A stretch of DNA of 64,000 bases from Streptomyces sp. SUK 48 (lineage in GTDB: Bacteria; Actinomycetota; Actinomycetes; Streptomycetales; Streptomycetaceae), in the NCBI RefSeq assembly GCF_009650765.1, contig NZ_CP045740.1:2976001-3040000 (forward strand), written 5' to 3'. Both the position numbers and the translations under genes were made by a program. This document shows, one piece after another, positions 1-64,000 of the stretch. How positions within the stretch are numbered: the first letter of the stretch is position 1; each line of letters begins with the position of its first letter. A model generated the notes under the pieces. It was not told where the DNA came from and searched no databases. It saw only the letters and a list, made by a program, of their open reading frames with translations.

Positions 1-674
1 CCACCCCGCTCCCCGTCTACCAGGCCCTTTCCGCCAAGGTGCGCGCCGGCGCCGCGGACCCCGCGCGGGCCCGGATAGCCCAGCTCGACGAATACGTGGG
101 GCTGCCCGCCGAGCACCCCGAGTCCTACCGCTCGGTGCTGCGCCGCGAGGTGCTGGAGCCGCTGGGCATCGGCATGGACTCCTTCCTCGGTCCCGACGGC
201 ACGGCGAAGGACGTACAGGCGGCGTGTGAGGCGTACGACCGCGCGCTCGCCGCGGCCGGCGGGGTGGACCTCCAGCTGCTCGGGATCGGCACCGACGGGC
301 ACATCGGGTTCAACGAGCCCTGCTCCTCGCTCGCCTCCCGCACCCGGATCAAGACCCTGACCGAGCAGACCCGCGTGGACAACGCGCGCTTCTTCGACGG
401 CGAGATCGAGCAGGTCCCGCACCACGTCATCACCCAGGGCATCGGCACCATCCTGGAGGCCCGGCACCTGGTGCTGCTCGCGACCGGCGAGGGCAAGGCG
501 GACGCGGTCGCGGCGACCGTCGAGGGTCCGGTGGCGGCCGTGTGCCCGGCCTCGGCGCTGCAACTGCACCCGCACGCCACCGTCGTCGTGGACGAGCCGG
601 CCGCCGCCAAGCTGAAGCTGGCGGACTACTTCCGGCACACCTACGCGAACAAGCCGGAGTGGCAGGGGATCTAG
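1..674 (+). CDS. nagB: glucosamine-6-phosphate deaminase, 5' end missing
   Basis: Cytosolic enzyme converting glucosamine-6-phosphate to fructose-6-phosphate and ammonia, the exit of N-acetylglucosamine catabolism into glycolysis. The reading frame is already open at the window edge (frame from base 3), so the first GTG at 39 is internal. About 223 residues are present against about 260 for the family, so roughly the first 40 are missing. Recognisable family features are the LQLLGIGTDGHIGFNEP segment (active-site loop with catalytic Asp/His) and the LVLLATGEGKADAV segment. The stop is TAG at 672-674. Followed directly by dasR, the GlcN-6-P-sensing repressor that controls it in Streptomyces. 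Assignment is firm. Confidence 0.95.
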   Translation, partial: TPLPVYQALSAKVRAGAADPARARIAQLDEYVGLPAEHPESYRSVLRREVLEPLGIGMDSFLGPDGTAKDVQAACEAYDRALAAAGGVDLQLLGIGTDGHIGFNEPCSSLASRTRIKTLTEQTRVDNARFFDGEIEQVPHHVITQGIGTILEARHLVLLATGEGKADAVAATVEGPVAAVCPASALQLHPHATVVVDEPAAAKLKLADYFRHTYANKPEWQGI

Positions 675-705
675 CCCGGCCGGACCCGGTGCCCACGGGA
701 CCCCT

Positions 706-722
706 GTTGGACTAGACCAGCT
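706..722. promoter_or_regulatory. DasR operator (dre site) upstream of dasR
   Basis: The stretch TTGGACTAGACCAGC at 707-721 is a near-palindrome centred on CTAG. It matches the known dre pattern (ACTGGTCTAGACCA and its reverse) at most positions. It lies 135 bp before the dasR ATG and just after nagB. Inferred role: autoregulation of dasR by GlcN-6-P-responsive DasR. Confidence 0.7.
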
Positions 723-775
723 CGGGTCCCGACGGTATACAGAGGGGATCACGGAGCGTGCGGGCGGAGTCCTGA

Positions 776-1621
<846 letters not shown>

Positions 1622-1769
1622 GCGGGGGCGCGGGGGCGCGTCCGGAGGCGTTCGCTCCTTCGCCGAATCGATACACACGGCTTGAGACGGGGTCTTCCAC
1701 CAACTGGATACCGTCACCTAGATTGCCTGCGCATTACACAGGTGATCAGCGAGGGGACGGAGCCGCAGC

Positions 1770-2033
1770 ATGTCAGAAACGCCCGAAGTGCAACCACCGG
1801 TGGTGACACCGCTGCGCGTGGTCATCGGCATGTGTCTCGTCGCGCCGTTCGTGGCGATGCTGTGGGTCGGCTCCTACGCGAAGACGGACCCGGCGTTCAT
1901 CGGGATCCCGTTCTTCTACTGGTACCAGATGCTCTGGGTGCTGATCTCCACCGCGCTCACCATGACCGCGTACAAGCTCTGGCAGCACGACCAGCGCTCC
2001 CGCCGTGACGCGCAGGGGGGTGCCGCGAAGTGA
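1770..2033 (+). CDS. DUF3311 small membrane protein
   Basis: 87-residue protein with two predicted transmembrane helices (about 15-35 and 48-66) and a charged C-terminal tail. The FYWYQMLWV core is typical of the DUF3311 family, which is regularly encoded directly before SSS-type symporters and is thought to be a small partner subunit. Its stop overlaps the next start by four bases (GTGA), so the two are translationally coupled. Biochemical role unknown; the pairing with the transporter is the best clue. Confidence 0.85.
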   Translation: MSETPEVQPPVVTPLRVVIGMCLVAPFVAMLWVGSYAKTDPAFIGIPFFYWYQMLWVLISTALTMTAYKLWQHDQRSRRDAQGGAAK

Positions 2034-3658
2034 AGACCGGGGTCAACGGCGTCGCACTGGGCGTCTTCATCTTCTTCTTCCTGGCCGTCACGGTCCTGGG
2101 CTTCCTCGCCGCGCGCTGGCGCCGGGCCGAGAACGAGCACACGCTGGACGAATGGGGCCTGGGCGGCCGGTCGTTCGGCACCTGGATCACCTGGTTCCTG
2201 CTCGGCGGCGACCTGTACACGGCCTACACCTTCGTGGCCGTGCCCGCGGCGATCTACGCGGCGGGCGCGTCCGGCTTCTTCGCGGTGCCGTACACGATCC
2301 TGGTGTACCCGCTGATCTTCACCTTCCTGCCGCGGCTGTGGTCGGTCTCGCACCGCCACGGCTACGTCACCACCTCCGACTTCGTGCGCGGCCGCTTCGG
2401 CTCGAAGGGGCTGTCGCTCGCGGTGGCGGTGACCGGCATCCTGGCGACGATGCCGTACATCGCGCTCCAGCTCGTCGGCATCCAGGCGGTGCTGGACGTG
2501 ATGGGCGTCGGCGGCGGCGAGCACACCAACGGGTTCGTGAAGGACCTGCCGCTGCTCATCGCGTTCGCGGTGCTCGCGGCGTACACGTACTCCTCGGGTC
2601 TGCGGGCGCCCGCCCTGATCGCGTTCGTCAAGGACGCGCTGATCTACATCGTGATCGGTGTGGCGATCATCTACATCCCGATCAAGCTGGGCGGGTTCGA
2701 CGACATCTTCGCCAAGGCGGCCCACGCGTTCAGCCAGGTCAACCCGGCCACCGGCAAGCCGCGCGGGGCGCTCGCGCCGGCGCCTGCCGGACAGTGGACG
2801 TACGCCACGCTGGCGCTCGGTTCCGCGCTCGCGCTGTTCATGTACCCGCACTCGATCACCGCGACGCTCTCCTCCAAGAGCCGTAACGTGATCCGGCGCA
2901 ACACCACGATCCTGCCGCTGTACTCCCTGATGCTGGGCCTGCTGGCGCTGCTCGGCTTCATGGCGATCGCGGCCGGGGTGAAGGTCACCAACGGGCAGCT
3001 GGCGATCCCGCAGCTGTTCGAGGACATGTTCCCGGACTGGTTCGCCGGTGTGGCCTTCGCGGCGATCGGCATCGGCGCGCTGGTGCCCGCGGCGATCATG
3101 TCGATCGCGGCGGCGAACCTGTTCACGCGCAACATCTACAAGGACTTCATCAAGCCGGACGCCACGCCGAAGCAGGAGGCGCAGGTCTCCAAGATCGTGT
3201 CGCTGCTGGTGAAGGTCGGCGCGCTGATCTTCGTGCTCGGCATGGACAAGACGGTCGCGATCAACTTCCAGCTGCTCGGCGGCATCTGGATCCTGCAGAC
3301 CTTCCCGGCCCTGGTCGGCGGTCTGTTCACGCGCTGGTTCCACCGCTGGGCGCTGCTCGCGGGCTGGGCGGCCGGCATGATCTACGGCACCCTCGCCGCC
3401 TACGGGGTCGCCTCGCCGACGCAGAAGCACTTCGGCGGCTCCGCCGACGACATCCCGGGCATCGGCCAGATCGGCTACATCGGCATGACGGCCTTCGTCC
3501 TCAACGTCCTCGTCACGGTCGTCCTGACCGTCGTCCTGAAGGCCGTGAAGGCCCCCGAGGGCATCGACGAGACCCGTCCGGAGGACTACACGGCGGACGC
3601 CGGCGACCCGGGCGTGGCGGTCGAACTGCCGCCCGCCACGGCGGGCAGCGCTCACTAG
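2030..3658 (+). CDS. sodium:solute symporter (SSS family, MctP-like)
   Basis: 542-residue integral membrane transporter with about 12-13 hydrophobic segments from residue 8 to about 510 and a short acidic cytoplasmic tail. The N-terminal DEWGLGGRSFGTWITWFLLGGD region is the SSS signature around TM2. The pairing with a DUF3311 subunit fits the MctP/actP-like branch that imports monocarboxylates or related small solutes with Na+; the substrate cannot be read from sequence. Start GTG at 2030 overlaps the upstream stop. A GC-rich hairpin follows at 3690-3722, so the pair probably forms a two-gene operon. Confidence 0.9.
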   Translation: MKTGVNGVALGVFIFFFLAVTVLGFLAARWRRAENEHTLDEWGLGGRSFGTWITWFLLGGDLYTAYTFVAVPAAIYAAGASGFFAVPYTILVYPLIFTFLPRLWSVSHRHGYVTTSDFVRGRFGSKGLSLAVAVTGILATMPYIALQLVGIQAVLDVMGVGGGEHTNGFVKDLPLLIAFAVLAAYTYSSGLRAPALIAFVKDALIYIVIGVAIIYIPIKLGGFDDIFAKAAHAFSQVNPATGKPRGALAPAPAGQWTYATLALGSALALFMYPHSITATLSSKSRNVIRRNTTILPLYSLMLGLLALLGFMAIAAGVKVTNGQLAIPQLFEDMFPDWFAGVAFAAIGIGALVPAAIMSIAAANLFTRNIYKDFIKPDATPKQEAQVSKIVSLLVKVGALIFVLGMDKTVAINFQLLGGIWILQTFPALVGGLFTRWFHRWALLAGWAAGMIYGTLAAYGVASPTQKHFGGSADDIPGIGQIGYIGMTAFVLNVLVTVVLTVVLKAVKAPEGIDETRPEDYTADAGDPGVAVELPPATAGSAH

Positions 3659-3689
3659 CGCGGCGCCCGGGGACACGGGCGACCAAGGG

Positions 3690-3722
3690 CGGGCCGGCGG
3701 CGCCGAGGGCGTCGGCGGCCCG
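3690..3722 (+). terminator. hairpin terminator after symporter
   Basis: Inverted repeat CGGGCCGGCGGCGCC (3690-3704) / GGCGTCGGCGGCCCG (3708-3722) with a GAG loop, followed by TTTCG. Likely intrinsic terminator of the symporter operon. Confidence 0.6.
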
Positions 3723-3789
3723 TTTCGCGTGCCCCTCGCGCCCCGTTTCGCATACCCCTCGTAGACACACGGTGACACAACATCTGGGG

Positions 3790-3960
3790 GTGGCATTCCG
3801 GCCCGGCACTAGATGTATGCTCATGGTCGCTGTCGTCGCAGGGGAATCCGGTGCGAATCCGGAACTGTCCCGCAACGGTGTACTTGTGCGTATCCGCGCA
3901 CGGGGATCAGTCCGAGGACCTGCCGGCAGCGCACCCGGCCCACCGGTCCGGGTGCTCTGA
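3790..3960 (+). promoter_or_regulatory. cobalamin (B12) riboswitch in nrdA leader
   Basis: The nrdA leader carries the conserved cobalamin-riboswitch pieces in order. GGGGAATCCGGTGCGAATCC lies at about 3841-3860, then CTGTCCCGCAACGGT (about 3867-3881). The B12 box AGTCCGAGGACCTGCC lies at 3909-3924. A hairpin GCACCCGG (3931-3938) / CCGGGTGC (3948-3955) follows and may be the expression platform. In S. coelicolor B12 represses this oxygen-dependent reductase when the B12-dependent class II enzyme can work; the same logic is inferred here. With this element the 407-bp gap before nrdA is largely explained. Confidence 0.9.
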
Positions 3961-4064
3961 GACGTCCGGGCCTCGCGGAGTGGGCCGGTGGACGCGACGC
4001 CGTGTGCGCTCGTGACTGCCCCTGCCCTCCGCCTGGCCCCGTGCCGAGCGAGGGAGAGCCCCAC

Positions 4065-6422
4065 GTGACCATCGCGCCAGCCGAACCGGCTTCAGCCCAG
4101 GGCCTGGAGAACGACGGTCCCGGTACCGCGCTGCTGCGGACCCTGACCGAGCTGACCGCGGACCTCCCCGACGCCGATCCCGGCCGGGTCGCCGCCGCCG
4201 CGCTGCGCGGCCGCTCGGCCCGCGCCGACGAGGCGGAGCTGCGCGAGCTCGCGACCGAGGCCGCGGCCGGCCTGATCTCCGAGGACCCCGCGTACTCGCG
4301 GCTCGCCGCCCGGCTGCTGACCATCTCCATCCGCGCCGAGGCCGCCTCGCAGGGCGTGACGTCCTTCACCGAGTCGGTCGCCGTCGGTCACCGCGAGGGG
4401 CTCATCGCCGACCGGACGGCCGAGTTCGCCCGGATCCACGCCGCCCGGCTCGACAACCTGATCGACCGCGCCGCCGACGACCGCTTCGGCTACTTCGGCC
4501 TGCGCACCCTGCACAGCCGCTATCTGCTGCGCCACCCGATCACCCGTCAGGTCATCGAGACACCCCAGCACTTCATGCTGCGCGTCGCCGCCGGCCTCGC
4601 CGAGGACGACTCGGCCCGCGCCGTGGACGAGGTCGCCGCGCTCTACGGCCTGATGAGCCGGCTCGACTACCTGCCCTCCTCCCCCACGCTGTTCAACTCG
4701 GGCACCCGGCACCCCCAGATGTCGTCCTGCTACCTCCTCGACTCCCCGCTGGACGAGCTGGACTCCATCTACGACCGCTACCACCAGGTCGCCCGGCTCT
4801 CCAAGCACGCCGGCGGCATCGGTCTGTCGTACTCCCGTATCCGCGCCCGCGGTTCGCTGATCCGCGGCACCAACGGGCACTCCAACGGCATCGTGCCGTT
4901 CCTGAAGACGCTGGACGCCTCGGTGGCCGCGGTGAACCAGGGCGGCCGGCGCAAGGGCGCGGCCGCGGTGTACCTGGAGACCTGGCACTCCGACCTGGAG
5001 GAGTTCCTGGAGCTGCGGGACAACACCGGTGAGGACGCCCGCCGTACGCACAACCTGAACCTCGCGCACTGGGTGCCGGACGAGTTCATGCGCCGGGTCA
5101 ACGCCGACGGGCAGTGGTCGCTGTTCTCCCCGGCGGACGTGCCCGAGCTGGTGGACCTGTACGGCGCGGAGTTCGACGCCGCCTACCGCGAGGCGGAGCG
5201 CAGGGGCCTGGCGAAGAAGACCATGCCGGCCCGCGAGCTGTACGGCCGCATGATGCGCACCCTCGCGCAGACCGGCCAGGGCTGGATGACGTTCAAGGAC
5301 GCCGCCAACCGCACCGCCAACCAGACCGCCGAGCCGGGCCAGGTCATCCACTCCTCCAACCTCTGCACGGAGATCCTGGAGGTCACCAACGACGGCGAGA
5401 CGGCGGTCTGCAACCTGGGCTCCGTCAACCTGGGTGCCTTCGTCGTCGACGGGGACATCGACTGGGCGCGCCTGGACGAGACCGTCCACACCGCCGTCAC
5501 CTTCCTCGACCGCGTCGTGGACATCAACTTCTACCCGACCGAGCAGGCGGGCCGCTCCAACGCCAAGTGGCGCCCGGTGGGCCTCGGCGCGATGGGTCTC
5601 CAGGACGTCTTCTTCAAGCTGCGGCTGCCCTTCGACTCCCCCGAGGCGAAGGCGCTGTCCACGAAGATCGCCGAGCGGATCATGCTCGCCGCGTACGAGG
5701 CGTCCACCGACCTCGCCGAGCGCAGCGGCCCGCTGCCGGCCTGGGAGCAGACCCGGACCGCGCGCGGTGTGCTGCACCCCGACCACTACGGCGTCCAGGA
5801 GACCTGGCCGGAGCGCTGGGCGGCGCTGCGGACCCGGATGGCGAAGGTCGGCCTGCGCAACTCGCTGCTGCTGGCGATCGCGCCGACGGCCACCATCGCC
5901 TCCATCGCGGGGGTCTACGAGTGCATCGAGCCGCAGGTGTCCAACCTGTTCAAGCGCGAGACGCTGTCCGGTGAGTTCCTCCAGGTCAACTCCTACCTGG
6001 TGCAGGACCTGAAGGACCTGGGCGTCTGGGACGGGCGCACCCGGGAGGCGCTGCGCGAGTCCAACGGCTCGGTGCAGGGCTTCGCGTGGATCCCCGAGGA
6101 GGTGCGGGCGCTGTACCGCACCGCGTGGGAGATCCCGCAGCGCGGGCTGATCGACATGGCGGCGGCGCGCACCCCGTTCCTGGACCAGGCGCAGTCCCTG
6201 AACCTGTTCATGGAGACGCCGACGATCGGCAAGCTCTCCTCGATGTACGCGTACGCCTGGAAGTCCGGGCTGAAGACGACGTACTACCTGCGCTCGCGTC
6301 CGGCGACCCGGATCGCCCGCGCCGCCCAGGCGCAGAAGACCATCCCCGTCCAGCAGGTCGCCGACCCCGACGCCGTCGCCTGCTCCCTGGAAAACCCCGA
6401 GTCCTGCGAGGCATGCCAGTAA
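4065..6422 (+). CDS. nrdA: class Ia ribonucleotide reductase, large subunit
   Basis: Catalytic subunit reducing ribonucleotides to deoxyribonucleotides with NrdB. 785 residues from GTG 4065, which has AGGGAG 8 bases upstream. The open frame extends further 5' to 3813, but that part lies in the riboswitch and is not expected to be coding. Visible active-site features include SSCYLLDS (first redox Cys), NLCTEILEV (NxCxE radical site), APTATIASIAG and the C-terminal CEAC thiol-shuttle pair at the very end. No clear N-terminal ATP-cone was recognised. The stop overlaps the nrdB ATG (TAATG), indicating translational coupling. Confidence 0.95.
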   Translation: MTIAPAEPASAQGLENDGPGTALLRTLTELTADLPDADPGRVAAAALRGRSARADEAELRELATEAAAGLISEDPAYSRLAARLLTISIRAEAASQGVTSFTESVAVGHREGLIADRTAEFARIHAARLDNLIDRAADDRFGYFGLRTLHSRYLLRHPITRQVIETPQHFMLRVAAGLAEDDSARAVDEVAALYGLMSRLDYLPSSPTLFNSGTRHPQMSSCYLLDSPLDELDSIYDRYHQVARLSKHAGGIGLSYSRIRARGSLIRGTNGHSNGIVPFLKTLDASVAAVNQGGRRKGAAAVYLETWHSDLEEFLELRDNTGEDARRTHNLNLAHWVPDEFMRRVNADGQWSLFSPADVPELVDLYGAEFDAAYREAERRGLAKKTMPARELYGRMMRTLAQTGQGWMTFKDAANRTANQTAEPGQVIHSSNLCTEILEVTNDGETAVCNLGSVNLGAFVVDGDIDWARLDETVHTAVTFLDRVVDINFYPTEQAGRSNAKWRPVGLGAMGLQDVFFKLRLPFDSPEAKALSTKIAERIMLAAYEASTDLAERSGPLPAWEQTRTARGVLHPDHYGVQETWPERWAALRTRMAKVGLRNSLLLAIAPTATIASIAGVYECIEPQVSNLFKRETLSGEFLQVNSYLVQDLKDLGVWDGRTREALRESNGSVQGFAWIPEEVRALYRTAWEIPQRGLIDMAAARTPFLDQAQSLNLFMETPTIGKLSSMYAYAWKSGLKTTYYLRSRPATRIARAAQAQKTIPVQQVADPDAVACSLENPESCEACQ

Positions 6423-7435
6423 TGTCCACCCGTAACCAGAACCTGCTCGACCCGGGCTTCGAACTGACCCTGCGTCCGATGCGCTACCCGGACTTCTACG
6501 AGCGCTACCGGGACGCCATCAAGAACACCTGGACCGTGGAGGAGGTCGACCTCCACTCGGACGTCGCCGACCTCGCGAAGCTGAGCCCGGCCGAGCAGCA
6601 CCTGATCGGCCGCCTGGTCGCGTTCTTCGCGACGGGTGACTCGATCGTCGCCAACAACCTGGTGCTGACGCTGTACAAGCACATCAACTCCCCCGAGGCG
6701 CGGCTCTACCTGAGCCGTCAGCTGTTCGAGGAGGCGGTGCACGTCCAGTTCTATCTGACGCTGCTGGACACCTACCTGCCCGACCCGGAGGACCGCACGG
6801 CGGCCTTCGCGGCGGTCGAGAACATCCCCTCGATCCGCGAGAAGGCCGAGTTCTGCTTCAAGTGGATCGACTCGGTGGACAAGATCGACCGGCTGGAGTC
6901 GAAGGCGGACCGCCGGCGCTTCCTGCTCAACCTGATCTGCTTCGCCGCGTGCATCGAGGGCCTGTTCTTCTACGGCGCCTTCGCGTACGTCTACTGGTTC
7001 CGCAGCCGGGGTCTGCTGCACGGCCTCGCCACCGGCACCAACTGGGTGTTCCGCGACGAGACGATGCACATGTCCTTCGCCTTCGACGTGGTCGACACCG
7101 TCCGCAAGGAGGAGCCGGAGCTGTTCGACGACCAGCTCCAGCAGGAGGTCACCGACATGCTGCGGGAGGCCGTCGAGGCCGAGCTGCAGTTCGCGCGCGA
7201 CCTGTGCGGTGACGGCCTCCCGGGCATGAACACCGACTCCATGCGGCAGTACCTGGAGTGCGTGGCCGACCAGCGCCTGTCCCGGCTGGGCTTCGCGCCG
7301 GTCTACGGCTCGGAGAACCCCTTCTCCTTCATGGAGCTCCAGGGTGTTCAGGAGCTGACCAACTTCTTCGAGCGCCGCCCGTCGGCGTACCAGGTGGCGG
7401 TGGAGGGCACCGTCGACCTGGACGAGGACTTCTGA
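6422..7435 (+). CDS. nrdB: class Ia ribonucleotide reductase, small (radical) subunit
   Basis: 337-residue diiron-tyrosyl-radical subunit. The FEEAVHVQFY segment matches E-x2-H-x3-Y, giving iron ligands and the radical tyrosine, so this is a tyrosyl-radical rather than a Mn/Fe Phe-type enzyme. Downstream ligands fall in FRDETMHMSF (E-x2-H). The C-terminus ends in acidic EGTVDLDEDF, the type of tail that docks in the large subunit. The ATG at 6422 overlaps the nrdA stop. Its last 88 bases are overlapped by a convergent small gene on the other strand. Confidence 0.95.
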   Translation: MSTRNQNLLDPGFELTLRPMRYPDFYERYRDAIKNTWTVEEVDLHSDVADLAKLSPAEQHLIGRLVAFFATGDSIVANNLVLTLYKHINSPEARLYLSRQLFEEAVHVQFYLTLLDTYLPDPEDRTAAFAAVENIPSIREKAEFCFKWIDSVDKIDRLESKADRRRFLLNLICFAACIEGLFFYGAFAYVYWFRSRGLLHGLATGTNWVFRDETMHMSFAFDVVDTVRKEEPELFDDQLQQEVTDMLREAVEAELQFARDLCGDGLPGMNTDSMRQYLECVADQRLSRLGFAPVYGSENPFSFMELQGVQELTNFFERRPSAYQVAVEGTVDLDEDF

Positions 7436-7587
7436 GCCTCCTTCCCGTGGGCCTCCTGGGCCTTCCTGATCTGCCGGTCGATGCGCCGCTCGCGCAGGAT
7501 GCCGAGTACGGAGGGAAGGACCAGGAGGACGAGGATCCCGAGGGTCGCGGTCATTCCGATCATGCCTTGGATCTGATTTCCGGTCAT
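7348..7587 (-). CDS. small membrane protein antisense to nrdB 3' end
   Basis: 79-residue open frame on the reverse strand starting at ATG 7587. One strong hydrophobic helix (about residues 11-32, TATLGILVLLVLPSVLGIL) is followed by a very basic amphipathic stretch (RERRIDRQIRKAQEAHG). Outside the overlap with nrdB, about 43 of 50 codons end in G or C, which supports real coding. It runs divergently from nrdS (92 bp apart) and convergently into nrdB. No family recognised; a membrane-anchored small protein is inferred. The C-terminal third may be an artefact of the overlap. Confidence 0.55.
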   Translation of the reverse strand: MTGNQIQGMIGMTATLGILVLLVLPSVLGILRERRIDRQIRKAQEAHGKEAQKSSSRSTVPSTATWYADGRRSKKLVSS

Positions 7588-7679
7588 GCCACCACTGTCC
7601 TGCCGGACACTGCTGACCGGGAGTGGCAGGACTGCCGGACACCCTCGAATTACTGCCACCGCTGAGGCACACTGGGGCC

Positions 7680-8642
7680 ATGCTCAAGAACGTGGCCGCC
7701 GTGCTGCTGAACGGAGTGCACCCCTTCGAGCTGGGCGTCGTGTGCGAGGTGTTCGGCATCGACCGCAGCGACGAGGGGCTGCCGGTGTACGACTTCGCCG
7801 TGGTCTCGGCCGAGGGGCCCGACCTCGGCACCCACTGCGGCTTCACCCTGTCCACGCCGCACGGTCTGGAGCGGCTGGAAGAGGCCGATCTGATCGCCGT
7901 ACCGGCCGGTGAGAGCTATGTGGACCGGGACTATCCGCCCGAGCTGCTCGCGGCGCTGCGGCGGGCCGTCGAGCGGGGCGCCCGGGTGCTCAGCGTCTGT
8001 TCCGGGGTGTTCATGCTGGCCGCCGCCGGGCTGCTGGACGGGCGCCGGTGCGCGGTGCACTGGCACCACGCCGAGGAGCTGGCCCGGCGCTACCCGCGGC
8101 TCGCCGTCGAGCCGGACGTGCTCTATGTGGACGAGGACCCGGTGATCACCTCCGCCGGTACCGCGGCCGGCATCGACGCCTGTCTGCATCTGGTGCGCAA
8201 GGAGCAGGGTCCCGAGGTCGCCAACAAGATCGCCCGCCGGATGGTGGTGCCCCCGCACCGGGACGGCGGCCAGGCCCAGTACATCGAACGGCCGCTGCCC
8301 AAGGCCCCGTGCGACACCGTCGGCGAGGTGCTGGTGTGGATGGAGGAGCACCTCGGTCTGGAGGTGACCGTCGAACAGCTCGCCGCCCGCGCCCATATGG
8401 CGCCGCGCACCTTCGCCCGCCGTTTCCAGCAGGAGACCGGGACCACGCCGTACCGCTGGATCCTGCGCCAACGGGTGCTGCGCGCCCAGGAGTTGCTGGA
8501 GGGCACGGACGAGACGGTGGACGCGATCGCCGCGCGCACCGGATTCGGTACGGCGGCCGCGCTGCGCCATCAGTTCGTGCGGGCGCTCGGGACCACCCCG
8601 AACGCCTACCGGCGCGCGTTCCGGGGCCCGCAGGCCGCCTGA
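7680..8642 (+). CDS. nrdS: AraC-family regulator NrdS with DJ-1/PfpI-like domain
   Basis: 320-residue regulator. The N-terminal 1-180 is a GATase1-like (DJ-1/PfpI) sensor fold with the SVCSGVFMLAAAGLL nucleophile-elbow Cys. The C-terminal ~100 residues are a double helix-turn-helix AraC domain (VEQLAARAHMAPRTFARRF ... TGFGTAAALRHQF). In S. coelicolor the third gene of the nrdABS transcript encodes such a regulator; position and order match here. The gap of 245 bp from nrdB contains the small reverse-strand gene, so nrdS may also have its own promoter. Effector unknown. Confidence 0.85.
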   Translation: MLKNVAAVLLNGVHPFELGVVCEVFGIDRSDEGLPVYDFAVVSAEGPDLGTHCGFTLSTPHGLERLEEADLIAVPAGESYVDRDYPPELLAALRRAVERGARVLSVCSGVFMLAAAGLLDGRRCAVHWHHAEELARRYPRLAVEPDVLYVDEDPVITSAGTAAGIDACLHLVRKEQGPEVANKIARRMVVPPHRDGGQAQYIERPLPKAPCDTVGEVLVWMEEHLGLEVTVEQLAARAHMAPRTFARRFQQETGTTPYRWILRQRVLRAQELLEGTDETVDAIAARTGFGTAAALRHQFVRALGTTPNAYRRAFRGPQAA

Positions 8643-8710
8643 ACACGCGCCGGTAGCGGCATCCGCTCCTGGCGTCACCCGGCGCCTCTCACCGGTGTGT
8701 CACCGGTGTC

Positions 8711-10084
8711 TCACCAGGGCAGCGGCCGCAGCCGCAGGTTGTCCGGGCGCAGCGTGATGCCCACCCGGACGCTGTCGTCGTAGTCCTCGGCCGGTTCGAA
8801 GCGGTACTTCGCCGTGATCGCCGCGGTGATCAGGCTCAGCTGGGCCATGGAGAAGTGGTCGCTGGGGCACTTGCGGTTGCCGACGCTGAAGGGGCTCATC
8901 GCGTACTTCGGCACCTCCTTGGCCCGTTCCGGAAGCCAGCGGTCCGGGTCGAAGTCGAGATGGCGGTCGTACGAGCGGGCGTCGCGCTGAATGGCGTACG
9001 GGCTGTAGATGATGTCGGCACCGGCCGGAATGCGATACTCCCCTAGCGCGGTGTCGGCGGTCGCCCGGCGCGTCAGAATCCATACGGCGGGGCGCAGCCG
9101 GATGGCCTCCAGGATCACATTGTTGGTGTGCCTGAGGGAGCGGACGTGCTCGAATCCGACGGGCCGGCCGCCGGTCACGGATTCGACCTCGGCGCGCACC
9201 TTCTCGGCATGCTCCGGGTGTTCCGCGAGCGCCTGGAGCAGCCACATGATCGTGGACGCGATCGTTTCGGCGCCGGGGGTGATAATCGCGACGACCTGGT
9301 CGTGGATCTCCTGTTCCCCGATGGGCTCCCCATTGTCGTCCTTCGCCTCCAGCAATGCCGTCAGCAAATCGTCCGGCTTTTGACCAGATGCCCTCCGCTC
9401 GGCGACGATCTCGTCCACCAGCAGATGCAAATCGGCCAATGCGCGGTTGAATTCACGGTTGGCCGGAAACGGCAGCTTGTACAGAGGCCCCAGCGGCACC
9501 ACCATCCTGCGGTACATACCGCGGAAGACGGTGGCGAGGTCGGTGCTCAGCCGCTCCGCGCGCTCGTCCATGAACTCGCCGCGCAGCAGGCAGCGGGCGG
9601 CCATGCGCACGGCCACCCGGAAGGACTCCGAGGTGCAGTCGATGGGGGTGCCGGGGCGCCAGCGCTCGGTCAGCGCGTGCGCCTCCTCCTCCATGATCGG
9701 GCCGTAGTCCGGTATGGCGTCCATCCGGAACGCGGGCTGCATGGTGCGCCGCTGGCGGCGGTGGAGCGGGCCGTTGGCAGTGGCCACGCCCTCCTTGCCG
9801 AGCAGGCCCTCCAGCGACTCCCACACCGGGCCGTCGATCTTGAAGTCGGGGCTGAGGGCGAGCGCGCCCGTCAGCTCCGGGGTGGTGACGGCGTACACGG
9901 TCTTGGGGCCGAGCCTGAGGCGCACGATGTCGCCGTGGGCGCGCAGCGAGGACATGAAGTCCAGCGGGTCGCGCACCAGCTTGAGGCCGTGCCCGAAGAC
10001 CGGGACGGCACCGCCGGCCAGGGGTGGTTCACGCAGCTGTGCCGGGGCGACGGAGGTCTCGGGCTGCACGGACTCTACGGTCAT
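8711..10084 (-). CDS. cyp170A1: cytochrome P450 CYP170A (epi-isozizaene 5-monooxygenase)
   Basis: 457-residue heme monooxygenase that, in S. coelicolor, oxidises epi-isozizaene via albaflavenols to albaflavenone. Seen: I-helix TPGAETIAS (residues 269-277), ExxR at EAIR (326-329) and heme loop [11 protein letters not shown] (399-409) with Cys406. The usual CxG after the heme Cys is CPSD here, a feature of this subfamily as I recall it. The P450 fold also contains DDLLTALLE (238-246) and DDNGE (249-253), resembling terpene-synthase NSE and DDxxD motifs. CYP170A1 is known to moonlight as a farnesene synthase. The start overlaps the synthase stop (ATGA), so the two are co-translated. Confidence 0.92.
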
Positions 10085-11166
10085 TTCTCACCTGCCGCTT
10101 CGTTGGTGACATACGGGGGTGTGGAGCGGTCGGCCCAACTGTCCACCATGTAACGGCCGGACTCGTGGTGGAACCAGTAGACCGAGCTGAACCAGTTGCG
10201 CATATTGCCGACGCAGGTACGGACGGCGACACTCAATTCCTTGCCGCGTACCGATCCGTCGGCCAGTGCATCCGCGAACCGGAGTACTTCGCGTTCGGCC
10301 GCGAGGAATTCGTCGATGCATGTCTCGACGCGCCGCCTGAGATTGTTCACCGCCTCTTCGAGAGTCAACCCCTCGTAGGTGATGAGACTGATTCCGAGAT
10401 TATGGACCTCATCGCCCGCGATTTCCTTCGGGAGTGAGCACAGATCGTTGTACCAGGCGGCGAATTCCTGACTGAGCAGGGCGGCCCGGCGATAGGCGGG
10501 GTTTTTCCTTACGGCATCGGGGAGTTCGCATCCTGCACTGGGTTCGAGAAGGTCGGTCCAGATCCAGTGCGCGAAGGTGAGCCGGCGCAGGGCGAGATAC
10601 TCCTCGACGCCGGGCACATATCCTTGGATGCGATTGCGGAATTCACGGTCGTACGCCTCGATGACCGTGTGGAAATGCCGGGCGAAGCGCTGGTTCCAGG
10701 TGTCCGGCAGGAAGCCGTAGAGCCGCAGCACACTGTCGGCGAACCCGGCGACCAGCGGGTCCGGGTGGTGCAGATGGTGCCTGGGTGCGTCGAGGGCCGC
10801 GTGCAGCCGGTGGCGCAGCCGCCGCCAGTCGCCCGGGCGGGCGTGCACGATGTCGCGGTCGTGCCGGTCGTCCCAGACGAAGAACCAGGCGCTGTAGTCC
10901 GCTATGGCCTGGAGCACCTCGTCGCGGGCGTCCGTGTAGTAGCCCGCCATCAGGTCGGTGTAGCGCAGATCGTCGGCGAACTCCCGCACCTTGTCTTCCG
11001 GCATCAGCCGCTTTTCCAGCAGCCACAGCCGGGTCTTCTCCTGGAGCCGCGGCCAATACGGGTGCAGTCGCCGGGGAAAGCCGGACTCGATCACCGGGAG
11101 TGCCAGCGAGGGTGGTACCACGACCGCCGTCGTCGTCTCCGTGGTGCTGTGTGGGAAAGCTTGCAC
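10081..11166 (-). CDS. cyc1: epi-isozizaene synthase (class I sesquiterpene cyclase)
   Basis: Cyclises farnesyl diphosphate to epi-isozizaene, precursor of the antibiotic sesquiterpene albaflavenone. 361 residues when started at GTG 11166, which has GAGAGGGG upstream and gives exactly the length of the S. coelicolor enzyme; an in-frame ATG at 11199 would add 11 residues. Metal-binding motifs are intact: DDRHD at 99-103 and NDLCSLPKE at 240-248, plus the C-terminal RSTPPYV. First gene of a two-gene operon with the P450. Codons ending in A or T (AAT, GAA, CAA) look commoner in parts of this pair than in neighbours. Confidence 0.95.
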
Positions 11167-11403
11167 AGAACAAACCCCTCTCAGCCGCCGGATACGCACC
11201 CGCTCGGGTGGGACCGGTGCGTCTCGTTACCTATCCCGCAGTTCCCATTCAGCACCACAACTGACCGTCGTGGGAACGGATTTGCGCCCCTCACTACCCC
11301 ATGGTGCCGAGATTCCTCCCCTGCGTGACTGATTAATGATCACCGGCACCATAAAAACGACCATTTGTGCGACGCACTGATGAGCGAAGAAGGGCAAGAA
11401 GAA

Positions 11404-11439
11404 GGGCGCCGGGCCGGGAGTGATCCCGGCCCGGCGCCC
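11404..11439 (-). terminator. perfect hairpin terminator after def
   Basis: A 16-bp perfect stem GGGCGCCGGGCCGGGA (11404-11419) / TCCCGGCCCGGCGCCC (11424-11439) with a GTGA loop, starting 17 bp after the def stop. On the reverse strand it is followed by a pyrimidine-rich TTCTTCTTGCCC run. Upstream to 11166 lies about 240 bp of promoter region for the terpene operon with no gene seen. Confidence 0.75.
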
Positions 11440-11455
11440 AACGGTCCTGCGAAAC

Positions 11456-12106
11456 CTAGTCGTTGGCGACCACGGGGTAACGCGGCTCGTTCTCGCCCAT
11501 CTGCCGCAGCGCGTCCTTGCGGTCGCGCTTGGACAGCCGGTCGATGTAGAGGTAGCCGTAGAGGTGGTCGGTCTCGTGCTGCAAACACCGAGCGAAGTAT
11601 CCGGTGCCGCGGACCTTGACCGGGTTGCCCCGCTCGTCCTGGCCGGTCACCTCGGCGTAGTCGGGGCGCGCCAGCTCGGCGTAGGCCCCGGGCACCGACA
11701 GGCAGCCCTCGTTGTTGTCGTCGAGCCGGCGCCGCTCGGCGGGCAGGTCGACCAGCTTCGGGTTGCACACCACGCCCACGTGCCGGGCGCCCTCGTCGTC
11801 CTGGCAGTCGTAGACGAAGACCTTCAGATCGACGCCGATCTGGTTGGCGGCCAGGCCCACGCCTTCGGCGGTGCGCTGGCTGGCGAACATGTCGGCGACC
11901 AGCTGCCGCAGCTCCTCGCCGAACTCGGTGACGTCCCTGCACTCCTTGTGCAGCACCGGGTTGCCGACGACCGTGATCGGCCGCGAGGTGCCGCTCTCCC
12001 GCCAGGCCGTCTCGCGCCCCTCGCAGTCCTCCGTGTCCACGACATAGCCCTCGTCGTCGACGGGGAGCACGCCCGCGTGCTGCTGATCGGTGTCCTGCTG
12101 CGCCAT
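11456..12106 (-). CDS. def: peptide deformylase
   Basis: Removes the formyl group from nascent N-terminal Met. 216 residues with all three metal-site motifs: [10 protein letters not shown] (motif I), EGCLSVPG (motif II, Cys ligand) and QHETDHLYG (motif III, HExxH). The N-terminal ~40 acidic residues extend beyond the usual catalytic core. A TAGGCT -10-like element lies in the short gap toward the TPR gene upstream. A strong hairpin follows. Confidence 0.95.
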
Positions 12107-12178
12107 GACCGACGTACGCCTTCCTGCAAGCCTGGAAAATTCTGCGTGTACAGCCTAAAGGGGCCGGTCACCCGCTGC

Positions 12179-13267
12179 TCAGCAAACCTCTTCCAGATCC
12201 CGCCAGTCCCGCGAATCCGGGCTGTCGGCGACCCATCCGTCCAGCAGCCCCCGCACCAGCGAGGGCGGCGCGGCCACCCCGCACTCCCGCTCCGGCACCC
12301 ACAGCTGCCCGTCCGTGCGGTGGCCCAGGGGGCCCGGGTGGCCGGGTTCGCTGTGGTCGTGGGGGTCCAGGTGCTCCCCCTCGCCCTCGTCGGACGGCAT
12401 CCGGGACTCGCTGCACATCCGGCACAGCAGCCGCACCGAGGACGACCAGTCCTCCGCCGCGAACCCGGCGTCCGCGGCCAGCTGCTCCAGCGCGTCCCGG
12501 TCCGCCTCGGTGGCCGCCTCCAGGAGGACCACCCAGGTGGGCACGGGCGAGGGCGCCCACAGCTCGATCTCGTCGAAGACGGGGTAGCTGTGCCCGGCGG
12601 ACGTGGTGCGCTCCCCGTGCGGGACCCCGTCGTGCAGGACGACCTCGCCCCAGCGCCGCCCCGAGGAGGGCAGCGGGATGGACAGCACCTCGATGCGCGC
12701 GGGGTCCAGCCGGCGGCCCCACACCACCTCGGCCTCGCCCTCCGGGGAAAGCCGTACGGCCGCGCTGCCCAGCTCCATGCCGAGGGGTTCCCCGGCGGCG
12801 GTCGCGCCCCCGGGCACCTTCAGGCCGTACGCCTGCCAGGCGCGGCGGGCCAGCGGCCAGTCCTGGAGGGCAGTCGCGGCGATGCCCACGTTCCACCAGT
12901 CGGGGGCGCCGGTCTCGCGGTCGAGCAGGGCGACGGCGCGCAGTCCGGCGGCGCGGGCCTGCTCCCAGTCGTGCCGGAACTTGTGCAGCAGCGCGAGGTT
13001 GAACCAGGACTCCGACAGCCAGGGTTCCAGGTCGGCGGCGCGGGTCAGCAGTTCGCCCGCGTCCTCGTACCGGCCGTCGCCGATGAGCGTGAACGCGCGG
13101 TCGGTGGCCTGCCGCCAGGAGGCGGAGGGCCGGTGCCGTACCTTGCCGAAGATCCTCACGATTCCCGCCTGCCAGTTCCAGTTCCGCACAGTGGGCTGGC
13201 TTGTGCCCCCAGGCGCCCTCTCCCTCGCATCCAACCACGTGCGGTGGGAACGGCGCTCATTACCCAT
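12179..13267 (-). CDS. tetratricopeptide-repeat protein
   Basis: 362-residue soluble protein. Residues about 50-150 form helical TPR-like pairs (ATDRAFTLIGDGRYEDAGELL, SWFNLALLHKFRHDWEQAR, DWWNVGIAATALQDWPLARRAW). The remainder has no family I recognise but contains CRMC and a C-terminal WVADSPDSRDWRDLEEVC. Its gene lies between def and rsrA. The start is uncertain: the first ~35 residues are poorly coding-like, and GTG at 13160 (VRIFGKV...) has a better ribosome site (AGGCGGG). Probably a scaffold or interaction protein. Confidence 0.75.
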   Translation of the reverse strand: MGNERRSHRTWLDARERAPGGTSQPTVRNWNWQAGIVRIFGKVRHRPSASWRQATDRAFTLIGDGRYEDAGELLTRAADLEPWLSESWFNLALLHKFRHDWEQARAAGLRAVALLDRETGAPDWWNVGIAATALQDWPLARRAWQAYGLKVPGGATAAGEPLGMELGSAAVRLSPEGEAEVVWGRRLDPARIEVLSIPLPSSGRRWGEVVLHDGVPHGERTTSAGHSYPVFDEIELWAPSPVPTWVVLLEAATEADRDALEQLAADAGFAAEDWSSSVRLLCRMCSESRMPSDEGEGEHLDPHDHSEPGHPGPLGHRTDGQLWVPERECGVAAPPSLVRGLLDGWVADSPDSRDWRDLEEVC

Positions 13268-13377
13268 GGGTTACCCAGGTGCGGGCGGGATCAGACAGTG
13301 CCGTACGTCTCGCCCGTGCCGACGGCGGAGCCGGGCGGGCCCGACGGGGAGGTGCGGGGCGCGTGCGGCGCGTGGGC

Positions 13378-13701
13378 TCAGTTGTCCTGGGCCGTGGAGG
13401 TGACGTCGCCGGCCGTGGTGGTGATGTCGTGGTCGGGCGCGGGCTGTCCGGAGCGGATCAGGTCCAGTCGTCCCATGACCTTGGCGCGCAGGTCCGCGGG
13501 CACGTCGTCATGCCCGCAGCAGCGCTTGACCAGCTTCTTCACGGCCTCTTCCAGGCCGTACTTCTCCAGGCACGGCGAGCACTCCTCGAAGTGGTGCCGG
13601 AACTTGTCGCGGTCGACGTCCGGCATCTCGCTGTCGAGGAACTCGTACAGATGGTCCAGGACCTCACCGCAGTCCGTCTCGTGCGGCTCTCCGCAGCTCA
13701 T
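13378..13701 (-). CDS. rsrA: zinc-containing anti-sigma factor RsrA
   Basis: Binds and inactivates SigR in reducing conditions; disulfide formation expels zinc and frees SigR. 107 residues with the ZAS motif H37-x3-C41-x2-C44 (HHFEECSPC) plus C3, C11 and C61-C62. Position 31, a dispensable Cys in S. coelicolor RsrA, is Arg here, while the redox triad C11/C41/C44 is kept. The ATG overlaps the sigR stop by four bases, the classical coupled sigma/anti-sigma arrangement. The C-terminal 20 residues are Thr/Asp-rich and variable. Confidence 0.95.
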
Positions 13702-14393
13702 GAGCCCGAGCCTTTCGCTTCGTCCGACTCTCCGGCGCCCGCCGGGACCAGCCCGCGCTCACGGGCGTAGTCCTCGAGCATGCCGCGCAGTTGACGGCGG
13801 CCCCGGTGCAGCCGGGACATCACCGTACCGATGGGTGTCCCCATGATGTCCGCGATCTCCTTGTAGGCAAACCCCTCCACATCCGCGAGATACACGGCGA
13901 TGCGGAACTCCTCGGGGATCGCCTGGAGCGCTTCCTTCACATCCGAGTCGGGCAGATGGTCGAGGGCCTGCGACTCGGCGGAGCGCAGCCCCGTCGACAT
14001 GTGCGACTCGGCTCGGGCGAGCTGCCAGTCCTCGATCTCCTCGGCGGCGGAGCGCTGGGGCTCACGCTGCTTCTTGCGGTACGAGTTGATGAAGGTGTTG
14101 GTGAGAATCCGGTACAGCCACGCCTTGAGGTTGGTGCCCTCGCGGAACTGGTGGAAGGAGGCGTATGCCTTGGCGTACGTCTCCTGCACGAGGTCCTCGG
14201 CGTCGGCCGGGTTGCGCGTCATGCGCAGGGCGGCCGAGTACATCTGGTCGAGGAATTCGAGCGCGTCCCGCTCGAAGCGCGCGCTGCGCTCCGCGGCCGA
14301 CTCGGCGGACGCCGCCGCGCTCGTGCCCCGGCCCTCGGGCTCTTCCGCCCGGCCGTTGTCGGTCCCCGCGTCGGTCCCTGTGACCGGACCCAC
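13698..14393 (-). CDS. sigR: ECF sigma factor SigR (thiol-oxidative stress)
   Basis: 231-residue group IV sigma factor. Region 2 spans about 45-115 ([39 protein letters not shown]) and region 4 about 155-215 ([44 protein letters not shown]). Directs thioredoxin, mycothiol and proteolysis genes. The annotated GTG at 14393 follows GAGGAG with no spacer. The frame stays open 41 codons further up to TGA at 14517-14519, so a longer isoform like sigma-R-prime is possible. A SigR-type promoter candidate lies upstream. Confidence 0.95.
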
Positions 14394-14550
14394 CTCCTCA
14401 AGATCCCGGGCGGGACCGGGAGTGGTCCCACTCGATTCGGAGGATAGAACACGACCCGTACCCGCCGCCCTCGAATTGAGGTGGTCTTCGGCGCGTGGAG
14501 CACCGTCCAGTCCAGCTCAGCGCCGGTCTGGCGGGCCGGGCAGATGGTCG

Positions 14551-14576
14551 AACCCATGCGGCGGACTTCCCTTCCC
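14551..14576 (-). promoter_or_regulatory. candidate autoregulatory SigR promoter (sigRp2-like)
   Basis: On the reverse strand, GGGAAG (14576-14571) is followed after 17 bases by GTT (14553-14551). This resembles the SigR consensus GGAAT-N18-GTT with a G for T in the -35 and one base shorter spacing. It sits about 160 bp before the annotated sigR start and just before an in-frame open extension. Confidence 0.45.
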
Positions 14577-14648
14577 ACGACGTCGGTGCCGAGACCTCAG
14601 CACTCCTGTGCGTCACAACAGCGCTGCGGCGCGCAGCATTCCCGGGGG

Positions 14649-15275
14649 TCACGCGAGTGACGAGGTCCACTCCACGACGGCGTCGGTGATGACTTCCAGG
14701 GCCCGTTCCTGGCCGATCCCGGCGCGCTTGGGGACCGCGAAGCCGTGATCCCCGTACGGCACCTCGACCATCCGGAAGCCGCCCTCGGGGAACTCGGCGG
14801 GCTTGCCGAAGGGGTCGTTGCCGCCCTGCACCACGAGGGTGGGCACACCGGTGCCGAGGAGTTCGTCCGCGCGGGACTTCTCGGGCCTGCCCGGCGGGTG
14901 CAGCGGGAAGCTCAGGGCGAGGACGGCGCGGGCGCCCAGTTCGCGGGCCGTGCGGCAGGCGACGCGGGCGCCGGCGCTGCGGCCGCCGGAGAGCACCGGC
15001 AGCTCCATGCCGGCCAGCGCGGGCCAGACCCCGCGCCATCCGGTGTCCAGCGTCTTCGGGGCGGGCGCCACCTTCTTGCCCGCGACCCGCCAGGGCTGTT
15101 CGACGAGGGCCACGCTCACCCCGTGCCCGGGCAGCGCCCCGGCGAGCGCCTGGAGGTCGCGCGCCTCGATCCCGCCGCCCGCGCCGTGGCTCAGCGCGAG
15201 GACGGCGCGGGGGTCCGTGGCCCGGTGCCAGGTGATGCGGGCGGTTCCGGCGTCGGTCTCGACAATCTCGATCAC
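14649..15275 (-). CDS. alpha/beta-hydrolase (dienelactone-hydrolase-like)
   Basis: 208-residue cytosolic hydrolase of the small alpha/beta family. The nucleophile elbow is GGRSAGARV (GxSxG, Ser about 99), the acid is in VQGGNDPFG and the histidine in YGDHGF, so the triad is complete. An oxyanion-hole LSHGAGGG is near the N-terminus. Substrate not predictable. Ten bases separate its start from the SRAP gene stop behind it, suggesting co-transcription. Confidence 0.85.
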   Translation of the reverse strand: MIEIVETDAGTARITWHRATDPRAVLALSHGAGGGIEARDLQALAGALPGHGVSVALVEQPWRVAGKKVAPAPKTLDTGWRGVWPALAGMELPVLSGGRSAGARVACRTARELGARAVLALSFPLHPPGRPEKSRADELLGTGVPTLVVQGGNDPFGKPAEFPEGGFRMVEVPYGDHGFAVPKRAGIGQERALEVITDAVVEWTSSLA

Positions 15276-15284
15276 GCGAGAAGG

Positions 15285-16100
15285 CTAGAAGAGTGTGCCC
15301 TCTTCGGGGGCCTCCAGCTCCTTCAGCAGTTCGGGGCCGTTGTTGCGGACGTTGCTGACGGCGGTGGCGACCGGGTAGGCGCGCATCAGGCCGGGCGGGG
15401 GCGGGGCGAGCAGGGCGCGCAGCTCGTCCGGGTCGGTGCGGGAGGGGTCGAGCCAGGCGTCCCAGCGGTCCGGGGTGAGCATCAGCGGCATCCGGGGGTG
15501 GATGTCGGCGAGCGAGCGCGGCCCGTCGGCGGGGGCGACGGCCAGCGGGGTCCGCTCGGCCTCCGTGGTGATCACGGAGCAGGTGACCCACCATGCCCGG
15601 GGGTGGTCGTCGGGCAGGGTGCGGTCGCGCCAGAACTCGTACAGGCCGGCCATCGCGAACACCGAGCCGTCGGCGGGCAGCACGAAGTACGGCTGCTTGC
15701 GGGGCCGCTTCTTGCGGCCCTCGACCTCCAGGTCCCGCTCCTCCTTCCCGGTCACCCACTCGTAGTAGCCGTCGGCGGGCACGACGCAGCGGCGGGCGGC
15801 GAAGGCGCGGCGGTAGGACGGCTTCTCGTGCACGGTCTCCGCGCGGGCGTTGATCATCCGGGCGCCGCCCTCGGGGGATGTGGACCAGGAGGGCACCAGT
15901 CCCCACCTGAGCGTGCGCAGCTGGCGAACCGGACGCGGGGAGTCCGCGTCTTTCAAGGGACGGTCGAGCACGACGTGGACCTCTTTGGTGGGGGCCACGT
16001 TGTAGTCCGGCTCCAGGGTCTCCTCGGGTTCCCACCGCTCGATCCCGAAGGTTCTGGCGAGGTCCTCGGGCCCACGACTGGCTGCATACCGTCCGCACAT
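15285..16100 (-). CDS. SRAP-domain DNA-protein crosslink protein (HMCES/YedK family)
   Basis: Family members covalently cap abasic sites in single-stranded DNA through Cys2. Start chosen at ATG 16100 so that Cys is residue 2 (MCGRYAAS), essential for the autoprocessed N-terminal thiol; 271 residues. Other catalytic elements are PADGYYEW (Glu) and IHPRMPLML (His). A basic insert EGRKKRPRK around residue 120 is typical of actinobacterial members. Divergent from the M50-like gene with only 50 bp between. Confidence 0.92.
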   Translation of the reverse strand: MCGRYAASRGPEDLARTFGIERWEPEETLEPDYNVAPTKEVHVVLDRPLKDADSPRPVRQLRTLRWGLVPSWSTSPEGGARMINARAETVHEKPSYRRAFAARRCVVPADGYYEWVTGKEERDLEVEGRKKRPRKQPYFVLPADGSVFAMAGLYEFWRDRTLPDDHPRAWWVTCSVITTEAERTPLAVAPADGPRSLADIHPRMPLMLTPDRWDAWLDPSRTDPDELRALLAPPPPGLMRAYPVATAVSNVRNNGPELLKELEAPEEGTLF

Positions 16101-16150
16101 ACGTGCCACACTGCCAGACTCCGCCCGCCACCAGGGAGCCACTCGGACAC

Positions 16151-16873
16151 ATGAACAGCCTCGCCGCCCTCGCGCCGTCCGGCCTCTGGGACCGGCTCAC
16201 CGGTATCCAGCCCGACCCCGATCTGTGGGTGGTGCTCGCCACCCTCGCCGCCGCGCTGGCGGTGGTCGTACCGCATCCGCTGTGGCGGGTGTCGCGCAAC
16301 GCGATCACCATCGCGCACGAGGGCGGCCACGGGCTGGTCGCCCTGCTCACCGGCCGGCAGCTCACCGGTATCCGGCTGCACTCCGACACCAGCGGGCTCA
16401 CGGTGAGCCGGGGCAAGCCGTACGGGCTCGGCATGATCCTCACCGCCGCCGCGGGCTACATCGCGCCCTCGCTGCTCGGCCTCGGCGGCGCGGCCCTGCT
16501 CGCCGCGGGCCGCATCACGCTGCTGCTGTGGGCGGCCACGGCGCTGCTCGCGGTGATGCTGGTGATGATCCGCAACGCGTACGGCGTGCTCACCGTGGTG
16601 CTCGCGGGCGGGGCCTTCCTGCTGGTGTCGTGGCTCGCGGGACCGCAGGTGCAGGCGGCGTTCGCGTACGCGGTGGTGTGGTTCCTGCTGTTCGGGGGCG
16701 TACGACCGCCGTTCGAGCTCCAGCGCAAGCGGCGCCGGGGCGAGGCCGGCGACTCGGACGCGGACCAGCTGTCCCGGCTGACGCATGTCCCGGCGGCTCT
16801 GTGGCTGTTCCTGTTTTACGCCGTGTGCCTGTGCTCGCTGATCGGCGGCGGGCGGTGGCTGCTGGAGGTCTGA
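16151..16873 (+). CDS. M50-type membrane metalloprotease-like protein
   Basis: 240-residue polytopic membrane protein (five to six hydrophobic segments). The first long helix pair carries HEGGHGLVALLTG, matching the HExxH zinc site of M50 intramembrane proteases. A second conserved region, AYGVLTVVLAGG, follows later. The family (M50B-like) is common in actinobacteria; proteolytic substrate unknown. ATG at 16151 is preferred to an upstream in-frame ATG because that one overlaps the divergent SRAP start region. Confidence 0.8.
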   Translation: MNSLAALAPSGLWDRLTGIQPDPDLWVVLATLAAALAVVVPHPLWRVSRNAITIAHEGGHGLVALLTGRQLTGIRLHSDTSGLTVSRGKPYGLGMILTAAAGYIAPSLLGLGGAALLAAGRITLLLWAATALLAVMLVMIRNAYGVLTVVLAGGAFLLVSWLAGPQVQAAFAYAVVWFLLFGGVRPPFELQRKRRRGEAGDSDADQLSRLTHVPAALWLFLFYAVCLCSLIGGGRWLLEV

Positions 16874-16968
16874 GGACACCCGGCCGCCGGGGTCCACGGG
16901 CCGTTCGTCCCGGACCGCGGGGCGGTTGCCGGAAGGTTGCGGCCCCGCCCTCCTTATAAAGTGGGCCC

Positions 16969-18308
16969 ATGGCCCCGAACACCGCCTCCTCCGCCCTCTG
17001 GCCCGCTCCGCACGCGAGCGGCGCCGTCGACGCCACCGTCCATGTGCCGGGGTCCAAATCGGTCACCAACCGCGCCCTGGTGCTGGCCGCCCTCGCCTCC
17101 GAGCCCGGCTGGCTGCGCCGCCCGCTGCGCTCCCGGGACACCCTGCTGATGGCGGAGGCCCTCCGGGCCATGGGCGTGGAGATCGAGGAGACGGTGTCGT
17201 CCAGCTCCTCCGTCGCGGGCGGCCCGGACGGCACCGGCGAGGCATGGCGGGTGCTGCCGACCGGCCTGCGCGGCCCGGCCACGGTGGACGTCGGCAACGC
17301 GGGGACCGTGATGCGCTTCCTGCCGCCGGTGGCCGCGCTGGCCGACGGCCCCATCCGGTTCGACGGCGACCCGCGGTCGTACGAGCGTCCGCTGCACGGC
17401 GTGATCGACGCGCTGCGCCGGCTGGGCGCGCGGATCGACGACGACGGCCGGGGCGCGCTGCCGCTGACCGTGCACGGCGGCGGGGCGCTGGACGGCGGCC
17501 CGGTGTCGATCGACGCGTCGTCCTCCTCGCAGTTCGTCTCCGCGCTGCTGCTCTCGGGCCCCCGCTTCAACCAGGGCGTCGAGGTCCGGCACACCGGTAC
17601 GAGCCTGCCGTCCGTGCCGCACATCCGGATGACGGTGGACATGCTGCGCGCGGTCGGCGCCCAGGTGGACACCCCGGAGTCGGGCGGCGAGCCGAACGTA
17701 TGGCGGGTGACGCCGGGCGCGCTGCTGGGCCGGGACCTGACGATCGAGCCGGACCTCTCCAACGCGCAGCCCTTCCTGGCGGCGGCGCTGGTGACCGGCG
17801 GCAAGGTGGTGATCCCGGACTGGCCGGAGCGCACCACCCAGCCGGGTGACCGGCTGCGCGAGATCTTCACGGAGATGGGCGGCTCCTGCGAACTCACCGA
17901 GTCCGGGCTGGTGTTCACCGGCTCCGGCGCGATCCACGGCATCGACGTCGACCTCGGCGACGTCGGCGAGCTGACCCCGGGCATCGCGGCCGTCGCCGCG
18001 CTCGCCGACTCCCCTCGACGCTGCGCGGGGTGGCCCATCTGCGGCTGCACGAGACGGACCGGCTCGCCGCGCTCACCAAGGAGATCAACGAACTCGGCGG
18101 CGACGTCACGGAGACGGCCGACGGTCTGCACATCCGCCCGCGCACTCTGCACGGCGGCACCTTCCACACCTACGAGGACCACCGCATGGCGACCGCCGGC
18201 GCGATCATCGGCCTGGCGGTCGAGGACGTACGCATCGAGAACATCGGGACGACGGCCAAGACCCTGCCGGACTTCCCCGAGCTGTGGACCGGGATGCTCG
18301 GGCAGTAG
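16969..18308 (+). pseudogene. aroA: EPSP synthase gene with one-base frameshift
   Basis: 5-enolpyruvylshikimate-3-phosphate synthase, sixth step of the shikimate pathway. Residues 1 to about 348 read normally (VPGSKSVTNRALVLAA substrate loop, GNAGTVMRFLPPVAAL, SYERPLHGVIDALRRLG). After AALADSP the frame breaks at the CCCC run 18011-18014. The remainder ([20 protein letters not shown] ... [16 protein letters not shown]) continues in the next frame to TAG 18306-18308. Restoring one C gives a normal 446-residue protein. Both halves look intact, so this is either a very recent mutation or a sequencing/assembly error; the gene is normally essential for prototrophy. Confidence 0.9.
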
Positions 18309-18317
18309 GGACACGCC

Positions 18318-19328
18318 ATGCGCCGCTACGGCAAGCACACCGACGAGGACGACATCCGCACCCGCCCCAACCGCAAGGGCAACCGGCCGCGGACGAACAT
18401 CCGGCCCAAGCACGAGGACGCGGCCGAGGGGCTGGTCCTGACCGTGGACCGGGGGCGGCTGACCTGCCTGGTGGAGGACCGGGTGGTGATGGCGATGAAG
18501 GCGCGGGAGCTGGGCCGCAAGGCGGCGGTGGTCGGGGACCGGGTCATGCTGGTCGGCGATCTGTCCGGCGCGAAGGACACGCTCGCGCGGATCGTGCGCA
18601 TCCAGGAGCGGGCCTCGGTGCTGCGGCGCACGGCGGACGACGACGATCCCTACGAGCGCGTGGTGGTCGCCAATGCCGACCAGCTCGCGATCGTCACCGC
18701 CCTCGCCGACCCCGAACCGCGGCCCCGGCTGATCGACCGCTGCCTGGTCGCGGCGTACGACGGGGGGCTCGAACCCCTGCTGGTGATGACCAAGTCGGAC
18801 CTGGCCCCGCCGGACAAAATCCTGGAGCTGTACGGCGATCTGGACATCCCGTACGTGGTCACCAGCCGCGAGGAACTGGAGAACGGGGACGCGGCGGACC
18901 GGGTGCGGGAGTTCCTCGACGGGCGGATCACCGCGTTCGTGGGGCACTCCGGCGTGGGCAAGACGACCCTGGTGAACGCGCTGGTGCCACCGGAGCGGCG
19001 GCGTTCGACGGGGCATGTCAACGCGGTGACGGGGCGCGGCCGGCACACCACCACCTCGGCGCTGGCGCTGCCGCTGGCGGGCGACGACGGCTGGGTGATC
19101 GACACTCCGGGCGTCCGGTCGTTCGGCCTGGCGCACATCGATCCGTCCCGGGTCATCAACGCCTTCCCCGACCTGCAACCCGGTACGGCGGACTGCCCGC
19201 GCGCGTGCAGCCACGACGAGCCGGACTGCGCGCTGGACGCGTGGGTGGAGGCGGGGCACGCGGACCCGGCGCGGCTGTACTCGCTGCGGCGGCTGCTGGC
19301 CACGCGGGAGCGCACGGAAGGCGACTGA
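18318..19328 (+). CDS. rsgA: ribosome small-subunit biogenesis GTPase RsgA
   Basis: 336-residue circularly permuted GTPase that checks the decoding site of the 30S subunit. Order of motifs: OB-fold N-terminus (about 35-105), G4 TKSD (about 156-159), G1 GHSGVGKTTL (about 213-222), G3 DTPG (about 257-260), then a C-terminal zinc module with CPRACSHDEPDC. Starts nine bases after the aroA stop, so probably in the same transcript. Family length normal. Confidence 0.93.
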   Translation: MRRYGKHTDEDDIRTRPNRKGNRPRTNIRPKHEDAAEGLVLTVDRGRLTCLVEDRVVMAMKARELGRKAAVVGDRVMLVGDLSGAKDTLARIVRIQERASVLRRTADDDDPYERVVVANADQLAIVTALADPEPRPRLIDRCLVAAYDGGLEPLLVMTKSDLAPPDKILELYGDLDIPYVVTSREELENGDAADRVREFLDGRITAFVGHSGVGKTTLVNALVPPERRRSTGHVNAVTGRGRHTTTSALALPLAGDDGWVIDTPGVRSFGLAHIDPSRVINAFPDLQPGTADCPRACSHDEPDCALDAWVEAGHADPARLYSLRRLLATRERTEGD

Positions 19329-19411
19329 CCTTCGCGTTGTCGCCCGGCCCACGGTGCGGCACGTGCATAATCGCACCGGGCCGGAGATCCGGATCAACGG
19401 GAGGACAGCGC

Positions 19412-19735
19412 ATGGCGTGGCTGCTGGTCATCGTCGCCGGAATGCTGGAGACCGGCTTCGCCGTGTGCCTCAAGCTCTCCCACGGCTTCACCCGCCTGTG
19501 GCCGACCATCGCCTTCGCCTCCTTCGCCCTCGGCAGCTTCGGCCTGCTGACCCTCTCCCTGCGCAAGCTCGACGTCGGCCCCGCGTACGCCGTCTGGACC
19601 GGCATCGGCGCGACCGGCACGGCGGTCTACGGCATGGTCTTCCTGGGCGACGTGGTCTCCACCCTGAAGCTCGTCTCGATCGGCTTCGTGATCGTGGGGA
19701 TCATCGGCCTTCAGCTGTCGGGGTCGAGCCACTAG
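19412..19735 (+). CDS. small multidrug resistance (SMR) family transporter
   Basis: 107 residues, four transmembrane helices. The essential glutamate is at residue 13 (GMLETGFAVCLK), and the third helix has AYAVWTGIGATGTA, both SMR hallmarks; family length about 105-110. Likely a proton-coupled exporter of guanidinium or cationic compounds (Gdx/QacE-like subtype not resolved). RBS GGGAGGA lies 8-9 bases upstream of ATG 19412. Convergent with the TetR gene, 33 bp apart. Confidence 0.88.
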   Translation: MAWLLVIVAGMLETGFAVCLKLSHGFTRLWPTIAFASFALGSFGLLTLSLRKLDVGPAYAVWTGIGATGTAVYGMVFLGDVVSTLKLVSIGFVIVGIIGLQLSGSSH

Positions 19736-19768
19736 GACCGGCTGTGCGGGGCGCGGCCCGGCCGCCGG

Positions 19769-20362
19769 TCAGAGCGCCGCGCGGGGTTCGAGTGGCCTGA
19801 TCAGCGCGGCCACCCCGCCCTCCCCCGGCGGTGCCGCGGCGCAGGAGAGGGCGAGGCGGACGACCAGTTCGCAGGAGCGGGCGAGTTCGACGGTGGCGGT
19901 GGGGCCCGTGCCGGGGCCGGACAGCGCGGTGACGGCGCGGTCGCGGACCAGCCCGACGAGTTCGGGGGGCGAGGGGAGCGGCGGTTCCGGTCGGCGCTGC
20001 GCCGGTACCGGGGAGGGGTCCCGGGGCGGCGCGGGCAGCCGCGCGCTCCAGCAGCCGGTGAGCAACGCCCGTACCAGCGCGTCGTCCTGAGCCGCGCTCA
20101 CCGTCCACTCGGCGACGGCGGTGAGCCGCTCCCAGTCGCCGCCGCCGACCGCGAGGGCGCGCTCCACACCGGCGAGATAGCCGTCGGCCGCCCGCCGTAC
20201 CAGCGCCCGGGCGAGGCCGTCCTTGCCGCCGAACTCGTTGTACAGGGTCTGCCGGGACACGCCCGCCGCCGCGGCCACCTCCACCATGCGCACCGTCGGC
20301 CACGGCCGGCGCGCCAGCGCCGCGGAAGCGGCCTCCAGCAAGGATTCCCGGGCAGCGGCCAT
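19769..20362 (-). CDS. TetR-family transcriptional regulator
   Basis: 197-residue regulator. The N-terminal HTH (about 8-50) reads [25 protein letters not shown], typical TetR; the rest is a variable ligand/dimer domain with a proline-rich segment around 120-140. ATG 20362 was chosen because AGGGAG lies six bases before it and the frame upstream is low-complexity. It faces the SMR gene convergently and is divergent from hisN by 193 bp, so either neighbour could be a target; direct evidence is lacking. Confidence 0.85.
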
Positions 20363-20555
20363 CGTCGTCTCCCTGGAGTCAACGGCGTTCCGCCCAGATT
20401 TGACGGACTTTCGGATGACGTCAAGGGGTCTCCCGCCGGGAGCGGGGGCGCGACCGCCGGCCCCGCCCGCGCCCCCTCGGGCGCCGCGCCGCCCGGTCCG
20501 ACACGCGCACGCCCCCGGTGGCTCCCGTGCCCGCCGAGCCGATAGCGTGGCGTAC

Positions 20556-21356
20556 ATGCCGGACTACCTTGACGACCTCCGTCTCGCCCATGTCCTCGCG
20601 GACGCGGCCGACGCCATCACCATGGACCGCTTCAAGGCCCTGGACCTGAAGGTGGAGACGAAGCCGGACATGACGCCGGTGAGCGAAGCGGACAAGGCGG
20701 CCGAGGAGCTCATCCGCGGCCAGCTCCAGCGCGCCCGCCCCAGAGACTCGGTCCTCGGCGAGGAGTACGGCGCCGAGGGCAGCGGCCCCCGGCGCTGGGT
20801 GATCGACCCGATCGACGGCACCAAGAACTACGTGCGCGGTGTCCCGGTGTGGGCCACGCTGATCTCGCTGATGGAGGCCGGCGAGGGGGGCTACCACCCG
20901 GTCGTGGGCCTCGTGTCCGCCCCCGCGCTCAGCCGCCGCTGGTGGGCCGCGAAGGGCCACGGCGCCTTCACCGGCCGCAATCTGACCTCCGCGGGCCGCA
21001 TCCACGTCTCCGGCGTCAACACCCTCGCGGACGCCTCCTTCGCCTACTCGTCCCTGTCCGGCTGGGAGGAGCAGGACCGTCTCGACGGCTTCCTCGACCT
21101 CGGCCGCCAGGTGTGGCGCACCCGCGCGTACGGCGACTTCTGGCCCTACATGATGGTCGCCGAGGGCTCCGTGGACATCTGCGCGGAGCCGGAGCTGTCG
21201 CTGTGGGACATGGCCGCCCCCGCCATCGTCGTCACCGAGGCCGGCGGCACCTTCACCGGGCTCGACGGCCGCCCGGGACCGCACAGCGGCAACGCGGCGG
21301 CGTCCAACGGTCTGCTGCACGACGAGTTGCTGGGGTATCTCAACCGGCGCCAGTGA
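20556..21356 (+). CDS. hisN: histidinol-phosphatase (inositol monophosphatase fold)
   Basis: 266-residue Mg-dependent phosphatase; the S. coelicolor counterpart is the characterised histidinol-phosphate phosphatase. Metal-site motifs in order: LGEEYG (Glu), [15 protein letters not shown] (DPxDGTxN) and LSLWDMAAP (WDxAAxxxI). The actinobacterial HisN replaces the HAD-type phosphatase of other bacteria. The his operon is not nearby. ATG 20556 fits the family N-terminus ([19 protein letters not shown]). Confidence 0.92.
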
Positions 21357-21505
21357 GGCAGGCGGGACGCTTGCGCACGCCCCCGGCGGACCACGCGCGC
21401 CCTCTTGTTGCCCCGGCCTTGACCTGAGACTCTGAAGTCACCCCCACTTGTGAATTTGTGAATCCGGGGACAAGGTCCCCGGATCCCCAGGAGGTGGCCC
21501 CACCC

Positions 21506-21913
21506 ATGCTGGTCCGCGACGCCATGAGCACGGTGATCCTCACCCTCGGCCCCGCCCACACCCTCCGTGAAGCAGCCACATTGATGTCCGCCCGGCGCAT
21601 CGGCGCCGCCGTGGTCTTCGATCCGGACGCCGGCGGCATCGGCATCCTCACCGAGCGCGACATCCTCAACTCCGTCGGTCTCGGGCAGAACCCCGACACC
21701 GAGCGCGCCCATGCCCACACCACGACCGACGTCGTCTTCGCGGCGCCGACCTGGACCCTGGAGGAGGCCGCTCGCGCCATGGCGCACGGCGGCTTCCGGC
21801 ACCTGATCGTCCTCGACCGGGGCGAGGTGGCCGGGATCGTCTCGGTCCGGGACATCATCCGCTGCTGGTCCCCGGCCCGCGAGAGCGCCGCGCTGGCCCG
21901 GGCGGGCTCCTGA
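21506..21913 (+). CDS. CBS-domain protein
   Basis: 135-residue protein made of two CBS motifs: residues about 5-60 (MSTVILTLGPAHTLREAATLM ... ILTERDIL) and about 75-125 (TTTDVVFAAPTWTLEEAARAM ... IVSVRDIIR). Stand-alone CBS pairs bind adenine nucleotides and often act as small energy or redox sensors. Start ATG 21506 lies 11 bases after AGGAGG. No clear partner gene adjacent. Confidence 0.85.
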   Translation: MLVRDAMSTVILTLGPAHTLREAATLMSARRIGAAVVFDPDAGGIGILTERDILNSVGLGQNPDTERAHAHTTTDVVFAAPTWTLEEAARAMAHGGFRHLIVLDRGEVAGIVSVRDIIRCWSPARESAALARAGS

Positions 21914-21955
21914 GTCCGCCCGACCCCCGGCGCGCGACGTCCCGGACGCGACGAA

Positions 21956-21989
21956 CGGGCCGGACCCCGAGCACCGGGGATCCGGCCCG
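21956..21989. terminator. bidirectional hairpin between CBS and catalase genes
   Basis: CGGGCCGGA (21956-21964) pairs with TCCGGCCCG (21981-21989); inner CCCC/GGGG extends the stem. It sits between two convergent genes and can serve both. Confidence 0.6.
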
Positions 21990-22012
21990 CCCGGCGGACG
22001 GATGCCGCCGTC

Positions 22013-23467
22013 TCAGTCGCGCAGGGCCCGCACCGCCGCCTCCAGGCGCTTGCCGAAGTCGGCGTCCGCGGCCGCGAAGTTGGCGATCGCGCGCTCCGCG
22101 ATGTCCTCGCGCGAGACCTGGGAGATCGACCCGGCGAGGTTGGCGATCAGCCGCTCCTTCTCCTGCTCCGACATCAGCCGGTACAGGTCACCGGCCTGCA
22201 CGAAGTCGTCGTCCTCGGCGTGCCGCGGGGTCGGGTGGTCGCCGGTGCCCCCGCCGAAGCCGTCGAACGGCTGCCACAGCGCCCGGCCGGTCTGCGCGGG
22301 CCCGCCGAAGCTGTTGGGCTCGTAGTTCTTGGCGCCGCCGTGCCGGCCGTCGTAGAGGGAGCCGTCACGGGAGTGCGTGCGGGCCTCGGTGGCGTGCGGG
22401 CGGTTGACCGGCAGGTGGTCGGCGTTGACGCCGACGCGGTAGCGGTGCGCGTCGCCGTACGCGAAGAGCCGGCCCTGGAGCATCTTGTCCGGCGAGGGGC
22501 CGATGCCCGGCACGAAGTGCGAGGGGCTGAAGACCGACTGCTCGACCTCGGCGAAGACGTTCCGCGGATTGCGGTTCAGCTCCAGCCTGCCGATCTCGAT
22601 GACCGGGTAGTCCGCGTGCGGCCACACCTTGGTCAGGTCGAACGGGTTGAAACGGTACGACGCCGCGTCCGCCGCCGGCATGATCTGCACGCCCACGGTC
22701 CAGCTCGGGAACCGGCCCCGCTCGATCGACTCGCGCAGGTCGCGCTGGTGGGAGTCGGGGTCCGTACCCGCGAGCACCGCCGCCTCGCCGGCGGTGAGGT
22801 TCTTGATGCCCTGGTCGGTCTTGAAGTGGTACTTGACCCAGAAGACCTCGCCCGCCTCGTTGTTCCACTGGAAGGTGTGCGAGCCGAAGCCGTCCATGTG
22901 CCGGTACGACGCGGGGATGCCGCGGTCGCCGAACAGCCAGGTCACCTGGTGGGTCGCCTCCGGCGACAGCCCCCAGAAGTCCCACACGTTGTCGGCCTCC
23001 TGGCTGCCCGTGTAGGGGTCGCGCTTCTGGGTGTGGATGAAGTCGGGGAACTTGATCGCGTCCCGGATGAAGAAGACCGGGGTGTTGTTGCCGACGAGGT
23101 CGTAGTTGCCCTCCTCGGTGTAGAACTTCACCGCGAAACCGCGCGGGTCGCGGACCGCGTCCGCCGCGCCCAGGTTGCCGGCCACCGTCGAGAAGCGCAG
23201 GAAGACCTCGGTCTCCTTGCCGGCCTCGGAGAGGAAGGCGGCCCTGGTGTACGGCGTGACGTCCGCGGTCACCGAGAAGGTGCCGTAGGCGCCGGCGCCG
23301 CGGGCGTGCACGACCCGCTCCGGGATGCGCTCACGGTTGAAGTGGGCCAGCTTCTCCAGCAGCAGCTGGTCCTGGACCAGCACCGGGCCGCCGACGCCCG
23401 CCGTCTCGCTGTTCTGGTTGTCGCCGACCGGAGCACCGGCCTCCGTGGTGAGCGGTCCCTGCGTCAC
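22013..23467 (-). CDS. katA: monofunctional heme catalase
   Basis: Dismutates hydrogen peroxide. 484 residues, a small-subunit clade catalase. Distal site: [14 protein letters not shown] with the catalytic His (about 54) and the Asn in [10 protein letters not shown]. Proximal heme ligand region: [12 protein letters not shown] (Tyr). No signal peptide. Divergent from the Fur-type regulator downstream of the shared palindrome at 23533-23547, the standard catA-catR layout. Confidence 0.95.
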
Positions 23468-23532
23468 GTGCGCCTCCTGCGGTCTACGCCGGCCAAGCCT
23501 GTCCCTTGGCCAAAGCCGTTCCCGATCCTACA

Positions 23533-23547
23533 TTGGACTAAGTCCAA
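23533..23547. promoter_or_regulatory. CatR-type operator between katA and catR
   Basis: Perfect inverted repeat TTGGACT-A-AGTCCAA in the 146-bp divergent region. It lies 66 bp upstream of both start codons (23467 and 23614), in an AT-rich patch, in the position expected for a peroxide-responsive Fur-family operator. Confidence 0.7.
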
Positions 23548-23613
23548 GTCAAATAAGATTCCAATCTCACACCTATTCCCGTCCTGGTCCTCCTTGCTGT
23601 TAGGCTGATAGCC

Positions 23614-24030
23614 ATGAGCGACCTTCTGGAACGACTGCGCGGACGCGGATGGCGGATGACCGCGCAGCGACGCGTGGTGGCCGAGGTCCTCGACGGCGAG
23701 CACGTCCATATGACGGCCGACGAGGTCCACGCACGGGCTGTCGCGAAGCTGCCGGAGATCTCCCGGGCGACCGTCTACAACACGCTGGGCGAGCTGGTCA
23801 CCCTCGGCGAGGTGCTGGAAGTCTCGACGGACAGGCGCGCCAAGCGGTACGACCCGAACGCGCACCAGCCGCACCACCACCTGGTCTGCGCCCGCTGCGG
23901 CGCGATCCGCGACGTCCACCCCACGGGCAACCCGCTGGCGGACCTCCCCGCCACCGAGCGCTTCGGCTTCACGGTGTCGGACGTCGAGGTGACGTACCGG
24001 GGACTGTGCCCGGAGTGCGCGGGCGCGTGA
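23614..24030 (+). CDS. catR: Fur-family peroxide-responsive repressor
   Basis: 138-residue Fur/PerR-type regulator. Winged helix about 5-75 (WRMTAQRRVVAEVLDGEHVHMTA ... ISRATVYNTLGELV). Regulatory metal ligands are in HQPHHHLVCARCG, and the structural zinc is held by CARC and CPEC pairs. In Streptomyces such CatR proteins repress the divergent catalase until oxidised. ATG lies 8 bases after a TAGGCT -10-like element, so the transcript may be nearly leaderless. A strong terminator follows. Confidence 0.9.
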   Translation: MSDLLERLRGRGWRMTAQRRVVAEVLDGEHVHMTADEVHARAVAKLPEISRATVYNTLGELVTLGEVLEVSTDRRAKRYDPNAHQPHHHLVCARCGAIRDVHPTGNPLADLPATERFGFTVSDVEVTYRGLCPECAGA

Positions 24031-24053
24031 CGCCGTAGCGATCACGACGTGAC

Positions 24054-24081
24054 GGAGGGGGCCACCGGCCCCCTCCTTTTT
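24054..24081 (+). terminator. intrinsic terminator of catR
   Basis: GGAGGGGGCC (24054-24063), loop ACC, GGCCCCCTCC (24067-24076), then TTTTT (24077-24081). Textbook Rho-independent terminator. Confidence 0.9.
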
Positions 24082-24124
24082 CGTACCCTGCCCCGAGCAC
24101 GTCGCATACGACTGCCGCATACGA

Positions 24125-24162
24125 CCGAGGGCCGGAACCCATTTCTGGATTCCGGCCCTCGG
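24125..24162 (-). terminator. hairpin after first tRNA-fMet gene
   Basis: 13-bp perfect stem CCGAGGGCCGGAA (24125-24137) / TTCCGGCCCTCGG (24150-24162), 8 bp beyond the tRNA 3' end on the reverse strand. Confidence 0.6.
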
Positions 24163-24169
24163 CCTTCAG

Positions 24170-24243
24170 TAGCGGGGACAGGATTTGAACCTGCGACCTC
24201 TGGGTTATGAGCCCAGCGAGCTACCGAGCTGCTCCACCCCGCG
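24170..24243 (-). tRNA. initiator tRNA-fMet (CAT), copy 1
   Basis: Folds as a cloverleaf: acceptor CGCGGGG/CCCCGCT with an unpaired C1-U72 and discriminator A73, anticodon stem CTGGG/CCCAG with loop CTCATAA, T-arm GCAGG-TTCAAAT-CCTGT. The open 1-72 pair and three consecutive G:C pairs next to the anticodon loop identify the initiator rather than an elongator Met tRNA. CCA is not encoded. The 74 bases are identical to the copy at 26394. Confidence 0.95.
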
Positions 24244-24343
24244 TCGGTGAACACGACATTACGCGGGGGAGCCGGCGAAGGCAAATCCATTCCACCCCGA
24301 GTGACCAGCGCCACTTCCGCCGGGGCCGCCTCCGCCGGGGTCC

Positions 24344-26155
24344 TCACGCCGACAGCTCCTCGCGCAGCGCGTCCCGCAGCCGGCCCGCCCGCTCGGTGAC
24401 CTCCGCGGGGCCCAGCTCCGCCGCGCGCGTCGCCCAGCGCTGCCCCTCGTCCAGATCGCCGCGGCGGGCGCAGACCAGGGCGAGGCGCAGGGCGGCGCGG
24501 CCGTGCCCGTCGTTCGCCGCGCGCGTCCACCACACCACGGCCTCCGGCTCGCTGCCCTCACGGGCCAGCAGCAGCCCGAGGTTGAACGCGCCGTTGCGCG
24601 ACCCCGCCTCGGCCGCCGCCCGGTACCAGCGCGCCGCCTCGACCACGTCGCCGCGCGCGGAGGCGAGCATGCCGACCCGCACCTGCGCCCGGCGGTGGCC
24701 CTGCTGCGCCGCCCGCTCGTACCACTCCTCGCACTCGGCCTTCTCGTGCGCGCTCTCCCCCAGTTCGTGCGCGGGCCGGGGCGGGCGGCGGGCGTCCAGC
24801 AGGGCGGCCAGCCGGTACGCCGCCTCCGCGCTGCCGCCGCCCGCGGCGCAGCGCAGATGCCGCTCGGCCGCCTGCTCGTCACGCTCGCGCAGCCGGGCCA
24901 TGCCGACCTGGAGCGCGGCCTCGGTGTGCCCGGCCGAGGCCGCCCGCTCGTACCAGCGCAGCGCCATCGTCACCTCGCCGCGCCCGGCGTACAGGATGCC
25001 GAGGTTGAAGGCCGCGTCCACGCTGCCCGCCTCGGCCGCCTTGGAGAACCACGGCTCCGCGCCGGAGGTGTCGCCGACCTGGAGCAGCAGGATGGCCAGC
25101 GCGTTCGCGGCCTCCCGGTGCCCGGCGTAGGCGGCGCGCCGGTACCACTGCTCGGCCTGCGCGGTGCGCCCCTGCTCGGCGCAGAGCAGCCCGAGGTTGT
25201 ACGCGCCGTTGTCGTCCCCCGCGTCCAGTGCCGCCCGGTACCAGCGCTCGGCGGTCTGGGTCTCGCCCCGCTCGGCGTGCAGCGCGCCGAGCGCGTTGGC
25301 CGCGTTGCCGTCGCCCTCCTGGGCGGCGCGCAGCCACCAGACGGCCGCGCTCTCGGTGTCCCCGGCGTCCCGCAGCAGGAAGCCGAGGGCGCAGGCGGCA
25401 CGGGGTTCGCCGTCCTTGGCGGAGGTCAGGTACCAGCGCCCGGCCTCCTTCAGCTCGCCGCGCTGCTCCAGGATCGCCCCGAGGTGCAGGGCGGCCCGCC
25501 GGTGCCCGCGCGCGGCGGCCTGCCGGTACCACTGCTCGGCCTCCGCGACAGCGTTGTCACCCCCGCTCTCGCCCCGGTCCTCGGCCTCCCGGTCGAGCGC
25601 GCGCGCTATCCGGTACGCCGCCTCCCGGTGCCCGCGCTCGGCCGCGAGCCGCATCCAGTGCCCGGCCGCCGCGTCCCCGCGGTGCTCCAGCAGATCGGCG
25701 AGCGCGTAGGCGCCGAGGACATGGCCCTGCTCGGCGGACTGGCGCAGCCAGTACTCGGCGGCGGGTTCGTCCCCGCGTTCGCGGTGGTAGCGGCCGAGCG
25801 CGTGCGCGGCGGCGGCGGAACCGGCGACGGCGGCGATGCGCCACCAGCCGGCGGCCTCCTCGCCGTATCCCCGCTGGTGCAGCAGGACACCGAGGTTGTT
25901 GGCGGCGGCCCGGTCACCGGCCGCGGTGGCGGCCCGCAGATGGGTCTCGGCGCCGTCGAGGTCGCCGCGGCGCAGCAGCATGGCGCCGAGGACGCTGGCG
26001 GCCTCCGCGTCACCGCTGCGCGCGGCGAGCGCGAGGCGAACCTCGTCGGCGGCTTCGGCCATGTCGCCCACCTCGTCGCGGACCGGCCCCTCACCGAAAG
26101 TCTGTACAAATCGCCCTGACTCGAACAGAGTTGCCTTGTCCCCCATAACGTCCAT
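24344..26155 (-). CDS. Sel1/TPR-repeat protein
   Basis: 603-residue all-helical repeat protein built of roughly 15 Sel1-like units of about 35-36 residues, each with A-x2-W-Y/W-x3-A-A-x-A-G-x4-A-A-x-x-L-G. Examples are AEQWYRRAAYAGHREAANAL and AERWYRAALDAGDDNGAYNL. No signal peptide or enzymatic domain, so an intracellular scaffold is inferred. It lies between the two tRNA-fMet genes, all on the reverse strand. Start placed at ATG 26155; ATG 26146 (MGDKATLF) is an alternative. The tandem repeats make this gene prone to copy-number change and misassembly. Confidence 0.88.
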   Translation of the reverse strand: MDVMGDKATLFESGRFVQTFGEGPVRDEVGDMAEAADEVRLALAARSGDAEAASVLGAMLLRRGDLDGAETHLRAATAAGDRAAANNLGVLLHQRGYGEEAAGWWRIAAVAGSAAAAHALGRYHRERGDEPAAEYWLRQSAEQGHVLGAYALADLLEHRGDAAAGHWMRLAAERGHREAAYRIARALDREAEDRGESGGDNAVAEAEQWYRQAAARGHRRAALHLGAILEQRGELKEAGRWYLTSAKDGEPRAACALGFLLRDAGDTESAAVWWLRAAQEGDGNAANALGALHAERGETQTAERWYRAALDAGDDNGAYNLGLLCAEQGRTAQAEQWYRRAAYAGHREAANALAILLLQVGDTSGAEPWFSKAAEAGSVDAAFNLGILYAGRGEVTMALRWYERAASAGHTEAALQVGMARLRERDEQAAERHLRCAAGGGSAEAAYRLAALLDARRPPRPAHELGESAHEKAECEEWYERAAQQGHRRAQVRVGMLASARGDVVEAARWYRAAAEAGSRNGAFNLGLLLAREGSEPEAVVWWTRAANDGHGRAALRLALVCARRGDLDEGQRWATRAAELGPAEVTERAGRLRDALREELSA

Positions 26156-26352
26156 CGTCGCACCACCCGCAACCTGGGTACACCCGGTATACCCCACCCC
26201 GTGAGGTCACTTCAGCGTTTTGTCGACATGCCCACAGGACGACAAGTCAAACACACGGCACCCGACTCCACACGGCGGCGCGGCGGCGGGTCTCTCCCCA
26301 ACTTGTGTTCACACACGGCGAGTTCACACACGCCATCGGGTTCACACATCAC

Positions 26353-26385
26353 GAAGGCCCGGATCCTTAGAGGATCCGGGCCTTC
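26353..26385 (-). terminator. hairpin after second tRNA-fMet gene
   Basis: 15-bp perfect stem GAAGGCCCGGATCCT (26353-26367) / AGGATCCGGGCCTTC (26371-26385), loop TAG, 8 bp beyond the tRNA 3' end. The rest of 26156-26352 shows no gene. Confidence 0.65.
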
Positions 26386-26393
26386 GTTTTCAG

Positions 26394-26467
26394 TAGCGGG
26401 GACAGGATTTGAACCTGCGACCTCTGGGTTATGAGCCCAGCGAGCTACCGAGCTGCTCCACCCCGCG
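26394..26467 (-). tRNA. initiator tRNA-fMet (CAT), copy 2
   Basis: Same 74 bases as the copy at 24170-24243, with the C1-U72 mismatch, GGG/CCC anticodon stem and CAT anticodon of initiator tRNA. It has its own downstream hairpin. It is transcribed just after the UPF0182 gene in the same direction. Confidence 0.95.
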
Positions 26468-26508
26468 CCGTTGTGAGCCAACCGTATCACGGCGCGGGAC
26501 GGTGCTGA

Positions 26509-29424
26509 TCAGCCTTTTCGCCGCGGCTGCTGCGACTGGTCCTGCTTCTGCTGCCGCTGCGCGTCCCGGGCCCGCTCCAGCGCCGCCTTGAGGTCCTTCT
26601 GCGCCTTCGCGTACGCGTCCCAGTCGGGTCCGCCGGACTGCTTCAGCGCCCGCTGCCCGGCGTCGAACGCCTTCTGGGCGTCGGCCAGGTCCTGCTGGAC
26701 GCCCGGATCGCTCGCCGCGGGCGGCGCCTTGGAGCCGCCGTCCGGTGGTCCGGCCGCGGCGGAGCTGGTGCCGAAGAGCTTGTCCAGCGCCTCGCCGAGG
26801 GTGTTCTCGAAGGCCGGCGGCCGGTCCCCATAGGTGACCAGCACCTTGCGCTGCAACGGGTACTTCAGTCCCCCGCCGCGTACGTAGACCGGCTCCACGT
26901 AGAGCAGTCCGCCGTCCAGCGGCACGGTCAGCAGATTGCCGTACTCCACCGCCGAGTCCCCGCCCTTGAGGTACTTGATCGCGGCGGCGACGTCCTGTTC
27001 GGAGTTGAACTGGCTCTGGACCTGCTTGGGCCCGTCGACCGTCGTACTGGTCGGCAGTTTCAGGATTCTGATCTTGCCGTAGTCGCTGCTGTCCGCCTCG
27101 GAGTCGACCGACATGAAGGCGCTGAGATTGTCCCGGCCGGTCGGCGTGAACGTCGTCGACAGCGAGAACGCTTGCTTGCTCTGGCCGGGCATCTTCATGC
27201 TCAGGTAGTACGGCGGTACCGCGTCGCCCGACTTGTTGGTCGGGTCGTCGGGCACCTGCCACACCTCGCTGCCGGTGAGGAAGGTCTGCGGGTCCGTCAC
27301 GTGGTAGCGGGTGAGCAGCTCGCGCTGGACCTTGAACAGGTCCTGGGGATACCGGAGATGGGACAGCAGCGCCGGGGAGATCGCGCTCTTCGGCAGCACC
27401 GTGCCGGGAAACGCCTTCATCCAGGTCTTCAGCACCGGGTCCTGGGTGTCCCACTGGTACAGCTTGACCTCGCCGGTGTACGCGTCGACGGTCGCCTTCA
27501 CCGAGTTGCGGATGTAGTTGACCTGGTTCTGCGGGGCCACCACGCTGCGGTTGTCGCTGCCGGCGGTCAGCGAGTCGGCCGTGGTGTCGCCGAGGGTCGT
27601 ACGGGAGGAGTACGGGTAGCCGTTCGACGTCGTGTAGCCGTCGACGATCCACTGGATGCGGCCCTTGACGACGGCCGGGTAGGCGTCGCCGTCGATGGTC
27701 AGCCAGGGGGCGACCGCCTCGACGCGCTCCTTGGGCGTGCGGTTGTACAGGATGCGCGAGCCCTTGCCGATCGCGCCCGAGTACAGGATCTGCGGCTCGT
27801 TGAACGCCATCGCGTACGCGGCCCGGTTGAGCGGGTTGTCGAGGTTCACCCCGCTCTTGCCCGCATAGCTGGTGGTCACCTCGCCGTTGTTGTCGGTGGG
27901 GTGGTCGATCTCCTTCTGGGGGCCGCCGACGATGGAGTAGGTGGTGGTCTTCTCGCCGTAGTAGACCCGCTGCTCGTAGGTGCCCAGATCGCCCTTGGAG
28001 GGCAGGTCGTACTCGGTGAAGACGGGCTGGCCGTCGTCGGCCTCGGTGCCCTTGGCGGCGACCACGCCGTAGCCGTGCGTGTAACGGAAGTGGTCGTTGA
28101 TCCAGTTGTGCTTCGGGACGCCGTTCAGGTTCAGCTCGCGCAGACCTATGACGGTGTCCTGGAGCTTGCCGTCCTTGGTGGGATAGCGGTCGACGTCCAG
28201 GTTGGCGGGAAAGCTGTAGTAGTCCTTCATCTCCTGCGCCTGCTCGAACGTGGGCGAGACGATGTTCGGATCCATGATCCGGATGCTCGCCGCGTCGTTC
28301 GCGTCCGCGCGCAGCTTCGTGTCGTCCGTGGCGGTGGACTTGCCGTCGTACGAGGAGACCTTGGCGTCGTCGATGCCGTACGCCTCGCGGGTCGCCGTGA
28401 GGTTCTTCTGTACGTACGGGGCTTCCTTGGCCTGCTCGTTGGGCTCGACCTGGAACTTCTGCACGATCGCCGGGTAGAGCCCGCCGATCAGGATCGCCGA
28501 CAGGACCATCAGGCCGAAGCCGATGACGGGCAGCTGCCAGGTGCGCCGCCACAGGGTGGCGAAGAACAGCAGGGCACAGATGACGGCGATGCAGAACAGG
28601 ATCGTCTTGGCCGGCAGATAGGCGTTGGCGTCGACATAGCGCAGGCCGGTCCAGTCACCGGTCGACTTGAAGTCGCTGGACTTCACCGCCAGGCCGTACC
28701 GGTCCAGCCAGTAGGCGACCGCCTTGAGGGCGACGAACAGGCCGAGCAGCACCGAGAGGTGGCTGGTCGCGGCGGCGGTGGCACGCGCGCCGGGGCTGGT
28801 CAGGCGCAAGCCGCCGTACAGGTAGTGCGTGAAGGCGGCGGCGATCAGGCACAGGATGACGGCGGCGAAGCCGAAGGCCAGCAGGAACCGGAACCAGGGC
28901 AGCTCGAAGGCGTAGAAGGAGATGTCGAGGTGGAACTTGGGGTCCTTCTGGTGGAAGGGGACTCCGTTCACCCACATCAGCCAGGTGCGCCACTGGCCGG
29001 CCGCCGAGGCGCCCGCGATCAGCCCGACCAGGGCGCAGACGCCGACCAGCAGCCAGGTCTTGTACGGCGCGAGGCCCATCCGGTAGCGGTCCAGGCTCTG
29101 CTGCTCCATGGACATGGCGCTCAGCGGGGGCCGCAGCCGGTGGGCCAGCCAGATGTTGAGGCCGACCATGACCGCCGCCAGCAGACCGAAGACGAAGAAC
29201 AGCCCGATCTTGGTCCACAGTGTGGTGGTGAACACGGACGAGTAGTGCACCGACCGGTACCACAGCCAGTTCGTCCAGAAGCCGGCGAACATGCTGAATG
29301 TCATACCGAGGACGGCGAGCACGCCCAGCGTCAGGAGCAGGACCCTGACCCGCCGGGATGGTCGGCCCGCCCCCGTCCGTGGCCCCGCTGGGCCCTGGCC
29401 GCGGTCCGGCATCTGGAAAGCCAA
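26509..29424 (-). CDS. UPF0182 family large membrane protein
   Basis: 971 residues. An N-terminal half with about seven transmembrane helices (residues 25-330) is followed by a large extracytoplasmic domain and a C-terminal glutamine-rich coiled stretch (about 890-971). The family (COG1615) is universal in actinobacteria and cyanobacteria; biochemical role not established. Conserved features include [17 protein letters not shown] after TM1. In mycobacteria the homologue also lies near the PDZ protease gene found next door here. Confidence 0.92.
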
Positions 29425-29576
29425 GGTGCGCCCCTCGAAATTCGCTCTCGATCCATCGGGCCCCCGTGCTCCGCGGGCCCCGGTGGCCCCCCGTGATCGC
29501 GGGCCGACACATATGCAACTTACTCATCCCCTGCTCGGTTCCCGATTCCGGTGGGGAACGAGGCAGGATTGTGACC

Positions 29577-30119
29577 ATGTCCAACACTCCCATGGCAGCG
29601 AACCCGCTCACCCGGGCCGTACTCGAGATCGACGAGTACGCCTCCGGCCTCGGCTGGGACCAGCCCGCTCGCCTCTTCGCCCTCGTAGACACCGCTCGGC
29701 TGCGCAGCCAGGAACCCGCGCTCGCGGCCCAGCTGGGCCTCGAGGGCGAGTCCGAGACCGTCGGTCTCACCCCGATCGAGCAGGACGAGATCGCGTCCGG
29801 CAAGCCGCTCGACGAGTTCCTCGCCACCATCGCCTGGCCCGACGCGGTGGCCGGCTGCGCGCTCACGGTGGAGCGGCTGATGCTGCCGCCGTCCGCCGAG
29901 GCGCAGGTCCCGAAGAACCTCAGCGAGGCCAAGCTGGCCAAGTGGGTGGCCGGCCACCCCGAGCGCCAGGAGGTCCGGATGACGGTGGCGGTGCTGCGCG
30001 ACGGCACCCGCGACTCGGCGCTGCGGCTGCGCGAGAAGGACACCCCGACCGAGGTCCTGACCGGCCCGGACCTGGTCCCGGGCCTCGCGGACGCCTTGTC
30101 GGCGACGTTCGCCGACTGA
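29577..30119 (+). CDS. PPA1309-family conserved actinobacterial protein
   Basis: 180-residue soluble protein of a family restricted to actinobacteria (PPA1309). Recognisable elements are LTRAVLEIDEYASGLGWDQP at the N-terminus, the IAWPDAVAGCALTVERLMLP core and the DGTRDSALRLREKD C-terminal segment. No catalytic motif. It is divergent from UPF0182 and convergent with the PDZ protease, an arrangement remembered from other actinobacteria. Function unknown. Confidence 0.85.
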   Translation: MSNTPMAANPLTRAVLEIDEYASGLGWDQPARLFALVDTARLRSQEPALAAQLGLEGESETVGLTPIEQDEIASGKPLDEFLATIAWPDAVAGCALTVERLMLPPSAEAQVPKNLSEAKLAKWVAGHPERQEVRMTVAVLRDGTRDSALRLREKDTPTEVLTGPDLVPGLADALSATFAD

Positions 30120-30133
30120 CCCTCCCGTACGAC

Positions 30134-30176
30134 AGCGGGGGCGCCGCCGGCCTTGACCGCCGGGGGCGCCCCCGCT
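30134..30176 (+). terminator. hairpin terminator after PPA1309 gene
   Basis: AGCGGGGGCGCC (30134-30145) pairs perfectly with GGCGCCCCCGCT (30165-30176), followed by CCTTGTC. Confidence 0.65.
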
Positions 30177-30219
30177 CCTTGTCATCGCTTGTCACCACTG
30201 GTCACCGCTGGTCACCGCG

Positions 30220-30254
30220 CCGGGGGCGCCCCTCGTCGGAGCGGGCGCCCCCGG
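30220..30254 (-). terminator. hairpin terminator after PDZ protease gene
   Basis: CCGGGGGCGCCC (30220-30231) pairs with GGGCGCCCCCGG (30243-30254). It shares its GGGGGCGCC core with the neighbouring hairpin, so the two convergent genes have paired, similar terminators separated by three short repeats of GTCACC. Confidence 0.6.
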
Positions 30255-30281
30255 TCATGTCATGTCACAGCGCGCGGGGTC

Positions 30282-31379
30282 TCAGCCCTTGGCGGTGCAC
30301 TGCGGCAGGGCCGCGGTGTTCCCGTCGCGGATGTCCTTGAGCGCGCCCAGGGCGTCCTTGATCGTCTTCACCTTGACCAGGGTGAGCCCGCCGGGCTTGT
30401 CCGCGGCGGCCTCGGCGCAGTTGTCGGCGGGCGTCAGGAAGTACTGGGCGCCCTTGTCGCGCGCGCCGACGGTCTTCATGTCGACGCCGCCGATCGGCCC
30501 GACCGTGCCGTTGTCGTCGATGGTTCCGGTGCCGGCCACGAACTTGCCGCCGGTCAGGTCGCCCGGGGTGAGCTTGTCGTAGATGCCGAGCGCGAACATC
30601 AGACCGGCGCTGGGGCCGCCGACGTCGGCGAGCTTGATGTCGATGCTGAACGGAAACGTGTGATCGGTCCCGGCCGAGATCCCGACGATGGCCCGCTGGG
30701 GCCCGCTGTCGTCGGAGGCGGCCGTGGTGATCGCGACGCTCTGGGTCCCGGTGGCCGTCTTGTGGGCCTTCTCGGCGGCGGCCTGCTCCTTGGCGGGGAC
30801 GACGGTGAAGACCACCTTCTGGCCCGCCTTGTGCTTGGTGACGAACTTGGCGACGTCCGAGGGCTGCCCGACCGTGTGGCCGTCGACGGCCTTGATCACG
30901 TCACCGGCGTGCAGCCGGCCCTCGGCCGGGGAGTCCTTGACCACGGTGGAGACGATCACCCAGGACTTCACCGGGACGTTCAGCTGCTTCAGGGCGGCGA
31001 CCTTGGCGCTCTCCTGGGACTGGCTGAACTCCTCGGCGTTCTGCTGCGAGGACTGCTCCTCCGTCGTGCCCTTCGGGTAGAGCGTGTCGTGCGGCACGAC
31101 CTTGCTGTCGCGCGACAGCCAGCCGTAGACGGCCTCCACCAGGTTCATCCGGAAGTCCACGCTGGTCACGCGCACGGTGGTCATGTTCAGGTGACCGTCC
31201 GCCGGGTACGTCTTGCGCCCGGAGATCTGGAGCACCGGCTCGCCCTGGTGGTTCCCGAGCGTGTTCACGGTCGGGCCGGGGGACATCTCCGCGTACGGCA
31301 CGGGGATGAGCACTCCGGCGCACAGGAGCGCGATCAGCATCAGGGTGGAGGCGAGCATCGTCGCGGTGCGGCGTGGCAT
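30282..31379 (-). CDS. PDZ-Lon serine protease (YlbL family), membrane-anchored
   Basis: 365 residues. An N-terminal signal anchor (about 8-30) is followed by a degenerate PDZ domain (about 125-200, AEGRLHAGDVIKAVDGHTV) and a C-terminal Lon-type S16 protease domain. The catalytic Ser lies in GGPSAGL (Ser257) and the Lys in VDMKTVGA (Lys302), 45 residues apart as in Lon. Faces the extracytoplasmic side. Neighbour of UPF0182 and PPA1309 genes, as in mycobacteria. Confidence 0.93.
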   Translation of the reverse strand: MPRRTATMLASTLMLIALLCAGVLIPVPYAEMSPGPTVNTLGNHQGEPVLQISGRKTYPADGHLNMTTVRVTSVDFRMNLVEAVYGWLSRDSKVVPHDTLYPKGTTEEQSSQQNAEEFSQSQESAKVAALKQLNVPVKSWVIVSTVVKDSPAEGRLHAGDVIKAVDGHTVGQPSDVAKFVTKHKAGQKVVFTVVPAKEQAAAEKAHKTATGTQSVAITTAASDDSGPQRAIVGISAGTDHTFPFSIDIKLADVGGPSAGLMFALGIYDKLTPGDLTGGKFVAGTGTIDDNGTVGPIGGVDMKTVGARDKGAQYFLTPADNCAEAAADKPGGLTLVKVKTIKDALGALKDIRDGNTAALPQCTAKG

Positions 31380-31428
31380 GCCCCGACAGTACGTGACACA
31401 CCTGTCGGCGCACTGTCAGGTACCCCCG

Positions 31429-31602
31429 TCAGGCGCCGTCCGCGCCCGTGCGGGACCGCTCCATCGCCTCGCGGAACCGGGCGTATCCGTCCAGCTCGGG
31501 CCCGTCGCTGCGCGCCCTGCGCGTCCGGTTGGCCCAACTGCCCCACAGCCCGCCGCCGACCGCACCCATAAGCGGAATCAGCAGCCAGACAAGCGCGCCC
31601 AT
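31429..31602 (-). CDS. small membrane protein (57 aa)
   Basis: Short gene with an excellent ribosome site (AGGGAGG, five bases before ATG 31602). The product begins MGALVWLLIPLMGAVGGGLW, one glycine-rich transmembrane helix, then a basic patch WANRTRRARSD and a polar tail ending RSRTGADGA. It lies 49 bp upstream of the PDZ protease start in the same direction, so it may be cotranscribed. Family not recognised by name. Coding is supported by GC-ending codons and the RBS. Confidence 0.7.
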   Translation of the reverse strand: MGALVWLLIPLMGAVGGGLWGSWANRTRRARSDGPELDGYARFREAMERSRTGADGA

Positions 31603-31775
31603 GCCGACCTCCCTACGCCGTGAGCGTCCGCAACGGACTGATCAGCAGATTAACCATCCGCACTGACAACGCTCACGTGCGGGGGGCGGTTACGCAACCG
31701 GAGGCGGTGATGGGCCGGGAGTGACCGGTTCGGCGCAGCGCTTCGCCCTGTTTCGGTAGCTCCCGCCCGTTTTCG

Positions 31776-31859
31776 GCGGGCCTCCCGCTCGCTCCGGCGG
31801 GCCGCTCGCTTGCTTCGGCGGGCCGCCCGCTCACTTCGGCGGGCCGCCCGTCGGTTCTC
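31776..31859. repeat. 21-bp tandem repeat downstream of moaE
   Basis: Four imperfect copies with CGGCGGGCC at 31776, 31797, 31818 and 31839, each followed by a variable CCGCTCGCTT-like half. The last copy ends at the moaE stop codon. One reverse frame reads a heptad GRPAEAS. The remaining gap 31603-31775 shows nothing else recognisable. Confidence 0.75.
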
Positions 31860-32319
31860 AGCAGGCCCCGACCCATTCCTCGGTGCCGTCCGAGAACGTC
31901 TGGTGCTTCCAGATCGGCACCTCGTGCTTGATGTCGTCGATCAGCTTCCGGCACGCCTCGAACGCCTCCGCGCGGTGCGGGCACGCCACGGCGACGACCA
32001 CCGCGATGTCCCCCACGCGCAGCTCGCCGACCCGGTGCACGGCGGCCAGGGCCCGCACCGGGTGGTTCGCGGCGACCTTCTCGGCGATCCGCCGCATCTC
32101 GGCCTCGGCACTGGGGTGGCAGGAGTAGCCGAGCGCGTCCACGTCGGCGCCCCCGTCGTGGTTGCGCACCGTCCCCACGAACAGCGCGATGCCGCCGGCC
32201 GCGTCGTCCCCGACCGCCCGGAACACCTCGTCCACCGAGAGCGCGCTCTCCCTGACGCCGATCAGCTTGACGGGGTCCTGCGCGGCCCGCTCCCCGGGGT
32301 GCTCGCTCATCTCAGCCAT
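31858..32319 (-). CDS. moaE: molybdopterin synthase catalytic subunit
   Basis: Large subunit of molybdopterin synthase, which inserts sulfur from MoaD thiocarboxylate into precursor Z. 153 residues from ATG 32319 (or 150 from ATG 32310). Family motifs: GGIALFVGTVRNHDGG, LGYSCHPSAEAEM, VHRVGELRVGDIAVVVAVA, and the catalytic-lysine region IKHEVPIWKHQTF near the C-terminus. No moaD, moaA or moaC beside it, so its partners must be elsewhere. Confidence 0.93.
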   Translation of the reverse strand: MAEMSEHPGERAAQDPVKLIGVRESALSVDEVFRAVGDDAAGGIALFVGTVRNHDGGADVDALGYSCHPSAEAEMRRIAEKVAANHPVRALAAVHRVGELRVGDIAVVVAVACPHRAEAFEACRKLIDDIKHEVPIWKHQTFSDGTEEWVGAC

Positions 32320-32411
32320 GCCCCCATCGTGCCGCACGTCCGCAACGCCGAGGAATACGAGGTTCACCCGGCTTGGGCGCGGACGTGTTGGATGCTCGTA
32401 CGGACCCCCTC

Positions 32412-33536
32412 CTACCGCCGGCGGGCCTTGCGGGCCCGGCGGACCACCGCCGCCGCGCCCAGCAGGGCCACCGTCGCTCCGGCCGCGCCCGCCGCCGTGG
32501 CGTCCTTGCGGCCGAGTCTCCGGCCGGCCACCGTATGCCGCCCCGCGGCCTCCTCCAGCAGTTCCGCGAGGACCTCCTCGTTGGTCCACCCCGGCCGCCA
32601 TCCCGCGTCGTGCAGCCGGCTCCCGCTGACCACCCAGGGGTACATCGTGTAGGCCAGGTCGCCCGCCGGGGAGGGGGTGAGCCCGATGCGGTGCAGCCGT
32701 GCCGCCGCGCCCAGCGCGACCGCCGAGGGCAGCTCCATGCGCCGGATCCCGCTGAGCTCCTCGACCTCCTCCTGCTCCAGCCATCCGTCACAGCCGACGA
32801 CCAGCTCGCCCTCGACCTTCTCCAGGACGGCGTACTCCAGGGCCGCGCACAGGTCGTCGACATGGCAGAACTGCCACGCGGGCCGCGACCCGGCGACCAC
32901 AAGGAGGCGCGGCGACTCGAAGTACCTGGTCAGCGCGGTGTCCGTGCCACCGACGAGCACAGCAGGGCGTACGACGGTGACGTTCAGGCCGGGGTGGGCG
33001 CGGGGCGCGCGGCGGGCGAGCCGCTCGATCTCCAGCAGGTCGCCGACCCCGGTCGCCTCGGCCGTCGCCCGCAGCTCGGCGTCCTCCGACAGCGGCAGCT
33101 CGTTGTCGGGCAGCGCGCCGTAGACCATCGCAGAGGTGCACAGCACCACCCGGTGCACGCCGGCCGCCGCCGCGGCGGTCAGCACGGTCTGGGTCCCCCG
33201 GACGTTGTAAGCGGTCCGCGCGGCCGCGTCGCTGCCGAGATCCAGGTCGAGCGCGAGGTGGACGACCACGTCGGCGCCGCGCAATTTGTCCGCGATGGCC
33301 GGATCGCGGACATCGAGGATGTGCCACTGTGCCTCTTCGCACTCCCCGCGCCGTTCGTCGATCGCGACGACCCGCCGGATCTCCTCCGAGGCGGCCAGCC
33401 GCGCCGTGAGCAGGGCTCCGACGCCGGTCGCGGCACCGGTGACCGCCACGACGGGCCCGCGCACGGCGGGTTTGCGCCCGGCGGACGCGTCTGAGTGGTT
33501 TCGCGCTGCGCGAACCTGCGGATCTGGGGAACTCAC
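32412..33536 (-). CDS. NAD-dependent epimerase/dehydratase (extended SDR)
   Basis: 374 residues from GTG 33536 (GGAG seven bases before). Rossmann nucleotide-binding loop VVAVTGAATGVGALL near residue 30; SDR core with SAMVYGALPDNEL in place of the usual YxxxK region (Tyr present, Lys not evident); C-terminal hydrophobic helix GAAGATVALLGAAAVVRRAR. The last suggests membrane tethering. A sugar-nucleotide or lipid substrate is possible but cannot be named. Divergent from the DUF2342 gene. Confidence 0.82.
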   Translation of the reverse strand: MSSPDPQVRAARNHSDASAGRKPAVRGPVVAVTGAATGVGALLTARLAASEEIRRVVAIDERRGECEEAQWHILDVRDPAIADKLRGADVVVHLALDLDLGSDAAARTAYNVRGTQTVLTAAAAAGVHRVVLCTSAMVYGALPDNELPLSEDAELRATAEATGVGDLLEIERLARRAPRAHPGLNVTVVRPAVLVGGTDTALTRYFESPRLLVVAGSRPAWQFCHVDDLCAALEYAVLEKVEGELVVGCDGWLEQEEVEELSGIRRMELPSAVALGAAARLHRIGLTPSPAGDLAYTMYPWVVSGSRLHDAGWRPGWTNEEVLAELLEEAAGRHTVAGRRLGRKDATAAGAAGATVALLGAAAVVRRARKARRR

Positions 33537-33727
33537 CCGGCATCTCCAGCGGTTGTCTTCTGTACGGGCGTGAGAGACGCGCACGTACGAGGTGCATCCA
33601 TCCTGCCGCAGGGCTTCCGCGGGCGGAGCATCGAGGCCCGATCGGGTCCGGGTGTCTACGCTGGGTGGTGTTGTCGGGCAGCCGCGCCGCCGGAGAAGAC
33701 CGGTGGCCTTACCAGCCGAGGAATCCC

Positions 33728-35215
33728 GTGAGTGACACCCCATTCGGTTTTGGCCTTCCGCCGGAGGAGCCGGAGGACGGCGACGAGGGCAAGAAGAAGG
33801 ACCAGCAGAGCGGTGGTGGTCAGGGACCGGCCAACCCCTTCGGCTTCGGCGGTATGCCCGGAGCCGGCGGCTTTGGCGGCCCCGGAGCCGACAATCCGCT
33901 CGCTGCCATGTTCGGTTCGCTGAACCCCACCGACCTCGGTGCCGCGTTCCAGCAGCTGGGCCAGATGCTCTCCTACGAGGGCGGCCCGGTGAACTGGGAC
34001 ATGGCCAAGCAGATCGCGCGCCAGACGGTCGCCCAGGGCACCGCGGACGGCTCCAAGGACGCCAGCGTCGGCCCGTCCGAGCGCAAGGCCGTGGAGGAGG
34101 CCGTACGCCTGGCCGATCTGTGGCTGGACGACGCCACCTCGCTGCCGTCGGGCGCCTCCTCGGCGGTGGCCTGGTCGCGCGCGGAGTGGGTCGAGGCGAC
34201 CCTGCCCGCCTGGCGGGAACTGGTCGACCCGGTCGCCGAGCGGGTCGGCGCGGCCATGGGCGATGTGCTGCCGGAGGAGATGCAGGCCATGGCCGGCCCG
34301 CTGATCGGCATGATGCGCTCGATGGGCGGCGCCATGTTCGGCACGCAGATCGGGCAGGCCGTCGGGGTGCTCGCGGGCGAGGTCGTCGGCTCCACGGACA
34401 TCGGCCTGCCGATCGGCCCGGCCCGCAAGGCCGCGCTGCTTCCGGCCAATGTGGAGGCGTTCGGCAAGGACCTGGGCGTGCCGCTGGAGGAGGTGCGGCT
34501 CTACCTGGCGCTGCGCGAGGCGGCCCACCAGCGCCTGTTCGCGCATGTGCCGTGGCTGCGCTCGCACCTGTTCGGCGCGGTCGACGGCTATGCCCGCGGC
34601 ATCAAGGTCGACACCGCCAAGCTGGAGGACGTGGTCGGCCAGTTCGACCCGCAGAACCCCGAGCAGCTTCAGGACGCGCTTCAGCAGGGCATGTTCCAGC
34701 CCGAGGACACGCCCGAGCAGAAGGCCGCCCTGGCGCGTCTGGAGACCGCTCTGGCGCTCGTGGAGGGCTGGGTGGACGCGGTGGTCCACGCGGCCGCCAA
34801 GCCCCGTCTGTCGTCCGCCGACGCCCTGCGCGAGACCCTGCGCCGCCGTCGTGCCACCGGCGGCCCGGCCGAGCAGACGTTCGCCACGCTGATCGGCCTG
34901 GAGCTGCGCCCCCGGCGGCTGCGCGACGCCTCCCGCCTGTGGGCCTCGCTCACCGACGCGCGCGGTGTCGACGGCCGGGACGACCTGTGGCACCACCCGG
35001 ACATGCTGCCGACCGCGACCGACCTGGACGACCCGGACGGCTTCGTGCACCGCGAGCAGATGGACTTCTCCGAGCTGGACAAGATGCTCGGCGAGGCCGC
35101 CGGCAAGCCGAACCTGAAGAAGGAGACCGGGAAGGACGCCGAGAAGGACCCTGCGAAGGATTCCGAGAGGGATTCCGAGAAGAACGACAAGGCCGAGGGC
35201 GACGACACCGAGTGA
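33728..35215 (+). CDS. zinc-dependent metalloprotease-like DUF2342 protein
   Basis: 495 residues from GTG 33728 (GAGGA six bases upstream). A glycine/phenylalanine-rich N-terminus (about 1-70) precedes a helical zincin-like core. LREAAHQRLFAHVPWLRSHLF near residue 260-280 contains the E-x2-H and following H that are the presumed metal site of this family. An acidic/lysine C-terminal tail ends the protein. Conserved across actinobacteria; proteolysis not demonstrated to my knowledge. Its stop overlaps the NUDIX start (GTGA). Confidence 0.85.
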   Translation: MSDTPFGFGLPPEEPEDGDEGKKKDQQSGGGQGPANPFGFGGMPGAGGFGGPGADNPLAAMFGSLNPTDLGAAFQQLGQMLSYEGGPVNWDMAKQIARQTVAQGTADGSKDASVGPSERKAVEEAVRLADLWLDDATSLPSGASSAVAWSRAEWVEATLPAWRELVDPVAERVGAAMGDVLPEEMQAMAGPLIGMMRSMGGAMFGTQIGQAVGVLAGEVVGSTDIGLPIGPARKAALLPANVEAFGKDLGVPLEEVRLYLALREAAHQRLFAHVPWLRSHLFGAVDGYARGIKVDTAKLEDVVGQFDPQNPEQLQDALQQGMFQPEDTPEQKAALARLETALALVEGWVDAVVHAAAKPRLSSADALRETLRRRRATGGPAEQTFATLIGLELRPRRLRDASRLWASLTDARGVDGRDDLWHHPDMLPTATDLDDPDGFVHREQMDFSELDKMLGEAAGKPNLKKETGKDAEKDPAKDSERDSEKNDKAEGDDTE

Positions 35216-35733
35216 GCCTGTACGACGACGCGGTCCTCGTCCTGAAGGGGTACGAGGGCCAGGACGAGCTGCGCCAGTCCTACCTGGACCACCTGGCCGC
35301 CCACCCGGACGGCATGTGGAAGCCCTGTCACGCGGGCCATGTCACGGCGAGCGCCCTGGTGATCGACCCCGAGCGCGGCCGGGTGCTGCTCACGCTCCAC
35401 CGCAAGCTGCGGATGTGGCTCCAGATGGGCGGCCACTGCGAGCCGGGCGACGCCACCGTTTCGGCGGCCGCGCTGCGCGAGGCGACGGAGGAGTCGGGCA
35501 TGGCCGGGCTCACGCTGCTGCCCGGCGGCCCGGTGCGCCTGGACCGGCATCCGATCCCCGCGCCGTGCCACTGGCACTACGACGTCCAGTACGCGGCGCT
35601 GGCCCCCGCCGGTGCCGTGGCGGCGATCAGCGACGAGTCCCTGGACCTGCGCTGGTTCCGCTACGACGAGGTCGCGGGCGTGGCGGACGAGTCGGTCGTA
35701 CGGCTGGTGGACGCGACCCGCGCGAGACTGTGA
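35212..35733 (+). CDS. NUDIX hydrolase
   Basis: 173-residue NUDIX protein translationally coupled to the DUF2342 gene. Nudix box variant GGHCEPGDATVSAAALREATEESG has the catalytic REATEES core, but Asp in place of the usual first Glu and one extra residue in the spacer. Substrate unknown. The C-terminal half contains HWHYDVQYAALAP. A 16-bp perfect hairpin follows at 35776. Confidence 0.88.
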   Translation: MSLYDDAVLVLKGYEGQDELRQSYLDHLAAHPDGMWKPCHAGHVTASALVIDPERGRVLLTLHRKLRMWLQMGGHCEPGDATVSAAALREATEESGMAGLTLLPGGPVRLDRHPIPAPCHWHYDVQYAALAPAGAVAAISDESLDLRWFRYDEVAGVADESVVRLVDATRARL

Positions 35734-35775
35734 GGCGGTCGCCGGGCCGTGAAGCGGTACGGGGCGACGTACAGC

Positions 35776-35810
35776 AGTAAGGGGCGACCGCTAGGCGGTC
35801 GCCCCTTACT
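35776..35810. terminator. perfect 16-bp hairpin terminator
   Basis: AGTAAGGGGCGACCGC (35776-35791), loop TAG, GCGGTCGCCCCTTACT (35795-35810). Lies between convergent NUDIX and AIM24 genes and can terminate both. Confidence 0.8.
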
Positions 35811-35841
35811 TCTGCCCTACGGATGTGCGTTTCCCGGGCGG

Positions 35842-36597
35842 TCAGCTCCAGACGTTGCCCTGGTTCCCGCCGCGCGCCCCGTGCTGGCCCATGCCGAACT
35901 GGGCGGCGATGCCCTGGCCGATCACCGCGTTCTGCGGCGGCAGCAGCTCGCTGGGCTGGACCAGCGCGAACCCGGAGCCCATGAAGCTCAGCTCCCAGCC
36001 CTCACCGGTGTTGCCGCGCCGGCGCCACACCCCGGAGGAGTGCGTCTGGGCCTGCATCTGCACGCGCAGCCCGGTCGACCAGGCCACGATCGCGTCGGCG
36101 TCGCAGTTCACGTACCGGTCCGGGGTGACCCGCAGCAGCAGCGGCGACCCGGAGGTCATCAGGGCGACCCGGCCGCGCCCGGTGATGTTGAGCTGGTACT
36201 TCCCGGAGCCGGAGATGCCGTAGAGGCTGTCGACGGCGATGACCTCGTGGTGCAGCGAGGAGTCCATGGCGAGCACGTAGGAGCTGTCGACGGTCAGCCC
36301 GTCCTGCTCCACGTCCATGATGTGCACGTGCTGGGAGAGGTTGGCCAGATAGACCGTGCCCTGCCCGTGGCAGCGCATCAGGTCCAGGCCCTCGCCGGTG
36401 TGGGCACGCGCGCGCCGCTGGTTGCCGCTGTGGTACTCGGCGTCGAACTCGACCAGGCCCTGGTAGGCGACCATGCTGCCCTTGCGGGCGAGGATGTCGT
36501 CGTGGCCCTCCATGACGACGCGCAGCAGCTGCGCGTTCTGGAGGCTCCAGCGTTCCTGCGTCTGGTTGTCGTTGTACGCGAAAATCGGGCTCTGCAT
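35842..36597 (-). CDS. AIM24 family protein 1
   Basis: 251-residue all-beta AIM24/TRAP-like protein. The fold repeats short Gly-rich strands such as LRVVMEGHDDILARKGSMVAY, MRCHGQGTVYLANL and GSGKYQLNITGRGRVAL. No signal peptide; the C-terminus is Gly/Gln-rich. AIM24 was named in mitochondria; bacterial roles are unclear but the genes often accompany tellurite-resistance (TerD) genes, as here. Third and last gene of an apparent operon (17-bp gap). Confidence 0.88.
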   Translation of the reverse strand: MQSPIFAYNDNQTQERWSLQNAQLLRVVMEGHDDILARKGSMVAYQGLVEFDAEYHSGNQRRARAHTGEGLDLMRCHGQGTVYLANLSQHVHIMDVEQDGLTVDSSYVLAMDSSLHHEVIAVDSLYGISGSGKYQLNITGRGRVALMTSGSPLLLRVTPDRYVNCDADAIVAWSTGLRVQMQAQTHSSGVWRRRGNTGEGWELSFMGSGFALVQPSELLPPQNAVIGQGIAAQFGMGQHGARGGNQGNVWS

Positions 36598-36614
36598 GGC
36601 GTGTTGACTCCCCC

Positions 36615-37295
36615 TCAGCCCCGGACCCGCAGGCGGTCGGTGCTGTCCTCACTGGGCTGGACGACGACGATGCCCTGTCCGGAGAAGGCCATCTGGTATG
36701 CCTCGCCGCTGCCCCGGCCGATCAGCGACTGCGCCTTGAAGCTGCGCTTGCCCTTGACCTTCAGGTTCGGCGACCAGGCGACGAGCGCGTCCGGGTCGAC
36801 GTACGTCTCGTCCTCGCCGCCGCCGCAGTCCACGACGATCGGCGTGCCCCGGGAGGTCAGCGCGACCCAGCCCTGCCCGGAGATCCGGGTGTTCCACAGG
36901 CCCTGCCCGGCGAACTTCGCGAGCCCCTTCACCCGTTCCACGCCCCAGCTCAGGTGCGCGTCGAAGGCGAGGAGGTTGGTGGCGTTGACGGAGATGCCGT
37001 CGCCGTCGAGGTTGATCACGACGACGTTCGCACCGTAGTCGGCCAGGTAGAGCAGTCCGTCCCCGGAGCACTTCATCAGCGGGGCGCCCTCGCCGGTGAT
37101 CCAGTCCCGGGCGATCTGGCGGACGGCCGGCGGGTTGGGCTCGTACTGCACGAAGCCCTCGTAGGCGACCATCGAGCCCACGCGCGCGAAGAGGTCGTTG
37201 CCGGTCTGCATGGCGACCTTGAGCATGTGGTGCCCGTGGTTCTCCATGCGGGCGGTGACGGGTGCGGGAGCGAAGCCCGCGAGCGGCTGGTTCAT
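36615..37295 (-). CDS. AIM24 family protein 2
   Basis: 226-residue paralogue of the neighbouring AIM24 proteins with the same strand pattern: HHMLKVAMQTGNDLFARVGSMVAY, MKCSGDGLLYLAD, GLWNTRISGQGWVALTSRG and an EAYQMAFSGQGIVVVQPS ending. Eleven bases from the gene above and 17 from the one below, so the three AIM24 genes are almost certainly one transcript. Divergence between copies suggests non-redundant roles, perhaps hetero-oligomeric assembly (inference). Confidence 0.88.
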   Translation of the reverse strand: MNQPLAGFAPAPVTARMENHGHHMLKVAMQTGNDLFARVGSMVAYEGFVQYEPNPPAVRQIARDWITGEGAPLMKCSGDGLLYLADYGANVVVINLDGDGISVNATNLLAFDAHLSWGVERVKGLAKFAGQGLWNTRISGQGWVALTSRGTPIVVDCGGGEDETYVDPDALVAWSPNLKVKGKRSFKAQSLIGRGSGEAYQMAFSGQGIVVVQPSEDSTDRLRVRG

Positions 37296-37306
37296 GACGG
37301 GCTCCC

Positions 37307-39030
37307 TCAGACCTCGTACGGCTGGACGACGATGAAGTTGCCGGGCGCGCCCCGGAACTGGAGGTTGACGCTCTCGCCGGTGTCGCCGGGGTAGGCGTTG
37401 CGGCGCATCCGGACCTGGCTGGAGACGATCACCTGGGCCGCCGCCGACCAGGCCACCACCGCGTTGCAGTCGGCGAAGGTGGTCGGGGTGACCGGCAGTA
37501 CCACGGGCGTGCCGTGCGTCTTGACGACGATGGTGCCGGTGCCCTGGAACTGCATCGTGAACAGCGCGCCGCCGGGGATGCCGTGGCCCTCGATGCGGCG
37601 GACCTCGTACTGGAGGGTCTCGTCGAAGGCGAGCACGTTCTCGGCGGAGACGCAGATCGCGTCGCCCTGGAGCTCGATCGGGTGCAGATAGGTGGCGTTC
37701 TCGGCGAGGAACACCTGGCCCTGGCCGGTGCAGCGCATCAGCTGCATCTCCTGGCCGGTGGCGTTGCCGACGATACGGCCGGCGATACCGGCGCCCTTGT
37801 AGCTGAAATCGACCTTGCCCTGGTAGAGCACCATGCTGCCCTGCTTGGCCAGCACCGGCTGCCCGCCGATGCCGAGGTCGACGCGCATGAGCTTCTTGTT
37901 CTGCTGCGTCCAGCGCTGCCCGGTGGGCGTCTCCTTGAACTTCTGGAGGGCCGCGCCCACACCGGCACCGCCCTGCGGGGCGCCCTGGGGCACGCCGTAG
38001 GAGGCGGTCTGCTGACCGGGGACCTGGCCGTAGCCCGGGGGCATGGGCGCGCCGGGCTGGGCACCGTGGCCGGGGGGCAGCGGGGCGGTGGGCTGACCTC
38101 CGTAGGAGGGCTGCGGGGGCCGGCCGCCGTACGACGGCTGCTGCGGCGGCCGGCCGTAGGGCGCGGGTGCCGGGGCGGGCGGCGGGACGGTGCCCGCCGG
38201 CCCGGGGGCGGGGCCAGCGGGGCGATGACCGTCGGCGCGCCGTGCACGTCCGGTGCGGCCGGGGCCGGGGGCGGGGTCTGGCCGGGGGGCGTGAAGCCCT
38301 GCGGCGGCGTGTCGGCGGGGGCCGGGAAGCCCTGCGGGGGCGTGGACCCCGGCGGTGTGAAGCCCTGTGCGGGCGTATCGCCGGCCGGTGGGGCGGCGAA
38401 GGCGGGCGGGGCGGCGGTCTCGCCGGGCGGGGCGAACGCGGGCGGGGCGAAGCCGGGGGCGCCGGACTGCGGCTGCTGCTCCGGGGCGGCGGGCGCCTCC
38501 TCCTCCAGCACCTCGCCGCCGAAGTTCTTCAGCAGCGCCTCCAGGCCGCCGTCGAAGCCCTGTCCGACCGCGGCGAACCGCCAGGCGTCCTTGAAGTAGA
38601 TGTCGCCGAGCATGACGGCCCGCTCGGTGGAGAACTCCGCGCCGGTGAAGGAGTACCGGGCGACCTCCTCGCCGCCCGCGACGATGCGCAGGTAGCCGGG
38701 ACCGACCTGCGACATCTGCCCGGCGCCGTCGATGGTCGCCGTGAAGGACAGCTTGCGGATGCCGTCCGGAATCCGGTCGAGCGTGACCCGGAACGACTCC
38801 GTGTCGCCCGCCTGGGCACCGAGCAGCTGGAGGGACTCCTCCGGCGACTTCGGCTGGTTGAAGAAGACGAAGTACCGGTCGTCCGAGAGCCGTTCCTCGG
38901 CGTCCAGGCCGAAGCAGCTGATGTCGAAGGTCAGTCCGGGGCCGGCGATCTGCACGCCTACGTACAGATCGGTGCCCGCCGTGAGGTCACTGATCCGGGC
39001 CTTGTGGCCGCGTTGGAATTCCCTGGCCAT
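37307..39030 (-). pseudogene. TerD-AIM24 fusion gene with a frameshift in the linker
   Basis: The N-terminal ~190 residues from ATG 39030 are a TerD domain (MAREFQRGHKARISDLTAGT, YFVFFNQPKSPEESLQLLG, VMLGDIYFKDAWRFAAVGQG), a calcium-binding fold of tellurite/stress proteins. A Pro/Ala-rich linker follows (FAPPGETAAPP, TPPQGFPAP). Around 38199-38206 the frame shifts by one base. A Pro/Gln/Tyr/Gly linker then continues in the new frame into a full AIM24 domain (about 38040-37307) ending IVVVQPYEV. Adding one base restores a single ~574-residue protein. Either an assembly error or a split in which the AIM24 half would need its own start. Confidence 0.8.
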
Positions 39031-39178
39031 GCGATACGACCGTCCCCCATCCCGAGATATGAGTGCGTCGCGCCAGGCTAACGGCTGTGGCCGACAACCA
39101 CCCCGGCCGGTCCCGGTCGGTACAGACCCGGTACAGAACCGATTCCGGCCACACACACGGGGGACGCGCGGGGTCGGG

Positions 39179-39751
39179 TCACTCGCCCCGTGTGCCGGGC
39201 GCGTGCGGCAGCCGGGCGGCGGCGACCACGCCCTCCAGGTAGCCGCGGGCCCGCTCGGTGCGCGGATACGCCTCCAGCAGCCGCCAGAAGTCGGGGCCGT
39301 GCCCGGGCACCAGAAGGTGCGCCAGCTCATGGCAGAGCACGTAGTCGATGACGTACTCGGGCATGCCCTGGAGCCGGTGGGAGAGGCGGATGCTGCCCTC
39401 GGCCGGGGTGCACGAGCCCCAGCGGGTGTTCTGGTTGGTGACCCAGCGCACGGAGGCCGGGCGGGCGCCGCCGTCGAAGAACTGCGCCGACAACCGCTCG
39501 GCGCGCTCGGTCAGTTCCGCGTCACCGAGCACCCGCCGGCTCTCCTGGGCGGCGAGCTTGTCGAGCATGACGGTCACCCAGCGTTGCTCCTCCGCCTTCG
39601 ACATCCGGGCGGGGATCAGGACGACGGTGCGGTCGCCCTCGCGATACGCGGAGACCGTCCGGCGGCGTCGGGCACTCCTGCGGACCTCGATCGCGCTCGT
39701 CGCGCTGCGCTCTGTCTTTCCGGCGCGGTGCTGAAGTGGGTCGGCGGACAC
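39179..39751 (-). CDS. M48/YgjP-like metallopeptidase
   Basis: 190-residue soluble protein of the YgjP (DUF45) family. It has the family motif NTRWGSCTPAEGSIRLSHRL and the zinc site YVLCHELAHLLVPGHGPDFW (HExxH plus a downstream His). The N-terminus is basic (SARRRRTVSAYREGDR). A homologue also sits in this neighbourhood in mycobacteria as I recall. The 220-bp gap to the ThiF-like gene holds no recognisable gene. Confidence 0.88.
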   Translation of the reverse strand: MSADPLQHRAGKTERSATSAIEVRRSARRRRTVSAYREGDRTVVLIPARMSKAEEQRWVTVMLDKLAAQESRRVLGDAELTERAERLSAQFFDGGARPASVRWVTNQNTRWGSCTPAEGSIRLSHRLQGMPEYVIDYVLCHELAHLLVPGHGPDFWRLLEAYPRTERARGYLEGVVAAARLPHAPGTRGE

Positions 39752-39970
39752 GCCCCGACGTTACCCGCTGGGCAGGGGCAAAGTCCCGGCTCCCGGACGG
39801 TTCGACGCGCCTGCCGGTTCATATGAAGATCACCCACCACCTGTGGATAACTTTCCACGCCCCGCGGGCCGAGGGGGCATGCTGGCAGGCGTCGGCGGAA
39901 CACGACCGGAATATGACCGGTCCGCCGATGTCCTGAGAGATGCGCAGATGCACGGATATGGGGGCCTGTC

Positions 39971-41200
39971 ATGCATCCGGTACTGAAGCCCGCGCTGCGG
40001 CGCGGCTGGCGTGATCTCGGCACGGCGCAGTTCGGGATGACTCCCGCGCACGCGCTGACGCTGGGTCCGGTGGACACCGCCACCAGCCGTTTCCTCGACC
40101 TGCTCAACGGCACCCGGGGGCTGCCGCTGCTGCGCGCGGAGGGCCGCCGGCTGAAGCTGCCGGACGGCCGGGTGGACACGCTGGTGGACCGGCTGGCCCG
40201 CGCGGGCCTCGTGGACGACGCGCGCGGCGGCGGACCGGCCGCGGCCGCGCTGCGCGCAAGGACGGAGGTGCTGCGGCGGCTGCGCCCCGACCTCGCCTCG
40301 CTCTCCCTGACCGTCCCCGAGCCGGGCGGCGCGCCGGCCCGGCTCGCCGCCCGCCGCGCGCTGCGGGTCCGGGTGCTCGGTGCCGGACGGGTGGGGGCCG
40401 TGGTGGCGGCGGTGCTGTCGGGCGCGGGTGTCGGGGAGGTGGAGGTGCGGGACGAGGGGCGGGTGCGGCCCTGGGACGTGGCGCCGGGCGGGCTGCCGCC
40501 CGAGTCGGTCGGTGAGCGCCGGGCCACGGCAGCGGCGGCGGCCGTCCGCCGCGCCGCCCCGGACCGCCCGCCCCGCCGCGCCCACTCCCCCGGGTCCGGC
40601 GCCGGGGAACCCGGGCTCTCCCTGGTGATCCTCGCGCCCCGGGACGAGGTGGCCGTGCACGCCCCGGATCCGCCCGCCGCGCAGCCGCTGCTGGCCTCGG
40701 GCACCCCGCATCTGTACGCGGGTGTGGTGGAGAACACAGGAGTCGTGGGCCCGCTGGTGCTGCCGGGCGAGACCGCCTGCGCCGGGTGTCTGCACGAGTC
40801 CCGCACGGACCGTGATCCGGCCTGGCCCCGGCTGCTCGCCCAGTGGCGCTCCGGCGCCGGCTCCCGCTCGGTCGGCGCCTGCGACCTCGCCCTTTCCACG
40901 ACGGTCGCCGGACTGGCCGCGGCCCACGCCCTCGCCTTCCTGGACGGCGCGTCGCCGTCCGGCGCGGGCGCCCGCTGGGAGGTGTCCCTACCCGGTCTGA
41001 ACTGGCATTCCCGCCCGGTCGTGCCGCACCCGGCCTGCCGCTGCGGCGCGGCCGGAAGGCCGGCTGGAAAAGCCGAGGGGGAGCACTCCTCAACCCCGGG
41101 CCGGTCACGCGCGACAATGGCGGTGCAACGGCCGTCGACGGAGCGGGCACGCGAAGCGGGCGCGGCACGGCCGACAGGGACTTGGAGGGCGCATGTCTGA
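39971..41200 (+). CDS. ThiF/E1-like protein with RiPP-recognition-like N-terminus
   Basis: 409 residues. N-terminal ~85 residues (VLKPALRRGWRDLGTAQFGM ... FLDLLNGTRGLPLLR) resemble the leader-peptide-binding region of E1-like cyclodehydratase proteins. Then a Rossmann E1 domain with LRVRVLGAGRVGAVVAAVL (about 130-148). The usual acidic-D/NxxRQ ATP-site elements look degenerate (VRDEGRVRPWDVAPGG). Zinc pairs CAGC (about 270) and CRC (about 355) remain. No precursor peptide, YcaO or protease-transporter genes adjoin. Overlaps the ABC1 gene by eight bases. Function unknown. Confidence 0.75.
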   Translation: MHPVLKPALRRGWRDLGTAQFGMTPAHALTLGPVDTATSRFLDLLNGTRGLPLLRAEGRRLKLPDGRVDTLVDRLARAGLVDDARGGGPAAAALRARTEVLRRLRPDLASLSLTVPEPGGAPARLAARRALRVRVLGAGRVGAVVAAVLSGAGVGEVEVRDEGRVRPWDVAPGGLPPESVGERRATAAAAAVRRAAPDRPPRRAHSPGSGAGEPGLSLVILAPRDEVAVHAPDPPAAQPLLASGTPHLYAGVVENTGVVGPLVLPGETACAGCLHESRTDRDPAWPRLLAQWRSGAGSRSVGACDLALSTTVAGLAAAHALAFLDGASPSGAGARWEVSLPGLNWHSRPVVPHPACRCGAAGRPAGKAEGEHSSTPGRSRATMAVQRPSTERAREAGAARPTGTWRAHV

Positions 41201-42602
41201 TCTTCCCCGGAAGGCGGTCACCCGGACCGCCAAGCTCGCCGCGCTCCCGCTCGGCTTCGCCGGCCGGGCGACCTGGGGGCTGGGCAAGCGGATCGTGGGC
41301 GAGTCCGCGGAGATCGTCGGCCGGGAGCTGCAGCAGCGCACGGCGGAGCAGCTCTTCAAGGTGCTCGGCGAGCTGAAGGGCGGGGCGATGAAGTTCGGGC
41401 AGGCCCTGTCCGTCTTCGAGTCCGCGCTGCCCGAGGAGGTCGCGGGGCCCTACCGGGCGGCGCTGACCAAGCTCCAGGAGGCGGCGCCGCCGATGCCGAC
41501 CCGTACGGTGCACGCGGTACTGACGGAGCGGCTCGGGCCGAACTGGCGGGAGCTGTTCGAGGAGTTCGAGGACAAGCCCGCGGCGGCCGCCTCGATCGGC
41601 CAGGTGCACCGGGCGGTGTGGCACGACGGCCGCGAGGTGGCGGTCAAGGTGCAGTACCCGGGCGCCGGTGAGGCCCTGCTGTCCGATCTGATCCAACTGG
41701 GCCGGTTCGCCCGGCTGCTGGGGCCGCTCATCCCGGGCGTGGACATAAAGCCACTGATCGCGGAGCTACGGGACCGGGTCTCCGAGGAACTGGACTACGG
41801 GCTGGAGGCCGCCGCCCAGACGGCACACGCGCAGGAGTTCGCGGACGATCCGGACGTGGTGGTCCCGGCGGTGGTGCACCAGTGCGAGCAGGTGCTGGTG
41901 ACGGAGTGGATCGACGGCATCCCGCTGTCGGAGATCATCGCCGGCGGCACGCCGGAGCAGCGGGACCGGGCCGGTCAGCTGCTCGCCCGCTTCCTGTTCT
42001 CGGGCCCGGCCCGCACCGGGCTGCTGCACGCCGACCCGCACCCGGGCAACTTCCGGCTGCTGCCGGGCGGCCCGGACGGCGAGGACGACTGGCGGCTCGG
42101 GGTCCTGGACTTCGGCACCGTGGACCGGCTTCCCGGCGGGCTGCCGGAGCCGATCGGGGTCTCCCTGCGGATGACGCTGGACGGCGACGCGGAGACGGTC
42201 TACGAGCTGCTCCGCGAGGAGGGGTTCGTCAAGGAATCCATAGAGCTGGATCCCGACGCGGTCCTCGACTATCTGCTGCCGATCATCGAGCCGGCCCGGG
42301 TCGACGCGTTCACCTTCACCCGCTCCTGGATGCGCAGCCAGGCGGCGCGCATCGCCGACCCCCGTTCCCCCGCCTACCAGCTCGGCAAGCAGCTCAACCT
42401 CCCCCCTGCCTACCTCCTCATCCACCGGGTCACGCTCAGCACCATCGGCGTCCTGTGCCAGCTGGGCGCCACGGTCCGCCTCCGCGAGGAACTGGAGTCC
42501 TGGCTCCCGGGCTTCTTCCCCACGGACGAGCCGGAGGACGAGGAAGGCGCGGAGGAGCTCCTGGAGGAGGAACTCACCGGGGGGTCGGCCGCGGAGGCGT
42601 GA
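41193..42602 (+). CDS. ABC1/UbiB-family atypical kinase
   Basis: 469 residues. The UbiB-specific KxGQ segment (GGAMKFGQALSVFESALP, about residue 62-80) precedes an Ala-rich nucleotide loop AAAASIGQVHRAV. Catalytic loop LLHADPHPGNFRLL and metal motif LDFGTVDRL follow. Such proteins are ATPases or kinases linked to isoprenoid-lipid (quinone) biology. C-terminal acidic tail EDEEGAEELLEEEL. Next to wblC in mycobacteria too, where the homologue is WhiB7-linked. Confidence 0.92.
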   Translation: MSDLPRKAVTRTAKLAALPLGFAGRATWGLGKRIVGESAEIVGRELQQRTAEQLFKVLGELKGGAMKFGQALSVFESALPEEVAGPYRAALTKLQEAAPPMPTRTVHAVLTERLGPNWRELFEEFEDKPAAAASIGQVHRAVWHDGREVAVKVQYPGAGEALLSDLIQLGRFARLLGPLIPGVDIKPLIAELRDRVSEELDYGLEAAAQTAHAQEFADDPDVVVPAVVHQCEQVLVTEWIDGIPLSEIIAGGTPEQRDRAGQLLARFLFSGPARTGLLHADPHPGNFRLLPGGPDGEDDWRLGVLDFGTVDRLPGGLPEPIGVSLRMTLDGDAETVYELLREEGFVKESIELDPDAVLDYLLPIIEPARVDAFTFTRSWMRSQAARIADPRSPAYQLGKQLNLPPAYLLIHRVTLSTIGVLCQLGATVRLREELESWLPGFFPTDEPEDEEGAEELLEEELTGGSAAEA

Positions 42603-42660
42603 CGCCGGGCACCCCGGAAAAGCCCAGGCCCCGGGGCCGTGCCGCGTGCTCCAATGGGGA

Positions 42661-42868
42661 ATGACACCGGCGGAGAGACACCGGGCCCGGGCGACGGAGC
42701 AGGCCGTCCTCCGGGCCGGGGACGACCGCCGTCCGAGGAGCGGGGCACCACGAGTGCCGGGCCCGCGTCCTCGCGCACCCCGAGGCATCGCCCGCGCTAC
42801 AGCGCCGGCACGGCTTCGTCGGGGAGGGCGCCTTCATGATCATGTGTTCCGTGGCGGGCGGCGGCTGA
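42661..42868 (+). pseudogene. possible small gene with shifted frame
   Basis: From ATG 42661 the frame reads MTPAERHRARATEQAVLRAG and then becomes Arg/Pro-rich nonsense. The frame one base later reads HECRARVLAHPEASPALQRR then HGFVGEGAFMIMCSVAGGG to TGA 42866-42868, with GC-ending codons. The two could be one 68-residue gene broken by one extra (or two missing) bases near 42730-42755. No family recognised; weakly supported. Confidence 0.3.
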
Positions 42869-42890
42869 GGGCGTGGCGGGCGGGTGGCGG

Positions 42891-43103
42891 TCACCACCAG
42901 GTCGAGTCCAGGCGGCCCTCGATGGCGCGGAGGTGGTCGCGGGAGCAGGCGTCGCAGAAGTAGCGGGGCGCGCCGTCCTCCACGGAGCAGGTCCAGGTGG
43001 CGGGGTGGGGGGCGGGGGCGGGGACACCGCAGCGGTCGCACACGAGCGGGACCGGGCGCTCCGCAGAGCCGCCCTGATCGCTTCCCGGGGGGAGACTCGT
43101 CAT
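42891..43103 (-). CDS. small zinc-ribbon-like protein (70 aa)
   Basis: 70-residue protein with Cys pairs CDRCG (about 26-30), TWTCS (about 42) and YFCDACSRDHLRAIEGRLDS (about 52-70), a probable treble-clef or zinc ribbon. The C-terminal RDHLRAIEGRLDSTWW is striking. ATG 43103 is the start that leaves a sensible N-terminus; the frame is open further upstream but is low-complexity. It follows the wblC operon on the same strand beyond a terminator. Possibly a zinc-dependent adaptor (inference). Confidence 0.75.
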   Translation of the reverse strand: MTSLPPGSDQGGSAERPVPLVCDRCGVPAPAPHPATWTCSVEDGAPRYFCDACSRDHLRAIEGRLDSTWW

Positions 43104-43147
43104 CCGGCGACGATACTCCGTGACCGTCGGGCGGCACCCAGAACGCA

Positions 43148-43187
43148 CCGCGGGGGCCGGTCCGTTCGGCCGGACCGGCCCCCGCGG
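43148..43187 (-). terminator. strong hairpin terminator after wblC operon
   Basis: 17-bp perfect stem CCGCGGGGGCCGGTCCG (43148-43164) / CGGACCGGCCCCCGCGG (43171-43187) with a six-base loop. Separates the wblC operon from the small zinc gene. Confidence 0.75.
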
Positions 43188-43251
43188 GGAGTCACCACAT
43201 CGCTCGGGTGCCGCCCCGCACGGGGAAGCACCTTCGTGTCGTCTGCGGGAT

Positions 43252-43575
43252 TTACTGCATGACGGCCATGGCGAGCGCACGGCGGGCACGCAGCGAAGCG
43301 CGTTCGGCGCGGCGCTGCATGCGCTGGGCGACGGCCAGGCGGGTGGCCTGGCGTTGCCGGTGGGCGTCATGGAGGCGGTCGTGCATATGCGCACGAGCCA
43401 GGGCTTCTTGCATGAGTTGCATCTCACGGGTCCTGTTCTGGCGGGCTTCGGTCGCGCCGGAGGTGGTGGAGTCTGGGGTCGCGGAGCCTGCGGGCTCGCT
43501 GGTGGACGGCTTCATCGGGGCCTGCTTCTTGGGGTCGTGCGTGAGGGGACGGTCGATTGTTCCTGCGGTGTTCAT
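43252..43575 (-). CDS. conserved basic helical protein coupled to wblC
   Basis: 107 residues. Disordered N-terminus with Thr/Ser/Pro, then a long basic helix rich in Arg, Ala and His (EMQLMQEALARAHMHDRLHD ... RMQRRAERASLRARRALAMA). ATG 43575 overlaps the wblC stop (ATGA), so it is translated with WblC and should be induced by the same antibiotics. No family name recognised; an RNA- or ribosome-binding role would fit the composition but is a guess. Confidence 0.8.
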   Translation of the reverse strand: MNTAGTIDRPLTHDPKKQAPMKPSTSEPAGSATPDSTTSGATEARQNRTREMQLMQEALARAHMHDRLHDAHRQRQATRLAVAQRMQRRAERASLRARRALAMAVMQ

Positions 43576-43940
43576 GCCGTGACCGGGTTCTTCCGCGGGC
43601 GGCCACGCGGCCGCTTCCGGGCGACGACGACACCCTGGACGAACAGCTCGCCACCCCAGACGCCCCAGGGCTCACGCCGCTCCTTGGCCCCGGCGAGGCA
43701 TGCCTCCATCAGGGGGCAGGTGCGGCAGAGGGACTTGGCGTACTCCACGTCCGCGGGCGACTCGGCGAAGAAGACCTCCGGGTCGTAGGAGCGGCACGGG
43801 ACGGGTACGCCGAGGTTCTCGATGGCGTCGTCGAGCGCGGTGAGCGCGGTGAGCGGGATCAAGGTGGAGTCCTCCGTGAGGCCGGGCGGGGGGATCGTTT
43901 GCGAAGGCGGTACTGACGGGGCGTGCGCTTCGAGTTGCAC
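43572..43940 (-). CDS. wblC: WhiB-like antibiotic-response regulator WblC (WhiB7 orthologue)
   Basis: 122 residues. Fe-S cluster cysteines: C49 in VPCRSYDPEVFF, then CRTCPLMEAC (C71, C74, C80). The GVWGGELF turn that contacts SigA is followed by the AT-hook KRPRGRPRKN (about 109-118), which defines the WhiB7/WblC branch. Activates intrinsic resistance genes in response to ribosome-targeting drugs. GTG 43940 has GAGGAAG upstream. It is preceded by a ~600-base leader with promoter, uORF and attenuator. Confidence 0.95.
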   Translation of the reverse strand: MQLEAHAPSVPPSQTIPPPGLTEDSTLIPLTALTALDDAIENLGVPVPCRSYDPEVFFAESPADVEYAKSLCRTCPLMEACLAGAKERREPWGVWGGELFVQGVVVARKRPRGRPRKNPVTA

Positions 43941-44043
43941 GGGTGGTCTTCCTCGTCTGGTCGTCCGGCCGGTTGACCGGGTGTCGGCTGGTACCGGGTT
44001 CTTTTCTCTGCCCGAGGCCCCTTCGCGTCGTCCTTCCCGTTCG

Positions 44044-44088
44044 GGAAAAACTGAAGGGCCGCGGATCCCGGATGGGGTTCCGCGGCCC
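44044..44088 (-). terminator. wblC leader attenuator (Rho-independent)
   Basis: On the reverse strand GGGCCGCGGA (44088-44079) pairs with TCCGCGGCCC (44065-44056), followed by TTCAGTTTTT (to 44044). It lies between the leader ORF and wblC, where it would stop transcription unless an antiterminator fold forms. The palindrome CCTGATCTGGATCAGG (44101-44116) at the uORF stop may take part. Confidence 0.8.
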
Positions 44089-44111
44089 TGAAGGCGCCGG
44101 CCTGATCTGGA

Positions 44112-44435
44112 TCAGGCTGGATAACTCCAGGGTTTTGGCCCACGGAAGGCCCACATCTGGTGGTGCTGCGTCGTCTGCTTCCGGAATCCGGCACCAGTCG
44201 CCGTAAAGGCATAGGCATGTGCCTGCGCCTCTACTGCTCCCAGTGCCTTGGTCGGTCGCTCATTGCGCTCATCGCGGACGGGAAGGCCCGCGACGGGCAG
44301 GGAGGACGCCGGGTGAGCGGCACGGATGCCGGACAGACCGGTGCCCCGGTCGAAGGCGCCGAGCAGGCACAGGGAGACGGCCGAGCGATCGGTCAGTTTG
44401 GCCGTGCGGATGTCGCTGACGTTGATGCTGATCAC
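44112..44435 (-). CDS. upstream ORF / leader peptide of wblC
   Basis: 107-codon open frame beginning at GTG 44435, with a consensus ribosome site AGGAGG eight bases upstream, and ending 23 bases before the attenuator hairpin. The product begins VISINVSDIRTAKLTDRSAV and ends MWAFRGPKPWSYPA. WblC/whiB7 genes of Streptomyces are known to carry a translated uORF whose impaired translation favours read-through into wblC. The 3' half uses more A/T-ending codons (GCA, CAT, TAT, TTT), consistent with selection on RNA structure. Regulatory rather than functional peptide inferred. Confidence 0.75.
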   Translation of the reverse strand: MISINVSDIRTAKLTDRSAVSLCLLGAFDRGTGLSGIRAAHPASSLPVAGLPVRDERNERPTKALGAVEAQAHAYAFTATGAGFRKQTTQHHQMWAFRGPKPWSYPA

Positions 44436-44545
44436 TGGACTCGCCTCCTCTCGGCGTCTCAGGGACCGGTGAACCGGTCCGTTTCGTATGTGCAAGTACA
44501 TCACGGCGGGCGGGCCTTGGAGAAGGCCGCTGCTGCCGTGCCTAG

Positions 44546-44584
44546 AACCTATGGGGATTCGCGGCGCGCGCGCAAACTATTTTT
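44546..44584 (-). promoter_or_regulatory. wblC promoter with AT-rich WblC recognition element
   Basis: Reverse strand: AAAAATAG (44584-44577) directly precedes TTTGCG (44576-44571, overlapping -35 TTGCGC). Eighteen bases later comes -10 TAGGTT (44551-44546). WhiB7-type activators need a short AT-rich block immediately upstream of the -35 element. Together with position this predicts autoactivation. Predicted start near 44538. Confidence 0.7.
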
Positions 44585-44598
44585 GCGACGAGTTCGCA

Positions 44599-46803
44599 TC
44601 AGTCCCCCGCGATCTCGCCATCAAGCTCCTGACCTGCGCAGATGGCCAGGACTTCGGCTCCGTAGCTGCGCAGCTTGCGGCTGAGGACGCCGGGGATGCG
44701 GGACAGTTCGGCGGGGCTGTCCGGACGGTTCTCGGCGATGGCCATCAGGGTGCGGTCGGTGAAGACGCAGAAGTCCGGCTGTCCGCTGTTCGCGGCCTGG
44801 ACGGCGCGCCATGCGCGCAGCCGCTCGTAGAGCCCCTCGTCCATGTCGGAGGGGCAGTCCTCGCAGCGCATCAGCTTCATCTCGCCGGCGTCGGTGAGGG
44901 TGCGGCCGCAGACCCGGCAGCGGGCCGGGGTGCGCTGGGCGCGCCGGGGCACCGCGGTGGTCTCCGCGCCCCGGACGCCGCGCTCGACGCCCCCGGCGGA
45001 CCCGGCGCCGCGGCCGACGGTGGGGGTGGTGCCGGGGCGCAGTCCGTCGAGGAAGCGGCTGGGCCTGCGGCTGTGGCGGCCGCCGGGCGAGCGGGACAGG
45101 GACCAGGAGACGTGGAGGCGCTCGCGGGCGCGGGTGACGCCGACGTACAGCAGGCGGCGTTCCTCCTCGATCTGCTCGTCGGTCCTGGCGTAGGTGATGG
45201 GCAGCATGCCCTCGGCGACGCCGACCAGGAAGACGGCGTCCCATTCCAGGCCCTTGGCCGCGTGCAGGGAGGCGAGGGTGACGCCCTGGACGGTGGGGGC
45301 GTGCTGGGCGCCCGCCCGCTCGTCCAGTTCGGCGACGAAGTCGGCGAGGGTGGCGGCGGGGCGGGCGGCGGTGAGGTCCTGGGCGAGGCTGACCAGGGCG
45401 GCGAGGGACTCCCAGCGCTCCCTGACGGCGCCGGAGCCGGCCGGGGGCTGGGTGGTCCAGCCCTCGCCGGAGAGCACGGCACGCACCTGGGAGGGCAGGT
45501 CCACGACGTCGTCGAGGCGGGAGTCGTTGCCCCCGAAGCGGGCGGCGCCGCGCAGGGCGAGGCCGGCCCTGCGCACCTCGGGCCGGTCGAAGAAGCGCTC
45601 GGCGCCGCGCAGCTGGTACGGGACGCCGGCGTCGGCGAGCGCCTGCTCGTAGGTCTCGGACTGGGAGTTGGTGCGGAAGAGGACGGCGATCTCGGCGGCC
45701 GGGACACCGGCGTCGATCAGCTCGCGGATGCGGCGGGCGGCGCCCTCGGCCTCGGCGGGCTCGTCGGTGTACTCGGTGTAGCCGGGTTCGGGTCCGGCGG
45801 GGCGCTGGGAGACGAGTTCCAGCCGGTGGTCCGCGGCGCGGCCGTGGGCCTGGGCGAGCAGGCCATTGGCGAGGCGGACGACCTGGGGGGTGGAGCGGTA
45901 GTCGCGGACGAGCTTGACGACGGTGGCGCCGGGGTGGCGGGCGCGGAAGTCGAGCAGATGGTCGGGCGTTGCTCCGGTGAACGAATAGATCGTCTGACTG
46001 GCGTCGCCGACCACGCACAGGTCGTCGCGGTCGCCGAGCCACAGATCGAGCAGGCGCTGCTGGAGCGGGCTGACGTCCTGGTACTCGTCCACCACGAAGT
46101 GCTGGTACTGGGCGCGCACCTGGTCGGCGATGTCCTGGCGGTCCTGGAGGACGGCGACGGTGAGCAGCAGGACGTCCTCGAAGTCGATCACCGCGCGGTC
46201 GCGTTTGAGGTCCTCGTAGGCCGCGTACAGGTGGGCGATCTCGGTGGGGTCGCGGGGGGCTTCACGGCCGGCCTTCGCGGCCGCGTACGGATAATCGGCG
46301 GGAATGGTCTGGGTGACCTTGCACCATTCGATCTCGCTGGTGACATCGCGCAGCTCGCCGCGGTCGAGCCGGGTGCCGAGTCCGGCGGCCGCGTCGGCGA
46401 CCAGCTGGATCTTGCGGTCGACCAGCCGGGGCAGGCTGCCACCGACGGCTTTCGGCCAGAAGTACTGGAGCTGGCGCAGGGCCGCGGAGTGGAAGGTGCG
46501 GGCCTGGACGCCCTGGGCGCCGAGCTGGCGCAGCCGGCCGCGCATCTCGCCCGCGGCGCGGTTGGTGAAGGTGACGGCGAGCACGCTGGCGGGCTGGAGG
46601 AGGCCGGAGCGCACCCCGTAGGCGATGCGGTGGGTGATCGCCCGGGTCTTGCCGGTGCCCGCGCCGGCCAGCACGCACACCGGGCCGCGCAGGGCCGTTG
46701 CCACCTCGCGCTGCTCGGGGTCGAGCCCTTCGAGCACCGCGTCGGCCGACTCCGGGACGGCCGGTACCTGCGGGAAGAGGGGGGAGTGCGTTGCTGCTGT
46801 CAC
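44599..46803 (-). CDS. uvrD2: ATP-dependent DNA helicase UvrD2
   Basis: 734-residue SF1 helicase. Walker A GAGTGKTRAITHR (about 50-62), motif II VVDEYQDVSPLQQ, motif VI VGVTRARERLHVSWS. Then a four-Cys zinc module (CRVCGRTL ... MRCEDC) and a C-terminal HRDC domain (DFCVFTDRTLMAIAENRP). That domain order defines actinobacterial UvrD2, essential in mycobacteria. The predicted wblC promoter lies just beyond its stop. Divergent from mycoredoxin. Confidence 0.94.
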   Translation of the reverse strand: MTAATHSPLFPQVPAVPESADAVLEGLDPEQREVATALRGPVCVLAGAGTGKTRAITHRIAYGVRSGLLQPASVLAVTFTNRAAGEMRGRLRQLGAQGVQARTFHSAALRQLQYFWPKAVGGSLPRLVDRKIQLVADAAAGLGTRLDRGELRDVTSEIEWCKVTQTIPADYPYAAAKAGREAPRDPTEIAHLYAAYEDLKRDRAVIDFEDVLLLTVAVLQDRQDIADQVRAQYQHFVVDEYQDVSPLQQRLLDLWLGDRDDLCVVGDASQTIYSFTGATPDHLLDFRARHPGATVVKLVRDYRSTPQVVRLANGLLAQAHGRAADHRLELVSQRPAGPEPGYTEYTDEPAEAEGAARRIRELIDAGVPAAEIAVLFRTNSQSETYEQALADAGVPYQLRGAERFFDRPEVRRAGLALRGAARFGGNDSRLDDVVDLPSQVRAVLSGEGWTTQPPAGSGAVRERWESLAALVSLAQDLTAARPAATLADFVAELDERAGAQHAPTVQGVTLASLHAAKGLEWDAVFLVGVAEGMLPITYARTDEQIEEERRLLYVGVTRARERLHVSWSLSRSPGGRHSRRPSRFLDGLRPGTTPTVGRGAGSAGGVERGVRGAETTAVPRRAQRTPARCRVCGRTLTDAGEMKLMRCEDCPSDMDEGLYERLRAWRAVQAANSGQPDFCVFTDRTLMAIAENRPDSPAELSRIPGVLSRKLRSYGAEVLAICAGQELDGEIAGD

Positions 46804-46904
46804 ACAGCCATGCTGCCAGGTCGCCGGAGAGGGCCGCGGCGGTTGTCCACAGGCGGGACCCCATTGTCGTACTAACGCCCTGGTGGGAGCGGCATACCCC
46901 CGGT

Positions 46905-46931
46905 GGGAATGGTGGAGCGCTCTCCCGCGTT
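46905..46931 (+). promoter_or_regulatory. SigR promoter of mycoredoxin
   Basis: GGAAT (46906-46910), 18 bases, GTT (46929-46931): an exact match to the SigR consensus GGAAT-N18-GTT. It lies 47 bases upstream of the mycoredoxin ATG. Confidence 0.8.
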
Positions 46932-46977
46932 CTCCCCCCGGACGACCTTTCCGAGCTGCTAGAGGAGCGCGAGAGAC

Positions 46978-47220
46978 ATGCAGGGCACTGTGACGATGTA
47001 CAGCACGACTTGGTGCGGTTACTGCCGTCGGCTGAAGAGCCAGATGGAGCGGGAGGGCATCGGCTACACCGAGATCAACATCGAGCAGGACCCCGAGTCC
47101 GCGGCCTTCGTGGAGAAGGCGAATGGCGGAAACCAGACGGTCCCGACCGTGCTCTTCGCGGACGGCACCACGCTGACGAACCCTTCGCTGGCCCAGGTCA
47201 AGCAGAAGCTCGCGGCCTGA
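46978..47220 (+). CDS. mrx1: mycoredoxin (glutaredoxin-like)
   Basis: 80-residue glutaredoxin-fold protein with active site TTWCGYC (residues 10-16) and the cis-Pro TVPTVLF. Reduces protein-mycothiol mixed disulfides together with mycothiol and its reductase. Preceded by an exact SigR-type promoter, so it belongs to the thiol-stress regulon whose sigma factor is encoded 33 kb away in this window. A terminator follows. Confidence 0.93.
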   Translation: MQGTVTMYSTTWCGYCRRLKSQMEREGIGYTEINIEQDPESAAFVEKANGGNQTVPTVLFADGTTLTNPSLAQVKQKLAA

Positions 47221-47247
47221 CGCTCCCCGGCCTGGCGCGACAACGAG

Positions 47248-47284
47248 AAAGGGCGGCCCCCGATGCCCGGGGGCGCGCCCTTTT
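47248..47284. terminator. hairpin terminator between mycoredoxin and nudC
   Basis: AAAGGGCG-GCCCCCG (47248-47262) pairs with CGGGGGC-GCGCCCTTT (up to 47283), followed by a T. Between convergent genes. Confidence 0.75.
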
Positions 47285-47308
47285 CGTGTGGTGGACGGCG
47301 TTCGTGTC

Positions 47309-48253
47309 TCAGACGAAGCTGCGCGTCGGCAGCGGCTTGCCGTACCACATCTCGATCAGGCGGGCGGCGATGGAGATGCCGTAGGGCGGCAGGACCGTAC
47401 CGGCCTCGAAGGCGTCGTGCAGCTCCTCGCGGGAGAACCAGCGGGCCTCGGAGATCTCGTCGCCGTCGACGTCGATCTCGGTGGTGGTGGCGCGGGCCAT
47501 GAAGCCGAGCATCAGGCTGGAGGGGAAGGGCCAGGGCTGGCTCGCCACGTACTCGACGCCGCCGACGGTGACGCCGACCTCCTCGGCGACCTCGCGGCGC
47601 ACCGCGTGCTCGATGGACTCGCCGGGCTCCACGAAGCCGGCCAGCGTGGAGAAGCGGCCCTCGGGCCAGTGCACCTGGCGGCCGAGCAGGATGCGGTCGT
47701 CCGCGTCGGTCACGGCCATGATCACGGCGGGGTCGGTGCGCGGGTAGTGCTCGGCGCCGCACGCCTGGCAGCGGCGGATGTGCCCGGCCGCGGCGATCAC
47801 GGTCCGCTCGCCGCAGCGAGAGCAGAAGCGGTGGGTGCGCTGCCAGTTCTCCAGGCCGACCGCGTGCACCATGAGCGCGGTGTCGCGCGCGGACAGCAGC
47901 AGACCCGCCTCGCGCAGGCCCGCGGGGCGCGCGGACTGGTCGATACGGCCGGGCAGGCCGTCCTTCTGGAGCGCGAAGTAGGCGACGCCGTCCTCGTCGA
48001 TGCCGAGGAAGTAGCGGTGCGCCTCGGTGAGCGGGGCCTCGAAGGAGGGGGTCATGACGAGTTCGGTGCGGCCGTCGGCCGTCTCGTCGATGAGGACCTG
48101 TCCGCCGGAGACCACGAAACAGCGGGTCGTGGGGTGGCTCCACGCCGCCGCGAGCCATGCCTCGTCCAGCCGGTGGTGGGCGGCGCGGTCGATGCCGCAG
48201 GGGGCGGTCAGCGAGATGGGTCGGTCGGCTGTGTCGTCGGTCCAGGTGGTCAC
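47309..48253 (-). CDS. nudC: NAD+/NADH pyrophosphatase NudC
   Basis: 314 residues from GTG 48253. Zinc ribbon CSRCG ... CQACG (about 160-180), NUDIX box GFVEPGESIEHAVRREVAEE, and the NudC signature SQPWPFPSSLM right after it. Hydrolyses NADH and can remove NAD caps from RNA. Order adnA-adnB-(M20)-nudC-mrx-uvrD2 parallels mycobacteria. The N-terminal 100 residues form the usual degenerate Nudix-N domain. Confidence 0.94.
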   Translation of the reverse strand: MTTWTDDTADRPISLTAPCGIDRAAHHRLDEAWLAAAWSHPTTRCFVVSGGQVLIDETADGRTELVMTPSFEAPLTEAHRYFLGIDEDGVAYFALQKDGLPGRIDQSARPAGLREAGLLLSARDTALMVHAVGLENWQRTHRFCSRCGERTVIAAAGHIRRCQACGAEHYPRTDPAVIMAVTDADDRILLGRQVHWPEGRFSTLAGFVEPGESIEHAVRREVAEEVGVTVGGVEYVASQPWPFPSSLMLGFMARATTTEIDVDGDEISEARWFSREELHDAFEAGTVLPPYGISIAARLIEMWYGKPLPTRSFV

Positions 48254-48411
48254 GGGTGCTTCCAACTCCCCCAGTACGGCGGTTCGGTTCGGCGGTCGGT
48301 TCGGGCGGACGTACGGCACGGCGTACGGGGCGCACCGGGTCGGGCGCGGGCGCGGGGCGGTGTCTCCAGTGTGCCTCTCGCCCGCGGCGCTCTTTCCCAC
48401 GGCGGCGCTGG

Positions 48412-49815
48412 TCAGGGCGTGGGCCGCCAGTTCTCGGCCAGGTCGGCCCACAGGTAGGCGCTGGTCTCGACGCCCTTGAGGAGGAGGTCCAGTTCCACCT
48501 TCTCGTCGGGCGCGTGCCAGCCGTCGGAGGGGACGGAGATCCCCAGGAAGAGGACGGGGGCGCCGAGGACCTCCTGGAGGTCGGCGGCGGGTCCGGAGCC
48601 GCCCTCGCGGGTGAAGCGGACCGGGCCCTCGAAGGCGCGGCCCATCGCGCGGGCCACCGACTGGAGCGCCGGGTGGTCGAGCGGGGTCAGGCAGGGCCGG
48701 GTGGCCGAGCCGAAGTCGATCTCGCAGCGGATTCCGGCGGGCACCTGCTCGGCGGCCCAGGCGCGGACCGCCTTCTCGACGTGGTCGGGGTCCTGCCCGG
48801 CGACCAGCCGGAAGGACAGCTTCACCAGGGCGGAGGACGGGATGATCGTCTTGCTGCCGGGGCCCTGGTAGCCGCCGCCGATGCCGTTGACCTCGGCGGT
48901 CGGGCGGGCCCAGATGCGCTCCAGGGTGGTGTGCCCGGCCTCGCCCAGGGTCGCGCGGGACTTGGCGGTGCGCAGCCAGCGCTCCTCGTCGAAGGGCAGC
49001 TCGGCGAAGAGCTCGCGCTCGCGGTCGGTCAGTTCCACGACACCGTCGTAGAAGCCGGGGACGGCCACGTGCCCCCGCTCGTCGTGCAGGGCGGCGACCA
49101 GGCGGGCGACGGCGGTGGCCGGGTTGGGCACGGCGCCGCCGAAGGAGCCGGAGTGGATGTCCTGGTCGGGGCCGTACAGCCGGATCTCGCACTCGGCGAG
49201 GCCACGCATGCCGGTGCACACCGTCGGGGTGTCCTCGGCCCACATACCGGTGTCGGAGACGATCACGGCGTCGGCCGCCAGACGCTCGGCCCGCTCCTCC
49301 ACCAGGGCCCGGAAGTGCGGGGAGCCGGACTCCTCCTCGCCCTCGATCAGCAGCTTGAGGTGGACCGCGGGGGCGGTGCGGCCGGTGGCGGCGAGGTGGG
49401 CGCGGACACCCAGGGTGTGGAAGAAGACCTGGCCCTTGTCGTCGGCGGCGCCGCGCGCGTAGAGGCGGTTTCCGCGGACGACGGGCTCGAAGGGCTCGCT
49501 GTTCCAGCCGTCCTCGCGTGCGGCGGGCTGTACGTCGTGGTGGCCGTAGACCAGCACGGTCGGCGCGGCGGGGTCGTCGCTCGGCCACTCGGCGAAGACG
49601 GCCGGGGCGCCCGCGGTGGGCCAGACCTCGACGGTCGCGAAGCCCGTCTCCGTCAGTTTCGCGGCGAGCCAGTCCGCGCTGCGCCGCACGTCGGGCGCGT
49701 GGTCGGGCTGGGCCGACACGGAGGGGATGCGCAGCCACGCGGTGAGGTCGTCGAGGAAGGCGGCGCGGTGCTGCTCGATGTACGTGCGGACGGCGCTGTC
49801 CGGGGTCTGGCTCAT
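48412..49815 (-). CDS. M20-family dipeptidase
   Basis: 467 residues from ATG 49815. Metal site residues visible as VLVYGHHDVQPA (His, Asp), GRGAADDKG-like YARGAADDKGQ (bridging Asp), LLIEGEEESGSP (catalytic and ligand Glu) and the late HAPDEKVEL (His). A dimerisation lid domain lies between about 190 and 310. Likely a cytosolic zinc dipeptidase or carboxypeptidase. In Mycobacterium this slot is held by a potassium-channel gene, so it is a lineage-specific neighbour. Confidence 0.92.
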   Translation of the reverse strand: MSQTPDSAVRTYIEQHRAAFLDDLTAWLRIPSVSAQPDHAPDVRRSADWLAAKLTETGFATVEVWPTAGAPAVFAEWPSDDPAAPTVLVYGHHDVQPAAREDGWNSEPFEPVVRGNRLYARGAADDKGQVFFHTLGVRAHLAATGRTAPAVHLKLLIEGEEESGSPHFRALVEERAERLAADAVIVSDTGMWAEDTPTVCTGMRGLAECEIRLYGPDQDIHSGSFGGAVPNPATAVARLVAALHDERGHVAVPGFYDGVVELTDRERELFAELPFDEERWLRTAKSRATLGEAGHTTLERIWARPTAEVNGIGGGYQGPGSKTIIPSSALVKLSFRLVAGQDPDHVEKAVRAWAAEQVPAGIRCEIDFGSATRPCLTPLDHPALQSVARAMGRAFEGPVRFTREGGSGPAADLQEVLGAPVLFLGISVPSDGWHAPDEKVELDLLLKGVETSAYLWADLAENWRPTP

Positions 49816-49862
49816 GCTCACGAGCCTATCGGCCCGCGGCCGCGTCCTCGGCGGGCGGTTCG

Positions 49863-52800
49863 TCACACTCGGGGGGCGCGCTGGATCACGTCGCCCGCGC
49901 CGCCGGCCGCCCCGGACCCGCCTGTGAGCAGCCGCTCCAGCCCGGCCCGGCCGGGCAGGTCCCGGGGGCGTACGGCCTCGCCGGTGCGCACGTACAGGAA
50001 CGTGGCGGTGACCGCGTGGAGCGGGACGCCCTGCTGTTCGGCCCAGGCCAGCCGGTACACGGCGAGCTGGAGCGGGTCGGCGGTGTGCTCCCGGCCGGTC
50101 TTCCAGTCCACGATCTCGTACGTCGCCGTCGCGCCCTCGCCCTCCCGGTAGACGGCGTCGATCCGGCCGCGCACGACCCGCCCGGCGAGGACGAGCTGGA
50201 CCGGCTCCTCCACGCGGTACGGCGTGCGGCGGGCGTACGCGGTGCGCTCGAACGCTTCCTTGAGGGCCTCAAGGTCCTGTTCGTCGGCGATCTCGGCGTC
50301 CGCGCCGGGCAGCTCGTCGGGCTCCAGCAGGGGCAGCGCCAGCTCCTCGTAGCGCGACTCCACCCAGGCGTGGAAGCGGGTGCCCCGGCGCGCGGCCCGC
50401 TGCGGGGGGCGCGGCATGGGGCGCGCGAGTTCCTGGGCGAGCCCGTCCGGGTCCTCGGCCAGCCGCAGCAGCTGGGTGGCGGTCAGCGTCGCGGGCAGGG
50501 GGACGTCGGTGACGGCGCGGCGGGCGAGCAGCAGTTCCCCGGCGAGCGCCTCCAGATCGCGGTCCCAGGAGGCGATCAGGCGGGATTCCTCGGGGGTGAG
50601 GGAGGGTCCGGGGCCCGGCCCGGCGGGGGCGGGTGCCTGGTGGGGGATGGCGGGGGCGCCGGTATACGGGTCGTCGCCGGGGGGCTCGTGGCCCGGCCCG
50701 GCGTCGTAGGGGTCTTCGTACGGCGGCTCGTCGTGGACCTCGTCGTACGGCGGCTCGTCGTAGGGCGGCTCGTCGTAGGGCGGCTCGGTGTCGTACGGCT
50801 CGTCGTACGGCGGTTCCTCCGGCGGGGCCGGCCAGTCGGGGTCCTCGCAGGCGGCCGGGTCGGCGGGGGCCGGGCCGGTGGCGGGCAGGGTGTCGAGGTG
50901 GGCGAGGACGGTCTCGGCGGCGGCGCGGCGGCGGGCGAGGGCGCCGGCGTCCAGGGGCAGCGGCCAGGCCAGGTCGGCTTCGGGCTCCCGCAGGGCCGGG
51001 TTCTCCTCGTCGTCGGCGGGCTCCTCGGCCCAGACCTCGATCTCGCCGTACCCGTCGGCGCAGTGCGCGTACAGCTCCCGGAGGAAGTCGGAGGGGCCGC
51101 GCTTCTTCTTCTGGCTGGGGCCCCACCAGTGGCCGGAGCCGAGCAGGAGGGAGCGGGGGCGGGTGAAGGTGACGTAGCCGAGGCGGAGTTCCTCGGTGTG
51201 CTGGTGCTCCTTCACGGCCTCGTGGAACGCCTTCATGCCGCGCGCGTCCCAGCCCGCCACGTCGGGCAGGGTGGCGGCGTCGCCGCGCAGGGCGTGCGGC
51301 AGCACCTTGGCCTGCGCGGTCCACTTGTCGCGGCCCTGGGCGCTGGGGAAGGCGCCGGTGACCAGTCCTGGCACGGCCACCACGTCCCACTCCAGGCCCT
51401 TGGACTTGTGCGCGGTGAGCACCTTGACGGTGTTCTCGCCGCCGGGCAGGGCGTTGTCGAGGCCCTTCTCGTACTGGGCTGCGGTGCGCAGGAAGCCCAG
51501 GAAGGCGAGCAGGCCGGCCTCGCCGTCGCCCGCGGCGAAGGCGGCGGCGACGTCGAGGAAGTTGGCGAGGGTCTCGCGGCGGCGGGCGGCCAGGGCTCCC
51601 GGGGACGCCGACAGCTCCACCTCCAGGCCGGTGACGGCGAGGACGCGGTGCAGGACGTCCATCAGCGGGTCGGACAGCGCGCGGCGCAGATCGCGCAGTT
51701 CGGTGGCGAGGCGGGCGAAGCGCACCCGGGCGTCCGGGGAGAACGGCAGCCCGTCCTCGTCCCCGCCGCGGGCGTCCAGGAAGGTGTCCAGGGCGTCGGC
51801 GAGCGATATCACCTCGGCCGGGTCGGTGCCCTCCACGGCGGCGGCGAGGCGGCGGTCCGGGTCGTCGGTGTCACCGGCGCCCGCGTGGGCGACCAGCAGG
51901 CGGGCGCGGCGGCCGAGGAGGGCGAGGTCGCGGGGGCCGATGCGCCAGCGCGGGCCGGTCAGCAGCCGTACCAGGCTCGCGTTGGCGCCGGGGTCCTGGA
52001 GGACCTCGCAGACGGCGACCAGGTCGGCGACCTCGGGCAGGTGCAGCAGCCCGGACAGGCCGACCACCTCGACCGGGACCTCGCGGGCGACCAGCGCGCC
52101 CTGGATCGCGGCGAAGTCGGCGGCCGTACGGCACAGGACGGCGATCTCGCCGGGCGGGGTCCCGGTGCGCACCAGGTGGGCGAGGGAGTCGGCGAGCCAG
52201 TCCAGCTCCTCGGCGTGGGTGGGCAGCAGGGCGCAGCGGACCAGGCCGTCGCGCTCGGCGCCGGGGGCCGGGCGCAGGGCCTCGACGCCCGCGTGCAGGG
52301 CGCGCAGGGGGGCGGCGAGCCCGTTGGCGAGGTCGAGGAGGCGCCCGCCGCTGCGGCGGTTCTCGCTGAGCGCCTGGCGGGCGGCGGGGGTCCCGTCGGC
52401 GTGGCGGAAGTGGTCGGGGAAGTCGTCCAGGTTGGCGACGGAGGCGCCGCGCCAGCCGTAGATGGCCTGGCAGGGGTCGCCCACAGCGGTCACCGGGTGG
52501 CCGGTGCCGGCCCCGAACAGGCCCGCCAGCAGGACGCGTTGGGCGACGGAGGTGTCCTGGTACTCGTCCAGGAGGACCACCCGGAACTCCTCGCGCAGCA
52601 CACGGCCCACCTCGGGCAGGGTCGCGAGGCGGGCGGAGAGGGCGATCTGGTCGCCGAAGTCGAGCAGGTCGCGCGCGCGTTTGGCGCTCCGGTAGCGCCC
52701 GACCAGTTCGGCGAGTTCGCGGCGGGCGGTGGCGGTCTCGGGGACCTTGCGCAGTTCGGCGTTGCTGAGCTTGGCGCCCTGGAGGGTGGTCAGCAACTCC

Positions 52801-53375
52801 GCGTCCCAGGCGCGCAGTTCGCCGGGTTCCACCAGGTGTTCGGAGAGTTCGGAGTCCAGGGCGAGCAGGTCGCCGACCAGATCGGCGAAGGAACGGGTGA
52901 GCGCCGGGTAGGGGCCGGGGGCCTCGCGCAGCACGCGGGCGGCGAGCTGGTAGCGGGTGGCGTCGGCGAGGAGGCGGGAGGCGGGCTCCAGGCCGATGCG
53001 CAGGCCGTGGTCGGTGAGGAGGCGGCCGGCGAAGGAGTGGTACGTGGAGATGACCGGCTCGCCCGGGGGATTGTCCGGGTCGATCGCGTCGGGGTCGGTG
53101 ACGCCGGCCTTGATCAGGGCCTTGCGGACGCGCTCGGACAGTTCGCCCGCGGCCTTGTTGGTGAAGGTCAGCCCGAGGACCTGCTCGGGGGCGACCTGTC
53201 CGGTGCCGACCAGCCAGACCACGCGGGCCGCCATCACGGTCGTCTTGCCCGAACCGGCGCCGGCCACGATCACCTGCGGGGCGGGCGGCGCGGTGACGCA
53301 GGCCGTCTGCTCCGGGGTGAAGGGGATGCCGAGGAGCTCCTTGAGCTGCTCGGGATCGGTGAGATGGGCGGGCAT
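49863..53375 (-). CDS. adnB: AdnB subunit of AdnAB helicase-nuclease
   Basis: 1170 residues from ATG 53375 (MPAHLTDPEQL). UvrD-like motor: Walker A AGAGSGKTTVMAAR (about 38-51), motif II LLDEYQDTSVAQ, motif III DPCQAIYGWRGAS. The C-terminal RecB-type nuclease (about 1000-1150) has GTRFHAWVESRYE, GRIDAVYREG and EIVDWKTGRE catalytic residues. AdnAB processes double-strand-break ends for RecA in actinobacteria. An acidic PPYDE repeat linker separates motor and nuclease (repeat entry at 50661). Gap to adnA is 107 bp. Confidence 0.93.
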   Translation of the reverse strand: MPAHLTDPEQLKELLGIPFTPEQTACVTAPPAPQVIVAGAGSGKTTVMAARVVWLVGTGQVAPEQVLGLTFTNKAAGELSERVRKALIKAGVTDPDAIDPDNPPGEPVISTYHSFAGRLLTDHGLRIGLEPASRLLADATRYQLAARVLREAPGPYPALTRSFADLVGDLLALDSELSEHLVEPGELRAWDAELLTTLQGAKLSNAELRKVPETATARRELAELVGRYRSAKRARDLLDFGDQIALSARLATLPEVGRVLREEFRVVLLDEYQDTSVAQRVLLAGLFGAGTGHPVTAVGDPCQAIYGWRGASVANLDDFPDHFRHADGTPAARQALSENRRSGGRLLDLANGLAAPLRALHAGVEALRPAPGAERDGLVRCALLPTHAEELDWLADSLAHLVRTGTPPGEIAVLCRTAADFAAIQGALVAREVPVEVVGLSGLLHLPEVADLVAVCEVLQDPGANASLVRLLTGPRWRIGPRDLALLGRRARLLVAHAGAGDTDDPDRRLAAAVEGTDPAEVISLADALDTFLDARGGDEDGLPFSPDARVRFARLATELRDLRRALSDPLMDVLHRVLAVTGLEVELSASPGALAARRRETLANFLDVAAAFAAGDGEAGLLAFLGFLRTAAQYEKGLDNALPGGENTVKVLTAHKSKGLEWDVVAVPGLVTGAFPSAQGRDKWTAQAKVLPHALRGDAATLPDVAGWDARGMKAFHEAVKEHQHTEELRLGYVTFTRPRSLLLGSGHWWGPSQKKKRGPSDFLRELYAHCADGYGEIEVWAEEPADDEENPALREPEADLAWPLPLDAGALARRRAAAETVLAHLDTLPATGPAPADPAACEDPDWPAPPEEPPYDEPYDTEPPYDEPPYDEPPYDEVHDEPPYEDPYDAGPGHEPPGDDPYTGAPAIPHQAPAPAGPGPGPSLTPEESRLIASWDRDLEALAGELLLARRAVTDVPLPATLTATQLLRLAEDPDGLAQELARPMPRPPQRAARRGTRFHAWVESRYEELALPLLEPDELPGADAEIADEQDLEALKEAFERTAYARRTPYRVEEPVQLVLAGRVVRGRIDAVYREGEGATATYEIVDWKTGREHTADPLQLAVYRLAWAEQQGVPLHAVTATFLYVRTGEAVRPRDLPGRAGLERLLTGGSGAAGGAGDVIQRAPRV
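50661..50823. repeat. 15-bp tandem repeat in adnB encoding PPYDE units
   Basis: Repeats of GGCGGCTCGTCGTAC and variants encode (E/D)PPYDE pentapeptides, four of them nearly regular and several decayed, in the linker between the AdnB motor and nuclease domains. Forward-strand copies run with a 15-bp period, in frame. Confidence 0.8.
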
Positions 53376-53482
53376 GTCCAAAAAGGTAGCGGGAGGCACT
53401 GACAGTCCCGTGCGCGCCGATCCCCCGGGCGGGGGGAAGCGCAGGTCAGGGGCTCGGGGTGCGGTACGCGGGGTGCCGTACG

Positions 53483-56400
53483 TCACTCCACCACATGCCG
53501 CCCCTCGGGCCGCGCGCTGCACGAGGCGCGGAAGGCGCAGTGGGCGCAGTGCTGGCCGGCGCTCGGGCCGAACCGCTCGTCCAGTACCTTTCCGGCGGCG
53601 GTCGCCAGCAGCCCGCCGACCCACTCCCCGGTGAGCGGCTCCTGGGTCTGCACCTTGGGCAGCGTCTCGCCGCCGTCGCGCTGGGCGGCGCCCTGCCGCA
53701 GGTGGACCAGTTCGGCGCCGCCGGGCTCGGGGTGCTCCCCGTCGAAGGCGGCGTCGACGGCTCCCTCGCGGACGGCGAGCTGGTAGACGGCCAGCTGGGG
53801 GTGGTGCTCCACCTCGCGCGCGGTGGGCGCCTGTTTGCCGGTCTTGAAGTCGACCACGTAGGCGCGGCCCTCGGCGTCCGTCTCGACCCGGTCCATCTGG
53901 CCGCGGATACGGACCTGGTAGTCGCCCGCCTCCAGGGTGACGTCGAAGTCCTGCTCGCTGGCGACGGACGTGCGCGTGGCGCGGTTCATCACGTGCCAGT
54001 TGAGAAAGCGTTCGAGTGCCGCGCGGGCGTTGTCCTTCTCCTGGCGCGACTTCCAGGGCGCGTCGAAGGCGAGCGCGTTCCACACCGAGTCCAGGCGCTC
54101 CATGAGGACGTCCAGGTCGGCCGGGGTGCGCCCGGAGGCGACCTCGTCGGCGAGCACATGGACGACGTTTCCGAAGCCCTGGGCGGTGGTGGCGGGCGCG
54201 TCGGCCTTCACCTCGCGGCCCAGGAACCACTGGAGGGCGCAGGTGTTGGCGAGCTGGTCCAGGGCGCTGCCGGACAGCACGACGGGCTGGTCGCGCTGAC
54301 GCAGCGGCACCTTGCTCTCGGTCGGCTCGAACATGCCCCACCAGCGGGAGGGGTGGGCGGCCGGTACGAGGGGCCGGTCGTCCTCGTCGGCGAGCGCGGC
54401 GAGCCGGGCCAGACGGCGGGCGGCGGCCTCGCGCAGGGCGGGAGAGGCGTCCGGGTCGACGGTGGTGGCGCGCAGCTCGGCCACCAGCGCGGCGACGGCC
54501 AGCGGGCGGCGGGGGCGCCCGGTGACGTCCTTCGGCTCGACGCCCAGCTCGGTCAGGAACCGGGAGGGCTGGTCGCCGTCCTCGGCGGGTGCCTTCACGG
54601 CGGTGACGACCAGGCGGTCGCGCGCGCGGGTGGCGGCGGCGTAGAAGAGCCGGCGCTCCTCGGCGAGCAGCGCCCCCGGGGTGAGCGGTTCGGCGAGTCC
54701 GTCGCGGCCGATGCGGTCGGCCTCCAGGAGCGAGCCGCGGCGCCTGAGGTCCGGCCACAGGCCCTCCTGGACGCCGGCGACGACGACCAGGCGCCACTCC
54801 AGGCCCTTGGCCCGGTGCGCGGTCATCAGGCGGACGGCGTCGGGCCGTACCGCGCGGCGGGTGAGGGTGTCGGCGGCGATGTCCTCGGCCTCGATCTCGG
54901 CCAGGAAGTTCAGGGCGCCCCGGCCGCCGGTGCGCTCCTCGGCGCGCGCGGCGGTGGCGAACAGGGCGCAGACGGCGTCCAGGTCGCGATCGGCGTTACG
55001 GCCGGCCGCACCGCCGCGCCGGGCGGCGCGCTCCAGGCGGCCGGGCCAGGGCGTGCCGTTCCACAGGTCCCACAGCGCCTCCTCGGCGGTGCCGCCGCTC
55101 GCGAGGCGCTCGCGGGCCGTGCGCAGGAGCGCGCCGAGTCGCTGGGCGCCGCGGGCGTACGCCGGATCGTGCACCGCCAGCCGCTCCGGCTCGGCGAGCG
55201 CCCGGGTGAGCAGTTCGTCCGAGGGCGGCGGCACCATGTTCCCGCCGGACCGCTCCTCCTCCCGGAGCGCCCGCCCCAGCCGCCGCAGATCGGCGGCGTC
55301 CATACCGGCGAGGGGCGAGGTGAGCAGGGTGAGCGCGGTCTCGGTGTCGAGCCAGCGGGGCTGCTCGGCGGGGTCGGCGGGGTCGGCGGAGTCGGGCGCG
55401 GGCGGCTCCGCGAGTTCCGGAGAGCCGGGCGTGGCCTCCTCCGGGTCCCGTTCCACTGGGTCCCGCTCCACCGGGTCCCGTTCCACTGGGTCCCGTTCCA
55501 CTGGGTCCCGCTCCCCCGGCTCCCGCACCTCGCGGTCCCGGGCCGCTCCGCCCGGCTCGCCCCTCCCCCGTGACTCCGCCCTCGCCACCGCGCGCAGTGC
55601 CGTCAGCAGGGGGGCCACCGCGGGCTCGTGGCGCAGCGGGAGGTCGTCGCCGTCGATGTCCAGGGGGACGCCCGCCGCGGTCAGGGCGCGGCGCAGCGTC
55701 GGCAGGGAGCGGGCGCCGGCCCGGACCAGGACGGCCATCTCGCGCCAGGGGAGGCCGTCCTCCAGATGGGCGCGGCGCAGGATGTCCGCGATGTTGTCCA
55801 GCTCGGTGCCCGGGGTCGGGTACGTGTAGACCTCGGCCCGGCCGCCGTCCCGGGCCGCGGCCTGCTCCCGGTGCGCGCGCACCTTGTCGGCGGGCAGCCG
55901 GGTCAGCGGCATCCGCTGGGTGATCAGCCGGGTCGCGTCCAGCAGCCTCGCGCCGGAGCGGCGGTTGGTGCGCAGCACCTGGACGGGCGCCGGTGCGCCG
56001 CCGGTGCGCGGGAACGCCTCAGGGAAGCCGAGGATGCCGTTCACGTCGGCGCCCCGGAAGGTGTAGATCGACTGGTCGGGGTCGCCGAGCGCGACCAGGG
56101 TGCGGCCGCCGCCGGCCAGCGCGTGCAGGAGACGTACCTGGGCGGGGTCGGTGTCCTGGTACTCGTCCACGTACACGGCGTCGTACCGCGCGGCGAGGTC
56201 CGCCGTGACCTCGGGGCGGCGGGCCAGCAGGACCGCGCGGTGCACCAGCTCGGCGTAGTCGATCACGCCCTGGAGGTCGAGCACGTCGAGGTACTCGGCG
56301 AGGAACGCGGCGGCCGCGCGCCAGTCGGGGCGGCCGATGCGGCGGGCGAACGCGTCCAGGGCGTCCGGCGCGAGCCCCAGCTCGCGGCTGCGGGCGAGGA

Positions 56401-56965
56401 CGGCGCGGACCTCGTCGGCGAAGCCGCGCGTGGTCAGGCAGGCGCGCAGCTCGTCCGGCCAGCGCACCGCGGTCAGGCCCAGCCGCTCCAGCTCGGGCTG
56501 TCCGGCCAGCAGCTCGCGGACCGTGACGTCCTGCTCGGGGCCGGAGAGCAGCCGCAGCGGCTCGACGAAGAGCCCGCTGTCCTGGTGGGCGCGGACCAGC
56601 GCGTAGCTGTACGAGTGGAACGTGGTCGCCCGGGGGGCGCGGGCCGCGCCGATCCGCAGGGCCATCCGGTCGCGCAGGTCGACGGCGGCCCGGCGGCTGA
56701 AGGTGAGCACCAGGATGCGCTCGGGGTCGGTGCCCTGGGCGATCCGCGCGGCCACCGACTCGACCAGGGTGGTCGTCTTGCCGGTGCCGGGTCCCGCGAG
56801 CACGAGCAGGGGTCCGTCGCGGTGGTCAACCACGGCGCGCTGGGCGGCGTCCAGAACAGGAGGAGCCGTCCGGGCTGGCGGGGTACGGACCAGGCGGTAC
56901 GCGCCGCGGCTCCCCCGCCGCGCCTCGGGGTGCGGCGGGTGTCCGGTGAAGGAGGAGGAGCTCAC
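53483..56965 (-). CDS. adnA: AdnA subunit of AdnAB helicase-nuclease
   Basis: 1160 residues from GTG 56965. Motor with Walker A LAGPGTGKTTTLVE (about 52-65), motif II VYVDEYQDTDPAQ, motif III DPDQSIYTFRGAD. C-terminal nuclease: IRGQMDRVE and VVDFKTGKQ. Fe-S cysteines: NTCALQWF upstream and CAHCAFRASC near the end. The ATP site looks intact here. An ERDPV repeat insert (about residue 483-507) interrupts the 2B region. Upstream neighbour of adnB, as in mycobacteria, and presumably cotranscribed. Confidence 0.92.
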   Translation of the reverse strand: MSSSSFTGHPPHPEARRGSRGAYRLVRTPPARTAPPVLDAAQRAVVDHRDGPLLVLAGPGTGKTTTLVESVAARIAQGTDPERILVLTFSRRAAVDLRDRMALRIGAARAPRATTFHSYSYALVRAHQDSGLFVEPLRLLSGPEQDVTVRELLAGQPELERLGLTAVRWPDELRACLTTRGFADEVRAVLARSRELGLAPDALDAFARRIGRPDWRAAAAFLAEYLDVLDLQGVIDYAELVHRAVLLARRPEVTADLAARYDAVYVDEYQDTDPAQVRLLHALAGGGRTLVALGDPDQSIYTFRGADVNGILGFPEAFPRTGGAPAPVQVLRTNRRSGARLLDATRLITQRMPLTRLPADKVRAHREQAAARDGGRAEVYTYPTPGTELDNIADILRRAHLEDGLPWREMAVLVRAGARSLPTLRRALTAAGVPLDIDGDDLPLRHEPAVAPLLTALRAVARAESRGRGEPGGAARDREVREPGERDPVERDPVERDPVERDPVERDPEEATPGSPELAEPPAPDSADPADPAEQPRWLDTETALTLLTSPLAGMDAADLRRLGRALREEERSGGNMVPPPSDELLTRALAEPERLAVHDPAYARGAQRLGALLRTARERLASGGTAEEALWDLWNGTPWPGRLERAARRGGAAGRNADRDLDAVCALFATAARAEERTGGRGALNFLAEIEAEDIAADTLTRRAVRPDAVRLMTAHRAKGLEWRLVVVAGVQEGLWPDLRRRGSLLEADRIGRDGLAEPLTPGALLAEERRLFYAAATRARDRLVVTAVKAPAEDGDQPSRFLTELGVEPKDVTGRPRRPLAVAALVAELRATTVDPDASPALREAAARRLARLAALADEDDRPLVPAAHPSRWWGMFEPTESKVPLRQRDQPVVLSGSALDQLANTCALQWFLGREVKADAPATTAQGFGNVVHVLADEVASGRTPADLDVLMERLDSVWNALAFDAPWKSRQEKDNARAALERFLNWHVMNRATRTSVASEQDFDVTLEAGDYQVRIRGQMDRVETDAEGRAYVVDFKTGKQAPTAREVEHHPQLAVYQLAVREGAVDAAFDGEHPEPGGAELVHLRQGAAQRDGGETLPKVQTQEPLTGEWVGGLLATAAGKVLDERFGPSAGQHCAHCAFRASCSARPEGRHVVE
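55441..55517. repeat. 15-bp tandem repeat in adnA encoding ERDPV units
   Basis: Five near-identical copies of GGGTCCCGTTCCACT (C/T variants at two positions), coding on the reverse strand for (ERDPV)4 followed by ERDPEE. Strictly in frame, period 15 bp. Confidence 0.88.
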
Positions 56966-57171
56966 GTGGTTGGCCGGTCCTGGTGGTCGTACTGCTGGTC
57001 GTGCGGGCGAGCGGGTGGTCGCGCGCGCGGGGCGGTGAGCCCCGGGTGAGGTGCGCACGGGCCGCCGGCGCGATACCGCCGACTCTCGAACGTACGGCAT
57101 GCCGCGGACGTCCCGGGTATCACCCGTACGGAGGACAGGTTGCCGCCGACCGCCTCCGATGGCGGAAGCTG

Positions 57172-57555
57172 TCAGGTGTGACCCGTGTCCGCGCCGCCGT
57201 CCCACCGGGCCCGCCGCATGTCGAGCCGCGGCAGGTGACCCTCGGCACTCCTGCTCGCCTCGCGCAGCGGTGTGCCCTCGGTCCGGTAGTGCGCGAGCGC
57301 GCGCAGTTCGTGGCCCGGCAGCAGCACCCCGTCGGAGCGTACGACGCGCCACCACGGCACGGCGCCGCCGTACAGGGACATCACCCGGCCGACCTGGCGC
57401 GGGCCGCCCTCCTCCAGCCACTCGGCGACATCGCCGTACGTCATGACCCGTCCCGGCGGGATCAGCTCGGCGACCTCGAGGACCCGCTCGGCGTACTCGG
57501 GCAGGTCGTCCGGGTGCGTTCCAGGGGGCTCCGCGCCGGGGCTCTGCTCGCTCAT
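57172..57555 (-). CDS. alkyltransferase-like protein (ATL, MGMT fold without Cys)
   Basis: 127-residue single-domain MGMT-like protein: VAELIPPGRVMTYGDVAEWL, RQVGRVMSLYGGAVPWWRVV and RALAHYRTEGTPL. The acceptor PCHR of true O6-alkylguanine transferases is PWWR here, with Trp in the Cys place. That marks an ATL, which binds O6-alkylguanine and flags it for nucleotide excision repair rather than repairing it. ATG 57555 chosen; ATG 57564 gives three more residues. Lies upstream of adnA on the same strand. Confidence 0.88.
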   Translation of the reverse strand: MSEQSPGAEPPGTHPDDLPEYAERVLEVAELIPPGRVMTYGDVAEWLEEGGPRQVGRVMSLYGGAVPWWRVVRSDGVLLPGHELRALAHYRTEGTPLREASRSAEGHLPRLDMRRARWDGGADTGHT

Positions 57556-57741
57556 TCGCCCCATCCTGCCGCACCCCGCGGACATCGTGGAGCCCGGCGG
57601 AGCGAAGGTTCCTCTCGCCCCCGGGCGGCGCTTCCGGCAGACTGTGCGACCGCGCATCCACACCCTGGCGCCCGCGTGTGTCGGTGGGACATGCCACCAT
57701 CGTGCGGGCGGTGACCGGTGATACGAGACCAAGAAGAGATC

Positions 57742-60700
57742 ATGAAACAGCAGGGAGTGCACCCCGAGGGCGGGTCGGGCACCCCTGACGCCGGCGCGCG
57801 CCCGAACACCGGCCGTACGGGCGAGGGCGGCCGGTCCGCCCACCCGGACCCGCACCCCGCGGACCCGGAACGCACCGCGGCGGAACGCACCGAGGGGGCG
57901 CACATCCCGCAGAACCCGCCGACCGACCGGAGCGGCTCCGGAGGCGACGCAGACGACGGCGGTCCGCACGCGGAGCCGCACGCCGGCCACCCGCACCCGG
58001 CCCCGGACCCGGACGATCTGAACCCGGACCACCCGGACCCGGGCCACCCGGACCCGGACGGCCCGAACCCTGACCGCCCGGACCCTGACCGCCCGGACCC
58101 TGACCATCCGGACCCGGTGGAGGGTGACGAGCCCCTGCTGCCCGCCCGGGTGCACCGCCCCTCCGACCTGATGCGGCTCCTGGTCGGCCTGCTCGCCATC
58201 GTGGTGCTGCTGGCCGTCGCCGCGTTCGCGCACGGCACCACCTCCGGCCTCGAACAGGACATCAACAAGGGCACCGGGCAGGCCCCCGATCTGCTGATCA
58301 GATTCGCGGGGCTGGCCTCCAGCATCGCGATCCTGCTGGTCCCGGTCGCCTTCGCGATCGAACGGCTGATCAAACGGGACGGGCTGCGCATCGCCGACGG
58401 CGTCCTGGCCGCCGTCCTCGCGCACGGGGTGACCCTCGCCACCGACCTGTGGGTCGCGCGGGCCGCCCCCGGCTCGATCCAGGACGCCCTGACCCAGCCC
58501 TCCCCGGTCGACGTGCACGCCCTGACCGACCCGGTGCACGGCTACCTGGCGCCCGTCATCGCCTATATGACGGCCGTCGGCATGTCCCGCAGACCCCGCT
58601 GGCGCTCGGTGCTGTGGATCGTGCTGCTGCTCGACGCGTTCTCCATGCTGGTGACCGGTTACACGACCGCCTTCTCCATCGTCCTGACGGTGCTGATCGG
58701 CTGGTCGGTGGCCTACGGCACGCTGTACGCGGTCGGCTCGCCCAACGTCCGCCCCACCGGCCAGACCCTGCTGGCGGGTTTGCGTCATGTCGGCTTCCGC
58801 CCGGTCGGCGCGGCCCGTGAGGAGGTCGTCGAGAGCGAGAACGGCGACCGGGGCCGGCGCTACTTCGTCACCCTGGAGGACGGCCCGCCGCTGGACGTCA
58901 CGGTCGTGGACCGGGAACAGCAGGCCCAGGGCTTCTTCTACCGGGCGTGGCGCAACCTCACCCTGCGCGGCTTCGCCACCCGCTCCAGCCTCCAGTCGCT
59001 GCGCCAGGCGCTGGAGCAGGAGGCGCTGCTGGCCTACGCGGCGATCGCGGCGGGCGCCAACGCGCCGAAGCTGATCGCCACCTCCGAGCTCGGCCCGGAC
59101 GCGGTGATGCTGGTCTACGAGCACACCGGTGGCCGCACGCTGGACGCGCTGGCCGACGAGGAGATCACCGACGATCTGCTGCGCAGCGCCTGGTCGCAGG
59201 TGCGCGCGCTCCAGTCGCGGCGCATCGCGCACCGCAGGCTGGCCGGGGACGCGATCCTGGTCGACCCGTCCGGCGAGGTGATCCTGGCCGAACTGCGCGG
59301 CGGCGAGATCGCGGCCGGCGAGCTGCTGCTGCGCATGGACGTGGCCCAGCTGCTGACCACGCTGGGGCTGCGGGTCGGCGCGGAGCGCGCGGTGGCCTCG
59401 GCGGTCGGGGTGCTCGGGCCCGACGCGGTGGCCGACTGCCTGCCGATGCTCCAGCCGATCGCGCTCACCCGCTCCACCCGCAACACCCTGCGCCGGCTGG
59501 GCCGCGAACGGGCCCAGCGCGAGCGCGAGGCGGTCCTGGAGGCGTCCCACCAGGCCAAGCTGACCCGGCTGCGGGAGGCCGCGGAGGCGAACGGGACGAC
59601 CCTCGCCGAGGGCGCCGACGCCGAGGAGCAGCTCAACAGGCTCGATAAGTCGGACAAGTCGAACAAGAAGGTCGTACGGGCGGAGCAGCGGGCCGAGCGG
59701 CGGGCGATCGACGAGGCCATAGAGGAGTCCCGCGAGGAGGATCTGCTCACCCAGATCCGGCACCAGGTGCTGCGGATCAGGCCGCAGGCCCCGGTGCAGC
59801 CGGCCCGCCTGGAGCGGGTGCGGCCGCGCACGCTGATCAGCTTCATCGCCGGTGCGATCGGCGCGTACTTCCTGCTGACGCAGCTCACCCACATCGAGTT
59901 CGGCACGCTGTTCTCGCAGGCCCAGTGGGGCTGGGTGATCGCGGCGGCGCTGTTCTCGGCGCTCAGCTATGTGGCGGCGGCGATGGCGCTGCTGGGCTTC
60001 GTGCCGGAGCGGGTGCCGTTCCCGCGGACGGTGGCGGCGCAGGTCGCCGGCTCCTTCGTGAAGATCGTGGCACCGGCGGCGGTCGGCGGGGTGGCGCTGA
60101 ACACGCGCTTCCTCCAGCGCGCGGGCGTGCGCCCGGGGCTCGCGGTGGCGAGCGTCGGCGCCTCGCAGCTGTTCGGGCTCGGCTGCCACATCCTGATGCT
60201 GCTGTCCTTCGGCTATCTGACCGGCACCGAGAAGACGCCGTCGCTGTCGCCGTCCCGGACCGTGATCGCGGGTCTGCTGACCGTCGCGGTGCTGGTGCTG
60301 GTGGTGACGTCGGTGCCGTTCCTGCGGAAGTTCGTGGTCACCCGGGTCCGGTCGCTGTTCGCCGGTGTCGTGCCGCGCATGCTCGATGTGCTCCAGCGGC
60401 CGCAGAAGCTGGTCACCGGCATCGGCGGCATGCTGCTGCTGACCGCGTGCAACGTGATGTGCCTGGACGCCGCCGTGCGCGCCTTCGGCCACGGCATGAC
60501 CACGCTGAGCATCGCCAGCGTCGCGGTCGTCTTCCTCGCCGGCAACGCGCTCGGCTCGGCCGCGCCGACCCCCGGTGGCGTCGGCGCGATCGAGGCGAGC
60601 CTCACCCTCGGTCTGATCGCCTTCGGCCTGCCCAAGGAGGTCGCGGCCCCCGCCGTACTGCTGTTCCGGCTGATGACGCTGTGGCTGCCGGTGCTGCCGG

Positions 60701-60744
60701 GATGGCTGGCGTTCAACCACCTGAGCCGTAAGGGAGCCCTGTAG
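57742..60744 (+). CDS. LPG-synthase-type (UPF0104) membrane protein with kinase-like cytoplasmic region
   Basis: 1000 residues from ATG 57742 (AAGAAGAG just upstream; an in-frame GTG at 57718 would add eight). N-terminal 1-135 is hydrophilic and Asp/Pro-rich with DPDRPDP repeats. Then about six TM helices (about 150-345). A cytoplasmic region about 350-690 has features of an ABC1/RIO-like kinase (AVMLVYEHTGGRTLDAL, RIAHRRLAGDAILVDPSGEV) but lacks the catalytic HxD/DFG residues. A final 7-8 TM block of the YbhN/LPG-synthase TM family ends in LLFRLMTLWLPVLPGWLAF. Possibly lipid flipping; substrate unknown. Confidence 0.85.
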   Translation: MKQQGVHPEGGSGTPDAGARPNTGRTGEGGRSAHPDPHPADPERTAAERTEGAHIPQNPPTDRSGSGGDADDGGPHAEPHAGHPHPAPDPDDLNPDHPDPGHPDPDGPNPDRPDPDRPDPDHPDPVEGDEPLLPARVHRPSDLMRLLVGLLAIVVLLAVAAFAHGTTSGLEQDINKGTGQAPDLLIRFAGLASSIAILLVPVAFAIERLIKRDGLRIADGVLAAVLAHGVTLATDLWVARAAPGSIQDALTQPSPVDVHALTDPVHGYLAPVIAYMTAVGMSRRPRWRSVLWIVLLLDAFSMLVTGYTTAFSIVLTVLIGWSVAYGTLYAVGSPNVRPTGQTLLAGLRHVGFRPVGAAREEVVESENGDRGRRYFVTLEDGPPLDVTVVDREQQAQGFFYRAWRNLTLRGFATRSSLQSLRQALEQEALLAYAAIAAGANAPKLIATSELGPDAVMLVYEHTGGRTLDALADEEITDDLLRSAWSQVRALQSRRIAHRRLAGDAILVDPSGEVILAELRGGEIAAGELLLRMDVAQLLTTLGLRVGAERAVASAVGVLGPDAVADCLPMLQPIALTRSTRNTLRRLGRERAQREREAVLEASHQAKLTRLREAAEANGTTLAEGADAEEQLNRLDKSDKSNKKVVRAEQRAERRAIDEAIEESREEDLLTQIRHQVLRIRPQAPVQPARLERVRPRTLISFIAGAIGAYFLLTQLTHIEFGTLFSQAQWGWVIAAALFSALSYVAAAMALLGFVPERVPFPRTVAAQVAGSFVKIVAPAAVGGVALNTRFLQRAGVRPGLAVASVGASQLFGLGCHILMLLSFGYLTGTEKTPSLSPSRTVIAGLLTVAVLVLVVTSVPFLRKFVVTRVRSLFAGVVPRMLDVLQRPQKLVTGIGGMLLLTACNVMCLDAAVRAFGHGMTTLSIASVAVVFLAGNALGSAAPTPGGVGAIEASLTLGLIAFGLPKEVAAPAVLLFRLMTLWLPVLPGWLAFNHLSRKGAL
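58020..58125. repeat. Asp/Pro-coding 9- and 18-bp repeat near the 5' end of the LPG-synthase-type gene
   Basis: Copies of GACCGCCCGGACCCT and near variants (GACCACCCGGACCCG, GGCCACCCGGACCCG) encode DRPDP/DHPDP units in the acidic N-terminal tail of the membrane protein. Confidence 0.7.
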
Positions 60745-60884
60745 GCCCCCTCCCGGTCCGGGCCGGGAGCGGCGCGCGCCCCCGCGGGTGCCCTACGGAG
60801 CCCGTAGGGGGCGGCCCCGAAAGGCCGTACCTCGTACGGCCCGTGCCCCGCGCGGCCCGGCGCGCGCGCCCGCAGGATGGGGGC

Positions 60885-62474
60885 ATGGCCTCTCCCTCCC
60901 GGCTGCGAGCCGCCGCTCCCCCCTGGCCGCGTACCACCGCCCTGACGACGGCCGCCGTGCTGCTGGCCGCCCTGCTGGCCGGTTGCGGCGACGACGATGT
61001 CAGCACCGGCGCCACCGCGTCCCTCGCGTCCCTGACGACGCAGACGCTGGACTGGGCGGCCTGCCCGGCCCCGGACGAGGCGGAGGGCGGCGGGAGCGCG
61101 CCGTCCCCGCTGCCGAACGGCACCACCTGGGAGTGCGCCACCATGCGGGCGCCCCTCGACTGGGGCAAGCCGCAGGGGCCCACCATCGGCATCTCGCTGA
61201 TCCGGGCCAAGGCCAGCGGGCCCGCGAGCGAGCGGATCGGCTCGCTCATCTTCAACTTCGGCGGGCCCGGCGGCAGCGGTGTCACCACGCTGCCCGCGTT
61301 CGCCCAGGACTACGCGACCCTGCGCACCCGCTACGACCTGGTCAGCTTCGATCCGCGCGGGGTGGGCCGCAGCGCGCCGGTGACCTGCAAGACCGACGCC
61401 CAGCTCGACACGTTCTTCCAGCAGGACGCGACCCCGGACGACGCCGCCGAGCGCACCCGACTCGTCCAGCGCACCCGGAACTTCAACGCGGGCTGCGAGA
61501 GCAGGTCAGGACAGGTGCTGCTGCATGTGCGCACCACCGACGCGGCCCGTGACATCGATCTGATGCGGCGGGTGCTCGGCGACGACAAGCTGCACTACTT
61601 CGGCATCTCGTACGGCACCCAACTCGGCGGTGTCTACGCCCACTTGTTCCCCACGCACGTCGGGCGGGCCGTGTTCGACGGGGTGGTGGACCCCACGCAG
61701 AACCCCGAGGAGAGCGCGCTCGGCCAGGCGAAGGGCTTCCAGCTGGCGCTCGGCAACTTCGCCGAGGACTGCGTCGCCAAGCCGGAGGGCTGCCCGCTCG
61801 GGGACACCCGGCAGGACGTCGAGAACCGCATCGCGAAACTCCTGGCCGACCTGGAGAAGAAGCCGATCCCGGGCATCGCCCCGCGCCTGCTGACCCAGAC
61901 CGCGGCGACCAACGGCATCGCGCAGTCCCTGTACTCCAAGGACTTCTGGGAGTACCTCACCGAGGGCCTGGAGCAGGCGTACGACGGTGACGGCAAGGTG
62001 CTGATGGTGCTGTCCGACGCGATGAACGGCCGGGACGAGAACGGCCACTACAGCAACATCGCCTCGGCGAACGTGGCGATCAACTGCGCCGACGAGAAGC
62101 CCCGTTACACCGTCGCCGACGTGCAGCGCGCGCTTCCCCGGTTCCGCGCCGCCTCGCCGCTGTTCGGGGACTTCCTCGCCTGGGGCATGGTCGGCTGCAC
62201 CGACTGGGCCGTGCCGGGCGCCGCCTACCACCCCGATGTCAGCGCCCCCGGATCGGCGCCGGTCCTGGTCGTCGGCAACACGGGCGACCCGGCCACCCCC
62301 TACGAGGGCGCGCGGCGGATGGCGGAGGCCCTCGGCAAGGGCGTCGGCGTCCAGCTGACGTTCAAGGGCCAGGGGCACGGCGCGTACGACAGCAAGGACC
62401 CGTGCGTGCAGAGCAAGGTGAACGCGTACCTGCTGCACGGCACGATCCCGAAGGCGGGTGCGGTCTGCGGCTGA
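60885..62474 (+). CDS. secreted S33 alpha/beta-hydrolase peptidase, lipoprotein
   Basis: 529 residues. Signal sequence with lipobox LLAALLAGCGDD (Cys about 37), so anchored to the outer face of the membrane. Catalytic elements: oxyanion loop FNFGGPGGSGV, LVSFDPRGVGRSAPV, nucleophile elbow FGISYGTQLGG (GxSxG), acid in VVGNTGDPATPYEG and His in KGQGHGAYDS. A TAP-like C-terminal domain is present. Resembles Streptomyces tripeptidyl aminopeptidases. Bidirectional hairpin at 62487 follows. Confidence 0.92.
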   Translation: MASPSRLRAAAPPWPRTTALTTAAVLLAALLAGCGDDDVSTGATASLASLTTQTLDWAACPAPDEAEGGGSAPSPLPNGTTWECATMRAPLDWGKPQGPTIGISLIRAKASGPASERIGSLIFNFGGPGGSGVTTLPAFAQDYATLRTRYDLVSFDPRGVGRSAPVTCKTDAQLDTFFQQDATPDDAAERTRLVQRTRNFNAGCESRSGQVLLHVRTTDAARDIDLMRRVLGDDKLHYFGISYGTQLGGVYAHLFPTHVGRAVFDGVVDPTQNPEESALGQAKGFQLALGNFAEDCVAKPEGCPLGDTRQDVENRIAKLLADLEKKPIPGIAPRLLTQTAATNGIAQSLYSKDFWEYLTEGLEQAYDGDGKVLMVLSDAMNGRDENGHYSNIASANVAINCADEKPRYTVADVQRALPRFRAASPLFGDFLAWGMVGCTDWAVPGAAYHPDVSAPGSAPVLVVGNTGDPATPYEGARRMAEALGKGVGVQLTFKGQGHGAYDSKDPCVQSKVNAYLLHGTIPKAGAVCG

Positions 62475-62486
62475 GCCGCGCGCGAA

Positions 62487-62518
62487 CCGGCCCGTACGGG
62501 AGAACCCGTGCGGGCCGG
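62487..62518. terminator. hairpin between convergent hydrolase genes
   Basis: CCGGCCCGTACGGG (62487-62500), loop AGAA, CCCGTGCGGGCCGG (62505-62518): 14 pairs with one G-T. Confidence 0.75.
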
Positions 62519-62540
62519 ACGCCGTAGTGGGGCCCCCGGG

Positions 62541-63524
62541 TCACACCGTGCCGAGCGCGGTGCGCAGGACGGCGACGGCCTGGGCGATGGCGGCCTCGGC
62601 GGCGTGGGTCGCGCGCAGCGCGTCGAGCATCACGAAGTCGTGGATGATGCCCTGGTAGCGCACGGCGGTCACCGGCACCCCGGCGGCCCGGAGCCGGGCG
62701 GCGTACGCCTCGCCCTCGTCCCGCAGCACGTCGGCCTCGCCGGTGACGACCAGCGCCGGGGGCAGTCCGGTGAGCTGCTCCAGGGTGGCGCGCAGCGGCG
62801 ACGCGGTGATCTCGGCGCGCTGCTTCTCGTCGGTCGTGTACTGGTCCCAGAACCACCGCATGGCGTCGCGGCGCAGGAAGTAGCCCTCGGCGAACTCGTG
62901 GTACGACGGGGTGTCGAAGGACGCGTCGGTGACCGGGTAGAACAGCACCTGCTGGAGCAGCGGGACGTCGCCGCGCTCCTTGGCCATCAGGGTGAGCGCG
63001 GCCGACATGTTGCCGCCGACCGAGTCACCGGCGACCGCGATCCGGGTGGCGTCCAGGCCGCGCTCGGCGCCCTCACGGACGACCCACTGGGCGACGGCGT
63101 AGTTCTGCTCGATGGCGACCGGGTAGCGGGCCTCGGGCGAGAGGTCGTACTCGGGGAAGACGACGGCCGCGCGGGCGCCGACGGCCAGTTCGCGGACCAG
63201 GCGGTCGTGGGTGTGGGCGTTCCCGAACACCCAGCCGGCGCCGTGGATGTAGACGATCACCGGGAGGGTGCCGGTGGCTCCGGCCGGGCGGACGACGCGG
63301 GCGCGGACGGAACCGGTGGGCCCGCCCTGCACATTCACCCACTCCTCGTCCACGGCCGGCTTCGCGGTCTCCCCGGACTGCACCTCGTCGACGGCCTTGC
63401 GGCCCTCGACCGGACCGAGGTCGAAGAGGTACGGCGGGTTCGCGGTGGCCTCGGCGAAGGCGGCGGCGGCCGGCTCCAGCACCGGGCGGGCGGCAGTCTC
63501 GGCGGACTCGGTGATCTCGGACAC
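62541..63524 (-). CDS. HSL-family (GDXG) alpha/beta-hydrolase
   Basis: 327 residues from GTG 63524, which has AGGAG six bases upstream. Hormone-sensitive-lipase features: YIHGAGWVFGN (HGGG-type oxyanion motif, third Gly is Ala), VAGDSVGGNMS (GDSxGG), acid in GEADVLRDEG, His in GIIHDFVML. Likely an esterase. Divergent from the OhrR-like regulator across a 35-bp palindrome, so probably its target. Confidence 0.9.
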   Translation of the reverse strand: MSEITESAETAARPVLEPAAAAFAEATANPPYLFDLGPVEGRKAVDEVQSGETAKPAVDEEWVNVQGGPTGSVRARVVRPAGATGTLPVIVYIHGAGWVFGNAHTHDRLVRELAVGARAAVVFPEYDLSPEARYPVAIEQNYAVAQWVVREGAERGLDATRIAVAGDSVGGNMSAALTLMAKERGDVPLLQQVLFYPVTDASFDTPSYHEFAEGYFLRRDAMRWFWDQYTTDEKQRAEITASPLRATLEQLTGLPPALVVTGEADVLRDEGEAYAARLRAAGVPVTAVRYQGIIHDFVMLDALRATHAAEAAIAQAVAVLRTALGTV

Positions 63525-63597
63525 GAGGAGCTCCTGACGGTCGGGCCGGCGGTCGGATCGGCCGGCCGGCGGGTACGAGAAGAAAGGTACCGCCCAA

Positions 63598-63632
63598 TTA
63601 GATCGCGCGCAACTAAGTTGTGCACGATCTAA
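63598..63632. promoter_or_regulatory. 35-bp palindromic operator for the MarR/OhrR-like regulator
   Basis: Inverted repeat with arms TTAGATCGCGCGCAACT (63598-63614) and AGTTGTGCACGATCTAA (63616-63632) around a single A; 15 of 17 positions match. It lies between divergent start codons (63524 and 63695). Length and AT-ended arms suit two winged-helix dimers or one OhrR dimer plus flanks. Confidence 0.75.
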
Positions 63633-63694
63633 TCGCGATCGATGGACCACTGTTAAAATGGGACTTTTCATTCACCCGAGGGAGGACGCCCGTC

Positions 63695-64000
63695 ATGGAC
63701 CAGGTCACCCACCCCGAGGCGGGCACCCCCGACCCCGAGCCGGGCACCCCCGCCCTCGCGCCGGGCTCGCTCCTGCTCCAGGACCAGCTGTGCTTCGCCC
63801 TGTACGCGGCCTCGCGCGCGGTCACCGCGCGCTACCGGCCCCTGCTGGACGAGCTGGGCCTGACCTATCCGCAGTACCTGGTGATGCTGGCCCTCTGGGA
63901 GCGGGACGCGCTCTCCGTCGGCGACCTGGGCGGCGCGCTCCAGCTGGAGTCGAGCACACTCTCCCCGCTGCTCAAACGACTGGAGTCGGCCGGTCTGGTG
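63695..64000 (+). CDS. MarR-family OhrR-like regulator, 3' end missing
   Basis: First 102 residues present. After a Pro-rich start comes [20 protein letters not shown], the OhrR-type helix with its peroxide-reactive Cys, then the winged helix ([20 protein letters not shown] ... [19 protein letters not shown]). OhrR proteins sense organic hydroperoxides by oxidation of that Cys. The RBS GAGGGAGGA is nine bases upstream. Truncated by the window edge; whether ohr follows cannot be seen. Confidence 0.88.

Follow-up and report, generated by a model that had tools for sequence, protein, structure and literature searches.

Whether Streptomyces sp. SUK 48 is without a working EPSP synthase, or whether only its assembled genome is, is the question raised by the aroA locus of this strain. 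The gene lies in a stretch of 64,000 nucleotides of contig NZ_CP045740.1 (positions 2,976,001 to 3,040,000 of the forward strand in assembly GCF_009650765.1), here called the window, and its reading frame breaks at a short run of C. A first-pass annotation had left the choice between a wrong sequence and an unusual strain. That choice was apt, and the first alternative is favoured here, the same lesion being found in seven other genes that include the sole adenylate kinase gene (adk) found. Judged from the assembled sequence and its relatives, the missing C in aroA is very probably an assembly error and not a defect of the strain.

The aroA frame break

The first-pass annotation had described an EPSP synthase frame that is good as far as AALADSP and resumes one frame away, and both the open reading frames (ORFs) and the complementary family matches of the two pieces confirm this description (Table 1). 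The CCCC run on which it had placed the lesion is present in the sequence at 18011-18014. The span from 16969 to 18308 measures 1340 bases, which is 446 codons and a stop minus one base, and the 446-residue enzyme expected on joining the pieces fits this length. The stop codon of the second piece occupies 18306-18308. Past the C run, the 490-codon ORF of the assembly no longer resembles the enzyme; it encodes unrelated sequence until its stop at 18441, within rsgA.

The two pieces share the AroA family (3-phosphoshikimate 1-carboxyvinyltransferase; TIGR01356, PF00275). In the NCBIfam aroA model TIGR01356, the first piece covers positions 2-318 and the second 322-413 of 415, and the two are therefore complementary parts of one protein, jointly covering the model in one order and on a single strand. 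The locus differs from the rest of the family in that, as assembled, no single ORF attains the TIGR01356 cut-off of 287.25 bits: the 490-codon ORF scores 257.8 bits and the second piece 96. HETDRL, DHRMA, and the K-LP lysine motif that follows them have a substrate-binding or catalytic role in EPSP synthase. All three are encoded in the DNA after the break, where they align with EPSP synthases of the PDB, and the assembled aroA ORF does not encode them. Among the matches listed, the kin of this AroA are mostly Streptomyces proteins of 438-456 residues. A species-mate with an intact aroA was also sought in the protein collection, where the best match listed is 95% identical, so that none can be claimed among the best 120 of 5522 matches (scoring was performed on the 7999 candidates sharing most words).

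Table 1. Features of the aroA locus and other genes of SUK 48 that are one base short. Positions are those of the window unless given as chromosome positions.
Feature	Position	Strand	Evidence
aroA (EPSP synthase), first part, in frame until the break	16969..18014	+	ORF list; TIGR01356 2-318 of 415; best listed database protein 95% identical across this part
C run, one base shorter than in all 109 other loci compared	18011..18014	+	Sequence; locus comparison
Remainder of aroA, next frame, usual stop	18015..18308	+	TIGR01356 322-413; matches to PDB EPSP synthase chains; relaxed selection not seen
Out-of-frame tail added by the 490-codon ORF (16969-18441), entering rsgA	18015..18441	+	ORF list
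rsgA, intact, downstream of aroA	18318..19328	+	ORF list; TIGR00157 139.4 bits (cut-off 100)
TerD and AIM24 domain gene, broken near 38200, where a linker is rich in G/C	37310..39330	-	Open in 1/1 relative
Methyltransferase-like gene (labelled from sequence)	chromosome 3,114,484		Open in 1/1 relative
ABC-transporter ATPase gene (labelled by the author), one-base-short G/C run	chromosome 3,116,442 (L142 near 16442)	-	One 340-residue ORF in 1/1 relative
adk, the sole adenylate kinase gene found, broken at a C run that is one base short (chromosome 3,510,716)	chromosome 3,510,402-3,511,063 (L156:10402-11063)	-	Open in 19/19 relatives
Penicillin-amidase-like gene, one base short			Open in 8/8 relatives
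Zincin-like gene, one base short			Open in 7/7 relatives
Gene, one base short	chromosome 5,618,332		Open in 4/4 relatives

Comparison with other Streptomyces

Comparison with other Streptomyces upholds the claim that one C is missing. All 109 other loci are one base longer at the C run, and in each of them both aroA pieces stand in one open frame, the window's own copy being the sole exception among 110 tested. These 109 loci comprise 29 of 149 other matched genomes and 80 of 472 confirmed relatives; they are not fully independent, at least one genome being apparently represented twice (L007 and L041) and further such pairs being possible. Where the aroA relatives lie in named genomes, the loci listed are Streptomyces without exception (80 of 80). 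Over approximately the last 400 bases, DNA identity is highest with S. malaysiense and S. hygroscopicus NBRC 3401 (96% each), and between positions 18000 and 18035 of the window S. malaysiense differs solely in the length of the C run. The one-base difference in run length is absent from all relatives compared. On these alignments the frame break is no product of chance and is private to the SUK 48 assembly among the loci compared.

The piece after the break carries the marks of a maintained coding sequence. Over its 95 codons, uncorrected proportions yield a ratio of 0.14 against S. malaysiense (five synonymous and two nonsynonymous differences) and of 0.24 against S. hygroscopicus NBRC 3401 (six and four). 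Both values lie within the range of 0.06 to 0.42 spanned by 21 pairs of intact relatives, these being the comparable pairs among 28 (the row for L007 is void because the locus was taken from the wrong strand, the same genome apparently being represented by L041). No relaxed selection was seen in the second piece against these 21 intact pairs, so the lesion, if real, must be very young, and an old pseudogene is rejected on the same grounds.

A second EPSP synthase and the rest of the pathway

The assembly consists of a single contig of 8,341,671 bases (8.34 Mb) and is rated 100% complete. A full-genome search for a second aroA, which the first-pass annotation had proposed as a check, was run with PF00275 and returned five matches: the two aroA pieces and three other proteins. 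The latter match MurA models best and, at 52, 69.5, and 21.2 bits, stay far below the 287.25 required by aroA; one exceeds the murA cut-off, one exceeds the cut-off of a MurA subfamily only, and one falls below both. Across the whole single-contig genome, this search found no second EPSP synthase and only MurA-type relatives.

Four other steps of the pathway are in good order. Intact genes for shikimate dehydrogenase, chorismate synthase, and 3-dehydroquinate synthase, all above an NCBIfam cut-off, lie in a cluster near 6.62 Mb together with shikimate kinase, an intact ORF that exceeds its Pfam cut-off though it falls below the NCBIfam cut-offs. Among the pathway genes tested (aroA, aroE, aroK, aroC, and aroB), only aroA is broken.

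One MurA-like protein (L004:1453-2772), below both the MurA and the AroA cut-offs, adjoins a metallophosphatase-like ORF (the author's label), and it may be part of a biosynthetic cluster.

Other genes one base short

A codon-model scan followed by comparison with relatives identified eight genes that are one base short in 754 kb of the same assembly, aroA included (Table 1). The scan covered 334 kb round the window and a further 420 kb in 21 stretches of 20 kb; a 327 kb contig of a relative (G003, which appears to be S. hygroscopicus NBRC 3401) served as the control. It returned 36 raw candidates in SUK 48 (14 in the 334 kb and 22 in the 21 stretches) and 15 in the control. A sorting rule marked 22 and 11 of these, respectively, as ordinary neighbouring genes, leaving 14 and four. 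Five of the 14 were set aside by eye, each with a start codon 9-18 bases upstream, and nine remained, of which seven proved one base short against relatives and two were not counted. The rule was too strict: a retest of its nine exclusions in the 334 kb recovered the ABC-transporter ATPase gene at 3116442, raising seven to eight. Eight in 754 kb is a lower bound, covering strong mid-gene breaks only and a retest of nine of the 22 excluded cases.

The two candidates not counted are of other kinds. An adenylation-domain gene could be compared with a single distant relative (72% identity) and showed an ambiguous gap. An ABC-permease-like gene on the minus strand (the author's label; L165 near 8049) is without 26 bases that two relatives have, which shifts its frame; this loss may be real or an assembly slip.

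Depth of comparison varies among the eight. Three genes (at 3014200, 3114484, and 3116442) were each compared with one relative, and for the gene at 5010921 the single-base gap is direct in six of seven relatives, the seventh showing several mixed gaps with the frame open. All eight breaks fall at a run of C or G of at least four bases; positions no more than three bases from a run of this kind make up 10.2% of the coding sequence in the 334 kb.

The same lesion is thus present at runs in unrelated genes, the sole adk found among them. At the adk break, all 19 relatives are one base longer. A genome search with PF00406 found only the two pieces of one adk, both of which score as adenylate kinase. 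Adenylate kinase is taken as essential in bacteria, and its loss should be lethal. The adk lesion should be an assembly error because a living culture with adk truly broken is hard to imagine. This case is the weightiest of the set: the aroA lesion matches it in type, size, direction, and sequence context.

Controls against a relative's assembly

A two-way test over the same region asked of each candidate break whether the other genome has one open frame. Of 14 SUK 48 candidates, four correspond to one open frame in G003, nine have two frames in both genomes, and one is without a pair. None of the 15 G003 candidates corresponds to one open frame in SUK 48; 11 have two frames in both and four are without a pair. 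SUK 48 therefore carries more breaks than its relative's assembly (4/14 vs 0/15), on small numbers. The control contig of 327 kb showed no such breaks, with one weak case (314065) among the four without a pair.

A separate gene-by-gene scan flagged three of 163 genes against SUK 48 and, in the reverse comparison, 11 of 171. Taken at face value, these counts argue against the SUK 48 assembly being the worse one. In ten of these 11 the codon scores of the opening part are those of non-coding DNA, like over-long ORF starts. The eleventh is the ABC-transporter ATPase break of SUK 48 itself, missed in the first direction, and the scan therefore undercounts. Of the three genes flagged against SUK 48, only aroA is by eye a clear break.

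Run lengths were also compared with G003. Among one-base gaps in G/C runs of at least four, SUK 48 is shorter in six and longer in five within coding ORFs, and shorter in eight and longer in nine outside them, with low power at approximately one error per 100 kb. Many gaps of this set fall in spurious ORFs or where the alignment is poor, and it was used only for the run counts and for the gap at 3116445. The absence of an overall asymmetry in run length against G003 is expected at this error rate and gives no support.

Explanations of the missing base

The assembly error is the best explanation of the findings taken together: the base is missing against all relatives compared, no second AroA was found, four pathway genes are intact, the second piece is kept, and seven other genes carry the lesion. 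It is likeliest because a vital gene elsewhere in the genome, adk, is broken in the same way. In the organism, aroA would in all likelihood be an intact and ordinary EPSP synthase gene, and the DNA of the cell would carry the extra base. The assembly probably dropped one base from a short C run, the kind of site at which long-read consensus is known to be weak in G+C-rich DNA, and the genome may rest on long reads without full short-read correction. The aroA break is most likely ordinary and not a real feature.

The main rival is a young auxotrophic mutation. Here the base would be truly missing, and the sequenced culture would be an aromatic auxotroph growing on rich medium, its protein cut before the last quarter and extended by unrelated sequence. 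The break is indeed present in the sequence, no second AroA was found in the genome to stand in for the lost one, and the selected appearance of the second piece also fits a mutation too young to leave a trace. Such a mutation has to be set against four other pathway genes that are intact, and unrelated recent mutations explain poorly the like lesions in the sole adk found and in six further genes, leaving this reading improbable. Some Streptomyces have a second aroA, and in SUK 48 another EPSP synthase might have made this copy dispensable and left it to decay. The whole-genome search yielded only MurA-type relatives, however, and the second piece is without relaxed selection; decay of a dispensable copy is accordingly very improbable, and is refuted to the extent that the single contig is the complete genome and that a PF00275 search detects every EPSP synthase.

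The short run might instead be real, with some full-length AroA still arising when the ribosome or RNA polymerase slips backward on it. The lesion sits at a C run, and adk has the same geometry. Yet all 109 relatives compared have a continuous frame, and the codons at the break, as read from the sequence, do not form the usual slippery heptamer, X XXY YYZ. The familiar frameshifts of proline tRNA at C runs move one base forward, which is the wrong direction here. Slippage at aroA is hence very hard to credit, and programmed ribosomal frameshifting is rejected, its shift site being unconserved among the 109 relatives compared, which all read the gene in one frame. A wider form of the idea would make all the short runs real, with routine slippage at C and G runs yielding full-length AroA, adenylate kinase, and the other products. 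This form, which would amount to a genome-wide tolerance of one-base deletions, is scarcely credible.

Residual errors in long-read Streptomyces assemblies

An assembly error of this kind has published counterparts. A PacBio assembly of Streptomyces albus SM254 with a QV above 50 after polishing received 205 indel corrections from Illumina data, nearly all in G/C homopolymers (PMC4832174). Three other Streptomyces assemblies kept 70, 295, and 335 SNPs or indels, which on correction were overwhelmingly single-base insertions in homopolymers, according to a second report (PMC6923854). The SUK 48 lesions resemble these residual indels in being one-base errors at short G/C runs of a G+C-rich single chromosome (PMC4832174; PMC6923854). 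The published assemblies were made on a long-read platform, as that of SUK 48 may have been, and SUK 48 is likened to them from its assembled sequence.

The rate is similar as well. Eight lesions per 754 kb scale to approximately 89 per 8.34 Mb, or approximately 77 without aroA, the gene that drew attention to the region. This estimate of approximately 77-89 per genome falls inside the published range of 70-335, near its low end (PMC4832174; PMC6923854).

The consequences extend beyond aroA. By this rough scaling, some tens of further SUK 48 genes may carry false breaks, and claims of gene loss in this genome need checks against reads. A model or annotation built from the SUK 48 genome would wrongly list the strain as without EPSP synthase and without adenylate kinase.
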